From Hymenobacter elongatus (GTDB lineage Bacteria; Bacteroidota; Bacteroidia; Cytophagales; Hymenobacteraceae): 64,000 nucleotides of DNA. The notes under the pieces are model-generated. The model worked only from the letters and a program-made list of their open reading frames with translations. It made no database searches and was not told the DNA's origin. This document shows, one piece after another, positions 1 to 64,000 of the stretch (its first letter is position 1; each line of letters begins with the position of its first letter). The position numbers were made by a program, and so were the translations under genes. The stretch covers positions 124,001 to 188,000 of the forward strand of contig NZ_SRLD01000002.1 in assembly GCF_004745955.1 (NCBI RefSeq), read 5' to 3'.

Positions 1-228
1 AGCGGAGGCGGCATGCACAACCCGACCCTGATGGCCGCGCTGGCGCGGGAGCTGGCCGATTGTCGGTTTTCAACTACCGCGGCGCTGGGCATCGACCCCG
101 ACGCCAAGGAGGCAGTTCTGTTTGCCATTCTGGCCAACGAAACCTTGGTGGGCGATGCTCGGCCCATAGGAACCGGGGCGCAGGCGGTGCCGGCCATTAC
201 GCTGGGTAAACTCTCGTTTCCGGCCTAA
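1..228 (+). CDS. anmK: Anhydro-N-acetylmuramic acid kinase, C-terminal end (partial)
   Basis: Only the last 75 codons are in the window; the frame is open from base 1 with no start. AnmK phosphorylates 1,6-anhydro-MurNAc recovered from peptidoglycan turnover, giving MurNAc-6-phosphate in the cytoplasm. The fragment begins SGGGMHNP, matching the GGGxxNPxLM segment near the end of the family. It ends with a PDAKEAVLFAILANET stretch that is typical of Bacteroidota AnmK. The gene is convergent with the next one and only 6 bp separate the two stop codons. Assignment rests on these two conserved segments. Confidence 0.82.
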   Translation, partial: SGGGMHNPTLMAALARELADCRFSTTAALGIDPDAKEAVLFAILANETLVGDARPIGTGAQAVPAITLGKLSFPA

Positions 229-234
229 AGCAGC

Positions 235-699
235 TTACTTACGGGTTGTTTGCGGAGCCGGAATCAGCCCAAAGCTCAGGATGCGGGTGGCGGTCGAATC
301 CCGGAACGTCACATCCAGCTGCACCGTGGGCACTGCCGCCAGCGAGTCGCTTTTGAAAGTGAAGCTGTAGAAGCTGCGCACGTCGTTGTTCTCTCCCATC
401 CGGTAGCCCAGCTTATACAGGTCGATGGACGTGCCGCGCTGCTGCCCTTGGTCGTATAAGGGCTGAGCCGCCCGCCGAAACTGCTTGGCCGTGGTAGTAG
501 CCCGCACTTGGGGAGCCAGCAGCTGGTAGGCTGTAGTGTACTCCCCACGCAGCACGGCCAGCAAAAACTGCCGGGCCACCTGCACCTGCGACGGCCGGGC
601 TGCTCCCGGCCCCGCCAGCGGTAGTAAAAGCAGCAGCAAGACGCCGACGCGGGCCCAGGAGCGTGCGTGCCAACCCGTAGTCAGGGAACGTAATTTCAT
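235..699 (-). CDS. Small secreted protein of unknown function
   Basis: 154 residues from the ATG at 699; an in-frame ATG at 807 also exists but lies inside the upstream terminator, so I prefer 699. The N-terminus has basic residues followed by a leucine-rich core (about residues 16-28) and a small-residue stretch, which reads as a Sec signal peptide. The mature part (ARQFLLAVLRGEYTTAYQLL, then a beta-rich second half) resembles small NTF2-like or DUF3887/DUF4019-like periplasmic proteins. That family guess is low confidence. No catalytic residues are recognisable. Confidence 0.6.
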   Translation of the reverse strand: MKLRSLTTGWHARSWARVGVLLLLLLPLAGPGAARPSQVQVARQFLLAVLRGEYTTAYQLLAPQVRATTTAKQFRRAAQPLYDQGQQRGTSIDLYKLGYRMGENNDVRSFYSFTFKSDSLAAVPTVQLDVTFRDSTATRILSFGLIPAPQTTRK

Positions 700-745
700 T
701 GTCGGCTCCCTGTCAAATACGGGGCCACGTACCGCAAGCGGGCAC

Positions 746-801
746 AAAAACGGCGGCACCGGCTCCGGAAGATATCTTCCGGAGCTAGTGTCGCCGTTTT
801 T
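746..801 (-). terminator. Strong intrinsic terminator of the CARDB gene
   Basis: A long imperfect inverted repeat with about 27-bp arms and only a few mismatches centres on the palindrome GAAGATATCTTC. It is flanked by A and T runs at both ends, so it can act in either direction. It lies 24 bp past the stop of the large CARDB protein and just upstream of the small secreted gene, separating the two transcripts. Confidence 0.85.
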
Positions 802-824
802 CGCCATGTTACTTACCGCAGGCG

Positions 825-3800
825 CTAGTCGATAACGACGCGCCGGGTTACATTCAGGTTCTCGCCCGTGATGCGCAACGTGTAGACGCCGCTATTCAGG
901 CCATCGGTAGCAAAGCGGGTCGGGGTTCGCCCAGCCGTCAGCGTCTGCTGCTGCCGGCTCACTTGCTGGCCAATGCTGTTGTAGAGCGTAAGCTCGGCTA
1001 CTTTTCCGGTGCTGGGCCCGTCCAGTTGCACGGAGAAAGCGCCGGCCGTTACGGGGTTAGGATACACACTGAGCGTGAAACCGTTCAGCTGCTCTTTCAA
1101 CCCAGTAGTCAGCGTTACCGTCAGGGCGCGGCTGATGACGTTGTTTTGCTCATTCGATTCGGTTACCGCACCCTGGTAATCGGCTACATACAGCACGTAG
1201 TAGTTGCCGGGCGTAGTGGTAGCCGGAATGGCAAAAGAAGTGGCGCGGGTGTTACCAGCCCCTGCTGGCATTGTAGCCGCAGCCACAGTAGCCAGCAGCA
1301 CGTCAGCGCTGCTCAGTACGGCATCGGCCGACAGATAGAAAGCAACGGTGCTCTGGCCCGCCGCCGCCGTACCCGAGTTAGTCAGCAGGCAGGAAGCGGC
1401 TACCGTGTTACCCGCTTGGACGGCCGTCGGATTTACGGAAGGCTGCGACACTACCAGATCGGGCAGCGCCGCCACCACTGTCACCGACTGGGCTACCGTA
1501 TTGTTGGTCTCGTTGCTTTCGACTACCGTTCCGAAGGGGTCAGCGGCGTATACAATGTAGTAGGAACCCGGCACGACACCGGTTGGAATGCTGAACACGC
1601 CGGCGCGCGAGGCACTCAGGCCAGCGGCCAATACGCCGCCGCTGCTGCTGCCCAGCAACAGGTCATTGCTATCGAGCGTGGTGTTCAGCGACAAGTAGTA
1701 GCCCAGCTGGCTGCTGCTGGCGTCGCCGGTACCGCGGTTGCGTATCGTGGCGCCCAGTCCGAGGGTACCGCCAGCAGTTACCGAACTCGACGACTGCGTT
1801 GGCGTTTGCACGTCCAGATCGACAGGCAGGGCTGTAGTAGCAACGCACGACACGGAAGCCTGGAAGCCTGGGTTGGTAATGCTACCATCACTGGTGAAGA
1901 GCAAGGTTAAAGCGCCCGAGCTACCCTGAGCCGTGATGATGCCGGGGTTGTAGGTGTAATACCCGATGACCGGCGAGCTGGTCGTCGGACCGTCATAAAT
2001 CGTCAGCCCGTCGCAGCAAGACTCTACCGAGAAAAAGCTGAACGACAAGCGGATCTTGCTGCCGGTAGTAGCGGGGTTGATGGTCAGCGAGCCATTGGCA
2101 TTGTTGCTGTAATAATCGTCGCCGCCGTGGTCGGTTACGGTCGTGCTGCACGTCGTGACGGTAGCGCTACCGCTGGCAGGCACCACCACTCCACTGAACG
2201 GCGCGGTTATGGTCAGAACGTTAGAAGCCACGTTATTAAGCTCATTCGTCTCATTCACCTGGCTCTGATAGTCGGCCACAAACAACACGTAGTAAGCACC
2301 GGCCGTCGTAGTAGCCGGAATAACGGGAGTAGCGGAAAGGTAGGCGTAGCCATTGGCGTAGAGAGCAGGACCAGTTGCGGAGCCCAACAAGACGTCATTC
2401 GCACTCAGCGCATTATCCGTCGACAGATAAAAGCCCAGGGTGCTGATGGCGGAGTAGCTATTGCCTTGGTTAATGACGGTCGCGCCCATGTTCAGGCTGG
2501 CACCCGCCGCCGCCGATATACGGGCCAGGCCGGGCTGAATCACCGCCAGATCGATGCCGGGAGCTACCACCGTCAGACTCGCAAAAGCAACGTTATTGAG
2601 CTCGTTGGTTTCCGTAACCTGGTTCTGATGGTCGGCCACGAACAGTACGTAGTACGTGCCGGCCGCCGTACCACTCGGAATCGTCAGGGAAGGATAGCGG
2701 GTGGAGTACCCACCGCTGCTCAATGGGCCACCCGTTGTAGCCGATAACAAAACGTCATCGGCACTCAGCAACGTGTTGGTCGAAAGGTAATAGCCGGCGC
2801 TGGAGCTGGGGGCCACCGTATTTCCTTGGTTCACCACATAATGATTGCCGGTAATCGTGGTGCCGGCAGTGGTCGTTGTCGAGTTCAGGTAAGCCGACTG
2901 AATGACCAGGTCGATGCTGGGGGCCACCACCGTAATGGTCACGCTGCGCACGTTGTTCTGCTCATTCGACTCGGGTACCTGATTCTGATAATCGGCCGCA
3001 AACAAGATATAGTAGGTGCCGGGCGTAGCCGTAGCCGGAATGGTGAGCGTCGCGCCGGGATAGTTGCCGTAGCCGGCTGTCAGCGCGCCGCCGGTGCTGC
3101 TACCGAGCAGTACATCGTTGGCCGACAGGGTAGCATCGGAGGAGAAGTAATAGCCGAGGTTGCTGGAGGCAGCCGTGCTATTGCCTTGGTTATAGAGATA
3201 CGCGCTGGCGCTGACAGCCGTACCGGCCGACAGCGTGTAGTAGCCCAGGCTGGCCTGCGACACAATCAGATCGACGGAGGGAGCGGCCACCGTGAGGGCG
3301 ACGGCGGCCACGTTGTTTTGCTCGTTGCTCTCGCCCACCACGTTTTGGTAGTCGGCCGCAAACAGGATGTAGTAAGTACCCGGTGCCGTACCCGATGGCA
3401 CGTTGGTGCTTGCACTACGGTACGAAGGGTAATTTGCGCCCAGCACGCCGCCGTAAGCGGAAGCAAGCAACTGGTCGCTGGCGTCCAGCGTGGTATTGCT
3501 GGAAAGGTAAAACCCAACGCTGCTATAGGTGGCCGTGGCATTGCCTTGGTTCGTGATGGAGCAGGCAAGCGCCAGCATATTGCCGGGAGCCGTACTGGTG
3601 GGGTTCACCGAGGGCTGCTGAATTATTAAATCCACGGTGGGCGGCACCACGTTCAGATACACGCTTGCGATGTTGTTTTGCTCGTTGCTCTCGCTCACCA
3701 CATTCTGGTAGTCGGCCACAAACAGCACGTAATAGGCACCGGGCGTAGTGGTGGCAGGCAGCTGCAGGTAGCTATTGCGGCTCGAATAGGCTCCCACCGA

Positions 3801-4478
3801 TAGGCTACCGCCCGTCGAGTTACCCAGCAATACGTCGGCCGCGTCCAGAGTAGCATTCGCCGACAGGTAGTAGCCAATGTTGCTGCTGGTGGCTGTGGTA
3901 CCCGATAGGTTGTAGATGGAGCTGTAAAGCGTCAGGCTGCTGCCTGGCACCGCTGCTACGGGCGTTACGGAAGCGCCCTGAATCGCCAGATCTGACTGCG
4001 GCACAGTGGTTACGCAGGCAATATCGGTCGCGAAGCCACTGTAGCCGCTGGTGTAGTAGTCGGTGGCGAAGCGCACCGTCAGCGTGCCGGTGCTGTTGGT
4101 GGCATACACGGTGCCGGGGCTCTGGTAGTCGAAGTAGGTGCCGATAACCGGAGCAGAAATAGACGAGCCGTCATAAATCGTCAGCCGGTCGTAGTAGCCC
4201 ACCGAGAAGGTGCTGAACTGCAGACGCACCTTGTTGCCAGCCGTTGCAGGCGAGATGGTGACGACCCCGTTGGCGTTACCGGAGTAGGTACCCGTGGCCC
4301 CACCGTTGTCGTAGAGCGTGCCGCTACAGGTGGTAATGGCCGTAGTGCCCGTGGTGGGCATGGTATAGGTCTGGGCTATGGCGGGCCCGGTCAGCAGTAC
4401 CAGAAGCGCCGCTACTAAGGTCCGCCAACTGTAGCCGGCAGTGGAGTGGCGGGTGTTGTAAGCGTAGTGTTGTGTCAT
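825..4478 (-). CDS. Large secreted CUB/CARDB repeat protein with T9SS sorting domain
   Basis: 1217 residues from the ATG at 4478, chosen because it directly precedes a signal peptide (LVAALLVLLTGPAIAQ, cleavage near residue 36); an upstream in-frame start at 4565 would put 29 residues before it. Order: signal peptide; CUB-like domain (about 50-155); five CARDB repeats of about 119 residues (about 160-755); second CUB-like domain (about 770-875); two more CARDB repeats (about 880-1118); C-terminal type IX secretion sorting domain (about 1135-1217, beginning LSVYPNPVT). CARDB repeats are adhesion-module-like beta sandwiches; each ends in an ESNEQNN-type motif. Expected to be exported, carried through the outer membrane by T9SS and anchored or released at the surface. 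Role is unknown: adhesion, matrix or a scaffold are possible. No catalytic domain seen. Confidence 0.88.
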   Translation of the reverse strand: MTQHYAYNTRHSTAGYSWRTLVAALLVLLTGPAIAQTYTMPTTGTTAITTCSGTLYDNGGATGTYSGNANGVVTISPATAGNKVRLQFSTFSVGYYDRLTIYDGSSISAPVIGTYFDYQSPGTVYATNSTGTLTVRFATDYYTSGYSGFATDIACVTTVPQSDLAIQGASVTPVAAVPGSSLTLYSSIYNLSGTTATSSNIGYYLSANATLDAADVLLGNSTGGSLSVGAYSSRNSYLQLPATTTPGAYYVLFVADYQNVVSESNEQNNIASVYLNVVPPTVDLIIQQPSVNPTSTAPGNMLALACSITNQGNATATYSSVGFYLSSNTTLDASDQLLASAYGGVLGANYPSYRSASTNVPSGTAPGTYYILFAADYQNVVGESNEQNNVAAVALTVAAPSVDLIVSQASLGYYTLSAGTAVSASAYLYNQGNSTAASSNLGYYFSSDATLSANDVLLGSSTGGALTAGYGNYPGATLTIPATATPGTYYILFAADYQNQVPESNEQNNVRSVTITVVAPSIDLVIQSAYLNSTTTTAGTTITGNHYVVNQGNTVAPSSSAGYYLSTNTLLSADDVLLSATTGGPLSSGGYSTRYPSLTIPSGTAAGTYYVLFVADHQNQVTETNELNNVAFASLTVVAPGIDLAVIQPGLARISAAAGASLNMGATVINQGNSYSAISTLGFYLSTDNALSANDVLLGSATGPALYANGYAYLSATPVIPATTTAGAYYVLFVADYQSQVNETNELNNVASNVLTITAPFSGVVVPASGSATVTTCSTTVTDHGGDDYYSNNANGSLTINPATTGSKIRLSFSFFSVESCCDGLTIYDGPTTSSPVIGYYTYNPGIITAQGSSGALTLLFTSDGSITNPGFQASVSCVATTALPVDLDVQTPTQSSSSVTAGGTLGLGATIRNRGTGDASSSQLGYYLSLNTTLDSNDLLLGSSSGGVLAAGLSASRAGVFSIPTGVVPGSYYIVYAADPFGTVVESNETNNTVAQSVTVVAALPDLVVSQPSVNPTAVQAGNTVAASCLLTNSGTAAAGQSTVAFYLSADAVLSSADVLLATVAAATMPAGAGNTRATSFAIPATTTPGNYYVLYVADYQGAVTESNEQNNVISRALTVTLTTGLKEQLNGFTLSVYPNPVTAGAFSVQLDGPSTGKVAELTLYNSIGQQVSRQQQTLTAGRTPTRFATDGLNSGVYTLRITGENLNVTRRVVID
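2203..3995 (-). repeat. Five tandem ~358-bp coding repeats (CARDB units)
   Basis: Five consecutive units encode the CARDB repeats 1-5 of the large surface protein. The best conserved part of every unit is the segment coding for the YYxLFxADYQNxVxExNExNN motif. The units are diverged rather than identical, so this is an old expansion. Two further units lie beyond the second CUB domain, at about 1100-1820. Confidence 0.8.
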
Positions 4479-4611
4479 ACACGGTGGGTAAGAAAATAAG
4501 CTAAAATGCGCTGGCAGCGCCAGCAGCCCGGCAGTCAGCCAGATTGTTGTGAACGGGAAATACAAGGTGGGATGCAGGCAGGTGCGCGCCCAGCAAGTGC
4601 CAAAGCTGGCG

Positions 4612-4926
4612 CTACTCCGCTGGGTGGGGCACCAGAATAAATACGTCTTCGCCGGGGCGTTTCATGATGTACTTCTCCCGGGCGAATTTCTCCAGGAGCT
4701 CGGGGCTGCTCAGTAGCTCGGCCCGGTCTTTTTTCACTAGCTCAATATTGTTCAGGTAATATTCCTTCTCGCCCTGCAGCTCGCGCCACTTGGCATACAT
4801 GTCGTATTGCTTCACCAGATCATTCGAGTCGAATACCAGCATCCAGACCAGAAAGCCCACGCCCGCCAGGAAATAAAAGCTGCGCAAAAAACGGGGCACC
4901 CGTTGAAATAACTGGAGTAACTGCAT
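4612..4926 (-). CDS. divIC: Septum formation initiator DivIC/FtsB-like protein
   Basis: 104 residues from the ATG at 4926, preceded by a GAGGG that could be a weak ribosome binding site; a TTG 9 bp upstream is the alternative. It has one membrane segment (FYFLAGVGFLVWMLVF), then a coiled-coil-like helix (about 40-75) and an EKFAREKYIMKRPGEDVFIL end typical of the DivIC/FtsB family. These bitopic proteins work with FtsL and DivIB/FtsQ in the divisome. It lies just downstream of eno on the same strand, a pairing also seen in other bacteria. Confidence 0.85.
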   Translation of the reverse strand: MQLLQLFQRVPRFLRSFYFLAGVGFLVWMLVFDSNDLVKQYDMYAKWRELQGEKEYYLNNIELVKKDRAELLSSPELLEKFAREKYIMKRPGEDVFILVPHPAE

Positions 4927-4932
4927 AGCCCT

Positions 4933-4940
4933 CAAAGATA
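4933..4940 (-). promoter_or_regulatory. Candidate -7 promoter box of divIC
   Basis: TATCTTTG on the minus strand fits the Bacteroidota -7 consensus TAnnTTTG. It ends only 6 nt before the divIC ATG, so transcription would begin at or next to the start codon and the mRNA would be leaderless. No clear -33 TTG was found at the right distance, so this could be chance. Confidence 0.45.
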
Positions 4941-4944
4941 AAAC

Positions 4945-4978
4945 AAAGGGTCCGGTCTGTGTACAGACCGGACCCTTT
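4945..4978 (-). terminator. Intrinsic terminator of eno
   Basis: Perfect inverted repeat with 16-bp arms (AAAGGGTCCGGTCTGT and its complement) and a 2-nt centre, followed on the minus strand by TTTGTTTT. It starts 34 bp after the eno stop and lies between eno and divIC, so divIC probably needs its own promoter or read-through. Confidence 0.85.
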
Positions 4979-5012
4979 AAATTTCACTAAAAGCCGTGGA
5001 ATTATCCAAGCG

Positions 5013-6377
<1,365 letters not shown>

Positions 6378-6392
6378 TCACTACGGACGCGC

Positions 6393-7196
6393 CTACCCTT
6401 CCAGCCACTTCCGGAACTCCGGCGTTTGGGCCGCGCTGGTAATAAGCGTGGTGTTGCTGCCGCGCAGCCTCACCGCCAGCCGCCCGTTGAAATACGGCTC
6501 CACTTTCTCCACATGCGCAATACTGACCAGCTCCGAGCGGTTGAGGCGGCCAAAGCGGGCGGGGTCGAGCTGGCGCTCCAGCTCCGTGAGCGTGCCGCCC
6601 AGCGGGTAGCGCACCCCGGCCCCATCCACGGCAAACGTAATGCCTTCGTCAGCCTGCACGTAGGCCACTTCGTCCACTTGCAACACGTAGAGGCCATTGC
6701 GCATGCGCACCGAGAAGCGCTGCTTGTACGTGGGCTGGGCATTGTGGCGCAGCGCCTGGCTCAGCTCGCGCAGTATCTCGGGGCTTAGCTCCGCCCGCGG
6801 GGCCTCTGGTGCGGGCAAGGCGGTGGGCGCGGCAAAGCTGCTGCGCAGGAACTGATACTTGTCGAGCGCCTGCCGGAACTGGGCGTAGTCGAAGGGCTTG
6901 AGCAGGTAGGCAATGCCGTTGCCCCGGAAAGCGGCCAGCAGAAACTGGTCGTAGGCCGTCGTAAAAATAATGGGACACGTCACCCGAAACCGCTCATACA
7001 GCGAGAAAACGTTACCGTCGAGTAGCTCAATGTCCGAAAACAGCAGGTCGGGCATGGGGTGAGTCTGGAGCCAGTGCAAGGCCTTTTCCACGCTGCGCAC
7101 CACCGGCGGCGCTTCGTTGAGGAGGCCGGCCTGTTTCAGAAACTGAATAGTCTGGCGGGCTGCAATTTCTTCGTCTTCGAGAATCAGGATTGTCAT
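6393..7196 (-). CDS. LytTR-family response regulator
   Basis: 267 residues. Receiver domain at about 1-120, with acidic pocket ELEDEE near residues 7-9, phospho-acceptor Asp55 (LLFSDIEL), Thr79/80 and Lys100 (LLKPFD). A linker follows, then a LytTR DNA-binding domain (about 160-265). It controls transcription in response to its partner kinase. The start overlaps the end of the kinase gene by 4 bp (ATGA), so translation is coupled. The upstream beta-barrel gene in the same operon may be the sensed transport function or the regulated target. The stimulus cannot be read from sequence. Confidence 0.92.
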   Translation of the reverse strand: MTILILEDEEIAARQTIQFLKQAGLLNEAPPVVRSVEKALHWLQTHPMPDLLFSDIELLDGNVFSLYERFRVTCPIIFTTAYDQFLLAAFRGNGIAYLLKPFDYAQFRQALDKYQFLRSSFAAPTALPAPEAPRAELSPEILRELSQALRHNAQPTYKQRFSVRMRNGLYVLQVDEVAYVQADEGITFAVDGAGVRYPLGGTLTELERQLDPARFGRLNRSELVSIAHVEKVEPYFNGRLAVRLRGSNTTLITSAAQTPEFRKWLEG

Positions 7197-8299
7197 CGAC
7201 GCGCGGGTAGCAGGGTGGCGGGCTGGGGCTGTGGGTGGGCCCTGGGCGTGGTGGACAGTGCCGCCGGGCGCGGGGCCTGGCGCAGCACCGGTATCCGCAC
7301 CCGAAACTCGGCCCCGGTATTTTCCACGATGATGGCCTTCCCAAACAGCAGCCGGTACCGGTCACGCAGGTTGGCCAGGCCGGTCCCGGTCGAGTCGACG
7401 GGTGTAAGCTTGGGGCGTAGCGCATGCTCCACCACCAGCTCCGACTCGGTGAATCGAATGGTAATCAGCAGCGGCTGCTCCTCATCGCCGACATTGTGCT
7501 TAATAGCGTTTTCGACCAGCAGTTGCAGCGTCCCCGGCACCACCAGCAAGCCCGTAAGGTCGGGGGCGGCGAGCCGCTCCTGCCGAAAAGCATAGGCCCC
7601 GCCGAAGCGGTGGCGCAGCAGGTAGATGTACTCATCCACGAATTGCAACTCCTCTTCCAGCGTCACGAAGTCGTCGTCTTTGTGGCGGATGAGGAACCGG
7701 TAGAGGTTGGCAAAGCGGTTCAGGTACTCATTGGCCACGGCCGGGTCCTGCTGAATGAGGCCGCGCAGCACGTTGAGGTTGTTGAACAGAAAATGCGGAT
7801 CGATCTGGGCCTTGAGGGTACGCAGCTCACTTTCCGTCTGGGCTTGCTGGGCCAGCACCAGCCGCTGCTGTATCTCGAAGTAGCGCTTGCCCGTCAGCAC
7901 CACGGCCAGCACGCCGTAGCTCAGCGCGTGGCGCCACACGCCAGCCGCCAACCGGGCCGGGGTTAAAGCAGCCCAACTAAGCTCCTGGGTTTCGTTGAAA
8001 GCCACCGCGTAGCCCGTCGAGTAGAGCACGCTGCTCAGCAGCAGAAACAACGGCAGCAGCAGCAGCGCCCGGCGGCGGGTCTGGGGCATCTGCAAGGCGG
8101 GCAACAGATGAAATACCAACAGGTACACCGTAGCCGAATCGAGCAGCACCGTGTAGGCCATACCGCGCAGGCCCAACGACAGGTCATGGTTTGCTATGTA
8201 GTCGGGTAGCAGTACAATGGTAACAACCACCCAGTAGCCAGCGGCGGTGAGCCAGTCGGAACGCCTTGGGTGGCGTGATGGAGCAGAGTGGCAGGACAT
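7193..8299 (-). CDS. LytS/YehU-type membrane sensor histidine kinase
   Basis: 368 residues from the ATG at 8299 (a GTG two codons earlier is possible). Four hydrophobic segments occur at about 19-37, 45-68, 78-97 and 120-137. A coiled linker follows, then a His_kinase domain with phospho-acceptor His169 in AQIDPHFLFNNLN, and an HATPase_c domain with N-box LVENAIKHN (Asn264). The second G box (GTGLANLRDRY) is present. Family PF06580 kinases pair with LytTR regulators, as here. The Pro/Arg-rich last 35 residues look disordered. The gene is 18 bp downstream of the beta-barrel protein gene. Confidence 0.92.
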   Translation of the reverse strand: MSCHSAPSRHPRRSDWLTAAGYWVVVTIVLLPDYIANHDLSLGLRGMAYTVLLDSATVYLLVFHLLPALQMPQTRRRALLLLPLFLLLSSVLYSTGYAVAFNETQELSWAALTPARLAAGVWRHALSYGVLAVVLTGKRYFEIQQRLVLAQQAQTESELRTLKAQIDPHFLFNNLNVLRGLIQQDPAVANEYLNRFANLYRFLIRHKDDDFVTLEEELQFVDEYIYLLRHRFGGAYAFRQERLAAPDLTGLLVVPGTLQLLVENAIKHNVGDEEQPLLITIRFTESELVVEHALRPKLTPVDSTGTGLANLRDRYRLLFGKAIIVENTGAEFRVRIPVLRQAPRPAALSTTPRAHPQPQPATLLPARR

Positions 8300-8317
8300 A
8301 TTCACAGCCTGAAGGTG

Positions 8318-10684
8318 CTATTCTTTATCCAATTTCACGCGTCCCCGCTCCTCTTCCAGACCCGTGGTCCGCTTGCGCAGGGCCTTGAGCTGCTGGTTGC
8401 CAAGCTTGTAGCTGAAGCTCATCTGCACCTGCTGCGACTCGCCGTAGCTCAGAAAGCGCACGTCCAGCTCCTGGTAGCGCACCGTGCCGCGCTGCTTAGC
8501 CGTAAATAGCACGTCGTTCATTCCCAACCGCAGTGTGGCCCGTTCCTGCAGCAGCGTCTTCTGAACCCCCAGATTCAGCGCCCCGAACGAGCGGAAGCTA
8601 ATCAGCCCATTCAGGCCACTGGTTTGGAAGTAGCCCGAGGCTTCAGCCGTCAGGTGCAGCGGCAGCTTCACGTTCATCTGCCCGTAGAAGGTAGCCGAAG
8701 TGCGACCATTGCGGTAGGTGCTGCCCAAGTATTGGCTCAGGTACTGGTTATAAAACACGTTTACCCCAGCGTAGCCCGTCAGCATTTTGCCCAGGTTCAC
8801 GGGCAGATTCAGCGTAACGCTGTACCGGTCCAGCTGGTCCAGGTTGGCTGAAGTCGAGTACACGGCGCTGTCTTCCGTGGCTGTTACCAGGCTAATAGCA
8901 TCGTGGGTCCGGCTGTAGTTGAGCAGCAAAAAGGGCTGTTTATTGTAAAGCAGGCCCAGTTTGTAGCTGTTCGTAAACTGGGGCTTCAGCAGGGTATTGC
9001 CGCGTTGCGACGTATAAGGGTCCAGGTACACGATGCTCGGATTCAGATCCTGGTAGCTGGGCCGGTCGATGCGGCGGCTGTAGGCTGCGTTGAGGGATAC
9101 CGCCTTCAGCAGCACCCGGTCAATGCTCAGGGTCGGAAACAGCTGAGTGTAGCTTCGGGCTACAGTGCTGTCGGTGGTGCGGGCCGTGGCCGTGCTGCGG
9201 GTTTGTTCGGCCCGCAGGCCCGCCTGCCAGTTCCAGCGCTTGCCGCTGCCTTCGAGTTGCCCGTAGCCGGCACTTACCTGCTCCGTATACCGAAAATCAT
9301 CGTCCCGCGTCGGGCCGCCCGTGCCGGTGGCCGTGAGCTGCAGCGCACTCTCGATATCGGCTTGGCTGGTTTTCGTGCCCAGGCTCAGCAGCAAGCCCTG
9401 GCGCAGGGGCCAGGCATAATCTAGCCGGGCCGTGCGCAGCCCAATGAGCGTCTGCTGGGTGTTGCGCAGCGGCTGCCGCAGCGTCAGGCCCTGGTTGCTC
9501 CGAATCGTATTCAGAATGTCGCTGCCCACCGTGTACTGGTAGCGCGAGTAGTTGGCGTCGGCGGTCAGCTCCCGGCCCAGCGTGTCGAACTTCAGCTTGT
9601 AGTTCAGGTTAGCCGCGTATGAGTCGGTCAGCCGGCGGGTAGCATTGTCCGTCGTTGCCGCACTGCCGTTCCCGGCAATGGTAGTGCTCTGGCCCGCCAC
9701 GGCCGTGCGGTTGGTATAGCCCGTCAGCAGCACTCCCACGGTTTGCCGCCGAGTCAGGCTATAGTCGGCCCCAGTCCGGAACGTGTGCCCGTTGGTGGTC
9801 CGGGGCTGGTAGCTCTGCTGAGCGTAGCGGGCCTCGGGTTCGGCGGCCTGCCGCTCGGTGTTAAGCTGGTCATACGTCTTGCGCAGCGCGTGGCTATATC
9901 CGCCAAACAAGCTCAGACGCTGCGCACGGTGCGCCAGATCGAGGCCTGCATTCCCCTTACCAAACCTCCCGTAGGCGGCCCCCAGCGTGAGGCTGCCATT
10001 AGTACCCACCGCAGTATTCTTCTTCAGGATAATGTTGATAATCCCTGCGCTGCCAGCCGCGTCCCGACTGGCATCCGGCTGCGTCGACACCTCAATGCGC
10101 TCAATGTTGCTGCTCGGAAAATCCCGTAGCACACTCACGACGTCCGTGTACTGGGTGGTGCGGTCATCGAGCAAAATAATCAGCCCTTCGCGGCCAGCCA
10201 GGCTAAGCCGGTCATTCATCACCACCAGCCCCGGCACTTTCTGCAAGGCCTCCAGCGCCGTCGAGCCGGCCGTCAGGCTGCCTGCCACGTTCACAATCAT
10301 CTTGCCCGCCTGCATTTCCAGCAGCGGCTTCCGGCCCACCACCTGCACTTCCCGCAACGCCTGCGCCGCCGCTACCAACACCAGATCGGGCACTACCACA
10401 TCCTTTGCTACCACCAGCTCTCCACTCCGGCCTTGGGTGTAGCCCATAGCCAAGGTCCGCACCCGGTAGCGCCCCGCCACCACGTTCCCCAGCTTGTAGG
10501 TGCCGGCAGCAGTACTTTGGGTAGCGGCCACCACGCTCGAATCGGGAGCCAGCAAGGCTACCGTGGCAAATGGCACCGGCTGCTGCCAAGTATCGAGCAA
10601 GCGGCCACTTACACTAAAACGTTGCTGGGCCAGGGTCGCGCCGCAGGTCAGCAGAAAAAGGAAACTGGTGAAAAGGGCTTTCAT
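8318..10684 (-). CDS. Outer-membrane beta-barrel (TonB-receptor-like) protein
   Basis: 788 residues from the ATG at 10684, directly before a signal peptide (MKALFTSFLFLLTCGATLAQ). Domains: carboxypeptidase-regulatory-like Ig fold (about 22-105), plug domain (about 115-220; VQVVGRKPLLE, then AAGSAGIINIILKKN), then an OMP_b-brl_3-type barrel to the C-terminus. This family (PF14905) is abundant in Bacteroidota; substrates are mostly unknown. First gene of an operon with a histidine kinase and LytTR regulator. I see no SusD partner, which argues against a classical glycan utilisation locus. Confidence 0.88.
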   Translation of the reverse strand: MKALFTSFLFLLTCGATLAQQRFSVSGRLLDTWQQPVPFATVALLAPDSSVVAATQSTAAGTYKLGNVVAGRYRVRTLAMGYTQGRSGELVVAKDVVVPDLVLVAAAQALREVQVVGRKPLLEMQAGKMIVNVAGSLTAGSTALEALQKVPGLVVMNDRLSLAGREGLIILLDDRTTQYTDVVSVLRDFPSSNIERIEVSTQPDASRDAAGSAGIINIILKKNTAVGTNGSLTLGAAYGRFGKGNAGLDLAHRAQRLSLFGGYSHALRKTYDQLNTERQAAEPEARYAQQSYQPRTTNGHTFRTGADYSLTRRQTVGVLLTGYTNRTAVAGQSTTIAGNGSAATTDNATRRLTDSYAANLNYKLKFDTLGRELTADANYSRYQYTVGSDILNTIRSNQGLTLRQPLRNTQQTLIGLRTARLDYAWPLRQGLLLSLGTKTSQADIESALQLTATGTGGPTRDDDFRYTEQVSAGYGQLEGSGKRWNWQAGLRAEQTRSTATARTTDSTVARSYTQLFPTLSIDRVLLKAVSLNAAYSRRIDRPSYQDLNPSIVYLDPYTSQRGNTLLKPQFTNSYKLGLLYNKQPFLLLNYSRTHDAISLVTATEDSAVYSTSANLDQLDRYSVTLNLPVNLGKMLTGYAGVNVFYNQYLSQYLGSTYRNGRTSATFYGQMNVKLPLHLTAEASGYFQTSGLNGLISFRSFGALNLGVQKTLLQERATLRLGMNDVLFTAKQRGTVRYQELDVRFLSYGESQQVQMSFSYKLGNQQLKALRKRTTGLEEERGRVKLDKE

Positions 10685-10901
10685 AGCACTGGGGTTATCG
10701 CGAGAAGATGGCCAAAACACGCCTTCTCCTGCTCCATTCCCAGGTTCGTTCCGATGAAGTCCGCAAGAAATCCCGCGAACTGAGCAAATCCATCTCCGGA
10801 CAGACCCAGTGCTATCTCAAGCAATCCGCCAATCCGTTACTTATGCCGTGGGATGCCAGTTCTTCCAGCCCCGCACCTCCCACCCGACTGTCCCAGAATG
10901 C

Positions 10902-10971
10902 TTGCGGGGATTCAAACAATATTCGGCAAACAATTTAAATTGTTTGCCGAATATTGTTTGAATCCCCGCAA
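10902..10971. repeat. Perfect 70-bp palindrome without spacer
   Basis: The two 35-bp arms, beginning TTGCGGGGATTCAAACAATA, are exactly complementary and meet at AATTTAAATT with no loop. It sits about 220 bp upstream of the beta-barrel operon start, in a gene-free stretch (10685-11235). It has no adjacent T run, so it is not an ordinary terminator. Candidates are a cruciform-forming site, a mobile-element end pair or a dimeric regulator site. Confidence 0.95.
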
Positions 10972-10998
10972 CAGCAATGAAGCTGTTTAGCAAGTCAA

Positions 10999-11111
10999 AA
11001 GAACGTCGTGCTTTATCTGGCATCCGCGAAGTCAAAGCATCTCTACCGCTTCGTAGGAACCACTCGACGGAGTGGTAGAGATGCTTAGGCAAGTTCAGCA
11101 TGACCGTTCTT
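10999..11111. repeat. Short interspersed palindromic repeat (REP/MITE-like)
   Basis: About 113 bp bounded by imperfect 13-14-bp inverted ends (AAGAACGTCGTGC / AAGAACGGTCATGC). Inside is a hairpin at 11035-11086 with AAGCATCTCTACC arms and an inner CCACTC-GACG-GAGTGG. Translated on the minus strand it gives MLNLPKHLYHSVEWF, a phrase I recall from many short, probably spurious Hymenobacter ORFs, so it is likely a multicopy family. The 94-aa frame across it (10841-11125) is not called as a gene. The remainder of 10685-11235 holds only this repeat, the 70-bp palindrome and no recognisable promoter. Confidence 0.7.
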
Positions 11112-11235
11112 AATAACTCAAACACACTCTAAGTAATCACGCAGCAGTAAGCGTGTTTAATTGAAGGTCAGATCAAGCCTCCGCTTTATGGATGTGGGTA
11201 CTTCTGCACAGGCACACAAAGCTGCCGTAAAACAA

Positions 11236-11267
11236 AAAAGGGACGTACCAATTGGTACGTCCCTTTT
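11236..11267 (-). terminator. Intrinsic terminator at the end of the ribosomal cluster
   Basis: Perfect hairpin: arms AAAAGGGACGTACCAA and its complement, with no loop between them, flanked by A/T runs. It lies 20 bp beyond the rplQ stop and ends the long minus-strand ribosomal cluster. Confidence 0.88.
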
Positions 11268-11287
11268 CTCTATGCTAAGCGTTCGAA

Positions 11288-11863
11288 CTACGAAGCAGCT
11301 TCCTCGCTTTTCTCGTCGCGGGTTTCGCCTTCTTTCAGCGTCTCGGTCGAAGTAGCTTCAGGAGCCTCGGTAGCTACTGCGGCAGCCGGTGCTACTGCTT
11401 CGCCGCCAGCGGCAGGAGCAGCTACATCAGCCTTCTTTTTGCCGCGCGAACGACGAGTAGTCGTCTTCGCTTCGCCAGCCGATTTGGCTTCCAACAACGT
11501 CTCGTTGTAGTCTACCAGCTCGATGATGCAAATCTCAGCGTTGTCACCCAGGCGGTTGTCGCTCAGTTTGATGATGCGCGTGTAGCCGCCGGGACGGGTA
11601 GCAATTTTACCTGCAACCGCGTCGTACAGCTCCTTAATTGACTCTTTGTTCTGCAGCGTAGCGAAAACCGTCCGACGCGAGTGCGTCGTGTCGCTCTTCG
11701 ACTTGGTCAGCAGGGGCTCTACGAACTTGCGCAGGGCTTTGGCTTTGGCAACCGTCGTGGTCAAGCGCTTGTGCATGATCAGCGACGAAGCCATGTTCGA
11801 CAGCATCGCGTTACGGTGCGAAGCGGTCCGGCCAAGGTGGTTGATTTTTTTACCGTGTCTCAT
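11288..11863 (-). CDS. rplQ: 50S ribosomal protein L17
   Basis: 191 residues. The first ~120 residues are a standard L17 ([20 protein letters not shown]; near the polypeptide exit tunnel). The last ~65 residues form an Ala/Glu/Thr-rich extension starting [14 protein letters not shown], so the protein is clearly longer than the E. coli form. The tail is low complexity and probably disordered. Last gene of the alpha operon, 201 bp after rpoA, with a terminator-like hairpin between them. Confidence 0.97.
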
Positions 11864-11994
11864 TGTAGTGTGCTGTTACAGCATGAATGTGTGTGCTTGC
11901 GCGTGACGACCACGGCGGGCAGCGATGCTCTAGGCAGCTACCTCATTAGAACCGTCACTCCTCGGGCACACTGGTGAATGTGGGGTGAAGAATC

Positions 11995-12053
11995 AAAAAA
12001 AACAGGCTGACTGCTGCAGGCTGAAGATAAGTCAGCGTAGCGGCAATCAGCCT
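11995..12053 (-). terminator. Terminator/attenuator between rpoA and rplQ
   Basis: On the minus strand AGGCTGA pairs with TCAGCCT across a structured loop and is followed by a run of eight T. It lies 12 bp after the rpoA stop. As rplQ follows with no recognisable promoter, it is likely a partial terminator that lowers rplQ expression. The rest of 11864-12064 shows nothing recognisable. Confidence 0.7.
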
Positions 12054-12064
12054 ATTGGGGTATG

Positions 12065-13054
12065 CTAGTCTTCGTCGAGGCGGTACTTGCCCAGGTCCAT
12101 CCCGAAGGTCAGACCCTTTTCCTCTACGAGGTTCTCAAGTTCAGTCAGCGACTTCTTACCGAAGTTGCGGAACTTCATCATGTCACTCATGTCGAGCTGC
12201 ACCAATTCGCCCAACGTCTTAATGTCAGCCGCCTTGAGGCAGTTGTAAGCCCGTACGCTCAGGTCCATGTCCGCCAGCGGCGTCTTCAGAACTTTACGCA
12301 TGTGCAGCGTCTCCTCGTCTACGGTTTCCTCTTCTTCAGCCTTAGCCGTTTCGAAGGTCATCGTATTATCCGAGAACAACATGAAGTGTTGAATCAGAAT
12401 GTTGGCGGCACCTTTCAATGCCTCCTCCGGATGAATCGAACCGTCGGTCTGAATCTCGATGAGGAGCTTCTCGTAGTCGGTTTTTTGCTCTACGCGAGTG
12501 TTCTCGATGCTGTACTTCACGTTTTTGATGGGCGTGAAAATAGCATCAATGGCAATTTGCCCAAACACCTGGTCGGCCGGACGATTCTCCTCGGCCGGCA
12601 CGTAGCCGCGGCCTTTCTGAATCGTGAATTCAAACTCTAACTCTATCGAAGGATCTACGTGACAGATAATCATATCTGTGTTGAGCACTTCAAAGCCAGT
12701 CGTGAATTTGTTGATATCACCAGCTGTAAACGTGTCCTGGCCCTTGATCCGGACCGTGACCTTATCTTCGATGGCGTCGCTCACCTTCTTGAAGCGAACC
12801 TGCTTAAGGTTCAGGATGATTTCGGACATATCCTCAATCACACCTTCAATTGTCATGAACTCGTGCAACACACTGGAAGTGCGGACCGACGTAATGGCGT
12901 AGCCCTCCAGCGACGACAGCAGGATGCGGCGCAATGCGTTGCCGATCGTGACGCCGTAGCCTTTCTCCAGCGGTTTGAATTCAAATGTTCCGTAAAAGTC
13001 GTCGGATTTCTCCATCACTACTTTCTCCGGCATTTGAAAAGCTAAGATTGACAT
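12065..13054 (-). CDS. rpoA: RNA polymerase subunit alpha
   Basis: 329 residues from the ATG at 13054 ([12 protein letters not shown]); a longer in-frame extension to 13123 does not match the family. The N-terminal dimerisation domain ([19 protein letters not shown]) initiates core polymerase assembly. The C-terminal domain (about 255-320; [12 protein letters not shown]-like segment and GKKSLTELE) contacts DNA and activators. Follows rpsD by 70 bp. Confidence 0.98.
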
Positions 13055-13124
13055 AAGTGGGGCTTTAAAAATACAACAAGGAAAAAACGAAGTAAGAACC
13101 CGACCAAAAGCCGGGTTCCACAAA

Positions 13125-13730
13125 TTACTTCGAGTAAAGCTCGACGATGAGCTGCTCCGTGATTTTCTCCGGAATCAGGTCACGCGAAGGGGCGTTCAAA
13201 AATTTGCCCACCAATTCCTTGCCGTCCCACTCCAGCCACGAGAAAGCACGCGAGTTGCGAGCGCTCAGGCTGGTGGTAATGGCTTCCAGCGACTTCGATT
13301 TCTCGCGAACAGCTACTACGTCACCAGCACGCAGCTTGTACGAAGCAATGTTCACAACGTCACCGTTGACCGTAATGTGCTTGTGCAGTACGAGCTGGCG
13401 AGCAGCCCGACGGGTTGGAGCGATACCAAAACGATATACCGTGTTATCCAGCCGCGACTCAAGCAGCGCCAGCAGGTTGTCGCCGGTGATGCCGGGTAGA
13501 GCAGCTGCTTTGTGGAACAGGTTTTCGAATTGCTTCTCCAGTACACCGTACATGTACTTCACTTTCTGCTTCTCCATCAGCTGCACCGCGTATTCCGACT
13601 GCTTCTTGCGGCGGCCACGACCGTGCTGGCCTGGAGGGTAGTTCTTTTTGTTGAGTGCCTTGCTTGGGCCGAAGATTGGCTCTGCGAAGCGACGGGCAAT
13701 CTTGGTTTTAGGACCAGTATAACGTGCCAT
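13125..13730 (-). CDS. rpsD: 30S ribosomal protein S4
   Basis: 201 residues. Primary binder of the 16S rRNA 5' domain and part of the mRNA entry site. The S4 RNA-binding domain lies at about 95-155 ([31 protein letters not shown]). The N-terminus lacks zinc-binding cysteines, so this is the cysteine-free form. In E. coli S4 represses the alpha operon; here a strong hairpin lies directly upstream. Confidence 0.98.
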
Positions 13731-13767
13731 TTCGGGGTATTTGAGTTTTGCAGGGGTTGAACCACGC

Positions 13768-13826
13768 GTGTCGGGCCTCTCGGATGCGGCTTACCCGCAG
13801 GGCAAGCCGGATCGGAAACCCGACAC
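13768..13826 (-). promoter_or_regulatory. Hairpin in the rpsK-rpsD spacer
   Basis: GTGTCGGG pairs with CCCGACAC on the outside and CGGCTT with AAGCCG inside, giving a two-part hairpin in the 130-bp spacer upstream of rpsD. There is no T run after it. It could be an RNA element read by S4 or a processing site; the function is inferred only from position. Confidence 0.5.
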
Positions 13827-13860
13827 AGGGGCGGACAAGATAGTCCGCGAGTTCAGTATA

Positions 13861-14253
13861 TCAGACGCGACGACGCTTAGGTGGACGGCAGCCGTTGTGC
13901 GGCAGCGGGGTCACGTCGCGGATGGTAGTTACCTCAATGCCCACGTTTTGGAGCGTACGGATGGCTGACTCACGGCCAGCACCCGGGCCTTTCACGAATA
14001 CTTCGGCTTTGCGCATGCCCAGATCGTGGGCAACTTTGGCGCAATCCGTAGCTGCCATCTGGGCAGCGTAGGGCGTGTTCTTCTTAGAACCTTTAAATCC
14101 CATCTTACCAGCCGACGCCCAGGAAATAACCTGGCCATTGTTGTTGGTGATGGAGATGATGATGTTGTTGAACGAGGCCTTGATGTGAATCTGGCCTACC
14201 TGCTCGACAACGACAACGCGCTTTTTGGCTTTGTCTTTTCTTTTTTGTGCCAT
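13861..14253 (-). CDS. rpsK: 30S ribosomal protein S11
   Basis: 130 residues. Binds the 30S platform near the Shine-Dalgarno/anti-SD region. Family landmarks include [31 protein letters not shown] and the C-terminal [13 protein letters not shown]. The Lys-rich N-terminus ([12 protein letters not shown]) is typical of Bacteroidota. Lies between rpsM and rpsD in the usual order. Confidence 0.98.
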
Positions 14254-14284
14254 TTGGTTATCGCAAAAAACCGCGGAAGGTGTT

Positions 14285-14314
14285 GAAGCCGGTCCAGAAT
14301 CCTGAACCGGCTTC
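14285..14314 (-). promoter_or_regulatory. Hairpin in the rpsM-rpsK spacer
   Basis: Nine-bp perfect arms (GAAGCCGGT / ACCGGCTTC) around a 12-nt loop. It starts 16 bp after the rpsM stop and lacks a following T run, so it is more likely an mRNA processing or stability element than a full terminator. Confidence 0.5.
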
Positions 14315-14329
14315 GATTCCCGCTACAAT

Positions 14330-14707
14330 TTATTTAGTAGCTTTTTTCTTGTTGGCAACGGTTTTCCGCTTGCCTTTGCGCGTCCGCGAATTGTTCTTGG
14401 TGCGCTGACCACGAACCGGCAGACCCTTACGGTGACGTAGACCACGGTAGCAACCGATGTCCATCAGGCGCTTGATGTTCAGCTGCACTTCCGAGCGCAG
14501 AACACCTTCGGTCTTCACTTCCGCGGCAATAATGCTACGGATTTCGCCGGCTTCTGCTTCCGTCCAATCCTTCACCTTCTTGCTCAGGTCGATACCGGCC
14601 TTGGTCAAGATGCGTTGAGCGGAGGGACGGCCGATGCCGAAAATGTAGGTCAGCGCGATTTCACCGCGTTTGTTGTCCGGGATATCTACCCCTGCAATAC
14701 GAGCCAT
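14330..14707 (-). CDS. rpsM: 30S ribosomal protein S13
   Basis: 125 residues from the ATG at 14707 ([15 protein letters not shown]); the longer frame to 14815 overlaps rpmJ and is not the family start. S13 sits in the 30S head and contacts the P-site tRNA and the 50S subunit. The [27 protein letters not shown]-type region near the C-terminus is the conserved tRNA-contacting tail. Confidence 0.97.
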
Positions 14708-14732
14708 GTGCTTTTGTAAAAGTCTGGTGCTA

Positions 14733-14849
14733 CTAACCCTGACGCTGCTTGAAGCGTGGGTTCTTTTTGTTGATGACGTACAGTTTGCCGTTGCGGCGAA
14801 CCAGCTTACAGTCAACGCTGCGTTTTTTGACCGAGGTTTTGACTTTCAT
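14733..14849 (-). CDS. rpmJ: 50S ribosomal protein L36
   Basis: 38 residues read directly from the minus strand between infA and rpsM: it begins [19 protein letters not shown] and ends NPRFKQRQG. Only one of the usual zinc-ligand cysteines is present (Cys14), so this is the zinc-free (C-minus) form. Usual position in the operon, 9 bp after infA. Confidence 0.93.
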
Positions 14850-14858
14850 GTCGTCGGG

Positions 14859-15077
14859 TTATTTGTAACGGTAAACAATTCGACCCTTCGACAAGTCGTA
14901 AGGGGACATTTCCAGCTTCACCTTATCGCCCGGCAGGATTTTGATGTAGTGCATTCGCATTTTGCCCGAAATGTGAGCAACGAGCTGGTGACCGTTTTCT
15001 AATTCCACGCGGAACATGGCGTTCGAAAGGGCTTCTAGAATGACTCCGTCCTGTTCAATGGAGGATTGTTTGGCCAT
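14859..15077 (-). CDS. infA: Translation initiation factor IF-1
   Basis: 72 residues, a single S1-type OB fold that binds the A site of the 30S subunit during initiation. Contains the signature [32 protein letters not shown] region. Four bp separate it from map, so the two are co-translated in effect. Confidence 0.98.
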
Positions 15078-15081
15078 AAGG

Positions 15082-15852
15082 CTACTGTAAGGCTTTTTCT
15101 ATGTATTCAAAGGAAGTGAGGATCTCCGCTTTGTCTTTTCGTACTACTACTGTGTGCTCAAAATGAGCCGAAGGCTTAAGATCTTTGGTTCGGATAGTCC
15201 AGCCATCCTTTTCCTGAATCACGCTTTTCGTTCCCAGATTCACCATCGGCTCGATGGCCAGAACTAAACCCGTTTGCAGCTTCAGTCCCGCCCCACGCTT
15301 ACCGTAGTTTGGAACCTCTGGCCGCTCATGAAGCTTCTGACCAATACCGTGGCCGACCAATTCTCTTACCACTCCGTAACCCTGTTTCTCAACATGGTTT
15401 TGGATGGCATAGCTCAGATCACCCATCCGGTTGCCGGCCACTGCCTGTTCAATGCCCAGATACAGCGACTTTTTGGTTTCCTCTAGTAGTTTGAGAACTT
15501 CCGGTGCCACCTCCCCTACTGGGTAAGTATAAGCACTATCAGCATGGTAGCCGCCCAACAAGACTCCGCAGTCTACCGAGATAATATCACCGCTTTTCAG
15601 CTGGTAGTCACTCGGAAAACCATGCACTACGACTGAATTAGGCGAAATGCAGAGACTGTATTCAAAACCATTATACCCCTTGAAAGAAGGCTGACCGCCA
15701 TGGTCACGGATGAATTCCTCGGCGCGCTGATCGAGTGCGCGTGTGGAAACTCCTTCCTTAATCATGCCTGCCACTTCTCCGTGGGCTTGAGCTAGTACTT
15801 TCGCACTAGCCCGGATGAGTTCTATTTCTTCTTCGGTCTTGTAAATGATCAT
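15082..15852 (-). CDS. map: Type I methionine aminopeptidase
   Basis: 256 residues from the ATG at 15852 ([14 protein letters not shown]). Removes the initiator methionine from nascent proteins. Metal ligands are visible: two Asp in [18 protein letters not shown], His in [10 protein letters not shown], Glu in [10 protein letters not shown] and Glu in HFEHTVVV. Located between secY and infA, the common Gram-positive/Bacteroidota arrangement. Confidence 0.97.
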
Positions 15853-15859
15853 GACCGAA

Positions 15860-17182
15860 CTAGGATGCCAAAGCGACATTCTGAGCGGAGCGTCCACGCA
15901 GTTTGCCAGTCTTCATCATACCATCGTAATGACGCATCAACAGGTAGCTTTCTACTTGGTTCAACGTATCCAGTACCACACCTACCATGATGATGAGCGA
16001 AGTGCCACCGTAAAAAGCCGAAAATGGACGCGTAACACCAGCCAACAAAGCCAGAGCCGGGAAGATGGCTATGAGCGCCAGCACAATCGCACCAGGCAAC
16101 GTGATATGAGTCAGAATCTCGTCAATGTGCTCCGAAGTATCGCGGCCGGGTTTTACACCGGGCACAAACCCTCCACTGCGCTTCAGGTCATCCGCAATCT
16201 GATTGGGATTAACGCTGATTGCAGTGTAGAAGTAGGTGAAAACGATAATCAACGTAGCGAAAACCAAGTTGTACTGCCACGAGGTGTAATCAGAAAACTT
16301 CTGACCAATGTAGTTCGCAGCATCACTATCGTTTTGCCAAACTGACGCAACAATAGCAGGCACGAACATCAATGACTGGGCGAAGATGATAGGCATAACG
16401 CCAGCAGCATTCACCTTCAAAGGGATAAATTGACGTTGAGCGTTCAATTGAGTGGTACCACCAACCTGCTTAGCATACTGAACTGGAATGCGACGTACTG
16501 CCTGCGTGAGAACAATTACCGCCATTACTACCAAGAACAGCACTACCAGCTCTATCAGGAAGATGAGTGAGCCACGCATACCTTTTGCGGCAGCCTCACC
16601 AATGATAGCCCCCGGAAAGCGCGATACAATCCCGATCATGATAATCATGGAAATACCGTTGCCGATTCCTTTGTCTGTTATTTTCTCCCCTAACCACATG
16701 CAAAACAGCGTTCCAGCCGTAATGATGAGCATAGTTGAGAAAGTAAACAGGGGCCCTGGTGCTATGATAGCTTCCTGATTGATCGTGGCAATGAAGCCAA
16801 CTGACTGAGCCAGCACAATCGGAATCGTAAGAATCCGGGTGTATTGGTTTATCTTTTTACGACCCGACTCGCCTTCCTTCTGCAGCTTCTGGAAATACGG
16901 CACTGCGATAGTTAGCAGCTGCAATACGATGGAAGCAGAGATGTAGGGCATGATACCCAAAGCGAAGATGGATGCTTGACTAAAAGCACCGCCGAGGAGC
17001 GTATCCAGAATACCGAACAGTCCTTCAGCACCACCTTGCTTCAACCGTGTCGGATCGACACCGGGTAGCACAACGTAAGAGCCCAGCCGATAGATGGCAA
17101 TGAAAAAAAGCGTATTGAAGATCCGCGTACGCAGATCTTCAATCGCAAAAATGTTCTTTATCGTTTCGATAAACTTTTTCAT
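15860..17182 (-). CDS. secY: Preprotein translocase subunit SecY
   Basis: 440 residues with ten hydrophobic segments, forming the channel of the Sec translocon with SecE (encoded at 44319-44513). Recognisable parts are the LGIMPYISASIVLQLL segment of TM2, KEGESGRKKINQYTR in the first large loop, and the GFVPGVKPGRDT cytoplasmic loop that contacts the ribosome and SecA. Follows rplO by 13 bp. Confidence 0.98.
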   Translation of the reverse strand: MKKFIETIKNIFAIEDLRTRIFNTLFFIAIYRLGSYVVLPGVDPTRLKQGGAEGLFGILDTLLGGAFSQASIFALGIMPYISASIVLQLLTIAVPYFQKLQKEGESGRKKINQYTRILTIPIVLAQSVGFIATINQEAIIAPGPLFTFSTMLIITAGTLFCMWLGEKITDKGIGNGISMIIMIGIVSRFPGAIIGEAAAKGMRGSLIFLIELVVLFLVVMAVIVLTQAVRRIPVQYAKQVGGTTQLNAQRQFIPLKVNAAGVMPIIFAQSLMFVPAIVASVWQNDSDAANYIGQKFSDYTSWQYNLVFATLIIVFTYFYTAISVNPNQIADDLKRSGGFVPGVKPGRDTSEHIDEILTHITLPGAIVLALIAIFPALALLAGVTRPFSAFYGGTSLIIMVGVVLDTLNQVESYLLMRHYDGMMKTGKLRGRSAQNVALAS

Positions 17183-17195
17183 CGCCGATAATACT

Positions 17196-17642
17196 TTACA
17201 GCGTCACAGCTTTGCCGCCAGCCTTCTCAATAGCTTCAATAGCTGATTTCGAGAATGCGTGAGCATGAACTTCCAGAGCAGTGGTGATTTCGCCACGGCC
17301 AAGAATTTTGATTTTGGCGTTCTTCGACACCAAACCAGCAGTTACGAAGTAAGCTACATCCATCGTAGAAGTAGTGCTTTTTTCGTTCAGGCTAGTCAGG
17401 GCATCCAAATTAATGCCTTTGTACTCAACGCGGTTAATGTTCTTGAAACCGAACTTAGGAACGCGACGCTGCAGAGGCATCTGGCCACCTTCGAAGCCTG
17501 ATTTTTTGGAGTAGCCCGAACGAGACTTTTGTCCTTTGTGACCACGCGTCGAAGTGCCGCCGCGGCCGGAACCCGTACCACGACCCAAGCGCTTATTATT
17601 GCGCGTTGAGCCTTCGGCGGGCATGAGATTGCTGAGATTCAT
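17196..17642 (-). CDS. rplO: 50S ribosomal protein L15
   Basis: 148 residues. Late-assembly 23S rRNA-binding protein. The Gly/Arg-rich N-terminus ([20 protein letters not shown]) and [15 protein letters not shown] segment are diagnostic. Usual place between rpmD and secY. Confidence 0.98.
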
Positions 17643-17655
17643 ATCGAGGTAAATC

Positions 17656-17835
17656 CTAGAGTTCAGTTACTTCCAACAGGTGCTGCACTGCAGCTACCAT
17701 ACCAGCAACTTCGGGCGTATTTTCTACTGCCTTCGTGCTGCCAATTTTCCCGAGGCCAAGCGCCTTCACGGTACGTTTCTGACGCTCAGGGCGGTCAATA
17801 ACGCTTTTTACGAGTTTGATTTGGATCTGCGCCAT
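17656..17835 (-). CDS. rpmD: 50S ribosomal protein L30
   Basis: 59 residues read from the minus strand: starts [19 protein letters not shown], contains [20 protein letters not shown], ends LLEVTEL. The KALGLGKIG region is the L30 signature. Six bp downstream of rpsE and 13 bp upstream of rplO. Confidence 0.95.
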
Positions 17836-17841
17836 CTCTGC

Positions 17842-18438
17842 TTAGCCGTTGAAAACTTGGGAAAGAGTAATGCCACGTTGCTGAGCAATCTGCATCGGGT
17901 CGCGCATCTTCAGAAGTGCATCGAACGTTGCCTTCACTACGTTGTGGGGGTTCGAAGAACCTTTCGACTTAGCCAAGACATCTTTGATACCAGCGCTTTC
18001 AAATACAGCGCGCATAGCACCACCAGCAATTACACCAGTACCAGCTGCTGCTGGCTGTACCAATACAAAGCCACCGGAATATTTGCCTTCCATTACATGG
18101 GGAACAGTATGCTTATACAGCGGCACTTTCACCAGGTTCTTTTTAGCATCGTCGATACCTTTAGCAATAGCGTCAGTAACTTCGTTGGCTTTGCCGAGGC
18201 CGAAACCAACAGTACCGTTACCATCACCTACTACTACAATAGCCGAGAAGCTGAAGCGACGACCGCCTTTTACTACTTTGGCAACACGGTTGATGGCTAC
18301 TACCTTCTCTTTAAGATCAGACTCGCCGGCACGGGAAGCTTGGTCGCGGTTGCCGCCACGGTCATTGCCACCACCACGGCGGTCATTGCCGCCACGGTCA
18401 TTGCCACCACCACGGGGGTTATTATTGAATTCTGCCAT
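17842..18438 (-). CDS. rpsE: 30S ribosomal protein S5 with RGG-like N-terminal extension
   Basis: 198 residues. S5 shapes the mRNA entry channel and affects decoding fidelity. The core starts near residue 38 ([26 protein letters not shown]), followed by [10 protein letters not shown] and the C-terminal [16 protein letters not shown]. Preceding it are about 36 residues made of Arg, Gly, Asn and Asp, with RGGGNDRG twice. E. coli S5 lacks such an extension. The same 8-mer occurs in the tail of S3 in this window. Confidence 0.97.
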
Positions 18439-18444
18439 GATGAT

Positions 18445-18795
18445 TTAGAAATTGAGGCCGCCTTCGCGGGCTCCTTCTGCCAATGATTTTACGCGGCCGT
18501 GGTAGAGGTAACCCGAACGGTCAAATACCACTTTCGAAATTCCTTTTCCTGTAGCACGGGCAGCAAGTTCTTTGCCGACTGCGGCAGCGAGGGCGACTCC
18601 GTTGCCCCCTTCCACCGATACGTGCTTCGAGGAAGCAGACGCCAGCGTGTTGCCGGTAGTGTCGTCAATAATCTGGGCATAAATACCCGTATTGCTGCGG
18701 AACACTGACAAACGTGGACGCTCGGACGTGCCAGCCACCTTAGTGCGGATGATGCGCTGGATCCGTTTTCTTCTAGTTGCTTTATCGAAAGCCAT
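18445..18795 (-). CDS. rplR: 50S ribosomal protein L18
   Basis: 116 residues. Binds 5S rRNA with L5. Family features: [20 protein letters not shown]-like N-terminal region, YAQIIDD, and the C-terminal [26 protein letters not shown] (broken here only for length: [13 protein letters not shown]). Sits between rplF and rpsE. Confidence 0.97.
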
Positions 18796-18804
18796 GATGC
18801 GAGA

Positions 18805-19359
18805 TTATTTCGAAGCTGTTTTACCAGCCTTACGACGAATTTGCTCACCCACGAAACGCACGCCTTTGCCTTTGTAGGGCTCAACTTTGCGCAAGGAGCG
18901 AATCTTAGCAGCTACCTGACCCAGCAACTGATTATCAATGCTGTTCAGTGTAACGATGGGGTTTTTACCCTTTTCCGTCAGGGCCGTAGCCGTGACTTCT
19001 TTGGGTAAGGCCAGGAAGATATTGTGTGAGTACCCTAGCGACAATTCCAGCGTAGTACCGGCCATTGTTGCTTTGTAACCCACACCTACCAACTCCAGCT
19101 TTAGCTCAAAACCGTTGCTAACACCATTGACCATATTATTGATCAGTGAGCGATACAAACCGTGCATGGCCTTATGGCGCTTCTGCTCAGTAGGACGCTC
19201 AACAACCAACTGGCCATCAGATTGCGATACGGTGATGTCGCGGTCAACCGGGGTAGTCAGGGTACCCTTAGGGCCCTTCACGGTGACGGTGTTTTCGTTG
19301 CTTACTTCAACCTGAACGCCCGAAGGCAGGCTGATCGGCAGTTTACCAATGCGTGACAT
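18805..19359 (-). CDS. rplF: 50S ribosomal protein L6
   Basis: 184 residues, two L6 domains near the factor-binding site of the large subunit. MSRIGKLPISLPSGV at the N-terminus and GKGVRFVGEQIRRKAGKT at the C-terminus are conserved. Eighteen bp from rpsH. Confidence 0.98.
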   Translation of the reverse strand: MSRIGKLPISLPSGVQVEVSNENTVTVKGPKGTLTTPVDRDITVSQSDGQLVVERPTEQKRHKAMHGLYRSLINNMVNGVSNGFELKLELVGVGYKATMAGTTLELSLGYSHNIFLALPKEVTATALTEKGKNPIVTLNSIDNQLLGQVAAKIRSLRKVEPYKGKGVRFVGEQIRRKAGKTASK

Positions 19360-19377
19360 AGTCTCGTTTCTCCTCGA

Positions 19378-19776
19378 TTAGTAAACGTGGCACAATACTT
19401 CACCACCCACGTTCTGGGCTTTCGCCTCTTTCTCCGTCATCACCCCTTTCGAAGTAGAGAGGATAGCAATACCCAAGCCGCTCAGTACGCGGGGCATGTT
19501 CTCCACGTCGGCATACTTACGCAGACCGGGGGAACTCACACGCTCCAGCTTAGTAATAGCTGGCATCTTCGTGGCTGGATTGTACTTCAAGGCAATCTTG
19601 ATGGTACCTTGAACCGAAGAGTCATCGAAGCGGTAGCTCTGAATGTAACCCTTGTGGTAAAGCACTTTCGTGATTTCCTTTTTGATGTTGCTGGCCGGAA
19701 TTTCGACTACCCGGTGGTTTGCCTTGATGGCATTGCGCACCCGGGTCAGGAAATCGGCAATTGGATCTGTATTCAT
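19378..19776 (-). CDS. rpsH: 30S ribosomal protein S8
   Basis: 132 residues. Central 16S rRNA binder. MNTDPIADFLTRVRNA and the C-terminal STSKGVMTEKEA...GGEVLCHVY are family features. In E. coli S8 is the feedback repressor of the spc operon. Here a 183-bp spacer containing a long hairpin and a TATCTTTG promoter box lies directly upstream. Confidence 0.98.
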   Translation of the reverse strand: MNTDPIADFLTRVRNAIKANHRVVEIPASNIKKEITKVLYHKGYIQSYRFDDSSVQGTIKIALKYNPATKMPAITKLERVSSPGLRKYADVENMPRVLSGLGIAILSTSKGVMTEKEAKAQNVGGEVLCHVY

Positions 19777-19811
19777 TGTGTATATGAGAGCAGCCCATTT
19801 TTAGGGAGCCG

Positions 19812-19819
19812 CAAAGATA
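19812..19819 (-). promoter_or_regulatory. Candidate internal promoter (-7 box) before rpsH
   Basis: TATCTTTG on the minus strand, a perfect TAnnTTTG match, 35 bp upstream of the rpsH ATG and just after a strong hairpin. No -33 TTG was found at 19-21 bp. It could start a second transcript covering rpsH, rplF, rplR and onward. Confidence 0.5.
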
Positions 19820-19820
19820 T

Positions 19821-19860
19821 GAAAATTTCGCCGCCATTAAAAAGTGGCGACGAAATTTTC
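19821..19860 (-). promoter_or_regulatory. Long hairpin in the rpsN-rpsH spacer
   Basis: 16-bp arms (GAAAATTTCGTCGCCA with TGGCGGCGAAATTTTC) and an 8-nt loop. The only non-Watson-Crick pair becomes U-G in the transcribed (minus) strand, so the mRNA stem is uninterrupted. It sits 45 bp upstream of rpsH inside a spacer of unusual length for this operon. Candidate S8-responsive or attenuator structure; function inferred. Confidence 0.6.
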
Positions 19861-19959
19861 GGTTAAGACTACTTGGCTCGACTTATTGAGGCTCGGCCAA
19901 TGGTTTCTTTCGGCAACCTGCCAAAAATGCGCCTTGGTATTAGTAAGGCAAAAGCTGTA

Positions 19960-20229
19960 TTACCAGCTTGACTTCGTTACGCCGGGGATCTTACCAGCTA
20001 AAGCCATTTCGCGGAACGTAACGCGGCTGATGCCGAATTTACGCATGTAACCACGAGGACGACCGTTGATTCTATCCCGATTGTGGACGCGTACGGGCGA
20101 GGCGTTGCGGGGCAACTTATCCAAGCCTTCGTAGTCACCAGCAGCTTTCAAGGCTTTACGCTTTTCAGCATAACGCTCTACCGTGGCGATGCGCTTTCTC
20201 TCTCTTGCTTTGACGGATTCCTTAGCCAT
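19960..20229 (-). CDS. rpsN: 30S ribosomal protein S14
   Basis: 89 residues from the ATG at 20229 ([13 protein letters not shown]). This is the long, zinc-independent form: no CxxC pairs are present. The [20 protein letters not shown] region is diagnostic. The start codon overlaps the end of rplE by 8 bp, so the two are translationally coupled. Confidence 0.97.
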
Positions 20230-20782
20230 TGTTCTGTTTCTTGGCGTTAGCGAACGGCATTCCGAAAGCTTTGAGGAGCTCATAGCTCTGCTCGTCGTTT
20301 TCGGCCGTCGTTACGAAGGTGATGTCCATACCCGAAATCGACTTGATCTTATCAATCGAGATTTCGGGGAAAATGATCTGCTCCTTAATACCGAGGGTGT
20401 AATTACCGCGGCCGTCAAAGCCTTTATCGTTGATGCCTTTGAAGTCACGTACACGAGGTAGCGCAACTGTTAGCAAACGATCCATGAATTCGTACATCTG
20501 CTCACCGCGCAAGGTTACGCGGGCACCGATGGGCATTCCTTCACGGAGTTTGAAGTTCGAAACCGAACGCTTGGCGATGGTTGGAACAGCTTTCTGACCA
20601 GTAATGGTCGTTAACTCGTCCACACCATTATCAACCAGCTTCTTGTCGGCTACTGCCGCACCAATACCGCGGTTGATGCAGATCTTGGTGATGCGCGGTA
20701 CCTGCATAATGCTCTTGAACTGGAATTTCTCCTGGAGCGCGGGTACTACTTCTTTTTGGTATATATCTTTCAGTCGAGCCAT
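20222..20782 (-). CDS. rplE: 50S ribosomal protein L5
   Basis: 186 residues. Binds 5S rRNA and forms an intersubunit bridge with S13. Conserved blocks are [42 protein letters not shown] (shown in part) and [18 protein letters not shown]. Normal length. Twelve bp after rplX. Confidence 0.98.
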
Positions 20783-20794
20783 TGTCGTACCGGG

Positions 20795-21058
20795 TTAGGC
20801 GTTTTTCGAATCAACTGCCTTCACGTTACTCACGTGGATGCCGGCTTCGATCTTGGTGATACCCCCTTGCGGGTTTTTAGCACTGGGTTTGTTGTGCTTA
20901 GTTACCAAGTTCAGGCCTTCCACGATAACGCGCTGCGTTGAACGGTTTACCGACTTAATAACGCCGGTCTTGCCACGCTCATCACCAGCGATTACCAAAA
21001 CGGTATCACCGGTTTTTACGTGCAGTTTCACGGGCTGAGCTTTCGTCTTCGTTGCCAT
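20795..21058 (-). CDS. rplX: 50S ribosomal protein L24
   Basis: 87 residues, KOW motif at the N-terminus (GDTVLVIAGDERGKTGVIKS). One of the two assembly-initiator proteins of the large subunit. At 87 residues it is shorter than the about 104-residue E. coli form, mainly lacking part of the C-terminus. Confidence 0.97.
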   Translation of the reverse strand: MATKTKAQPVKLHVKTGDTVLVIAGDERGKTGVIKSVNRSTQRVIVEGLNLVTKHNKPSAKNPQGGITKIEAGIHVSNVKAVDSKNA

Positions 21059-21061
21059 ATG

Positions 21062-21430
21062 CTAGAGAACTTCAGGAGCTAGTGAAACGATTTTCATGAA
21101 CTGACGCTCACGCAACTCACGCGCTACGGGGCCGAAAATCCGGGTGCCACGGGGCTCGTCGTTGTTGTTGAGCAGCACGGCGGCGTTGTCGTCGAAGCGG
21201 ATGTATGAACCGTCTTTACGACGTACTTCCTTTTTCGTACGAACTACCACAGCCTTCGAAACAGTGCCTTTCTTAGCATTGCCGGAGGGAATAGCCGACT
21301 TGATCGAAACAACGATCTTATCGCCTACGCTGGCGTATTTCTTGCCCGTGCCACCGAGGACACGAATGCAGAGAACTTCTTTGGCGCCGCTGTTATCAGC
21401 GACGGTCAGACGGGATTCTTGCTGTATCAT
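21062..21430 (-). CDS. rplN: 50S ribosomal protein L14
   Basis: 122 residues. [20 protein letters not shown] at the start and [14 protein letters not shown] near the end identify L14, which lies at the subunit interface. Standard length; 3 bp from rplX. Confidence 0.98.
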
Positions 21431-21431
21431 C

Positions 21432-21722
21432 TTACTTGGCGCGTTCTACAATTTCTACCAATCTCCAGCGCTTGCCTTTGCTCAGGGGCCGGGTCGACAT
21501 AATGCGAACCGTATCACCTTCGCCGCACTCGTTATTTTCGTCGTGGGCCATGAACTTGGTCGACTTGGTAACGAACTTACCGTAGATCGGGTGTTTCATT
21601 TTGCTCTCGACAACAACCGTAATGGACTTATCCATTTTGGAAGAAGCGACGCGCCCGATGATTTCTTTGCGCAGGTTCCGCTCGGCGGCGGTGGTAGCCT
21701 GCTGTTCTTCGTTGGTTGCCAT
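21432..21722 (-). CDS. rpsQ: 30S ribosomal protein S17
   Basis: 96 residues, OB-fold 16S rRNA-binding protein. [17 protein letters not shown] and [19 protein letters not shown] are family motifs. A 12-residue Glu/Thr-rich N-terminal lead ([12 protein letters not shown]) precedes the core. Confidence 0.97.
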
Positions 21723-21724
21723 CG

Positions 21725-21937
21725 TTAATTAGCAGTTTGGTTTGCCTGCTCGTTTTCGCGACGGGTTAACTCAGTCTTCAGACGAGCTACAGTACGGCGG
21801 CTATGCTTCAGGCGAACTGGGTTTTCCAAGGGAGAAATGGCATGCGCAAAACGCATCGCCTGTCCACCGGCTTGTTCAGTCTTAATTTGCTCCTTCAGCG
21901 CTTCTAGCGAAAGGGCTTGAATTTCTGCGTTCTTCAT
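21725..21937 (-). CDS. rpmC: 50S ribosomal protein L29
   Basis: 70 residues from the ATG at 21937 ([17 protein letters not shown]), a two-helix protein at the exit-tunnel rim. The frame is open upstream to 21973 but that part overlaps rpl[16 protein letters not shown] is the conserved C-terminal helix. Confidence 0.95.
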
Positions 21938-21938
21938 C

Positions 21939-22364
21939 TTACTTGTTCTCTTCGTAGTCGCGACGAACAACAAACTTAGTTTTCACTGGCAGTTTCTGCG
22001 CAGCTAAACGCAGGGATTCCTGGGCCACTTCCAGCGGCACGCCGTCCGATTCGAACATGATAGTTCCGGGCTTCACGCAGGCTACCCAATATTCTGGGGA
22101 ACCCTTACCCTTACCCATACGAACTTCAGCGGGCTTTTTGGTGATAGGCTTGTCAGGGAAAATACGGATCCATACTTGACCTTCCCGTTTCATGGCGCGG
22201 GTCATGGCGATACGAGCAGCCTCAATTTGGCGAGCCGTAATCCAAGCCACTTCCAACGATTTGATAGCGAAGGAACCGAAGTCTATGGAGCTGCCGCGGA
22301 AGGCCAAGCCTGTCACGCGACCCTTTTGCATCTTGCGATACTTGGTCCGTTTCGGTTGTAACAT
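21939..22364 (-). CDS. rplP: 50S ribosomal protein L16
   Basis: 141 residues. Near the A-site and peptidyl transferase region. [15 protein letters not shown] and [18 protein letters not shown] are signature segments. One bp after rpmC in the reverse sense; usual S3-L16-L29 order. Confidence 0.98.
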
Positions 22365-22403
22365 GAGATATTGAAAATTGAAATTTCAGAAAAAAGAAAA
22401 GGC

Positions 22404-23294
22404 TTAGCGACGTGGGCCGCCAGCTGCGCCACCTTGGCCACCACGGTTGGCACCACCTGGGGCACCACCGCTGCGGCGCGGTGCACCGCCAGCCTGGCCG
22501 CCTCCGCCCTGACCACCACGGTTGTCACCGCCACGGTCATTACGGTCACGACGTGGACCACGGTCACCACCCCGGTCACCACGGTCACCGCGTGGGCCAC
22601 GATCATTACCACCACCTCGTGTATCGTTGCCTTGGTTAGCAGGCTGCTGGTTTGGCGACAAGTCCGGCTTGCCGAACACCTCCCCACGCATGATCCACAC
22701 TTTGATGCCAATCTTACCATAAACTGTCTGAGCTTCCGACAAAGCGTAGTCGATATCAGCACGCAACGTGTGCAGCGGAGTACGACCTTCTTTGTACTGC
22801 TCGGAACGGGCAATTTCAGCGCCACCTAAACGGCCACCACACTGGATCTTGATGCCTTCGGCACCAACACGCATAGCAGCCTGAATAGACATCTTCATGG
22901 CGCGACGGAAGGAGATACGAGCCTGGAGCTGCTGAGCAATGCTCTCGCCTACCAGTTTCGCGTCGAGTTCCGGACGCTTGATCTCAAAGATATTGATTTG
23001 CACATCCTTGTTAGTGATTTGCTTCAATTCGTCTTTGATCTTATCAACCTCTGCACCGCCTTTGCCGATTACTACACCAGGGCGAGCCGTGTTGATAGTA
23101 ATGGTGATACGCTTCAGAGTACGCTCAATCACGATGCGGCTAATGCCACCTTTCGGGATACGAGCCATGATATATTTGCGGATCTTTTCGTCCTCAACCA
23201 GCTTGTCGGCAAAGTCCTTGCCGCCGTACCAGTTCGAGTCCCACCCTTTGATGACGCCCAAACGGAAGCCAACCGGATTTACTTTCTGTCCCAT
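22404..23294 (-). CDS. rpsC: 30S ribosomal protein S3 with RGG-like C-terminal tail
   Basis: 296 residues; about 210 form normal S3 ([15 protein letters not shown] domain with [12 protein letters not shown]-terminal domain ending [16 protein letters not shown]). S3 lines the mRNA entry tunnel. The remaining ~80 residues are almost wholly Gly, Arg, Asp, Asn, Pro and Ala, starting with [20 protein letters not shown]. The E. coli tail is much shorter and not of this composition. The tail reads like eukaryotic RGG-box RNA-binding regions. See S5, which shares RGGGNDRG. Confidence 0.97.
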
Positions 23295-23299
23295 AGTAC

Positions 23300-23779
23300 T
23301 TATGCGGTGGCTTCAGCCTGAGTTGAGGTTTTCTTCGAAGAGCTACGACGCGTGGTTTTCACCGTAGCATCAGCGTTGGCTTCAGCAGGCTTGGTTTCAG
23401 CGGCTTGCTGTACAGCAGCTTTGCTACCCAATGGCTCTACTTTCGTGTCGATCGTAAGAGTGACGTGGTTGCTGCGCTTGCGGATGCGGTGACCACGACC
23501 CTGAGGGGCGGGACGCAGACGCTTTAACTGACGGCCTTCATCAACGAAAATCTCTTTGATGTAAAGGTTAGCGTCTTCGATGCGCTCGTCCTCGTTCTTC
23601 TGCTGCCAGTTGGCCAAAGCCGACAGGAGCAGTTTCTCGACACGCTCAGCGCCGGAGTTAGCTTCGAATTTCAGCAAGCCCAAGGCCCGAGTCACTTTCT
23701 GACCACGAACCAGATTGGCTACCAAACGCATCTTGCGAGGCGAGGTAGGCACATTACGGAGTTTAGCAGTAGCTTCCAT
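23300..23779 (-). CDS. rplV: 50S ribosomal protein L22
   Basis: 159 residues. Lines the exit tunnel with its beta-hairpin ([21 protein letters not shown]). The core ends near residue 115; an Ala/Thr/Ser/Lys-rich tail of about 45 residues follows (ending [14 protein letters not shown]), making it longer than the about 110-residue E. coli form. The tail is probably disordered. Confidence 0.97.
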
Positions 23780-23781
23780 TC

Positions 23782-24060
23782 TTAGCGCTTACCTTTATCT
23801 TTCTTGGCAATATGACCACGGAAGTTACGGGTTGGGGCAAACTCACCGAGCTTGTGACCTACCATGTTTTCTGTGACAAAAACCGGGATGAACTTATTAC
23901 CGTTGTGAACCGCGAAAGTGTGCGTCACGAAATCCGGAGATATCATGGAGCGGCGCGACCAGGTTTTGATAACCGACTTTTTGCCGGAACCTTCCATCGC
24001 CACTACTTTCTTCTCGAGCCGAAAGTCAATGTACGGCCCTTTTTTTAGTGAACGTGCCAT
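23782..24060 (-). CDS. rpsS: 30S ribosomal protein S19
   Basis: 92 residues. [15 protein letters not shown] and the [15 protein letters not shown] motif are diagnostic. Located in the 30S head next to S13. Two bp from rplV and three from rplB. Confidence 0.98.
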
Positions 24061-24063
24061 TGA

Positions 24064-24891
24064 TTATTTCTTGCCTTTACGGTTGACGATGAGCTGTTCG
24101 GAGTACTTATTCTTGTTCCGGGTCTTCTGACCTTTAGCGAAGATACCGTTACGGCTGCGTGGGTGACCACCCGACGACTTGCCTTCGCCACCACCCATTG
24201 GGTGATCGACTGGGTTCATAGCAACACCACGCACCCGTGGGCGACGGCCTAACCAACGATTACGACCGGCTTTGCCAAGACGCACGTTCATGTGGTCGCC
24301 ATTCGAAACAGTACCTACCGTAGCCATGCAGGTCACGAGTACCATGCGCATTTCGCCGGAAGGCAGTTTCAGAGTTGCGTATTTCTCTTCACGAGCTACC
24401 AGCTGGGCATAAGTGCCAGCCGAGCGAGCGATAGAAGCACCTCCACCGGGCATGAGCTCGATGTTGTGCACGATGGTACCAAGCGGGATTTCACGCAGAA
24501 CCAATGCATTGCCTACTTCAGGAGCAATGCCCGGGCCCGATACGATTACTGTACCTACTTCCAGACCAGCGGGCGCAATGATATATCGCTTTTCGCCGTC
24601 GGCGTAGTTCAGCAAGGCAATACGAGCCGTGCGGTTTGGATCGTACTCAATCGTCTTCACCGTGGCTGGAACACCAGCTTTATCACGCTTGAAGTCGATG
24701 ATGCGATACTTCTGCTTGTGACCACCGCCTACGTAGCGGTTAGTCATTTTACCCGCGTTGTTGCGGCCACCGGATTTTTCCATGGGTGCCAACAGCGACT
24801 TCTCCGGCGTCGACGTCGTAATCTCGTCGAAGGCCGGGGCGATGCGGAAGCGCTGACCCGGTGATGTTGGTCTTAGTTTTTTGAGTGCCAT
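24064..24891 (-). CDS. rplB: 50S ribosomal protein L2
   Basis: 275 residues, a universal protein needed for subunit association and peptidyl transferase assembly. The [19 protein letters not shown] segment and the C-terminal [19 protein letters not shown] loop, including the conserved His, are present. Normal length. Confidence 0.98.
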
Positions 24892-24927
24892 TTTACTTTA
24901 AAATGCGCGTTGCGTAGGTTACCCTAC

Positions 24928-25215
24928 TTAGATACCGTTATAGAAGTCGATTACGTCGCCTTCCTTTACGGTTACAATAGCCTTCTTCCCGTGAGGACGA
25001 CGGCCGCTAACGGATCCGCCCTTGGTGAATTTCGACTTCAGCTTGCCGTTGGTGCGGATCGTGCTAATGCCCGTTACCGTAACACCATACAGCTGCTCGA
25101 TTTCCTTCTTGATCTGAACCTTGTTAGCCGTACGCTCTACTTGGAAAGAGTACTGGCCTTTTTCGGTCAGGGCCGTGGCCTTCTCGGTCACGATGGGTTT
25201 CTTCAGCGTGCTCAT
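24928..25215 (-). CDS. rplW: 50S ribosomal protein L23
   Basis: 95 residues. Docking protein for trigger factor and SRP at the exit tunnel. KKPIVTEKATALTEKGQYSF and VNTIRTNGK-like central region (GISTIRTNGK) match the family. The ATG overlaps the rplD stop by one base (TAATG), so translation is coupled. Confidence 0.97.
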   Translation of the reverse strand: MSTLKKPIVTEKATALTEKGQYSFQVERTANKVQIKKEIEQLYGVTVTGISTIRTNGKLKSKFTKGGSVSGRRPHGKKAIVTVKEGDVIDFYNGI

Positions 25216-25853
25216 TACTCAGCGGTAGTATAGAGTTGTTCCAGAGATTTCAACCCGTCTTCCGACAGCAGCAAGGTATCCGTGTTCAGCAGATCGTGGG
25301 TGTTCAGCGCCACAGGCGTCGATACTTTCACTTTCTGAATATTACGGGCCGATAGTACCACGTTCTTGTCAACGTCGCCGGTCACGAGCAAGGTTTTCTT
25401 GCCGTTATTCAGCTTCAGACCCGACAAAATCGAGAGGAAATCTTTCGTTTTGGGAGCGCTCAAGGTGATATTCTCCACCAGAGCAATTTTGCCATCCTGA
25501 GCCAGGACCGACAGAGCGGACAAACGAGCTAGGCGCTTGGTCTTTTTGTTCAGCTTGAAGCCGTAGTCACGTGGCTCGGGGCCGAATACACGGCCACCAC
25601 CAATGAATACCGGCGACTTCATGCTGCCGGCGCGGGCACCGCCCGTACCTTTTTGCTTCTTGAGCTTCTTCGTGGTGCCATGCACCTCGTTGCGCTGCTT
25701 CGACTTGTGCGTACCCTGGCGCTGATTGGCCAGGTACTGCTTCACGTCGAGGTACATCACGTGCTCGTTCGGCTCGAGGCCGAAGATGGTGTCAGACAGC
25801 GTGACCTTGCGGCCGGTGTCTTCACCCTTGATGTTATATACTGACAGTTCCAT
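25215..25853 (-). CDS. rplD: 50S ribosomal protein L4
   Basis: 212 residues. Assembly initiator that lines the exit tunnel through its loop (KKLKKQKGTGGARAGSMKSP). In E. coli L4 is the S10-operon repressor. Six bp after rplC. Confidence 0.98.
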   Translation of the reverse strand: MELSVYNIKGEDTGRKVTLSDTIFGLEPNEHVMYLDVKQYLANQRQGTHKSKQRNEVHGTTKKLKKQKGTGGARAGSMKSPVFIGGGRVFGPEPRDYGFKLNKKTKRLARLSALSVLAQDGKIALVENITLSAPKTKDFLSILSGLKLNNGKKTLLVTGDVDKNVVLSARNIQKVKVSTPVALNTHDLLNTDTLLLSEDGLKSLEQLYTTAE

Positions 25854-25859
25854 CTTGCG

Positions 25860-26480
25860 TTATTTTTCCAGGACCACGTAAGAGTTCTTGGCACCGGGAA
25901 TAGAGCCGCTCACCAGAATCAGATTCTTGTCAGCTACTACGCGCATCACCTTCAGGTTCTGCACTTTTACCCGGTCGTTGCCCATGCGACCACCCATGCG
26001 CATTCCTTTGAATACGCGCGAAGGCCAGGAGCAAGCACCGATAGAACCAGGGTGACGCAGACGATTGTGCTGACCGTGGGTCTGCCCGCCTACACCGGCA
26101 AAGTTGTAGCGTTTTACTACGCCCTGGAAACCTTTACCTTTTGAGGTGCCTACTACGTCCACGAACTCACCTTCCTCGAAGAGAGTAGCGTCGATGGTAG
26201 AACCTGCTGCATATGTTGACTCCTCCGTGAGGCGGAACTCAACCAGCTTTTTCTTGGGGGTGGTACCGGCTTTAGCGAAGTGACCAGCAAGTGCTTTGGT
26301 CGTGTTCTTCGCTTTTTTCTCGCCGTAGCCGATTTGAATGGCGGTGTAACCGTCATTCGCGACTGTTTTAACCTGCGTCACTATGCACGGACCCGCCTCG
26401 ATGAGCGTGCAGGGAATGTTTTTCCCGTCCGGAGTGAAGAGGCTTGTCATACCGATTTTTTTACCGATGATGCCAGGCAT
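25860..26480 (-). CDS. rplC: 50S ribosomal protein L3
   Basis: 206 residues from the ATG at 26480 ([15 protein letters not shown]); upstream frame to 26522 is leader. Assembly initiator near the peptidyl transferase centre; [26 protein letters not shown] (given in part) includes the methylated-Gln region equivalent. In most bacteria rplC directly follows rpsJ, but here an unrelated membrane-protein gene separates them, and rplC has its own promoter. Confidence 0.98.
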
Positions 26481-26510
26481 TCTGTTAGATTTTATGAAAA
26501 GACGCAATGA

Positions 26511-26533
26511 GAAAACGCCCAAATAGCGTTTTC
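26511..26533 (-). promoter_or_regulatory. Small leader hairpin before rplC
   Basis: GAAAACGC and GCGTTTTC pair around a 7-nt loop in the about 60-nt 5' leader between the rplC promoter and the ATG. It could be a control element for the S10-type operon; it is short and unsupported by comparison. Confidence 0.4.
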
Positions 26534-26545
26534 GTAATGGGAGTG

Positions 26546-26577
26546 CAAAGCTAGGAAATAGTTACGTCATATTGCAA
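26546..26577 (-). promoter_or_regulatory. Bacteroidota-type promoter of the rplC operon
   Basis: TTG at 26577-26575, 21 bp, then TAGCTTTG at 26553-26546, matching the -33/-7 pattern. It is 66 bp upstream of the rplC ATG. It gives the rplC-to-rpsH genes a start independent of rpsJ, as expected given the intervening foreign gene and terminator. Confidence 0.7.
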
Positions 26578-26756
26578 CCCCGTTCCGAAATATTTTCAGA
26601 ATCACGTAGTTGGCTCTGTGAAAGACATATTATCAAGGTCTGATCAGCCTCGTTTACACTTGCTAACACTAACTGGCACTTTTGAAGAGCGCAGACTACG
26701 TGCCCATCTAGTGAAAGGAGCTTGACAGAGCGAATAAACAATAAGGCGGTTACTGT

Positions 26757-28031
26757 TCAGGCAGGTCGCCACCCCTTCCCTACTTGTTGCTGCCCTGACG
26801 TAATCCCGTTCAGGGCTAATAGAATAAAGAATAGAGAGTATGTTAGACCCACCTGAGTTTCTAAAGTATATTCAACTAAAAACGAGAGAGAGACAATGGT
26901 ATACTGGACTATGAGTAATGGCGCAAAGCGGGGCCAAGCCCACAACAGGGGATAATAGAAGCTCAACGTAAATAACAAAACTCCCACTAGCCCGAAGGCG
27001 ACTGCCAGATAGATAAATTGATTGTGAGGCATGATGTAGGACTCCTCGCGGATACTGGGGTAATCGGTACGATAGTGCACGGCCAACTCCTGTGTCATAT
27101 CAGCCTTGCTTACGCCAACCAGTGGATTGGCTTTAATAACCTTTGCTGCGACCTTATAGGAATAGACCCTAGCAACTAAGGAGTAATTGTTGGCAGCATC
27201 GACATTTTTTACTTCACCCAAGTCGGCTTGGGTGTTGACAAACTTGTTCCGGAACGTAGGAAAGCTCATATAGCTTACTACTAGCAGTAGCACAAGCGTG
27301 GCACCTACTATAGCCGCACGCTGGTACTGACGGGCACGGACAACCAACCAACCAATTATTAATATACCTACCGCATAGAATGTAACCAGCCCACTTCTGA
27401 CAGCAAGCAAGTGCTGAAACAGGGCCAGTAGTACTACGGCTACCAGCAATAACGACCGAATCTGCTTGTCGAGGTTGTCGAAGGCCAATAGAGCCAAAGC
27501 GGCTGCCGTAGCCAGCGTTACCATCAGGCTGAACCGGATGTGGTCAGGCTCCGTCGGCATAATCTTGGACCGCAGATACATGTCATTGATTTCTGTTGCA
27601 TGCAGCAAGTAGTTACTAGTACTCAGTAGAGCCGATACTACAACGCAGCTGATAAAGAGTATCCAGAGCAATTTCAGATACCGCGAGGGTAGTGCTGGCA
27701 GCAGCCAAAAAGCCAACGGTAACAGTAGGAAAGGAGATTGTAGAACCACGTCACGGATATATTCCTTCATGTTGGACTGCTCCGTTATGAAGCCCCCAGC
27801 CGCATGAAGGACAAAGACGCCCACCAACGCCGCATACATACGCCAATCATTACGCATGGGCTGCTCGGACCTATGCAACGTCGCGTAACAGAAGGCAGTT
27901 AGGGTCACTCCAATGATACCAATGCTGGGCAGAATTCGAAAAAAATTGGCAACGAACAAACCGATGATGATGAATGAGCAGAAAATGGCGGCGGCACCGG
28001 TGAGCCGAGGAACTGTGAGCAGTGACTTCAT
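26757..28031 (-). CDS. O-antigen ligase/polymerase family membrane protein
   Basis: 424 residues with about 11-12 hydrophobic segments. A long periplasmic loop near residues 265-335 contains NPLVGVSKADMTQELAVHYR and MPHNQFIYLAVAFGLVG, the Wzy_C-type motif (NP-x-GVG, HNxxL) of O-antigen ligases and polymerases. Such proteins join or polymerise polysaccharide at the periplasmic face of the inner membrane. It lies alone inside the ribosomal supercluster, between rpsJ and rplC, with a terminator before and a promoter after. It uses more rare codons and is more AT-rich than its neighbours by eye. It is a distant paralogue of the protein at 53677-54951. The 234-bp gap 26523-26756 holds only the rplC promoter and leader. 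Confidence 0.85.
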   Translation of the reverse strand: MKSLLTVPRLTGAAAIFCSFIIIGLFVANFFRILPSIGIIGVTLTAFCYATLHRSEQPMRNDWRMYAALVGVFVLHAAGGFITEQSNMKEYIRDVVLQSPFLLLPLAFWLLPALPSRYLKLLWILFISCVVVSALLSTSNYLLHATEINDMYLRSKIMPTEPDHIRFSLMVTLATAAALALLAFDNLDKQIRSLLLVAVVLLALFQHLLAVRSGLVTFYAVGILIIGWLVVRARQYQRAAIVGATLVLLLVVSYMSFPTFRNKFVNTQADLGEVKNVDAANNYSLVARVYSYKVAAKVIKANPLVGVSKADMTQELAVHYRTDYPSIREESYIMPHNQFIYLAVAFGLVGVLLFTLSFYYPLLWAWPRFAPLLIVQYTIVSLSFLVEYTLETQVGLTYSLFFILLALNGITSGQQQVGKGWRPA

Positions 28032-28126
28032 TATAAATACATCAGAAAGTAAGCTTGTCCATTAGCGCACCTAATAGTGCGGAATTGGTGTTGCAAGTTG
28101 AGTAGTATATATAAGAAAACACCCCA

Positions 28127-28152
28127 CCGGCTCTGAAACCGATGGGGTGTTT
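28127..28152 (-). terminator. Intrinsic terminator after rpsJ
   Basis: AAACACCCCA(T/C)CGG hairpin with 8-nt loop, followed on the minus strand by TTTTCTTAT. Lies 28 bp past the rpsJ stop and upstream of the O-antigen-ligase-family gene, closing the rpsL-rpsG-fusA-rpsJ unit. Confidence 0.82.
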
Positions 28153-28179
28153 ATTCTAATTATTTAATGAAACCGGTCC

Positions 28180-28485
28180 TCAGACTTTGATTTCAACGTC
28201 AACGCCGCTAGGCAGCTCAAGCTTCATCAGGGCGTCTACCGTCTTCGACGAAGTCGAGTAGATATCCACGAGGCGCTTGTAGGTGCAGAGCTGGAACTGC
28301 TCACGCGACTTCTTGTTCACGTGGGGCGAACGAAGAACGGTGAATTTTTCTTTGTCGGTCGGCAAGGGAATCGGCCCGCTTACGATAGCGCCCGTAGCCT
28401 TCACCGCCTTCACAATCTTCTCCGACGATTTGTCCACTAGGTTGTGGTCGTAGGATTTGAGTTTAATGCGAATTTTCTGGTTCAT
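28180..28485 (-). CDS. rpsJ: 30S ribosomal protein S10
   Basis: 101 residues. Binds 16S rRNA in the head and, with NusB, acts in antitermination. [16 protein letters not shown] and [28 protein letters not shown] (given in part) are diagnostic. Follows fusA by 21 bp. Confidence 0.98.
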
Positions 28486-28506
28486 GTGATGTTGAGTGAA
28501 AGCGGA

Positions 28507-30651
28507 TTAGCGAATGGAGTTACCCTTCTGCTTGGCAATGATGCCTTCGGCAAGGTTTTGTGGTACCTGGTCGTAGTGCGAGAACGTGAGCGAAGCCGAA
28601 GCCCGACCTGACGAAATCGTACGCAGCGTCGTTACATAGCCGAACAACTCCGACAGCGGAACGTCAGCCTTGATAACGTTCAGACCACCTTTGGTATCCA
28701 AACCTTTCATGATACCGCGACGACGGTTAAGGTCACCGGTTACGGAACCCGTGTACTCGTCGGGCGAAACTACTTCTACGCCCATGATAGGCTCGAGCAG
28801 TTTCGGACCAGCCAAGCGACCAGCTTCGCGGAAACCACCACGGGCGGCAAGTTCGAACGACAGGGCGTCCGAGTCAACGTCGTGGTACGAACCGTAAAAC
28901 AGGCGCACGCGCATGCCTTCGATTGGGAAGCCAGCCAGTGGACCGTTCTTCATCGCCTCTTCGAAGCCTTTCTGAACCGGGGCAATGAATTCGCGCGGGA
29001 TAACACCACCGGTGATACCATTTACGAACTCCAGACCTGGCTTTTCCGGATCGGTTTCTTTCGGGCCCAGTTCGAACTGGATATCACCGAATTTACCACG
29101 ACCACCGGTCTGCTTCTTATAGGTTTCGCGGTGCTCCACCTTCTTGGTCAGAATCTCCTTGTAGGCTACCATCGGGGCACCCTGGTTGATTTCAACCTTG
29201 AACTCCCGACGCATACGGTCGATGATAATTTCAAGGTGAAGCTCACCCATGCCTTTCAGTACTGTCTGGCCCGTCTCAGGGTCCGTCTGTACTACCAGGG
29301 TAGGATCTTCTTCCACGAGTTTGGCAATGGCCATACCCATCTTATCCATGTCCGCCTGAGTTTTAGGCTCGATGGCGTAACCGATAACGGGCTCCGGGAA
29401 GCTCATCGACTCCAGTACCACGCGCGACTTCTCGTCGGTCAGCGTGTCACCGGTTTTGATGTCCTTGAAGCCTACACCCGCCGCAATATCACCCGCCTGG
29501 ATCTTGTCAATCGGGTTCTGCTTGTTGGAGTGCATCTGCATCAGGCGCGAAATACGCTCCTTCTTGTTCGTGCGGTTGTTGTGCACGTACGAGCCGGCAT
29601 CGAGCACGCCGCTGTAGCAGCGGAAGAAGCACAGACGACCAACGAAGGGGTCGGTAGCAATCTTGAACGCCAGGGCGGTGAACGGCTCGCTGTTGTCGGG
29701 GTGACGAATCACTTCAGCACCCGTGTCCGGGTCGGTACCAACGATGGCCGGCATGTCGAGCGGCGACGGCAGGTAAGCCATTACGCCATCCAGCATAGAC
29801 TGCACACCTTTGTTTTTGAAGGCCGAGCCGCACATTACGGGCGAGAACTTCATGTCGATAACCGCTTGGCGGATAACAACCATCATTTCTTCGCGGGTAA
29901 TGCTGTCCGGATCGTCAAAAAATTTCTCCAGCAGACGGTCGTCGTATTCGGCAACGCTTTCTACCAGTTTCTGACGCCACTCGGCTACGGTTTCCACCAG
30001 ATCCTCGGGAACCGGGATTTCGTGGTAGGCCTTGCCCTGGGTAGCATCATCCCATACGATAGCCTTACCAGTCAGCAAGTCGACAACACCCTTAAAGGTA
30101 TCTTCGGCACCGATTGGAATTTGCAGCGGCACGGGATTAGCGCCTAGCTTGTCTTTGATTTCGCTAACCGCCTTGAAGAAGTCAGCACCGGCACGGTCCA
30201 TCTTGTTGACGAAGCAGATGCGGGGCACCTTGTACTTGTCAGCCTGACGCCATACGGTTTCCGACTGCGGCTCAACGCCCGAAACGGCGCAGAACAGGGC
30301 AACGGCACCATCGAGTACACGCAGCGAGCGTTCAACTTCTACCGTGAAGTCAACGTGGCCGGGGGTATCAATCAGGTTGATTTTATACTGCTTGGTCTCC
30401 GGGGTAGGCTCGCCGTTGGCGTCCGTCGGGTAGTTCCAGAACGTGGTGGTAGCAGCCGAAGTGATGGTGATACCACGCTCCTGCTCCTGCTCCATCCAGT
30501 CCATCGTGGCGGCACCTTCGTGCACTTCCCCGATTTTGTGGGTCTTACCGGTGTAGTAGAGAATGCGCTCCGACGTCGTGGTCTTACCGGCGTCGATGTG
30601 CGCCATAATCCCGATGTTCCGGAGGTATTGCAGGTCTTTATTAACAGCCAT
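28507..30651 (-). CDS. fusA: Elongation factor G
   Basis: 714 residues from the ATG at 30651 ([14 protein letters not shown]); an upstream in-frame start at 30720 would run into the leader structure. Translocation GTPase. G1 AHIDAGKT (17-24), G2 region [12 protein letters not shown]3 DTPGHVDF, G4 NKMDRAG. Domain IV loop region ([15 protein letters not shown]) and domain V are complete. Normal length for EF-G1. Confidence 0.98.
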
Positions 30652-30673
30652 TGCTTTTATTGATGTCTTAGAT

Positions 30674-30752
30674 AGGTAAGGCCTTAAGGTCTCGGGTTCG
30701 TCAACAGAATAATCCGCCAAAAAAATCCAAGTCCTTAAGACCTCAAATACCT
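30674..30752 (-). promoter_or_regulatory. Imperfect stem in the rpsG-fusA spacer
   Basis: AGGTA/TACCT at the base and AGG(C/T)CTTAAGG(T/A)CT arms pair across most of the 112-bp spacer between rpsG and fusA, with a 4-nt bulge. In E. coli the str operon is regulated by S7 binding to an intercistronic structure, although that one lies between rpsL and rpsG. A similar role here is inference. Confidence 0.45.
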
Positions 30753-30763
30753 AATAACGATTG

Positions 30764-31231
30764 TTAGAAGCGGAAGTGCGAGAAGGCCTTGTTGGCTTCA
30801 GCCATGCGGTGGGTGTCGTCCTTCTTTTTCACGGAAGCACCTTCCCCTTTCGCAGCAGCAATGATTTCGCCAGCCAGCTTGTCCTTCATGGTTTTTTCAC
30901 CACGACGACGAGCATACTGAATCATCCACTTAGCACCTACCGAGATACGACGGTCGGGGCGAACTTCGATTGGCACCTGGAAAGTAGCACCACCTACGCG
31001 GCGGCTCTTTACTTCGACAGTTGGCATTACGTTGTTCAGCGCCTTGCGCCACATTTCCAGGCCGTTTTCCTTGGTGCGCTGCTCAACAAGCTCGCAGGCA
31101 TCGTAGAAAATGGTGTAGGCCAGGTTTTTCTTTCCATCATACATCATGTAGTTGACGAAACGAGTTACCAGCGTTTCCTTGTACTTCGGATCGGGAAGCA
31201 GGATGCGCTTCTTTGGTTTTGACTTTCTCAT
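30764..31231 (-). CDS. rpsG: 30S ribosomal protein S7
   Basis: 155 residues. Primary binder of the 16S 3' domain, at the E site. [17 protein letters not shown] and [20 protein letters not shown], then [16 protein letters not shown], are family features. Standard place between rpsL and fusA. Confidence 0.98.
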
Positions 31232-31317
31232 GAATTTAGAAATGAGTGTAAAGCAGCGGGAAGTGGGATAAGAACCATGTGCTATCCGGCACTACGCGCT
31301 ACCTCACTCGTATTCAA

Positions 31318-31746
31318 TTACTTTTTCTTGCCGGGAGCTGGTTTGCCGCCTTTGCCCGTTGCAACAGGCTGACCTGGCTTCGGACGCTTGGCGCCATACT
31401 TCGAACGACGCTGGGTACGGCCACCCACACCAGCGGTGTCGAGGGCACCACGGATGATGTGGTAACGCACGCCGGGAAGGTCTTTCACACGCCCACCACG
31501 GATCAGCACGATGCTGTGCTCCTGCAGGTTGTGGCCTTCACCTGGGATGTAGGCGTTAACTTCCTTACCGTTGGTGAGGCGCACACGGGCCACTTTACGC
31601 ATAGCCGAGTTCGGCTTTTTGGGCGTGGTGGTGTACACACGGGTGCAAACGCCACGGCGCTGCGGGCACGAGTCAAGAGCCGGCGACTTCGACTTCGTCG
31701 TCAGCTTCTCGCGGCCTTTTCGTACTAATTGGTTAATGGTAGGCAT
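31318..31746 (-). CDS. rpsL: 30S ribosomal protein S12
   Basis: 142 residues, decoding-centre protein. [12 protein letters not shown], the [18 protein letters not shown] loop and [18 protein letters not shown] are present. The lysines linked to streptomycin resistance when mutated are wild type (TPKKPNSA and GGRVKDLPG). The C-terminal Lys/Gly/Pro-rich tail ([12 protein letters not shown]) is longer than in E. coli. Confidence 0.98.
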
Positions 31747-31795
31747 CTACGGAATGGTTTGTCAAGGAGGGTTCTCTCCCAAAAAATTAGGCTTG

Positions 31796-31827
31796 CAAAG
31801 GTATAGAAGTCAGGCTAGAATAGCAAA
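31796..31827 (-). promoter_or_regulatory. Strong Bacteroidota promoter of the str operon
   Basis: TTTG (31827-31824), 20 bp, TACCTTTG (31803-31796): an essentially perfect -33/-7 match, 49 bp upstream of the rpsL ATG. It would drive rpsL, rpsG, fusA and rpsJ. Confidence 0.82.
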
Positions 31828-31897
31828 CAGGTTGAAGTAGTTTGTTTTAGATAAGAAGGAAAGCGGTGAGTAGTGTCTGCTGGCCGCCTTGTCCAAT

Positions 31898-31939
31898 CAG
31901 ACAGCAGCCCTGCCAACTTGGCCGCAGGGCTGCTGTCTG
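31898..31939 (-). terminator. Perfect 16-bp hairpin between DUF3467 gene and rpsL
   Basis: CAGACAGCAGCCCTGC pairs exactly with its complement around a 10-nt loop, 30 bp after the DUF3467 stop. No T run follows on the minus strand, so termination would be inefficient or factor-dependent; it may protect the mRNA 3' end. Confidence 0.6.
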
Positions 31940-31969
31940 AGATAACGCCGGGGTTACCTGGAGCTGAGA

Positions 31970-32308
31970 TTAGGCCTCTCCCATCGTTCCACCAAACCCC
32001 ATTGGATAACTGGGCATATCAGGCTGTTGCTTGATGGCTCCGAAGGTTTGTTCGAACCGCTCGATATTGTCTGCCAGAGCTGACAACAGGCGCTTAGCAT
32101 GTTCAGGAGTAACTATGATGCGGGCTTTCACTTTGGCTTTGGGCAAGCCGGGCATCAGGCGAATGAAGTCGATGACAAACTCGCTGCTGCTGTGCGCTAT
32201 CATGGCCAGGTTGGCATATTCGCCCTCAGCAATTGCTTCCGACAGTTCGATGTTGATGGCGTTCGGGTCTTGAGGTGCGTTGTGGTCGGGTTGGGTTGAT
32301 TGATCCAT
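31970..32308 (-). CDS. DUF3467 protein
   Basis: 112 residues, no signal peptide or membrane segment. The IELSEAIAEGEYANLAMIAHSSSEFVIDFIRLMPGLPKAKVKARIIVTPEHAKRLL region (given only as a span, residues 20-75) matches the small DUF3467 family known from Bacteroidota and some other phyla. Function is not established. It sits between rpoC and rpsL; 279 bp separate it from rpoC, and the rpoC terminator lies in that gap. Its position in the transcription/translation cluster hints at a housekeeping role (inference). Confidence 0.85.
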   Translation of the reverse strand: MDQSTQPDHNAPQDPNAINIELSEAIAEGEYANLAMIAHSSSEFVIDFIRLMPGLPKAKVKARIIVTPEHAKRLLSALADNIERFEQTFGAIKQQPDMPSYPMGFGGTMGEA

Positions 32309-32539
32309 TTTGAATTGATTCGGTTGTTTCCAGCGATTAAGTATTTATTCTACCCGTGCAAGGAATTGGGCCCATACGAGTTGTGAGGATAATACCCCAG
32401 CCGTTCTGCTACGCCCCTTCTACACACGTTGAGGCTTACAACGAAAGTAGTAACAATAAAGCCGTACCTCAGAAAGCTTAGGGTGCTGGCTGGTGCAAGG
32501 AAAAAACAGTTTTTACTATCCGCTTCATATGGGCAAAGA

Positions 32540-32571
32540 AAAAGCCGACCGGATTGCTCCAGTCGGCTTTT
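32540..32571 (-). terminator. Intrinsic terminator of rpoBC
   Basis: AAAAGCCGAC pairs with GTCGGCTTTT around a 12-nt loop, with T runs on either side, 16 bp after the rpoC stop. Confidence 0.85.
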
Positions 32572-32587
32572 CTTGCTTTACTACAGC

Positions 32588-36937
<4,350 letters not shown>

Positions 36938-37282
36938 TCGATTGTTGTTAAGCTGTTAGCTGTTGGCTTTTAGCTGCCTGTTTCTTCCCTACTCGTCAGA
37001 GAGGCGCAAGAAATAGAACAGTTCGACTCCGGCAAAAGTGCTCTGCGGAACAGATAGGTATGCTGCGCAGTAGATTTCAGCAGGTCTTAATCGTAAAATG
37101 TATCGGCATAAAACCCGCAAGTCGGTTTTGCCGGCCGGGCTACTCAGCGTTGAGCGTCGTTCTGACCATATCTCGAAACGACCCCTGAGCAACCTTACTG
37201 CCGGAACACCTACTCGCGGGTTCTGGAAAGCCAGAAAAAGTAACTGCCAACATCGAAACGCCAGCAGCTACCCATCTATAAA
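36938..37282. other. Unusually long rpoB-rpoC spacer
   Basis: 345 bp without a credible gene. It includes four heptad units at 36951-36978 (AGCTGTT, AGCTGTT, GGCTTTT, AGCTGCC), close to the rpoC start, of a simple-repeat type I associate with Bacteroidota intergenic regions, and a weak hairpin (AAAACC/GGTTTT, 37110-37129). No TAnnTTTG box was found. Two short open frames here (67 and 62 codons) look random and are not called. Confidence 0.7.
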
Positions 37283-40200
37283 CTAGTCAAGCGTGATTTC
37301 CAGGGCCAGACCGCGCAACTCGTGGATGAGTACGTTGAATGACTCGGGAATATTCGGCTTCGGCAGTACGTCGCCTTTCACGATAGCCTCGTAGGCCTTC
37401 GCACGACCTACCACGTCATCCGACTTCACGGTCAGGATTTCCTGCAGTACGTTCGACGCACCGAAGGCCTCCAAAGCCCACACTTCCATTTCGCCGAAGC
37501 GCTGACCACCGAACTGTGCCTTACCACCCAGCGGCTGCTGCGTGATGAGCGAGTACGGCCCGATCGAACGAGCGTGCATCTTGTCGTCGACAAGGTGGCC
37601 CAGCTTCAGCATATAGATCACCCCTACCGTTACCGGCTGGTCGAACTGCTGGCCGGTCAGACCGTCGTGCAGATACGAACGACCGAAGATGGGCAACCCA
37701 GCTTCAGCCAGCTCTTTGGATACTTCCTCTTCGGTAGCACCGTCAAAAATTGGCGTCGCGTAGGTGCGACCCAGCTTGAGGCCGGCCCAGCCCAGTACGG
37801 TTTCGTAGATCTGCCCGATGTTCATCCGGCTTGGTACGCCCAGCGGGTTCAGCACGATGTCCATTGGAGTGCCATCAGCCAGGAACGGCATGTCCTCATC
37901 GCGCACGATGCGGGCTACCACCCCTTTGTTACCGTGACGACCAGCCATTTTATCACCTACCTTCAGCTTGCGCTTCTTGGCGATGTATACTTTGGCCAGC
38001 TGTACGATACCGGCGGGCAGTTCATCACCTACTTCCAACGTAAACCGGTCACGCTTGAAACGAGCAGTAATGGTATTACGGCGCTTAGCGTAGTTTTTCA
38101 CCAGCTGCAACACCATGCCATTCACCTTCTCGTCGGCGGTCCAGCCTTCCAGGATCAGGTCCTTGAACATGTTCACCTCTTCCGGAACGGCGTAGTTGCT
38201 TTCGTCCTTGTAAGGGTTCTTCTCGGGGAAGAGAGCGTCAGCGACGTTCTTCTTACCAAATTTCACCCCCTTGGTCAGGATTTCGTCGCCAAACTTATGC
38301 TTCACGCCCTGCGAAGTCTTGCCTTCCAGCAGCTGCACCAGTTTCTCAACCATCACGGCTTTCACCCCGCGTAGCTCCTTGGCATAGGAATCCTTCAGCT
38401 CTTCTACTTCCTTCTTCGACTTGGCCCGGAGGTTTTTGTCTTTTTTCGGACGCGAGAATAGCTTGGTTCCAATTACTACACCCTGCAAAGATGGCGGCGC
38501 CTTAAGCGAAGCATCTTTCACATCACCGGCTTTGTCACCGAAGATGGCACGGAGCAGTTTCTCTTCCGGAGTCGGATCGGTTTCGCCCTTCGGCGTAATC
38601 TTACCAATCAGGATGTCTCCTTCCTTCACCTCAGCGCCCAAACGGATAATGCCGTTGTCATCGAGGTTGCGGACGGCTTCTTCGCTTACGTTCGGAATCT
38701 CCGACGTCAGCTCTTCCTCACCACGCTTGGTTTCGCGCACCTCAAGTTCAAACTCCTCAATGTGAATTGAGGTGAAGATGTCGTCACGAACGACACGCTC
38801 CGAAATAACGATGGCATCCTCGAAGTTGTAACCCTGCCATGGCATAAAGGCCACCTGCATGTTACGCCCCAGAGCCAGTTCACCCTTGTTCGTGCCGTAG
38901 CCTTCGCAAAGCGGCTCACCTTTGGTCACGCGCTGGCCTTTCTTTACCAGCGGTGTCAGGTTGATGCACGTATCCTGGTTGGTCCGACGGAACTTGATCA
39001 GGTCGTACGATATCTTCTCAGCGTCGAAGCTTACCAAGATATCATCTGCCGTCAGGTCATATTTCACGACGATACGGTTGGCATCAACGTAATCAATTAC
39101 GCCATTGCCCTCAGCTACTACCAGCGTGCGCGAGTCAATAGCGGTGCGGCCTTCCAAGCCCGTGCCCACGATAGGGGCCTGCGGACGGAGCAGCGGTACA
39201 GCCTGACGTTGCATGTTCGAGCCCATCAGAGCGCGGTTGGCGTCATCGTGTTCCAAGAACGGAATCAAGGAAGCAGCCACCGATACAATCTGGTTCGGGG
39301 CAACGTCCATATAGCTGTATTCGTCGGGACCTACCACGGGGAAGTCACCTTCGAAACGGCCTTTTACCAGCTCGTTGATGAAGTTACCGTTCTCATCGAT
39401 GCGGGCGTTGGCCTGCGCGATGTGGTGGGTATCTTCTTCTTCGGCGGTCAGGTACTTTACATTCGAGCTGGTGTCCACCTTGCCGCTCTCCACCGTGCGG
39501 TAGGGCGTTTCGATGAAGCCCATCGAGTTCACGCGGGCGTGCACGCACAGCGACGAAATCAGACCAATGTTTGGTCCTTCCGGCGTTTCGATGGTGCAAA
39601 GACGACCGTAGTGCGTGTAGTGAACGTCCCGTACTTCGAAACCAGCCCGCTCACGCGACAGACCTCCCGGCCCCAGTGCCGATACGCGACGTTTGTGCGT
39701 CACCTCGGCTAGCGGGTTGGTTTGGTCCATGAACTGCGACAGCTGGTTGGTGCCGAAGAAGGAGTTGATTACCGATGACAGCGTCCGGGCGTTGATCAGG
39801 TCAACAGGCTTAAAGTCCTCATTGTCCCGCACGTTCATGCGCTCCTTAATGGTACGAGCCATCCGGGCCAAGCCTACGCCAAACTGGGCATACAACTGCT
39901 CACCCACGGTACGCACCCGGCGGTTTGACAAGTGGTCAATGTCGTCGACTACAGCCTTCGAGTTGATCAGGCCGATCAGGTATTTTACAATCAGGACGAT
40001 GTCCTCATTGGTCAGTACCCGAGCTTCCCAGTTCTTGTCGAGGCCGAGCTTCTTATTGATACGGTAGCGGCCTACGTCCCCAAGGTCGTAGCGCTTGTCC
40101 GAGAAAAACAGTTTTTGGATGATGTCGCGGGCAGTTTCTTCATCGGGTGCTTCCGTGTTCCGGAGCTGACGATAGATTTGCTCCACGGCTTCCTTCTCCG

Positions 40201-41173
40201 AGTTGGAGTTGTCTTTCTGCAGCGTATTGTAAATAATTGCGAAGTCCGCAATGTTCACGTTCTCGCGGTGCAGAATTACCGACTTGGCACCAGCATTCAG
40301 GATGGTGTCGATGTCGTCCTCCTCGATGGTCGAGTCGCGCTCCAGCAGCACTTCGTTCCGGTCGATAGATACCACTTCGCCGGTATCCTCGTCTACGAAG
40401 TCTTCCGTCCAAGTGCGCAGCACCCGGGCAGCCAGCTTGCGGCCGACGGCTTTCTTCAAAGCCTTCTTCTCAGCCTTCACTTCCTCCGACAAACCGAACA
40501 GGTCCAGAATGTCTTTGTCGGTACCGTAGCCGATGGCGCGGAGCAGAGTCGTTACCGGGAATTTCTTCTTCCGGTCAATGTAGGCGTACATTACGTTGTT
40601 CACGTCCGTGGCAAACTCAATCCACGAACCTTTGAACGGAATAATACGGGCTGAATACAGCTTCGTACCGTTGGTGTGCTTGCTCTGGGCAAAGAACACA
40701 CCCGGTGAGCGGTGCAGCTGCGAAACGATAACCCGCTCTGCCCCGTTAATGACGAACGAGCCTTTTTCGGTCATGTAGGGAATATTTCCCAAGAACACTT
40801 CCTGCTCAATCGTTTCAAAATCCTCGTTGTCCGAGTCATTGCAGACCAGGCGCAACTTAGCTTTTAACGGCACTGAATAGGTTAGACCACGGTCGATACA
40901 CTCGTCAACCGAATACTTCGGCGGATCGACATGGTAATCCATGAAGGTCAGCACGAAATTTTCCCGCGAGTCCGAGATGGGGAAGTTCTCAGCGAATACC
41001 TTGAATAGGCCTTCGTCGGTGCGGCTTTCGGCCGCCGTCTCCAACTGGAAGAAATCCATGAACGAGCGAACTTGCACGTCCAGGAAATCCGGATACTCGA
41101 TAACTTTCTTAATCTTGGCGAAGTTGATTCGCTCGTCGACTTTCTGCAAAGCCTGTGCTTTCGGTGTAGCCAA
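37283..41173 (-). CDS. rpoB: RNA polymerase subunit beta (TTG start)
   Basis: 1296 residues. The start is TTG at 41173: the encoded [10 protein letters not shown] resembles other Bacteroidota RpoB N-termini, no ATG lies in frame between it and the upstream stop, and the first internal Met is at residue 39. The rifampicin region ([27 protein letters not shown]) is wild type. [16 protein letters not shown] near residue 1080 and the C-terminal [11 protein letters not shown] block are conserved. Cotranscribed with rplL upstream across an attenuator-like hairpin. Confidence 0.97.
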
Positions 41174-41307
41174 TGCGTTGAAGGTTAAAAATGGACACTG
41201 AAGCGTACTATACTATTGGCAAACTCTTGCCACTTTCCCGTCTGTTGCCTGTAGGCACAAAAAGCCGCAATGCGGCATCTGAGGGCAATTTGGCAAAGCT
41301 CGTAGTC

Positions 41308-41359
41308 TACAAACAGGAAAAGACCTGGCTTAGTTGCCAGGCCTATCCTTGTTTGTAAG
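41308..41359 (-). terminator. Attenuator-like hairpin between rplL and rpoB
   Basis: Inner stem CCTGGC/GCCAGG with a 5-6-nt loop, followed on the minus strand by TCTTTT, inside an outer stem ACAAACA/TGTTTGT. It sits 20 bp after the rplL stop and well upstream of rpoB. In E. coli an attenuator at this same place reduces rpoBC expression relative to L7/L12. No promoter box was found between here and rpoB, which supports partial read-through. Confidence 0.65.
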
Positions 41360-41378
41360 AGAAAAAGCGCGGGGCAGC

Positions 41379-41759
41379 TTACTTAACTTCTACTTCAGCG
41401 CCAGCTTCTTCCAGTTGCTTCTTCAACGATTCTGCTTCGTCTTTAGCAACACCTTCTTTCAGGGCCTTAGGAGCGCCGTCAACCAGTTCTTTGGCTTCTT
41501 TCAAACCCAGACCGGTCAGGTCTTTCACCAGTTTCACAACGGCCAGCTTGCTTGGACCAGCGGCCTTCAGGATCACGTCGAATGCCGTTTTCTCCTCAGG
41601 AGCTTCAGCAGCAGCGCCAGCGCCACCACCAGCCATCATTACGGGAGCAGCAGCAGCGGGCTCAATGCCATACTCGTCCTTCAGGATAGTAGCCAGTTCG
41701 TTTACTTCTTTCACCGTCAGGTTAACGAGCTGCTCAGCGAATGCTTTCAAATCTGCCAT
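41379..41759 (-). CDS. rplL: 50S ribosomal protein L7/L12
   Basis: 126 residues. N-terminal dimerisation helices (about 1-35), Ala/Gly-rich hinge (about 36-52), and the C-terminal factor-binding domain ([39 protein letters not shown] region, about 58-100). Multicopy stalk protein that recruits translation GTPases. Normal length. Confidence 0.98.
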
Positions 41760-41825
41760 TTCTGTAGATTGTTAAAAAAAAGGGGTTGTTGAATTTGAAT
41801 TGAGGGGGAAAAAGATGGGCGGCAG

Positions 41826-42380
41826 TTAAGCAGCAACCTCTTCTTTTTCGGAAAGCGTCTTGAGGATACCAGCCAGCTTATTGCCACCGCTCGACAGAGC
41901 GCTGATAACGTTTTTGGCAGGCGACTGAAGCAGACCGATAACTTCACCGATAAGCTCGTTTTTGCCTTTCAGCGTGCTCAGCATATCGAGTTGCTCAGCA
42001 CCCAAATAGATGCCAGCATCGATGTAAGCACCTTTGAAAGCGGGTTTGGGCACTACGTTTTTGCCGTATGCCTGCGACTTATAAAAGTCTTTCAGCAACT
42101 TGCCAGGAGCATTGCCAGCCTCTTTCGAGAACAGCACGCCCGACTGACCTTTCAGGGCAGCATCCAACTCAGCCGTATCCGTGTTCAGCGTATCGAGTGC
42201 TTTGCGGATCAGCGTGTTTTTGTATACTTTGAACTCCAGGCCGCGGTTGAAGCACAGGCGACGGAATTCGTTGATTTTCGCCACCGACATTCCCGACGCA
42301 TCGGTAATGTAGAACGCGTTGTGCGATTGAAACTTTTCGCTCAACTCGTCGACGAGGGCTTGTTTTTCTTCCCGGATCAT
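41826..42380 (-). CDS. rplJ: 50S ribosomal protein L10
   Basis: 184 residues. Stalk base that binds 23S rRNA and L7/L12 dimers; the C-terminal helix (ALSSGGNKLAGILKTLSEKE) is the dimer-binding part. In E. coli L10 represses the rplJL operon. Seventeen bp after rplA and 66 bp before rplL. Confidence 0.98.
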   Translation of the reverse strand: MIREEKQALVDELSEKFQSHNAFYITDASGMSVAKINEFRRLCFNRGLEFKVYKNTLIRKALDTLNTDTAELDAALKGQSGVLFSKEAGNAPGKLLKDFYKSQAYGKNVVPKPAFKGAYIDAGIYLGAEQLDMLSTLKGKNELIGEVIGLLQSPAKNVISALSSGGNKLAGILKTLSEKEEVAA

Positions 42381-42397
42381 ATCGTCTTGATTGTGAA

Positions 42398-43093
42398 TTA
42401 AGCGGAAGTAACCGAAGTATCAACCGGAACGCCGGGGCTCATCGTGCTCGACAAGGTGATGCTTCTGATGTAGGTACCTTTAGCGGAAGAAGGCTTGAGA
42501 CGGTTGAGTGTCTGAATTACTTCAATGGCATTTTCAGCCAGCTTCTGATCATCAAAAGAAACCTTACCAATGCTGGTGTGAATGATACCGGTTTTATCAA
42601 CTTTGAAGTCAATCTTACCAGCTTTCACTTCCTGAATTGCTTTAGCAACGTCGGTTGTTACCGTACCCGATTTAGGGTTTGGCATCAAACCACGTGGGCC
42701 AAGCACGCGGCCCAAACGACCTACTTTGGCCATTACCGACGGCATCGTGATAATCACGTCGATGTCAGTCCAGCCTTTCTCGATTTTAGAGATGTAGTCG
42801 TCTAAGCCTACGAAATCAGCACCAGCGGCGGTAGCTTCGGCTTCCTTGTCAGGAGTTACCAGAGCCAGAACGCGTACGGTTTTACCGGTACCGTGGGGCA
42901 GCGTAGCAACGCCACGCACCATTTGGTCGGCTTTACGGGGGTCAACGCCCAGACGTACATCAATGTCAACGGAAGCATCAAACTTGGTATAGGTAATATC
43001 CTTTACCACTTTTGCTGCCTCAATCAGGTTGCGTACTTGCGTCAGGTCGTGTTTGGCAAGGGCTTCCTTGCGCTTTTTGCTAACGTTTGCCAT
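42398..43093 (-). CDS. rplA: 50S ribosomal protein L1
   Basis: 231 residues, mobile L1 stalk protein that helps release E-site tRNA and, in E. coli, represses its own operon. [41 protein letters not shown] (part) and the C-terminal [22 protein letters not shown] region are conserved. Confidence 0.98.
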
Positions 43094-43114
43094 CAGTCTT
43101 GTTCTCCTTTAAAG

Positions 43115-43558
43115 TTATTCAGCAAAGGGAGAATCGCCCTTGATGGTAATACCCATGCTGCGGGCCGTACCAGCTACCGATTTCATAGCAGACTCCACCT
43201 TGAAGGCGTTCAAGTCTACCATTTTCGCTTCGGCAATAGTGCGGATCTGGTCCCACGAAACCGAACCTACTTTGTTCCGGTTGGGCTCTTTCGAACCACT
43301 CTGGAGCTTAGCAGCTTCCAACAGCATTACTGGTGCCGGAGGGGTTTTCACCACGAAGTCAAATGACTTGTCGGTGTACATGGTGATGAGTACAGGACAT
43401 ACTTGGCCGGCCTTATCCTGGGTGCGAGCGTTAAACTGCTTGCAGAATTCCATGATGTTAAGGCCTTTGCTACCAAGTGCAGGTCCAACCGGCGGCGAAG
43501 GGTTCGCACTGCCTCCCTTTATCTGAAGTTTCAGATAACCTCTTATTTCTTTGGCCAT
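43115..43558 (-). CDS. rplK: 50S ribosomal protein L11
   Basis: 147 residues from the ATG at 43558 ([16 protein letters not shown]); the 13 upstream codons of the same frame are leader. Binds the GTPase-associated centre with the L10/L12 stalk. [20 protein letters not shown] is diagnostic. 21 bp separate it from rplA. Confidence 0.97.
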
Positions 43559-43688
43559 TGGTTTGAAAGGCTTCGGGTTTTGTGTCGTAACACACACAAC
43601 CTTCAGTTTTTAAATTGCTCTTGTGGAAGCACCGTCAGCTCAGAGCGAATAACTGACGACGTTTTCTGCCAGGATTGAGAGTGGGAGA

Positions 43689-43720
43689 GTAATATTCAGA
43701 AGACTGCTTCTGACTATTAC
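43689..43720 (-). promoter_or_regulatory. Hairpin in the nusG-rplK spacer
   Basis: GTAATA...TCAGAAG pairs with CTTCTGA...TATTAC around a 4-nt loop; a second stem (CGTCAG/CTGACG, 43639-43664) lies nearer rplK. Both sit in the 184-bp spacer after nusG. No T run follows and no TAnnTTTG box was found. Candidates for an L11-L1 operon leader element or processing site. Confidence 0.5.
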
Positions 43721-43742
43721 GTTCTCTGATCTACTACCTGAC

Positions 43743-44303
43743 TTATGATTCTTTTTCGACCTGTGTGTAGCTAAGCTCCATAGGAGTGCTACGACCGAAA
43801 ATTTTAACAATTACATTGAGCTTCTTCCGCTCTTCGAACACCTCGGATACATTGCCAGAGAAGCCACTGAAGGCACCATCCACCACTTTCACTAGCTCAC
43901 CTACCACAAATGGGGTTTCGAGGCTAGCGGTTTCTTCCTCTGCTTCATCAACGATGCCCAGGATTCGGTTCACTTCCGCGAGACGCAGTGGAATCGGCTT
44001 GGTGTTCGCGCTTTTACCTTCTTTGTCGCTCAGGAATCCAATTACACCCGGTGTGCTGGTAATGATGTGGTCAACCTCACCATGACTCAGATCGGCGTGA
44101 ATCAGGATGTAGCCAGGGAAGAAGTTCCGCTCACGAACACGCTTCTTACCGTTGCGCATCTCGTAGACTTTCTCAGCCGGAATCAATACTTGAGGAACCA
44201 ACTCGGAAAGGCCGTGACGGCCAATCTCAGTTTCTAAGTACTGCTTGGCTTTCTTCTCCTGCCCGCTAACTGAGCGAACCACGTACCACTTCAACTCTCC
44301 CAT
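43743..44303 (-). CDS. nusG: Transcription termination/antitermination factor NusG
   Basis: 186 residues. The NGN domain (about 1-115; KWYVVRSVSGQEKKAKQYLE) binds the polymerase clamp, and the KOW domain (about 130-180; GELVKVVDGAFSGFSGNVSEV) binds Rho or S10. Length and order fit the secE-nusG-rplK arrangement. Fifteen bp after secE. Confidence 0.97.
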   Translation of the reverse strand: MGELKWYVVRSVSGQEKKAKQYLETEIGRHGLSELVPQVLIPAEKVYEMRNGKKRVRERNFFPGYILIHADLSHGEVDHIITSTPGVIGFLSDKEGKSANTKPIPLRLAEVNRILGIVDEAEEETASLETPFVVGELVKVVDGAFSGFSGNVSEVFEERKKLNVIVKIFGRSTPMELSYTQVEKES

Positions 44304-44318
44304 CTCTGCTGACTTAGA

Positions 44319-44513
44319 TTAACGGAATGAGTTGTAAAACGCTTCGAGGCCAGTTTTGAACACAATGTCCATAATGCCTACGACAGCTGCGAAAACAAGC
44401 GAACCGATGAGCACTAAGCCAGCACTCTTCTGCAGTTCCTCAAAAGAAGACCACGTTACCTTGTAACGCATTTCCTCCGTGGTATCGCGGAAATATTTCG
44501 TCAGCTTGCTCAT
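44319..44513 (-). CDS. secE: Preprotein translocase subunit SecE
   Basis: 64 residues with one membrane segment (about 33-53) after an amphipathic helix containing TEEMRYKVTWSSFEELQKS. This is the short single-TM form of SecE. It stabilises SecY. Follows tRNA-Trp by 52 bp and precedes nusG. Confidence 0.93.
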   Translation of the reverse strand: MSKLTKYFRDTTEEMRYKVTWSSFEELQKSAGLVLIGSLVFAAVVGIMDIVFKTGLEAFYNSFR

Positions 44514-44565
44514 GGTGCCGGGTTAGGCTTTAAACTACTTAGCCACCTGATTGTGGCCATTCTTG

Positions 44566-44636
44566 CACGGGCGGAGAGATTCGAACTCCCATCAAAGGTT
44601 TTGGAGACCTCTATTCTACCCTTGAACTACGCCCGT
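44566..44636 (-). tRNA. trnW: tRNA-Trp (CCA anticodon)
   Basis: Minus-strand cloverleaf with acceptor ACGGGCG/CGCCCGT, anticodon arm loop CTCCAAA giving CCA, and T arm GTTCGAATC. The CCA tail does not appear to be encoded. Located between tuf and secE, the same arrangement as in many bacteria. Confidence 0.93.
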
Positions 44637-44675
44637 GGATGCGTTGCAAACGGCCAGAAAGCCGGATTGGGACTG

Positions 44676-44706
44676 CAAATGTACTGAAGTCTTTAAACAA
44701 AACAAA
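44676..44706 (-). promoter_or_regulatory. Promoter of tRNA-Trp-secE-nusG-rpl operon
   Basis: TTTG (44706-44703), 19 bp, TACATTTG (44683-44676): a close match to the Bacteroidota consensus, about 40 bp upstream of the tRNA. The -33 box overlaps the end of the tuf terminator hairpin. Confidence 0.78.
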
Positions 44707-44735
44707 TCCGCCCCTGAAAATATCAGAGGCGGATT
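44705..44735 (-). terminator. Intrinsic terminator of the tRNA-tuf operon
   Basis: AATCCGCC pairs with GGCGGATT with a short inner CTGA/TCAG stem, followed on the minus strand by TTTGTTTTGTTT. It lies 28 bp after the tuf stop. Confidence 0.8.
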
Positions 44736-44763
44736 GTCTTGATTCACCAGTTTCTAGGCGAAA

Positions 44764-45954
44764 CTAGTCGAGGATTTCGGTTACCTGACCGGCACCTACC
44801 GTACGGCCACCTTCGCGGATAGCGAAACGCAAACCTTTCTCCATCGCCACCTTGCTGATCAGCTCAACCTGGATGGTGATGTTGTCACCGGGCATTACCA
44901 TTTCAACACCTTCTGGGAGGGTGATGATACCGGTAACGTCGGTGGTACGCAGGTAGAACTGCGGACGGTAGTTGTTGAAGAACGGCGTGTGACGACCACC
45001 TTCCTCTTTCGAGAGAACGTAGACCTCAGCCTTAAATTTCTGGTGAGGAGTTACCGAGCCGGGCTTGCAAATAACCATACCACGACGGATGGCTTCTTTT
45101 TCAATACCACGGAGCAACAGACCTACGTTGTCACCGGCTTCGCCACGGTCAAGAATCTTGCGGAACATCTCAACACCGGTTACGGTCGACTTCAGGCCGG
45201 GGGCAGCGCCCATGCCGAGAATATCAACTTGCTCACCCGAGTTGATGATACCACGCTCGATACGACCGGTAGCAACCGTTCCACGACCCGTGATAGAGAA
45301 TACATCCTCTACTGGCATCAGGAAGGGCAGGTCGGTCAGACGAGCCGGGATTGGAATGAAGCTGTCAACAGCGTCCATCAGCTCCTCGATTTTCGGAACC
45401 CAGTTGGCATCGCCGTTCAGGCCGCCCAGAGCCGAGCCTTGGATAACGGGAATGTTGTCGCCGTCGAAGTCGTAGAACGAGAGCAGTTCACGGATTTCCA
45501 TTTCCACGAGCTCAAGCAGCTCGGGATCATCCACCATGTCTACTTTGTTCATGAATACCACGAGCTGAGGAACACCTACCTGGCGAGCCAGCAGGATATG
45601 CTCACGCGTCTGGGGCATTGGGCCGTCGGTAGCAGCTACTACGAGGATAGCACCGTCCATCTGGGCAGCACCCGTTACCATGTTCTTCACATAGTCAGCG
45701 TGACCAGGGCAGTCAACGTGAGCATAGTGACGGTTAACGGTAGAATATTCTACGTGCGACGTGTTGATGGTGATACCGCGCTCTTTTTCTTCGGGAGCGT
45801 TGTCGATCGACGAGAAGTCACGCTTCGTGGCCAAACCTTTGTTCGCCAGTACCATTGTGATAGCAGCAGTCAGGGTGGTTTTGCCGTGGTCGACGTGCCC
45901 AATCGTACCGATGTTCACGTGCGGCTTGGAACGATCAAAATTTTCTTTGGCCAT
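44764..45954 (-). CDS. tuf: Elongation factor Tu
   Basis: 396 residues. Delivers aminoacyl-tRNA to the A site. G1 GHVDHGKT (19-26), G3 DCPGHADY, G4 NKVDMVDD; domains II and III complete, ending [11 protein letters not shown]. Only one copy is in this window. Cotranscribed behind three tRNA genes. Confidence 0.98.
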
Positions 45955-46130
45955 TGTAAAGAGATTAAGAGGAGATTTTGTGGGATGAAGATGAGAAACG
46001 AACGCGGCTGAACTATACTACAAGAAAGCGAAACACAGCTCCGCTTGGGGTCCTGCACGTCGCTTTACCTGGTTTACAGATCCAAACGGTGCAGTCGCGC
46101 TGCTTCGTCGGTATTCGTAATCTAACTGTG

Positions 46131-46202
<72 letters not shown>

Positions 46203-46224
46203 TGGTACTTTTTGATTTACTGTG

Positions 46225-46297
46225 AGCGGGAGACGAGGCTCGAACCCGCGACCTGCAGCTTGGAAGGCTGCCGCTCTACCAACTGAGCTACTCCCGC
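46225..46297 (-). tRNA. trnG: tRNA-Gly (TCC anticodon)
   Basis: Minus-strand cloverleaf: acceptor GCGGGAG/CTCCCGC, anticodon stem GCAGC/GCTGC around CTTCCAA (TCC), T arm GGTTCGAGCC. Second gene of the cluster. Confidence 0.93.
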
Positions 46298-46361
46298 GTT
46301 TATGCGCCAACTACTACGTGCTATAACACACACAGTTTGCTAACGCATCAAATCATTACTG

Positions 46362-46441
46362 TGGGGGTAACAGGACTCGAACCTATGAACCCGAAGGAGG
46401 TGAGTTACAGTCACCCGCAATTGCCGCTATGCGATACCCCC
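46362..46441 (-). tRNA. trnY: tRNA-Tyr (GTA anticodon)
   Basis: Minus-strand cloverleaf with long variable arm: acceptor GGGGGTA/TACCCCC, anticodon stem GGTGA/TCACC around CTGTAAC (GTA), T arm GGTTCGAGTCC. First gene of the cluster. Order Tyr-Gly-Thr-tuf matches the E. coli tyrU-glyT-thrT-tufB operon. Confidence 0.93.
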
Positions 46442-46522
46442 AGTTTTACTACCGGCGCCGTTCGCGCCAGTTTCTTCCCTTTGTTTGCCTCCCTGAAAGT
46501 GGGTGGGTTGCTAAAGGAGTTG

Positions 46523-46552
46523 CAAAATTAGTGGCTTTCTGATGCAAGTCAA
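46523..46552 (-). promoter_or_regulatory. Promoter of the tRNA-tuf operon
   Basis: TTG (46552-46550), 19 bp, TAATTTTG (46530-46523). Matches the -33/-7 pattern and lies 82 bp upstream of tRNA-Tyr. Confidence 0.72.
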
Positions 46553-46692
46553 GCCCACACCTAAAAAAGACCGCAATATTTTTCTGCCGACATTCTTCAA
46601 TCTGACTACTATAGCTGGGTAATGCGTTGACTGTGTCTGGTTAACACCAGCCAAACGCGTACTCCGCTGTCGGTTTATTTTTTTGATTATTC

Positions 46693-49287
46693 CTACTGCA
46701 ATAAGCTATAGAAGGCCTTTAACTGTTCATTTTTCTCTTTGGACTTTATGTCCTGCAGGATAGGCTTCAGACTTGGGGTGCTAGCCAGAAGAGTATTGAG
46801 GGCGCGGTAAGCCCCCAACTTTACCGTGTAATTGGCATGGGTGCGCGCTAATACTTCTAGACGTTGAATCCCTTTTTCGCGCTCAATCGGCGGAATGCGC
46901 GTCATCAGAGTGCCAAAGTCTTGCAGGTAGTTGTACAGATCATCCTCGGCTACATCGTTGAGACGCCGTAAGAACCACGGGTATTGGTCCAGATTACCAT
47001 TGAGCGAGTAGTACTTGGCCAAAGAGCTCAGGATAGCTGAACTCGAGGTTTCCTGCAGGGCGTTTATTCTGTCCCGGGTACTTACAGTGGGAGCTTTGGT
47101 TAGCGCATCGATGGCAGCGCCGGCGACCAAGTAGGAGCTGTCGTTGAGGGCGGTACTATACACGTCGCCGAAATCTTCGTTAGGAAAGGTAGCCAAGGTA
47201 GCTAAGGCAGTAGCCCGAACCTGGCTTTTGACGTCGCCACCCGCCACGCGCTTGATGTCTTTGCGAATTGCATTGCCCTCGGGGCCTTTGTACTTGCGCA
47301 ATGCCTCCAGCGCGGCCTTACGGACGGCCCAGAAGTTGTCATTGAGGGCGTTTCGTAGCATACCACTCACTGCCAAGTCACCAACTTTATTACGAAGCTC
47401 ATCAATGGCCTCGTACTTCTGCAGGTAATTGCGGGCGTTGTAGTATTGAAACAGCAACTCATCCTGGGTGCGTTCTTCCTGCACTTTAGCCAGCAGTTGG
47501 CCTTCCCCATCAAACTTCACGAGGTTGGGACGCTGAGGCGCGGCCACCTGAAAAGTTTGATCGGCCTTGGTTACCACGATACGCGTATCGGTCGCCTGCT
47601 TGTTAATCCAGGTGGTGATGGTAACGGGCAACCGATATATGGGCGTAAAAGTGGAATCTTGGAGCTGCCGCACGCGTAGCGTTACCTGTCCGTTGGCATA
47701 CGAGTGCGTAACCTGTAGTTCCGGGTGACCACGCTGCATAAACCACTGGTCGAAGAACCACATCAGATCCTCACCGGTCGTTTCTTCAAAAGCCACGCGC
47801 AGCTTCGAGATTTCAGAAGCCGAAAACTTATTGGTCGTCAGGTAACGATTCAGCGAGGCGTAGAAGGCGTCGTCGCCCACGTATTTGCGGAGCATATGTA
47901 GTACCCGGCCGCCTTTATCGTACGAGTGGCGGTCGAACATATCTTCTCGCTCGGCATAGTGGTAGCGAATCAGCGGCTCGCGCTTACTCTCAGCTTCACT
48001 CAGGTAAAGACTTACTTTCTCCTGCTGCACCAGATCGGCCGCGTCGGCCCCGTACTTGAACTCAGCCCAGAGTAGCTCCGAATAGTCAGCAAAGGCTTCA
48101 TTCAAGGGCAGATTCGACCATGACTCGGCCGTTACATAGTCGCCAAACCATTGGTGAAACAACTCATGGGCAATGGTACCTTCGGTGAGGTAGGTTTTGT
48201 CGATCAGCTCCCGGGGTGTTAGCTGCGTCCACTCCTGCCGAATGGTGGTGGCCGATGTATTCTCCATGGCACCGGAAACGAAGTCCCGGATAGACACCTG
48301 CGCATATTTCTCCCACGGAAACTCTACGCCTAGCTTCTTGGAAAAGAAGTCCAGCATGGCCGGGGTATTGCCGAACACGGTTTTGGCGGTATTCTGAAAC
48401 TTGGGCTCGACATAATAATCGATGGCTTTGCCCCGCCACGAGTCATTAATCACGGCAAAGTCGCCCACGGCCATCATCGTCAGATACGGCGCAGCGGGCA
48501 GACTTTGCTTCCATACATCGGTACGAGTACCGTCAGCATTCTTCTTAGAGGAAACCAGCAACCCGTTGGACAGCGTCTTGTACTGTGCTTCCACCGTCAT
48601 GGCAATTTCCTGCGTCATGCGCTGGTTGGGCTTGTCGATGGTCGGAAACCAGCACGAGTTGGCTTCCGTCTCGCCCTGGGTCCAGATCTGCCTAGGTTTG
48701 GTCTTATCGGTACCGAGCGGGTTTATGAAGTACAAGCCCTTGTTGCCGGTAATGGCCGCGCTACCGCCCGCTTCCAGTTCATTGGGCTTGGCCGTGTAGC
48801 TGATGCGAATCTGATACGGCTCGGTGCGGGTGTATTGCCGGTCGAGGTTGACGGTAATCCGACGCTTATCGTAACTGAAATTCAGATTTTTTTCCTTTCC
48901 CGCCGCAACCAGTCGAATGCTCTTAATGTCGAACCCCTTGGCATCCAAAATCACTTGATTTTGGGGGTAGAAGTGCGGACGCAAGGTGAGGGAAGCCGTG
49001 CCGAGCAGCCACTGCTTAGACCAGTCGAAACGAACGTCGAGCTTGGTATCGAGCAGATCGGTGACGATGCTAGCCGCTGGTTGCAGCGGATTAGTTGGTG
49101 GCAGCCAAGAAGGTACGATGATAGTACTCGTGACAGACTCCGTGGCAGATGGCACGGCAGCGGGCGTAGTTTTCTTACGCGCGGCTGGCTTCTCGGAAGA
49201 GGGCTTTGCCGTTTTGACGGCCTGCGCCGGAGCTGTTAAATGGCACGTAAGGACCAGGCTAAGAATGCCGAGGACCGAATATTTCAT
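46693..49287 (-). CDS. M1-family aminopeptidase, secreted
   Basis: 864 residues from the ATG at 49287, directly before a signal peptide (KYSVLGILSLVLTCHLTAPAQA); earlier in-frame starts would place it inside. A Lys/Ser/Pro/Thr-rich linker (about 25-55) leads to the M1 domain. Substrate motif GAMEN is at 339-343 and zinc site HELFHQW (His374, His378) plus Glu397 (HExxH-x18-E). The C-terminal ~250 residues consist of short helical pairs resembling HEAT repeats. The protein probably trims exported peptides in the periplasm. Diverges from the biotinyl protein gene; 94 bp lie between them with no clear promoter box. Confidence 0.93.
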   Translation of the reverse strand: MKYSVLGILSLVLTCHLTAPAQAVKTAKPSSEKPAARKKTTPAAVPSATESVTSTIIVPSWLPPTNPLQPAASIVTDLLDTKLDVRFDWSKQWLLGTASLTLRPHFYPQNQVILDAKGFDIKSIRLVAAGKEKNLNFSYDKRRITVNLDRQYTRTEPYQIRISYTAKPNELEAGGSAAITGNKGLYFINPLGTDKTKPRQIWTQGETEANSCWFPTIDKPNQRMTQEIAMTVEAQYKTLSNGLLVSSKKNADGTRTDVWKQSLPAAPYLTMMAVGDFAVINDSWRGKAIDYYVEPKFQNTAKTVFGNTPAMLDFFSKKLGVEFPWEKYAQVSIRDFVSGAMENTSATTIRQEWTQLTPRELIDKTYLTEGTIAHELFHQWFGDYVTAESWSNLPLNEAFADYSELLWAEFKYGADAADLVQQEKVSLYLSEAESKREPLIRYHYAEREDMFDRHSYDKGGRVLHMLRKYVGDDAFYASLNRYLTTNKFSASEISKLRVAFEETTGEDLMWFFDQWFMQRGHPELQVTHSYANGQVTLRVRQLQDSTFTPIYRLPVTITTWINKQATDTRIVVTKADQTFQVAAPQRPNLVKFDGEGQLLAKVQEERTQDELLFQYYNARNYLQKYEAIDELRNKVGDLAVSGMLRNALNDNFWAVRKAALEALRKYKGPEGNAIRKDIKRVAGGDVKSQVRATALATLATFPNEDFGDVYSTALNDSSYLVAGAAIDALTKAPTVSTRDRINALQETSSSAILSSLAKYYSLNGNLDQYPWFLRRLNDVAEDDLYNYLQDFGTLMTRIPPIEREKGIQRLEVLARTHANYTVKLGAYRALNTLLASTPSLKPILQDIKSKEKNEQLKAFYSLLQ

Positions 49288-49381
49288 GCAGAGAGGCAAT
49301 AGGGTATGTGGCCTAAAGTTCCGAAAATATTTCAGATTTGGCCTATCTTTAAGCCCTTTTCCGCTCATCTGCCCCCTCTTT

Positions 49382-49885
49382 ATGCTACAGGTACGCACCG
49401 GATCCGACCAGACCTGGAATATCGACTATCGTCCCGATGGCACCACGCTCGTCAACGGCTTGCCTTTCAGCTGGGACCTGGTTTCGTTGGGAAACGGTCA
49501 TTATCATCTTCTGCACGAAGGCCATTCCTATTCGGCAGAGGTGGTAAGCGCAGAATACTCGACCAAGACGTTTGTTCTGAAGCTCAACGGCCAAGTGCTG
49601 GAGCTGCACGCGAAGGACCGCTTCGATCTGCTGCTGGATAAGCTTGGGATGAGCAATACCGCCAGCAGCAAAGTCAACGAAATGAAAGCGCCTATGCCGG
49701 GGCTCATTGTAGCTATCCGTGTAGAGGCTGGACAGCAAGTACAGAAAGGCGACCCGCTGCTGATATTGGAAGCTATGAAAATGGAGAATATTCTGAAAGC
49801 ACCGGGCGACGGCGTGGTCAGCGCCATCAAGGTCACGCTCCGCGACAACGTCACCAAAGGTCAGGTGCTCATCCAGTTTAGCTAA
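49382..49885 (+). CDS. Biotin/lipoyl carrier protein (acyl-CoA carboxylase BCCP-like)
   Basis: 167 residues from the ATG at 49382. The first ~95 residues are a beta-rich N-terminal part, a linker ([10 protein letters not shown]) follows, and the biotinyl domain (about 100-167) contains EAMKMEN with biotinylated Lys133. It is probably the carrier subunit of a propionyl-CoA or acetyl-CoA carboxylase, or of a methylmalonyl-type enzyme. No carboxylase subunit gene is next to it. The upstream region has TATCTTTA at 49344-49351, one base off a -7 box. Confidence 0.85.
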
Positions 49886-49986
49886 GTATTTACCTTGTTC
49901 GTTGTCTAGCAGCAGCGAGGTTGAGTTCACCGTATAGCTCTCACTGCTTCTCACAACCAACATCTTCACGCTTAATCCCCCACCCT

Positions 49987-50772
49987 TTGAAGTATAACCG
50001 AATTCTGCTGAAACTAAGCGGCGAAGCCCTGATGGGCCAGCAGCAATATGGCATTGACGCGGTCCGGCTGATGCAATATGCCGAGGAAATCAAAACCGCT
50101 GCTGCCACCGGCACACAAGTAGCTGTCGTAATTGGCGGTGGCAACATCTTCCGGGGTGTGCAGGCAGAAGCATTTGGCCTCGACCGGGTACAAGGTGACT
50201 ACATGGGCATGCTGGCTACAGTTATCAACTCGATGGCGCTGCAAAGCGCCCTGGAGAAGCTGAATGTGAGTACCCGCTTGCTGTCGGGTGTCACCATTCA
50301 GCGGGTATGCGAGCCGTATATCCGGCGGCGGGCTTTGCGCCACTTGGAGAAAGGACGCGTAGTTATTTTCGGCGCAGGCATTGGCTCTCCGTATTTCACG
50401 ACCGATTCCGCCGCCTCGCTTCGGGCAATTGAAATTGAGGCCGACGTAGTACTAAAAGGTACGCGCGTGGATGGCATCTATACCGCCGACCCTGAGAAGG
50501 ACCCTACGGCCACCCGCTACCCGGAAATTACCTTCGATGAGGTGATGGCCAAAAACCTCAACGTCATGGACATGACGGCTTTCACCCTGTGCAAGGAGAA
50601 CAACCTCCCTATCATCGTTTTCGACATGAACAAGCATGGCAACCTGCAGCGGCTGATTGCCGGCGAAAACATTGGTACCCGGGTTTCGATGGACGGCTCG
50701 GCCGCCAGAGTACCTAATACGAAACCCAGTACCTCGTATCCTCCCCTTACCACTCCTACAGAGCAGGCGTAA
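49987..50772 (+). CDS. pyrH: UMP kinase (TTG start)
   Basis: 261 residues from a TTG at 49987, giving [17 protein letters not shown] as in other PyrH; the frame stays open to 49921 but has no ATG, and that part does not resemble the family. Phosphorylates UMP to [31 protein letters not shown] (part) and [23 protein letters not shown] are family motifs. The Pro/Thr/Ser-rich last 25 residues extend beyond the typical end. Precedes frr by 45 bp. Confidence 0.95.
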
Positions 50773-50817
50773 GCCTTAGCTCCTTCCCTGTCAATATTTT
50801 CATTCACCCGTTTTATT

Positions 50818-51381
50818 ATGGACGAAGAAATTCAGTTCTACCTCAGCGAAGCCGAAGAGTCGATGGGCAAGTCACTGCAACACAGCAGCTTGGAAATGAG
50901 CCGCATTCGGGCTGGCAAAGCCTCTGCGGCTATGCTGGATGGTCTGCGAGTCGACTATTATGGCACTCCCACACCTGTCAGCCAAGTGGCAAACATCGCT
51001 ACGCCCGATGCGCGCACCATTTTCATTAAGCCTTGGGAAAAAAATATCATCGCCGAGGTGGTCAAAGCCATCAAAAACAGTGATTTGGGCCTCAATCCCC
51101 AATCGGATGCGGAAGGCGTTCGGCTGAATATTCCGCCCATGACGGAGGAGCGACGCCGGGAGCTGGTGAAGCAAGCCAAAACAGAATCAGAAGCCGGCAA
51201 AGTGCGGATTCGTGGCATTCGCAAGGATGTGAACGAGTCGTTGCGCAAGCTGCTGAAAGATGGTGCCGCCGAAGACGCCATCAAGGATGCGGAAGCCAAG
51301 GTGCAAAAGGCGACTGACTCGTACATCAGCAAGGTAGACGACTTGCTGAGCAAAAAGGAAGTGGAAATTATGACTATCTGA
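50818..51381 (+). CDS. frr: Ribosome recycling factor
   Basis: 187 residues. Separates the subunits after termination, with EF-G. HSSLEMSRIRAGKASAAMLDG, FIKPWEKNIIAEVVKAIKNSDLGLNP (part) and the C-terminal helices are conserved. The stop codon touches a 78-bp terminator palindrome shared with the convergent nadD. Confidence 0.98.
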   Translation: MDEEIQFYLSEAEESMGKSLQHSSLEMSRIRAGKASAAMLDGLRVDYYGTPTPVSQVANIATPDARTIFIKPWEKNIIAEVVKAIKNSDLGLNPQSDAEGVRLNIPPMTEERRRELVKQAKTESEAGKVRIRGIRKDVNESLRKLLKDGAAEDAIKDAEAKVQKATDSYISKVDDLLSKKEVEIMTI

Positions 51382-51457
51382 TTTCTCTTCGTTCTACACA
51401 AAAAAAGCCTCACCAGATATCTGGCGAGGCTTTTTTTGTGTAGAACGAAGAGAAATC
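51380..51457. terminator. Bidirectional terminator palindrome between frr and nadD
   Basis: 31-bp perfect outer arms (beginning GATTTCTCTTCGTTCTACAC, including seven A/T for the T run) plus an inner CCAGATATCTGG; only one mismatched pair in all. The palindrome fills the whole space between the two stop codons: it starts in the TGA of frr and ends in the TAG of nadD. It works in both directions for the convergent genes. Confidence 0.93.
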
Positions 51458-52047
51458 TACTGTTGCCAGAATCGGTGGGCCCAAATCCGGTCTTCCACTG
51501 CTTCCGGCACCAAATACCGGATTGATTTCCGGGCCCGTACACAGTCTCGGATAAATGTGGCGGATATATCCAGCAAAGGGGCGGCATCTACTACCTGTAC
51601 ACCGGGATGGGCATTCACATCGGTAGCATCCACACCGGGCCGCGGGTAAACATATACAGCATACTCTGCCAAGATCCGGTCGGCCTGCTTCCAGCGCGGC
51701 AAACCAGGCAGATTATCTTCCCCCATCAGCAACACGAAGCTATGATCGGGGTACTGCAGGCGTAGGGCGTCGAGGGTATCGATGGTGTAGCTCGGCTTGG
51801 GCATTGCAAACTCGATATCCAGAGCCCGCAACCGGTCATTGCCTTGAATAGCGAGGCTTACCAGCGCAAAACGCTCCTCCTCCGCCAGCAACTCCTGCTC
51901 AGCTTTAAATGGACTTTGCGGCGACACCACCAGCCATACCGCATCCAGATCGGTGTGGGTGGCCATGTAGTGCGCCAGAATCAGATGGCCGGTGTGAATA
52001 GGATTGAAGGAGCCGAACAGCAACCCTATCTTGGGGGTCTTCTTCAC
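51457..52047 (-). CDS. nadD: Nicotinate-nucleotide adenylyltransferase (GTG start)
   Basis: 196 residues starting GTG at 52047; it overlaps the gmk stop as GTGA (4 bp), so it is coupled. Makes NaAD in NAD biosynthesis. The GSFNPIHTGH motif (residues 12-21) and the C-terminal ISATFIRDCVRARKSIRYLV segment, the ISSTxIR-type signature, identify it. Normal length. Confidence 0.95.
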   Translation of the reverse strand: MKKTPKIGLLFGSFNPIHTGHLILAHYMATHTDLDAVWLVVSPQSPFKAEQELLAEEERFALVSLAIQGNDRLRALDIEFAMPKPSYTIDTLDALRLQYPDHSFVLLMGEDNLPGLPRWKQADRILAEYAVYVYPRPGVDATDVNAHPGVQVVDAAPLLDISATFIRDCVRARKSIRYLVPEAVEDRIWAHRFWQQ

Positions 52048-52628
52048 AGAATCGCCGGCTCGGAGGTAATAAACTCGCGAATGAGTTTGGCAGCTTGTGC
52101 GGTAGCCTGGTCCAGGTCGTCGTTGATAACCGTCACATCGAACCGGTCTTCGAAAGTCAACTCAAAGTTGGCTTTGTAGAGCCGGGCCGAAATACTCGCC
52201 GCCGAATCAGTGGCGCGGGCACGCAGGCGTTGTTCCAAGATTTCCAGAGACGGGGGCTTTACAAAAACGGCAAGGGCACGGTCTTTGTAAAAATCCTTGA
52301 TACTCAGGCCGCCTTTTACGTCTACATCCAGAATAGCATGCCTGCCGCTTTCCCAAATGCGCTCAATCTCTGATTTGAGCGTTCCATAAAAGGCGCCCTC
52401 GTATACTTCCTCCCACTCCACGAATTCATCGTGACGAATCTTCTCCTGAAATTCTTGGACAGAGATGAAGTGATAATCTTTGCCATTGGCTTCAGTCCGG
52501 CCGCGCTTGTCGCGCGTACAGGCCGATATGGAAAAGCTCAGCTCCGGAATCTGTTCCATGAGCCGATGGACTATAGTAGTCTTGCCGGCACCGGAGGGAG
52601 CCGAAAATGCTATGATTTTACCCTGCAT
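52044..52628 (-). CDS. gmk: Guanylate kinase
   Basis: 194 residues. Converts GMP to GDP. P-loop APSGAGKTT (10-18), then the GMP-binding EANGKDYHFISVQEFQEKI (part) and YEGAFYGTLKSEIE region. Third gene of the sigma-anti-sigma-gmk-nadD operon, 9 bp after the anti-sigma gene. Confidence 0.97.
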   Translation of the reverse strand: MQGKIIAFSAPSGAGKTTIVHRLMEQIPELSFSISACTRDKRGRTEANGKDYHFISVQEFQEKIRHDEFVEWEEVYEGAFYGTLKSEIERIWESGRHAILDVDVKGGLSIKDFYKDRALAVFVKPPSLEILEQRLRARATDSAASISARLYKANFELTFEDRFDVTVINDDLDQATAQAAKLIREFITSEPAIL

Positions 52629-52637
52629 GGGGTAAAA

Positions 52638-52928
52638 TTAGGCCATTTCTGCTTTAACGCGCATCAGAATTGTTTGGGAAAGCGCAGGTGGCACTCCTTT
52701 GCGGCCTACATGCTGCGCTAGGAAGTCAATGAATATCTGCTGCTTACCGATGCCGTCGAAGCAGGGTGAGCAATCTTCGGCGTGGTTCACAAAGTAGTCT
52801 TCGTCCTCCGCGCTGGGTTCTTGGCCCACGATAATCTGGTCGAGAATTGTATTCACACGTTCACAGTCGGCTGCCTCCACTTGAGAAGTAGCTTGCTGGT
52901 TGGTTGATGTAGTAGCAGTGTTTTCCAT
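52638..52928 (-). CDS. Putative zinc-binding anti-sigma factor
   Basis: 96 residues, soluble, no membrane segment. Contains HAEDCSPC (H-x3-C-x2-C) with an upstream Cys22, the arrangement of zinc-binding anti-sigma (ZAS) domains. It directly follows an ECF sigma gene (21 bp) and is probably its cognate regulator. The N-terminal 20 residues are Thr/Ser/Gln-rich. Whether it is redox-responsive like RsrA cannot be seen. Confidence 0.75.
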   Translation of the reverse strand: MENTATTSTNQQATSQVEAADCERVNTILDQIIVGQEPSAEDEDYFVNHAEDCSPCFDGIGKQQIFIDFLAQHVGRKGVPPALSQTILMRVKAEMA

Positions 52929-52949
52929 AACCGAGCCCGGTAATAAGGT

Positions 52950-53588
52950 TTATTCGTTTTCGTCCCCAACATCAGAGCTATCGATATCGTTACCGTAGCC
53001 CATTGATTTTGCGTATTTTTCTAGTTTGTCCTTCAAAAAATTGCGCGCCCGGTGCAAGCGGGAGCGTACGGTTCCGATGGGAATATCGAGCACTTTAGCC
53101 ATTTCCTCGTAGGTGAACCCTTCTAGGTCACAGAGGATAATGACGGTACGAAAGTCAACGGGCAACGAATTCAGAGCGCTGGCTACTTCGTCGCCGATGA
53201 GGTCGCGCACAGACTGTTGCCGCATATCCGACGAGGTGCTACCCATGTCGCCTTCGGCTTCCACATCTTCGGTATTGTAATATCCCTCAATTTCGCTGTA
53301 GTCGACTTTAGCGGGCTGCTTACTCTTTTTCCGAAAGTCGTTGATGAACGAATTTTTCAGGATGCGGAACAGCCACGCTTTTGCGTTGGTTCCCTGCTCA
53401 AAGTACTCAAAGAACCGGTACGCCTTCAGATACGTCTCTTGGACGAGGTCATTGGCGTCGTCCTCATCCAAGGTGAGGCGGAAGGCAAAATTGTACAACG
53501 AATCGAGTACAGGCATCAATTCCGCCTGAAAACGACGGTCTTTTTCCTCTTTACTCAATTTCGGAACCCGTTCGGGAGAATCACTCAT
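52950..53588 (-). CDS. ECF sigma factor (RpoE/SigW type)
   Basis: 212 residues. Region 2 at about 25-95 (FAFRLTLDEDDANDLVQETYLKAYRF and AWLFRILKNSFINDFRKKSK, parts) and region 4 at about 135-190 (LNSLPVDFRTVIILCDLEGF, IPIGTVRSRLHRARNFLK). The linker is acidic and the C-terminus ends in an Asp/Glu-rich tail. First gene of the operon; its own promoter is of the housekeeping type. Confidence 0.94.
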   Translation of the reverse strand: MSDSPERVPKLSKEEKDRRFQAELMPVLDSLYNFAFRLTLDEDDANDLVQETYLKAYRFFEYFEQGTNAKAWLFRILKNSFINDFRKKSKQPAKVDYSEIEGYYNTEDVEAEGDMGSTSSDMRQQSVRDLIGDEVASALNSLPVDFRTVIILCDLEGFTYEEMAKVLDIPIGTVRSRLHRARNFLKDKLEKYAKSMGYGNDIDSSDVGDENE

Positions 53589-53638
53589 GGGCGCTAATAA
53601 TTGCGGCTGGCCTAGTTAAAAAACAGTAGCCATGTAAA

Positions 53639-53668
53639 CAAATGTACAGATTATACTAATCCGCTCAA
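53639..53668 (-). promoter_or_regulatory. Promoter of the sigma-anti-sigma-gmk-nadD operon
   Basis: TTG (53668-53666), 19 bp, TACATTTG (53646-53639), 51 bp upstream of the sigma factor ATG. Full match to the Bacteroidota housekeeping consensus. Confidence 0.78.
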
Positions 53669-53676
53669 GAAGGGTT

Positions 53677-54951
53677 TTATTGGACCCGGTAGTCGTCTCT
53701 CTCCGTGGCTACTACAAGAAAGCCGTAGAGAAAAACAAAGAGGTTGAAGCCAATCTGCAACTCCAGCAAGGAGTCGACCAGCATAGCAGCCCCCAAGACT
53801 AACAAGAACTGCACTACGTACGGATTCTGCCGCTGTGTGGGTTGCAATAAGGGAGTGAGTAATACTAAGAGCCAGAAAAACAACCCCAGCAAGCCACTGG
53901 ATACCAAGTAGTGGAGATACTGATTATGGATCATGGGCCGGTTTTCGGGTCTGAGACCATAGTCATGCCAGGCATACTCCTGCATCATGGCAGCTTGGGC
54001 GTCGGCGGGGCCCACACCCAGCCAAGGGTTACGAGCCGCAATAGCCTGGGCAGTTTGCCAGGCGACCAAGCGCTGGGAAATGGATGAGGTATTAATATCC
54101 CGGCCATTGGCAAACTGCTCTATGTCATAAAGAGAGCCCCCCAGACGGCGCTGAATGGATGGCAAGGCATAGTAGGCGGCGAGCGGAATCAGAACACACG
54201 CCAGAAGCAAGGCCAAGCCGGCAATAAGCTGCCGCTTCAGCACGACCACCAATACCGCATCAACCAGCAAAGCAGCATATAATGCCAGCAGCCCCGTGCG
54301 GTAGGCCAACACGTGCAAGACCAGCACTGCCATAGCAGAAGCCAGCCGTAATAGCCAGCGCATGCTCGTGCTGGCCAAGAGGCTGCGCTGAAGCAGGAAG
54401 CCGAAATAAGCGGCCAGCGCCAGCATGATGCCGAAATGAATATGGAAAATGCGGGTGATAGACGGCACATTCTGTCCCTCCTGCATCATCCGATTAGCGC
54501 CCGCCGGATCGAGCAGGTAGCGGCCCATAGTGGCGGACCCAAGTAAGGCAGCACCCATCACGAAGAAACACCCTACTGCATAGCGTTGCCGATGGCTGAG
54601 CGGTACGGCCAGGGCAAAGGCCAGTGGTACGCCCAGCAGCGGCAGCTGGCGAAATACCTCGTGTCGCCAAACAGCCCATGCAGAGGTATACAGGCCGCTC
54701 AGGAGCAACAGGGCGTAGAGCATCGCTAGGCGAATGGCCGCCCCATTGCGCAACCAGCGTGGCACCTCCCGCCGAATGGCAGGATTGATCAGGGCAGCCA
54801 CCACACCAGCTACTGGGCTCAGAGAAACCAATGCCCGGGCGGCAAACAGGCCCACCACCCCCGCTATGCACGCAAGCAGCAGCAGGTACTGAGAGAGCCG
54901 GCCATCATGGTAAGCGCGACGGACTGTACTCCCCAACGAGGACGGCATCAT
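53677..54951 (-). CDS. O-antigen ligase/polymerase family membrane protein
   Basis: 424 residues, about 11-12 hydrophobic segments. Wzy_C-type loop: NPWLGVGPADAQAAMMQEYAW and IHNQYLHYLVSSGLLG. Joins or polymerises surface polysaccharide at the inner membrane. Third gene of a minus-strand operon after a GT2 and a GT9 glycosyltransferase, which suggests lipopolysaccharide core and O-antigen assembly. Distant paralogue of the protein inside the ribosomal cluster (26757-28031): equal length, same order of HIxF, R(S/T)GL, NPxxGV and HNQ motifs. Confidence 0.87.
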   Translation of the reverse strand: MMPSSLGSTVRRAYHDGRLSQYLLLLACIAGVVGLFAARALVSLSPVAGVVAALINPAIRREVPRWLRNGAAIRLAMLYALLLLSGLYTSAWAVWRHEVFRQLPLLGVPLAFALAVPLSHRQRYAVGCFFVMGAALLGSATMGRYLLDPAGANRMMQEGQNVPSITRIFHIHFGIMLALAAYFGFLLQRSLLASTSMRWLLRLASAMAVLVLHVLAYRTGLLALYAALLVDAVLVVVLKRQLIAGLALLLACVLIPLAAYYALPSIQRRLGGSLYDIEQFANGRDINTSSISQRLVAWQTAQAIAARNPWLGVGPADAQAAMMQEYAWHDYGLRPENRPMIHNQYLHYLVSSGLLGLFFWLLVLLTPLLQPTQRQNPYVVQFLLVLGAAMLVDSLLELQIGFNLFVFLYGFLVVATERDDYRVQ

Positions 54952-54975
54952 AGCAGAGTGAAAGGTGCAAGTACG

Positions 54976-56016
54976 TCAGGATTGGGCAGAGGACAACGGG
55001 TGCCATGTCTGAATTCTGGCAGCGACTTCAGCGGCGGTAATAGCCTTAATGCAGCTACAAGCAGCCGGCGACTCGCGGCAGGCCGAGCAAGCAGGCCGGT
55101 CGAAGACTACGTACTCGGCATGGGGACCCAGCGGGGCCCAACGGCCCGGATGCGCCGGACGCATGGGTGGATAAAGGCCCAACGCATGTCGCCCCAGGGC
55201 AGCAGCCAGATGCAAAGGGCCAGTGCTGGCCGCAACCAGACCATCGGTGTGCGCAATAAAGGTTAACAATTGAGCCAGCGTAAGTCGGCCTGTGAGGTCG
55301 CCGGCCAGAAAAGCGGCATTTTCGTGTAGGAAAGCCGCGAGCTCCTGGCCTTCGGCAGCGGTGCCCGTGATGAATACTCGGTGGCCAGCCTGATGCAGCA
55401 GCCGAGCCAGCATCCCAAAATGCGCGAGGCCCCATTCGCGCGCACTGCCCCGGGACCGAGGGTGCAGGATAATGTTGAGCTGCCCGGGAATAAGCTGGGC
55501 CAATAAGAGTTCCACAGTAGCGGGCAATGGAACGGTAGCACGAAGCTGAACCAAAGCTGAAATAGCTGGCAGCGGCAACTCGGTGAGATACCCCAGCGGC
55601 TTGAGCAACTGCAGATTGAGCTGGGCCTCGTGCAGAGGAGAATGCCGACGACTAAGCGGCACCAGTCGGTTGCAGGTGAACCAGTGAATCCAGCGGTTTC
55701 GGGTACCGATACGAAGAGGGATGTTTGCTTTTTGGGCTACCCGAGCCAGGAGTTTGTTGGGAAAGACATGAACAATAGCCTCGGCCTGGTAGTGACGCAG
55801 GGCCGCTACCTGCTCCGGCTCGGAGAGTTTTAGCAGCTCATCATAGTTCAGGAAGGCATCGACCCACGGGCAGGCGTCGGCAACGGCCTGGGTGTAGGTG
55901 CGGCCAATAAGCACGACCCGGCAGCCGGGGAACAGCTGCTGAAGCTGACCACAGACGGGCAAGGTGAGGACTATATCTCCGATAGCATCGGTGCGGCTAA
56001 CCAGAAAAGTTCTCAT
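54976..56016 (-). CDS. Glycosyltransferase family 9 (heptosyltransferase-like)
   Basis: 346 residues from the ATG at 56016 (MRTFLVSRTDAIGDIVLTLP); upstream in-frame starts do not fit. The N-terminal DAIGDIVLTLPV motif, ILHPRSRGSAREWG and the DGLVAASTGPLHLAAALG acceptor motif are GT9 features. Probably adds heptose or another sugar to the LPS core. The ATG overlaps the GT2 stop by 4 bp. The Cys-rich end (CSACRESPAACSC) is frequent in Bacteroidota GT9 proteins. Confidence 0.9.
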   Translation of the reverse strand: MRTFLVSRTDAIGDIVLTLPVCGQLQQLFPGCRVVLIGRTYTQAVADACPWVDAFLNYDELLKLSEPEQVAALRHYQAEAIVHVFPNKLLARVAQKANIPLRIGTRNRWIHWFTCNRLVPLSRRHSPLHEAQLNLQLLKPLGYLTELPLPAISALVQLRATVPLPATVELLLAQLIPGQLNIILHPRSRGSAREWGLAHFGMLARLLHQAGHRVFITGTAAEGQELAAFLHENAAFLAGDLTGRLTLAQLLTFIAHTDGLVAASTGPLHLAAALGRHALGLYPPMRPAHPGRWAPLGPHAEYVVFDRPACSACRESPAACSCIKAITAAEVAARIQTWHPLSSAQS

Positions 56017-56789
56017 ACGGTAGCTGAAGCAGCGGTCGGCTTGGTGCGCAGCTTGGCGAATTTCAGGAAAACACCCCATGCCGAAATGGTGGCAATGCAC
56101 AAACCAGCAAATCCATCGAGAAAGCCCAGCCGGAAGAAGTACCCATGCACAAACTTCCAGACTGGCTTCAGCAGCAGGTGGAAAAGCGTTACTTGGCTTC
56201 TGCCACGCAGGGCCAGCTCAGCGGCGGCGATGCTGGTGAAACGGTTGAGCTGGCTCACATGCTGCTCTACGGAATGGTAGGAATAGTGGAGCGCGTCGCC
56301 CGCTAAAGCGCCTATACGTTGACCGGCGCATACCTCAAACCGCTCGTGCAGGAGCAACCCTTCCCACTGGCCCAGGCGCCGGTCGTAGAGGCGTAGCTTG
56401 CGGTCGGGGTACCAGCCGCCGTGCCGCACCCAGGTGCCGCAGTAGTTAGTCAGGCGGGCCAGCGTGTAGCCGGCGTGCTGCCAGCTGGCTGCAGCGGCCC
56501 GGATGCTGTGGCGTAGCTCTTCGGTTAGCACTTCATCAGCATCGAGCTGCAGCACATGGTCGTGGCAGGCCTGGGCGGTGGCGTAGTTTTTCTGCTCGAC
56601 ATAGCCCTCAAAAGCATGCTGAATGACGCGCACTCCGTGCTTTCGGCAAATTTCCACTGTGCGGTCGGTGGAGAAGGAATCCACAACTAAAACCTCATCG
56701 GCTATATCCTGCAATGCGTCGAGGCAGCGCCCGATGTTGGCTTCCTCATTGAAGGTGATGATGACGACAGAAAGAGAAATTGCGGGCAT
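56013..56789 (-). CDS. Glycosyltransferase family 2 (WaaE/KdtX-like)
   Basis: 258 residues from the ATG at 56789 (MPAISLSVVIITFNEE). GT-A fold: FNEEANIGRCLDAL near the N-terminus, VDSFSTDRT, a DADE metal motif, and the RKLRLYDRR segment. A hydrophobic stretch occurs near the C-terminus. This combination is typical of LPS core glucosyltransferases of the WaaE group. First gene of the LPS-type operon. Confidence 0.88.
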   Translation of the reverse strand: MPAISLSVVIITFNEEANIGRCLDALQDIADEVLVVDSFSTDRTVEICRKHGVRVIQHAFEGYVEQKNYATAQACHDHVLQLDADEVLTEELRHSIRAAAASWQHAGYTLARLTNYCGTWVRHGGWYPDRKLRLYDRRLGQWEGLLLHERFEVCAGQRIGALAGDALHYSYHSVEQHVSQLNRFTSIAAAELALRGRSQVTLFHLLLKPVWKFVHGYFFRLGFLDGFAGLCIATISAWGVFLKFAKLRTKPTAASATV

Positions 56790-56891
56790 ACGTGGCGTAA
56801 ATATCGGCAGCAATATTAGGGCAATCGAAAAGATTCCGAGCGGAGTATCTTCGCAGCGGGCCTCCATCCTACTGGTTTTGCCCAGGCACAT

Positions 56892-57425
56892 ATGCCGCAG
56901 AAATCACGCGCCTTGGCGGTTGGCGGAACTTCCCGCCCGAAAAGCATTCTGGCGGTGGCGCTAACCATTGGCATAGCAGTGAGTGCTTACCTGTTGGTTT
57001 TTCATTCGCACTACTATCATACCGCCATTAAATCCTGGGCAATGGTATGGCTTTTCAGTAGTATCAGTGCGCTTAATGTCTTCTGGATTGATCCGCTGTT
57101 TCGCTCCCGGTGGGCAAAATTCTTTTGTGCCTTGTTGCTGGTTGGTCTGGCAGCCGCCGGTTATGCTGGCCTGCTGAGCCTGAAAACGTATGCGCTGACT
57201 GAGCAACGCCGCCGCAATAGGGTGAACAGCTCCGGCGAAGTCACCGACTTCGAAGTGGAAACCCACAAAGGCCACCAAACGGAATATGCCGTGTTTGAGT
57301 ACCTGCATGAAGGCACGCGCTACACGCACCGCATTATCAATAAGCCGGCACAGCACCTGGGCGGCACGCTACCAGTGCGCTTGGCCAGCTCCGACCCGGA
57401 AAATGTTATTGTTACGGACTATTAG
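56892..57425 (+). CDS. Small membrane protein with DUF3592-like C-terminal domain
   Basis: 177 residues. Three hydrophobic segments (about 18-37, 48-66, 77-97), then a soluble beta-rich C-terminal part (SGEVTDFEVETHKGHQTEYAVFEYLHEG, part) resembling DUF3592-type domains, with low certainty. Its TAG stop lies inside the left end of the MITE-like element at 57422, so the present C-terminus may be defined by that insertion. Divergent from the GT2 gene; a TATCTTCG near 56850 is one base off a -7 box. Confidence 0.6.
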   Translation: MPQKSRALAVGGTSRPKSILAVALTIGIAVSAYLLVFHSHYYHTAIKSWAMVWLFSSISALNVFWIDPLFRSRWAKFFCALLLVGLAAAGYAGLLSLKTYALTEQRRRNRVNSSGEVTDFEVETHKGHQTEYAVFEYLHEGTRYTHRIINKPAQHLGGTLPVRLASSDPENVIVTDY

Positions 57426-57569
57426 AGCGGTTTCGAGGTCAATGGCTAGTAGCGCGAACTTTGTAGTTCGCGTCCCCACGCCGTTTGCAGTCGTTCTATC
57501 GGCGCGGCGACGCGAACTACAAAGTTCGCGCTACTGCCACCTCGTACACTGAATCCGAAACCGCTCTAA
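57422..57569. mobile_element. MITE-like palindromic element
   Basis: 148 bp with 14-bp perfect terminal inverted repeats (TTAGAGCGGTTTCG / CGAAACCGCTCTAA). Inside are further 24-25-bp inverted arms (TAGCGCGAACTTTGTAGTTC... and its complement, about 57449-57474 and 57509-57533). No coding capacity. It is the kind of non-autonomous or REP-like element found in many copies in Hymenobacter; copy number cannot be judged here. No clear target-site duplication was found. The left end contains the stop codon of the preceding gene. Confidence 0.75.
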
Positions 57570-57596
57570 CCGTAATGAAGAGTAACCAAAGCTTAC

Positions 57597-57636
57597 AAAA
57601 AAAGCCTTGCTCACGAATGAGCAAGGCTTTTTTTTA
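57597..57636 (-). terminator. Intrinsic terminator of ahcY
   Basis: AGCCTTGCTCA/TGAGCAAGGCT hairpin with CGAA loop and long A/T runs at both sides, 16 bp after the ahcY stop. Confidence 0.88.
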
Positions 57637-57651
57637 CTTGTGGATTGTCGC

Positions 57652-58971
57652 TTAGTAGCGGTACAGATCCGACTTGAAGGGACCTTGTACGTCTACACCA
57701 ATATAAGACGCCTGCTTTGGCTTCAGCTCGTCGAGCTCCACGCCGATTTTGGCGAGGTGCAAGTACGCAACCTTCTCATCGAGGTGCTTGGGCAGCGTGT
57801 ATACTTTGTTTTCGTAGGCCGCCGCGTTCTGCCACAGCTCTAGCTGCGCCAGAATCTGGTTGGTGAAGGAGTTCGACATTACGAACGATGGATGACCCGT
57901 AGCGCAGCCCAGGTTCACCAAGCGGCCTTCGGCCAGAATGATTACTTCTTTGCCGTCGATGTCATAGAGGTCAACCTGGGGCTTCACCGTATCCTTGGTG
58001 TGGCCATAGTTGCCGTTCAGCCAAGCCATGTCAATTTCATCATCGAAGTGACCGATGTTGCAGACGATGGCCTTGTCCTTCAGGGCGCGGAAGTGCTCTT
58101 CCGTGATGATGTCGCAGTTGCCGGTGGCCGTTACTACGATATCCGCTTCCTTGATGGCGTTGCTCATCTTCTTCACTGCGTAGCCATCCATGGCGGCCTG
58201 CAGAGCGCAGATAGGGTCAATTTCGGTAACGATAACGCGGGCACCAGCACCACGCAACGAAGCGGCAGTACCTTTTCCTACGTCGCCGTAACCAGCTACA
58301 ACGGCAATCTTACCGGCCATCATCACGTCGGTAGCCCGGCGGATAGCATCCACGGCCGACTCTTTGCAGCCGTACTTGTTGTCGAACTTCGATTTGGTAA
58401 CCGAGTCGTTGATGTTGAAGGCTGGCATCAGCAAGGTGCCATTCTTCACGCGGTCCAACAGGCGCAATACGCCGGTTGTGGTTTCTTCCGAGATACCCCG
58501 GATACCGGCGGCCAGCTCTGGGAAGTGGTCGAGCACCATATTGGTCAGGTCGCCACCATCATCCAGAATCATGTTCAGCGGCTGCCGCTCTTCACCGAAG
58601 AACATCGTTTGCTCGATGCACCAGTTGAACTCCTCTTCGTTCATGCCTTTCCAGGCATATACCGGAATACCAGCCGCCGCAATAGCAGCAGCAGCATGAT
58701 CCTGGGTCGAGAAGATGTTGCACGACGACCACGTGACCTCAGCACCCAGAGCAATAAGGGTTTCGATGAGGACAGCAGTTTGAATGGTCATGTGCAAGCA
58801 GCCCGCCACGCGCGCGCCTTTCAGCGGCTGCGAGTCGCCAAACTCGTCACGCAGGGCCATCAGGCCGGGCATTTCGGCTTCGGCCAAACGAATTTCCTTA
58901 CGGCCCCACTCGGCCAAGGACATGTCTTTTACTTTGTACGGAACGTAGGCCGTGGTTTTGGTCTCAACCAT
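57652..58971 (-). CDS. ahcY: Adenosylhomocysteinase
   Basis: 439 residues. Hydrolyses S-adenosylhomocysteine to adenosine and homocysteine, removing the product of methyltransferases. NAD-binding motif [20 protein letters not shown] (part), [16 protein letters not shown] and the C-terminal [18 protein letters not shown] (ends KSDLYRY, the conserved tail) are all seen. Normal length. Confidence 0.98.
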
Positions 58972-58999
58972 GATGCAGAGAATGTTTGCGGATCAACTA

Positions 59000-59007
59000 C
59001 AAAGGTA
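59000..59007 (-). promoter_or_regulatory. Candidate -7 box of ahcY
   Basis: TACCTTTG on the minus strand, 28 bp upstream of the ahcY ATG. A -33 TTG was not found at standard spacing. No SAH or SAM riboswitch is visible in the short leader. Confidence 0.55.
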
Positions 59008-59029
59008 GCCAAAATGTTAGTGTAAAATT

Positions 59030-59065
59030 AGGAAAGGCCCAAACCACTAGGGTTGGGCCTTTCCT
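59030..59065 (-). terminator. Intrinsic terminator of the DUF4397 gene
   Basis: AGGAAAGGCCCAA pairs exactly with TTGGGCCTTTCCT around a 10-nt loop, 21 bp after the gene stop. The following T content (TAATTTTAC) is moderate. Confidence 0.78.
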
Positions 59066-59086
59066 GAAAAGAGCATCTCTTTCGTG

Positions 59087-59830
59087 CTAGTTGTGCGTAA
59101 TTAAGTCGATGGTAAACTGCTCGTTAGAGGTGGCGGGGCTGCTGGAGCCCCGAACAACGATGGTATAGATTTTACCGGCGGCAAAATTGGTAGCCAGCAC
59201 GGAAGCGCCCGCCAGCGGGACTATCGTATTGTTGGTAGCGTTGACCAGATTGTAGCTGGCGGTGCCGCTCGGAATAGCTACAAATGCCGAAGCAGCCCCA
59301 CTGGAAATGGGCGTCACCACTGGTACGAGCATTCCGCTGCCGTCGGGCCGGCTCAGGCCCAATGGTGACACAAGGCCTTGGCCTACATGTACCAGCCGCA
59401 CTTTAGCCCCGGTAGTCGGCACAGTAAGGTCATCTTCTACCCACAGATTTGCAGACGTGTTGGTAGCCTGGCCAACCGCGCTGTACACAAAGTAGGAGTA
59501 GTATCTATCCTTAGCCAAAGTCTGGGTTCCAGACGTCAGAGTCGCGCCTCCGGCGGCGGCAATGGTTACTTTTACAGGTAGGCTGCCAGTCAGCACCTTC
59601 CGATACCCACTGTTTGCACCATAGCTAACATTGGCACTTTCCCGGTCACCAATGGTTGACTTAATTGGCAGCGTAGAATTGTTGGCCGCAGCATGTACGG
59701 TCAGCACGTTAGCTTGGTCAGGCGCGGGGGCCGGAGATTCATCGTCTTTGCCGCAGCCGGCCAAAACCAGGGCTGCAGGTAGAGCTACTGCCAAAAAACT
59801 GCGCTGCAGAGTGTCTAAGAGGGTTTTCAT
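59087..59830 (-). CDS. DUF4397-domain lipoprotein
   Basis: 247 residues from the ATG at 59830. Lipoprotein signal with lipobox LAGC (Cys at about residue 26), followed by an acidic KDDESP stretch. Two beta-rich repeats follow, with HAAANN and VRLVHVGQG motifs (DUF4397 pattern). Expected at the outer membrane. Function of the family is unknown. Confidence 0.85.
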   Translation of the reverse strand: MKTLLDTLQRSFLAVALPAALVLAGCGKDDESPAPAPDQANVLTVHAAANNSTLPIKSTIGDRESANVSYGANSGYRKVLTGSLPVKVTIAAAGGATLTSGTQTLAKDRYYSYFVYSAVGQATNTSANLWVEDDLTVPTTGAKVRLVHVGQGLVSPLGLSRPDGSGMLVPVVTPISSGAASAFVAIPSGTASYNLVNATNNTIVPLAGASVLATNFAAGKIYTIVVRGSSSPATSNEQFTIDLITHN

Positions 59831-59975
59831 GAGCAAAGAAGGAAATAGAGTACAGATTCAACTGCCGACAGAACGTAAGACCTACCGTTTTTGTTGAGTG
59901 GGCATCACAAAGTTTTTCCGGTCGAATAGGATTATTTCCTCGACCAACGTCTTAGCAAGCTATTGCACAGTATAG

Positions 59976-59983
59976 TACATTTG
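59976..59983 (+). promoter_or_regulatory. Candidate -7 box upstream of the 60017 gene
   Basis: TACATTTG, 33 bp upstream of the start codon. A consensus -33 box was not found. A near-match CTACTTTG at 59999-60006 is an alternative. Confidence 0.4.
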
Positions 59984-60016
59984 TATTCACGCCCCTTCTC
60001 TACTTTGCAGCAATAC

Positions 60017-60622
60017 ATGTCTCTTCTCCGTCGTTCCGCACTAGTGCTCAGTCTTTCGCTGTCTTCCGTGGCTACGTACGCGCAGCAGGCCCCTTCCAGC
60101 GAAGCCCCCTTTGTTCGCCTCAGCCCCGAAGATAAAGGCCGGGGCCTGAACGGCGTGCAGCACAATTTCTTCTTCGCAACTACCGAGGGCAGCCGGGACC
60201 AAGACTATACTAACGCAGGCTTTTTTGGGCAGCGCCTACGCCCTTACCTAGCGGGCAACCAGGATGCGCTGGCCAATCTGAACCGCTACCGCCTGCAAAA
60301 ATGGCTATATCTAGGCGAGCGGCTCACGTTTGTGGGAGCGGTGGCGCTCTACGGGCAGCAAGTACTGGCCGGAGAAGGCGACCAACAGTATTTCCGGGAT
60401 ACCCAAAAGGCGGCTATTGGAGTTGCCGCGTTCAGCTTGCTGTCCAATGTTCTTATCACTCGCCACACCAACGAGCATTTTCAGCGGGCGGTAGAGGCGC
60501 ACAACGCAGGCCTTTCCTCGGCGCACACGGGCATATTGCAGCGGCTTGCCCCGTCCACTATCGGGGTGGCGGCGGCGGCTAATGGCTATCCGCTATTAGC
60601 TTTGCGCTGGAACGTGCGGTAA
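60017..60622 (+). CDS. Secreted or membrane protein of unknown function
   Basis: 201 residues from the ATG at 60017, which begins a signal peptide (MSLLRRSALVLSLSLSSVATYAQ). An upstream in-frame start at 59963 is less likely. Two moderately hydrophobic stretches occur later (about 103-119 and 133-152). I recognise no family. It is 33 bp upstream of the methyltransferase gene on the same strand, so the two may be cotranscribed. Confidence 0.7.
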   Translation: MSLLRRSALVLSLSLSSVATYAQQAPSSEAPFVRLSPEDKGRGLNGVQHNFFFATTEGSRDQDYTNAGFFGQRLRPYLAGNQDALANLNRYRLQKWLYLGERLTFVGAVALYGQQVLAGEGDQQYFRDTQKAAIGVAAFSLLSNVLITRHTNEHFQRAVEAHNAGLSSAHTGILQRLAPSTIGVAAAANGYPLLALRWNVR

Positions 60623-60655
60623 GCCGTTCGCGCCGTTTTCTCGTAATGACCTTTC

Positions 60656-61843
60656 ATGGACTACCCGCTTGCTGCAGCGGCCCGGCAATACGTTGCCGAC
60701 CATTTGCATGATAATCCTGCCCAACTGGCTCTGCAAGCCCGCCGCTATCCGGGGTTGCCCGTGCCGGACCTAGTGCGGCAGATACAGGCTCGCCAGAAAG
60801 CGCGCACCAAGCTACCGGAATGGGCCGACAACCCGGACCTGATTTTCCCCCCGGCCCTTTCGGTCGAGCAGGCTTCTTCGGCCCGCACGGCGGCCTTCAA
60901 AGCGTCGCTCGTGCAAGGGCAGCGCCTGGTAGACCTTACCGGGGGCTTTGGAGTGGATGCAACACACTTCGCGACTCAAATTCCGGAGGTGCACTATGTG
61001 GAGCGCGACCCGGCGCTGGTGGCCGTGGTGAAGTACAATCTGGCCCAGCTCGGCATTACCAATATTACCTGTCATGCCAGTGACGCGTTGAGCTTTCTTA
61101 AGAGCACACCCGATACGTTTGACTGGGTCTATCTGGACCCGGCCCGTCGCAACCCAGCCGACAAAAAAATCTATAGGCTGCAGGACTGTGAGCCGGATGT
61201 GCTACGGATTTTGCCGCTGCTGCTGCACAAAGGCCACCGGGTGCTGCTAAAAACGTCGCCTATGCTGGATATCGACCAGGCGTTGCTGGAACTGCGGCAG
61301 GTGCGACGCCTGTGGGTAGTGGCCGTGGACAATGAGTGCAAGGAGGTATTATATGAGCTGAGCCCCGAGCCAGCCGTAGATCCGGAGCGCTATACGGTGA
61401 ACCTGCTCCGCAACGGGCAGCAGCAGGAATTCCGGCTGAACAAGGCCCGCGAAACCCGCGCCGTAGCTCGCTACGCGGAGGCCCAGGGCTACCTCTACGA
61501 ACCCAACGTAGCCGTGCTCAAGGCCGGGGGTTTCAAGAGCGTCGGTACGGCTTTTGAGTTGCTGAAGCTGCATCAGCACAGCCACCTCTACACGTCCGAT
61601 GTACTACGAGGGGACTTCCCAGGGCGCATTTTCCGCATCGTAGCCACCGAGCGCTACGACCGGGACGCCTTGCGCGCTCATCTGGGGCCAGAAGTCCGGG
61701 CGCACGTCACGACCCGCAACTTCCCCGATACCGTTGCTGACTTTCGGGCCCGCACCGGCATTCGCGAAGGCGGCGACTTGTACATGTTCGCCACTACCGA
61801 CCTACAGGGCAAGCTGGCGGTGTTGGTGTGTGAGAAAATCTGA
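60656..61843 (+). CDS. Class I methyltransferase with THUMP-like domain
   Basis: 395 residues. A Rossmann SAM-binding core begins about residue 88 (LVDLTGGFGVDATHFA, motif I), with YVERDPALVAVVKYN as motif II and a DPARR motif (YLDPARRNPADKK) near 160. The C-terminal ~100 residues resemble the THUMP-like domain found in this family (RNA modification). Substrate not known; rRNA or tRNA is likely from family (inference). Confidence 0.82.
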   Translation: MDYPLAAAARQYVADHLHDNPAQLALQARRYPGLPVPDLVRQIQARQKARTKLPEWADNPDLIFPPALSVEQASSARTAAFKASLVQGQRLVDLTGGFGVDATHFATQIPEVHYVERDPALVAVVKYNLAQLGITNITCHASDALSFLKSTPDTFDWVYLDPARRNPADKKIYRLQDCEPDVLRILPLLLHKGHRVLLKTSPMLDIDQALLELRQVRRLWVVAVDNECKEVLYELSPEPAVDPERYTVNLLRNGQQQEFRLNKARETRAVARYAEAQGYLYEPNVAVLKAGGFKSVGTAFELLKLHQHSHLYTSDVLRGDFPGRIFRIVATERYDRDALRAHLGPEVRAHVTTRNFPDTVADFRARTGIREGGDLYMFATTDLQGKLAVLVCEKI

Positions 61844-61929
61844 TTCGGAGTGAGCCTCCCGCATCCTTAGCTGACCAAGTACGGCGCAAGCCGTTCAGCA
61901 TCCCTCCGACCGATCAAAGCACGTCAGCT

Positions 61930-62529
61930 TCACCGGGCGGGGCTGGTCCAGGGGCTGCCTTTCACCCGAAACCGCCACGGCAGAGCCGCATCCGTGCCGG
62001 CATAGTCGATACCAACGCGGGCACTAGCCACGACGAGTTCTTCGGCCACGGGTTCTTGCCGGTCTTCCAGCCAGAGCAGGTCGCCCGTCAGATCGGTGCC
62101 GTAGTGCTGGGTGGTAATGCCTAGCGCCTGGGTGAGCAGGCCCGGGCCGCCGGTCAGGTTGCGGGCGGGCTGATGCAGGCCACGGCGCAGCAGCATTTCG
62201 CTGATGCCTTCTATGGGCTCCAGCCCGCGAATCAGCACGGCATCGGCTTTCGCTTCCTCGTTCGTGATGATATTGAACAGCACATAACGCCCGTAGATCA
62301 GGTATGTATAGGCCACGCCGCCGGCCTGATACATGATTTTGGTGCGGGCGGTGTAGCGGCCCAAGTGCGAATGGCAGGCTTGGTCGTTGATATGGGCATA
62401 CGCTTCCGTTTCGACGATGCGCCCGCCGGTCAGCACGCCGCCGATGTTCGTGAACAAGTATTTGCCGAGCAGGTCGCGGGCAATCTGCACTACATCGGGG
62501 CGCTGGTAAAAAGAGAGGGGCAGCTTCAT
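61930..62529 (-). CDS. mpg: 3-methyladenine DNA glycosylase (Mpg/AAG family)
   Basis: 199 residues from the ATG at 62529 (MKLPLSFYQRPDVVQIARDLLGK); an upstream start at 62604 adds residues that do not fit. VETEAYAHINDQACHSHLGRYTART (part), YTYLIYGRY and NLTGGPGLLTQALGI match the AAG family; Glu in VETEAY is the catalytic base. Removes alkylated purines in base-excision repair. Convergent with the methyltransferase gene. Confidence 0.95.
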   Translation of the reverse strand: MKLPLSFYQRPDVVQIARDLLGKYLFTNIGGVLTGGRIVETEAYAHINDQACHSHLGRYTARTKIMYQAGGVAYTYLIYGRYVLFNIITNEEAKADAVLIRGLEPIEGISEMLLRRGLHQPARNLTGGPGLLTQALGITTQHYGTDLTGDLLWLEDRQEPVAEELVVASARVGIDYAGTDAALPWRFRVKGSPWTSPAR

Positions 62530-62642
62530 AGTGGAATGCAGGATGAGGTGGGTAGCCAGAAGTGGAGCAGAGGGCGCAGCCGCCATTTCGGGCTTATACG
62601 CCACTTGCGGGGCTATATTCTGCCTTTCGTAAAAAAACGCCT

Positions 62643-62650
62643 TATCTTTG
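62643..62650 (+). promoter_or_regulatory. -7 box of the cobalamin-receptor transcript
   Basis: TATCTTTG on the plus strand, a perfect TAnnTTTG match. Transcription would begin near 62656, directly before the riboswitch. A matching -33 TTG is not clear. Confidence 0.65.
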
Positions 62651-62659
62651 CCTCGTTAT

Positions 62660-62850
62660 AGGTGGCCAGACCCCGAGTGCGGGGCGAGGCTGAAAAGGGA
62701 ATCCGGTTCAATTCCGGAGCTGTCCCCGCAACTGTACGCTTCGAGTATTGGTAGGCCCATCCTCCGCCACTGTTTCGCTGAAGGCTTTCGTGTAGAAAAC
62801 CGGAGAAATGGGAAGGCGGCCTACCGGAAGCAAGCCAGGAGACCTGCCTA
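62660..62850 (+). ncRNA. Cobalamin (B12) riboswitch
   Basis: Read directly: GCTGAAAAGGGAATCCGGT, then CCGGAGCTGTCCCCGCAACTG, then GGAAGCAAGCCAGGAGACCTGCC. These are the conserved core and B12-box elements of the adenosylcobalamin-class riboswitch, in order. The P1 stem is formed by AGGTGGC near 62661 and GCCAGGAGACCTGCC at about 62834-62848. Between the core and the B12 box is a longer variable region of about 100 nt. Downstream structure at 62989-63021 may be the expression platform. Confidence 0.93.
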
Positions 62851-62988
62851 TGCGTTTCTTAGTGTTCAGCGCTTTCGGGTGAAAGGCGGAGAATGATGAC
62901 AGCGGTAGCTCCGGGCTACTAGTTTCCCCTGTTTTCAGGCTCGGCTTCGCGTTGGTTTTCCTTTCGGGGGAAGCGTGCGTGGGGTTTT

Positions 62989-63021
62989 GAACCGAATTTT
63001 CCTAAACCGGAAATTTGGTTC
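62989..63021 (+). promoter_or_regulatory. Start-codon-proximal hairpin (riboswitch expression platform)
   Basis: GAACCGAATTTTCC pairs with GGAAATTTGGTTC around TAAACC, ending 2 nt before the ATG. When formed, it would hide the translation start. This suggests control at the translational level by the upstream B12 riboswitch; the competing pairing was not worked out. Confidence 0.55.
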
Positions 63022-63023
63022 GC

Positions 63024-64000
63024 ATGATTGGTTTCTATTGGCAGAGGTGGCTTCGGCTACCATCCTTGTGCTGGCTGTTTGGCGGACTGACCGGCTTACT
63101 AGCCCCCGCTAACGTATGCGCCCAGCAGTCCGTGGCCGACTCGGCGCGGCAGCTGGGGCAGGTGCAGCGGTTGCCCACCGTGCGGGTGCAGGCCACGGTG
63201 CCGCGCCGCTTTGCCGTAGGCAGCCGGGTCCTGACGCTGGATTCGGCGGTACTGGCCCAATATCGAGCCGGTACGCTGGCCGATGTGCTACTGGCCCAAA
63301 CCCCACTGTACCTCAAAAACTACGGCCCTGGCCAGCTCTCGTCTATTTCTGTCCGAGGCACGTCGGCCCGGCACACGGCCGTGCTCTGGAATGGCTTCAA
63401 TATCGGCCTCCCTTCGCTGGGCGAATCTGATTTTGCGCTGTTTCCTACCAACGGGGCTACCCGCGTTGATGTGCAGTACGGCCCGGCCGGGGCGGCCTAC
63501 GGGACCGGCGCGGTAGGCGGCACGGTGCTGCTGTCGTCGCCGGTACGATGGGGCGCGGGCGCGCGGGGCACGGTGCAGACCGATGCCGGCAGCTTTGGGC
63601 TGCGGGCCAGCAGCGCGGAAGGCAGCTTCAGCAACCAGAAGGTAGCCGTGCGCGCCGCTGCTTCTTACCGCAGGGCCCGCAACGACTTCTATTACGACTC
63701 TTTATCGGCCGATGGCTCGGTGCGGCGGCGACAGCCCAACGCGGACTTTCAGCAGTGGAGCCTGACGCAGGATGCCACACTGCGGCTGGGCGAACAGGGG
63801 GAGCTGCTGGCCGCCGTGTGGCTGACCGATGCCAACCGCCACATTCAGCCTTCTATTGGCTCGGCTAACACCTTTGCCCGCGAGCGGGACCAAAGTCGCC
63901 GCCTGCAAACCGGCTACCGCCACGTAGCCAGCCGTGCCGAATGGGCCGTGCGTGGGGCCTGGTTCGAGGATATTCTCAATTATTATAACGGTAACCTGAC
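63024..64000 (+). CDS. TonB-dependent receptor, probably cobalamin (BtuB-like), partial
   Basis: 325 full codons are in the window and the frame is open to the end. The N-terminus is MIGFYWQRWLRLP followed by a hydrophobic signal peptide ending near QQ36. A plug domain follows (about 45-165): LADVLLAQTPLYLKNYGPGQ, SSISVRGTSARHTAVLWNG and YGTGAVGGTVLLSS. The barrel then begins (VQTDAGSFGLRASSAEGS). Placement directly behind a B12 riboswitch makes B12 or a corrinoid the likely substrate. No other cobalamin gene is in the window. Confidence 0.88.
   Translation, partial: MIGFYWQRWLRLPSLCWLFGGLTGLLAPANVCAQQSVADSARQLGQVQRLPTVRVQATVPRRFAVGSRVLTLDSAVLAQYRAGTLADVLLAQTPLYLKNYGPGQLSSISVRGTSARHTAVLWNGFNIGLPSLGESDFALFPTNGATRVDVQYGPAGAAYGTGAVGGTVLLSSPVRWGAGARGTVQTDAGSFGLRASSAEGSFSNQKVAVRAAASYRRARNDFYYDSLSADGSVRRRQPNADFQQWSLTQDATLRLGEQGELLAAVWLTDANRHIQPSIGSANTFARERDQSRRLQTGYRHVASRAEWAVRGAWFEDILNYYNGNL

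Follow-up and report, generated by a model that had tools for sequence, protein, structure and literature searches.

Organization of the rpsJ-rplC junction

The window, i.e. the whole stretch of 64,000 nucleotides of Hymenobacter elongatus DNA that was analysed, contains the ribosomal protein genes rpsJ and rplC separated by a gap of 1699 nt. Inside this gap, and on the same strand as both genes, lies a gene of the O-antigen ligase family. The elements of the junction, and one related gene of the window, are the following:

28180..28485, minus strand: rpsJ (S10), downstream of fusA
28117..28152, minus strand: intrinsic terminator of rpsJ, a 16-pair stem followed by TCTTATATAT
28093..28100, minus strand: candidate promoter box of the ligase gene (conserved CAACTTGC), just past the rpsJ terminator
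26757..28031, minus strand: predicted WaaL-type O-antigen ligase gene (Wzy_C), 424 aa, ATG start, from the open reading frame, Pfam and the structural model
26575..26605, minus strand: A/T-rich stretch CTGAAAATATTT, directly upstream of the rplC promoter, from an alignment of 10 near relatives
26546..26577, minus strand: rplC promoter, TTG-N21-TAGCTTTG with the box TAnnTTTG, identified by sequence
26511..26533, minus strand: rplC leader hairpin GAAAACGCT-ATTTG-GGCGTTTTC, covarying
25860..26480, minus strand: rplC (L3), ATG at 26480, first gene of the downstream unit
53677..54951, minus strand: paralogous Wzy_C protein, 26% identical, in a GT2-GT9-Wzy_C cassette outside the insertion

A sequence-only reading of this DNA had proposed a 424-residue open reading frame between rpsJ and rplC and on their strand, a terminator after rpsJ and a promoter before rplC. 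All three were recovered: the frame at 26757-28031 (minus), the terminator at 28152-28117 compared with the 28127-28152 first given, i.e. within about ten bases, and the promoter exactly at 26546-26577. All three features are real. As to the sharing of a transcription unit with the S10 operon, the view from the sequence is that a terminator precedes the ligase gene and a promoter follows it. The rplC promoter was not detected in a scan with the sigma-70 consensus. The A/T-rich stretch CTGAAAATATTT (26575-26605) resembles an upstream promoter element and is kept in the 10 near relatives aligned. The TTG at 26522, taken as the start of rplC in the list of open reading frames, falls within the rplC leader.

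Identity of the inserted protein

The family assignment made in the sequence-only reading, O-antigen ligase or polymerase, was confirmed by Pfam, where the protein matches PF04932 (Wzy_C) with 66.6 bits (cut-off 31.7, E 2.7e-18). No NCBIfam family was matched up to E 1, including TIGR03097 (exosortase-associated O-glycosylation ligase), and a sequence-only profile search against PDB chains gave 0 matches up to E 10; these two negatives weigh against the reading preferred below. The fold was predicted with AlphaFold2 (pLDDT 92.4, pTM 0.92); the model is all-helical, with 17 helices of at least 4 residues, counted on the model and not as membrane spans. Its best structural match is the solved ligase WaaL (7TPG_B; Z 25.9, rmsd 4.3, 375 residues aligned), followed by FtsW/RodA at Z 15.6 and below, and in a Foldseek search WaaL was the sole match under E 0.001 (E 1e-6, TM 0.60).

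In the solved ligase two Arg bind the diphosphate and a His activates the acceptor (PMC10920833). Three residues of the Hymenobacter protein, R212, R288 and H336, are invariant in 115/115 aligned homologues, paralogues and outgroups included, and their spacing (76 and 48) is close to that of R191, R265 and H313 of the solved ligase (74 and 48; PMC10920833); H336 is equated with the ligase His by spacing and Pfam, without residue-level superposition. Except for GT127, the rest of the clan has Asp or Glu at the position of that His (PMC10920833).

The protein thus resembles WaaL (CAZy GT121; PDB 7TPG), a protein of 12 transmembrane helices and a long periplasmic loop, in its predicted fold, its Wzy_C domain and its two Arg and His with similar spacing; it differs from it by an identity of 13% only, and the Hymenobacter gene lies between ribosomal units and not in an LPS cluster. 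The SEDS peptidoglycan polymerases FtsW and RodA have a related fold (Z 12.6 to 15.6), but the Z is lower, the role is different and a conserved Asp stands where the Hymenobacter protein has His (PMC10920833). The nearest comparison within the window is the Wzy_C paralogue at 53677-54951, which is of the same Pfam family, also has 424 aa and conserves the positions of R212, R288 and H336, whereas it is 26% identical, falls in a separate clade and belongs to a GT2-GT9-Wzy_C cassette. This LPS-core-like cassette (53677-56891, minus strand) comprises a GT2 gene (56013-56891), a GT9 gene (54976-56100) and the Wzy_C gene itself. The ligase gene is not the sole Wzy_C member of its genome, since 2 to 6 Wzy_C matches per genome were counted in 22 Hymenobacter genomes (4 in H. 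elongatus, 3 of them over the cut-off).

Judged by sequence, the protein would be an O-antigen ligase of WaaL type, with a ligase rather than a polymerase activity, and the protein sequence and predicted fold together suggest a new member of the known WaaL kind. The acceptor of the transferred glycan would most likely be lipid A-core. A Wzy-type polymerase of O-antigen or exopolysaccharide shares the same broad fold class, ligases and some polymerases being related (PMC10920833), and the gene stands alone at the site of the window, with no sugar-transferase gene adjoining it, so that the context leaves its job unnamed; this last point counts against the reading that we prefer. We nevertheless consider a polymerase unlikely: the trait of inverting Wzy polymerases, Asp or Glu at the ligase-His position (clan GT-C1), is absent, a His being found at this acceptor-activating position in 115/115 rows, while the clan's other families, GT127 apart, have Asp/Glu there (PMC10920833), and a ligase is by far the best solved structural match.

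Wzy_C-type domains are also carried by protein O-oligosaccharyltransferases (PglL-like), which place a glycan onto secreted proteins. Such a role for the present protein seems improbable. The paralogue does have a match to TIGR03097, at 35.6 bits well below the cut-off of 188.1, but the ligase protein itself has no NCBIfam match, and some of its relatives adjoin genes for sugar transferases of the GT9 (heptosyltransferase) and GT2 families, an arrangement like that of LPS core clusters.

Distribution among relatives

The junction was read in 115 of 120 Hymenobacter genomes and in all 8 genomes of the sister genus (g27), together with 20 loci from four further genera of the family, a subset of those detected, and 20 loci from other families of the order. 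The five Hymenobacter genomes left out had either no rplC match (3) or two weaker rplC matches each (2); their best ligase match, among the matches listed, has the strength of the paralogue (E 3e-16 to 5e-26).

In 75 of the 115 Hymenobacter loci (72 whole, 3 broken), and in 8/8 loci of the sister genus, the rpsJ-rplC gap holds an orthologue. It was found at the site in 0/20 loci of the four other genera, and upstream of rplC in 0/20 loci of the other families, within the stretch read. Twelve further Hymenobacter genomes have the site without the gene and an orthologue (40-49% identity) elsewhere, which in G081 is in two pieces, among the matches listed. At 27 loci there is no orthologue at the site, and the best genome-wide match, again among the matches listed, is of paralogue strength (E 1.4e-28 to 5.8e-12). 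One genome, G033, combines a broken site copy with a whole copy at another place; the 12 "moved" genomes include G081 and not G033, and the 12 "relocated" copies include G033 and not G081.

The content of the junction is variable. Among the 39 loci from which the gene has moved or is absent, 34 have empty gaps of 227-380 nt, 2 have a lone minus-strand ORF resembling, by eye, the GT2 gene of L121, and 2 have a different ORF; at the remaining locus the reading did not reach back as far as rpsJ. Two ligases each are present at L102 and L113, and at L111 Pfam identifies a ligase, a GT9 and a GT2 gene together in the rpsJ-rplC gap; 7 of the 12 relocated copies have as a neighbour a member of a single gene cluster that resembles, by eye, the GT9 gene of L111. 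At L063 (genome G018) the slot between rpsJ and rplC (L063 3577-4890) is filled by a member of the paralogue family and not by the orthologue. Genome G096 (L293 1300-15288) has a 4662-aa ORF, whose start looks secreted by eye and which occupies the greater part of the 18 kb separating rpsJ from the ligase gene.

The placement looks odd but is ordinary for the genus, because related species show the gene there, probably since before the genus arose. The comparison of the rpsJ-rplC interval across relatives, which the sequence-only reading had suggested, thereby lowers the novelty of the arrangement: both Hymenobacter and the sister genus have the insertion as an ancestral, ordinary trait.

Origin and history of the insertion

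A protein tree was also built. In this quick maximum-likelihood tree of 115 proteins, the 82 site copies and the 12 relocated ones group in a single clade (SH-aLRT 100), those of the sister genus lying near its base. The broken or partial copies of L090, L129 and L206 were kept out of it, as was L091, which has no ORF of 250 aa; the trees are quick ones, in which long branches were flagged. The ligase tree was compared with a ribosomal/fusA tree of 143 loci. Path lengths are correlated (Spearman 0.50, at most 0.16 in 999 permutations; n = 80) and 21/77 splits are common to both trees (mean 0.16 in 50 permutations; n = 80). Selection was estimated from dN/dS, which is 0.028-0.119 in the 16/18 pairs computable, synonymous change being near or past saturation in many pairs. 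These values point to purifying selection on the ligase gene and, with the conservation of the site across the genus, place the arrangement beyond chance.

A single ancestral insertion is the best fit, because one clade holds both the site and the relocated copies; the gene would then have been lost, relocated and duplicated repeatedly and replaced once by a paralogue. The gene has probably been at the site since before Hymenobacter arose, and the proposal of a chance insertion "fixed early" was right as to its age, the insertion being ancestral in Hymenobacter and the sister genus. Some results count against this history: 56/77 splits differ between the ligase and ribosomal/fusA trees, and parsimony on the ribosomal tree gives 18 presence/absence changes at the site, a count that cannot separate loss from regain. 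Some relocated copies also speak against it: those of G075, G102, G124 and G011 cluster with a Hymenobacter lineage different from the one in which their ribosomal genes fall, so transfer of the ligase gene within the genus is likely.

The same discordant splits and presence/absence changes would be expected if related ligases had been inserted repeatedly and independently into a hotspot, as would the paralogue-family member of L063 and the movement of relocated copies between lineages. We find this rather improbable, given that the site and relocated copies are one clade correlated with the ribosomal tree and that the sister genus has the gene at the site in 8/8 loci.

Terminator, promoter and age of the split

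The box TAnnTTTG found before rplC is the primary-sigma -7 box described in Flavobacterium psychrophilum (PMC9723704). Its distribution within 300 nt of rplC was compared with counts expected from simple base shuffles. It is present at 80/80 loci with the gene (7.8 expected), 3/3 with a broken gene (0.4), 1/1 with the paralogue (0.2), 12/12 from which the gene has moved (1.7) and 27/27 where it is absent (3.1). The full pattern, with TTG 17-23 nt upstream of TAnnTTTG, occurs in 51/80, 3/3, 1/1, 8/12 and 9/27 of these loci, respectively. The rpsJ terminator, at loci where rpsJ was read, follows the same tendency: 77/78 present, 3/3 broken, 1/1 paralogue, 12/12 moved and 26/26 absent. In the other genera of the family the terminator was found in 19/20 loci and the box near rplC in only 9/20 (2.4 expected); in the other families of the order the box was found in 19/20 (3.7 expected) and the terminator in 7/9.

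Of the 20 loci of these other families (L153-L172), 11 show no rpsJ ahead of rplC in the part read, one of these being truncated by a contig end. The ribosomal cluster thus seems broken there at rpsJ-rplC; where rpsJ does lie upstream of rplC, the gap is 144-261 nt. The two genes, where they are neighbours in Cytophagales, therefore do not appear to form one tight operon. The view that the S10 and str operons are normally joined through rpsJ-rplC is thus only partly true of the Cytophagales loci compared.

Since the terminator and the box are equally present without the gene, and the terminator is found in 19/20 loci of the other genera, the split between rpsJ and rplC would predate the insertion. 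This greater age of the split is suggested mainly by the terminator and by the 19/20 boxes of the other families. The rplC promoter, correctly located in the sequence-only reading, is not "new" as stated there, the box being present without the gene too, and the idea that the split accommodates the insertion fails for the same reason.

A candidate promoter of the ligase gene

Just past the rpsJ terminator a short box, AACTTG, is found 61-83 nt past the rpsJ stop in 46/70 Hymenobacter loci with the gene and is missing from 24/70. Between 30 and 140 nt past the rpsJ stop it occurs in 0/26 absent, 0/12 moved, 0/3 broken, 0/1 paralogue and 0/20 other-genera loci. Overall it is present in 50/78 loci with the gene, vs 1.9 expected from simple base shuffles; as the loci are related, the counts cannot be taken as independent. 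An alignment of the 10 closest relatives shows CAACTT kept in 10/10, with diverging bases past the box. A similar box (TAACTTGC or TATCTTGC) lies 123-136 nt past the rpsJ stop in 7/8 loci of the sister genus and fits TAnnTTGY, a motif found in F. psychrophilum ahead of genes for LPS, amino-acid scavenging and gliding (PMC9723704); compared with TAnnTTGY, the Hymenobacter box mostly has C or G for the first T.

The two published boxes were also tried as ligase promoters. TAnnTTTG occurs in 9/78 upstream regions (3.3 expected) and TAnnTTGY in 13/78 (5.5 expected), so that neither fits the whole set, for which AACTTG does better. AACTTGY is not enriched across the whole window (9 found vs 18.8 expected) and the 110 nt ahead of each of the 12 relocated copies read showed no AACTTG; no AACTTG regulon is therefore claimed. 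At the junction the AACTTG box may be the ligase gene's own promoter, as the position and conservation of the motif suggest.

The position itself could be functional, read-through from fusA-rpsJ tying the ligase level to growth rate; the common orientation of rpsJ, rplC and the site copies (84/84 collected, some loci having two), the maintenance of the gene at the site in 75/115 loci and the scarcity of the primary-sigma box upstream of it (9/78) agree with this, but the intervening terminator (77/78), the minus-strand ORF between rpsJ and the ligase gene in some loci (the GT2 gene in L121), the whole copies located elsewhere in other genomes and the conserved AACTTG box make it very unlikely. 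No sign of a coupling of the ligase to translation was found among these data, and nothing supports the link between envelope synthesis and translation that had been suggested: where the site lacks the gene (39/115 loci), terminator and box are both still there in every case that could be read.

The rplC leader

A hairpin of 9-10 uninterrupted pairs is present in the rplC leader at 123/123 loci of Hymenobacter and the sister genus. In an alignment of the 57 distinct leaders 100% of cells pair, vs at most 67% in slid versions. Three pairs change on both sides, a number reached by 10/500 shuffles; 14 cells change on both sides (0/500 shuffles), and the covariation score was also reached by 0/500. 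No such hairpin was found in 40 outgroup rplC leaders, some of which have other hairpins of up to 9 pairs, and a search of positions 25800-29000 of the window against Rfam gave 0 matches up to E 1. In a published table of 20 new ribosomal leaders, an rplC-rplD leader is listed only for Archaeoglobi (PMC7247131). Through this hairpin the S10 unit of these bacteria might regulate its own expression.

Discussion

The reading that we favour, with a probability of roughly three in four, is that of an inner-membrane ligase of the WaaL kind whose gene entered a pre-existing rpsJ-rplC gap in a single ancestral event. The enzyme would take a completed glycan off undecaprenyl diphosphate and attach it to an acceptor. 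Its gene would have entered once, in the common ancestor of Hymenobacter and the sister genus, at a gap between transcription units that were already separate: an upstream unit ending in rpsJ and presumably closed by the intrinsic terminator, and an rplC-led S10 unit probably opened by its own promoter and leader. Placed between terminator and promoter, the ligase gene would disturb neither unit. Since then glycan genes would have been lost from the gap, swapped, doubled or added many times.

More tentatively, the junction could be a standing pocket for surface-glycan genes (the ligase, a paralogous ligase, GT2, GT9 and once the 4662-aa giant) in an otherwise rigid ribosomal cluster, with the ligase driven by an alternative-sigma promoter of the Flavobacterium LPS-gene kind (TAnnTTGY) behind the rpsJ terminator. 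This extended picture is possible and still doubtful.

No paper on a ligase insertion at rpsJ-rplC was found by title or beginning of abstract among the matches listed, nor any literature on Hymenobacter with O-antigen and ligase, in a search whose coverage leaves out most subscription journals.

The locus illustrates how a foreign gene can persist through the history of a genus inside a highly conserved cluster, by settling in the space between a pre-existing terminator and promoter, and it corrects the idea of an insertion forcing an operon apart. The 123 natural variants of one junction, in which the gene is present, broken, elsewhere, doubled, replaced or absent, can serve for testing the constraints on ribosomal gene order. 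Apart from the ligase, the covarying hairpin of the rplC leader offers a directly testable candidate for autoregulation of the S10 unit.
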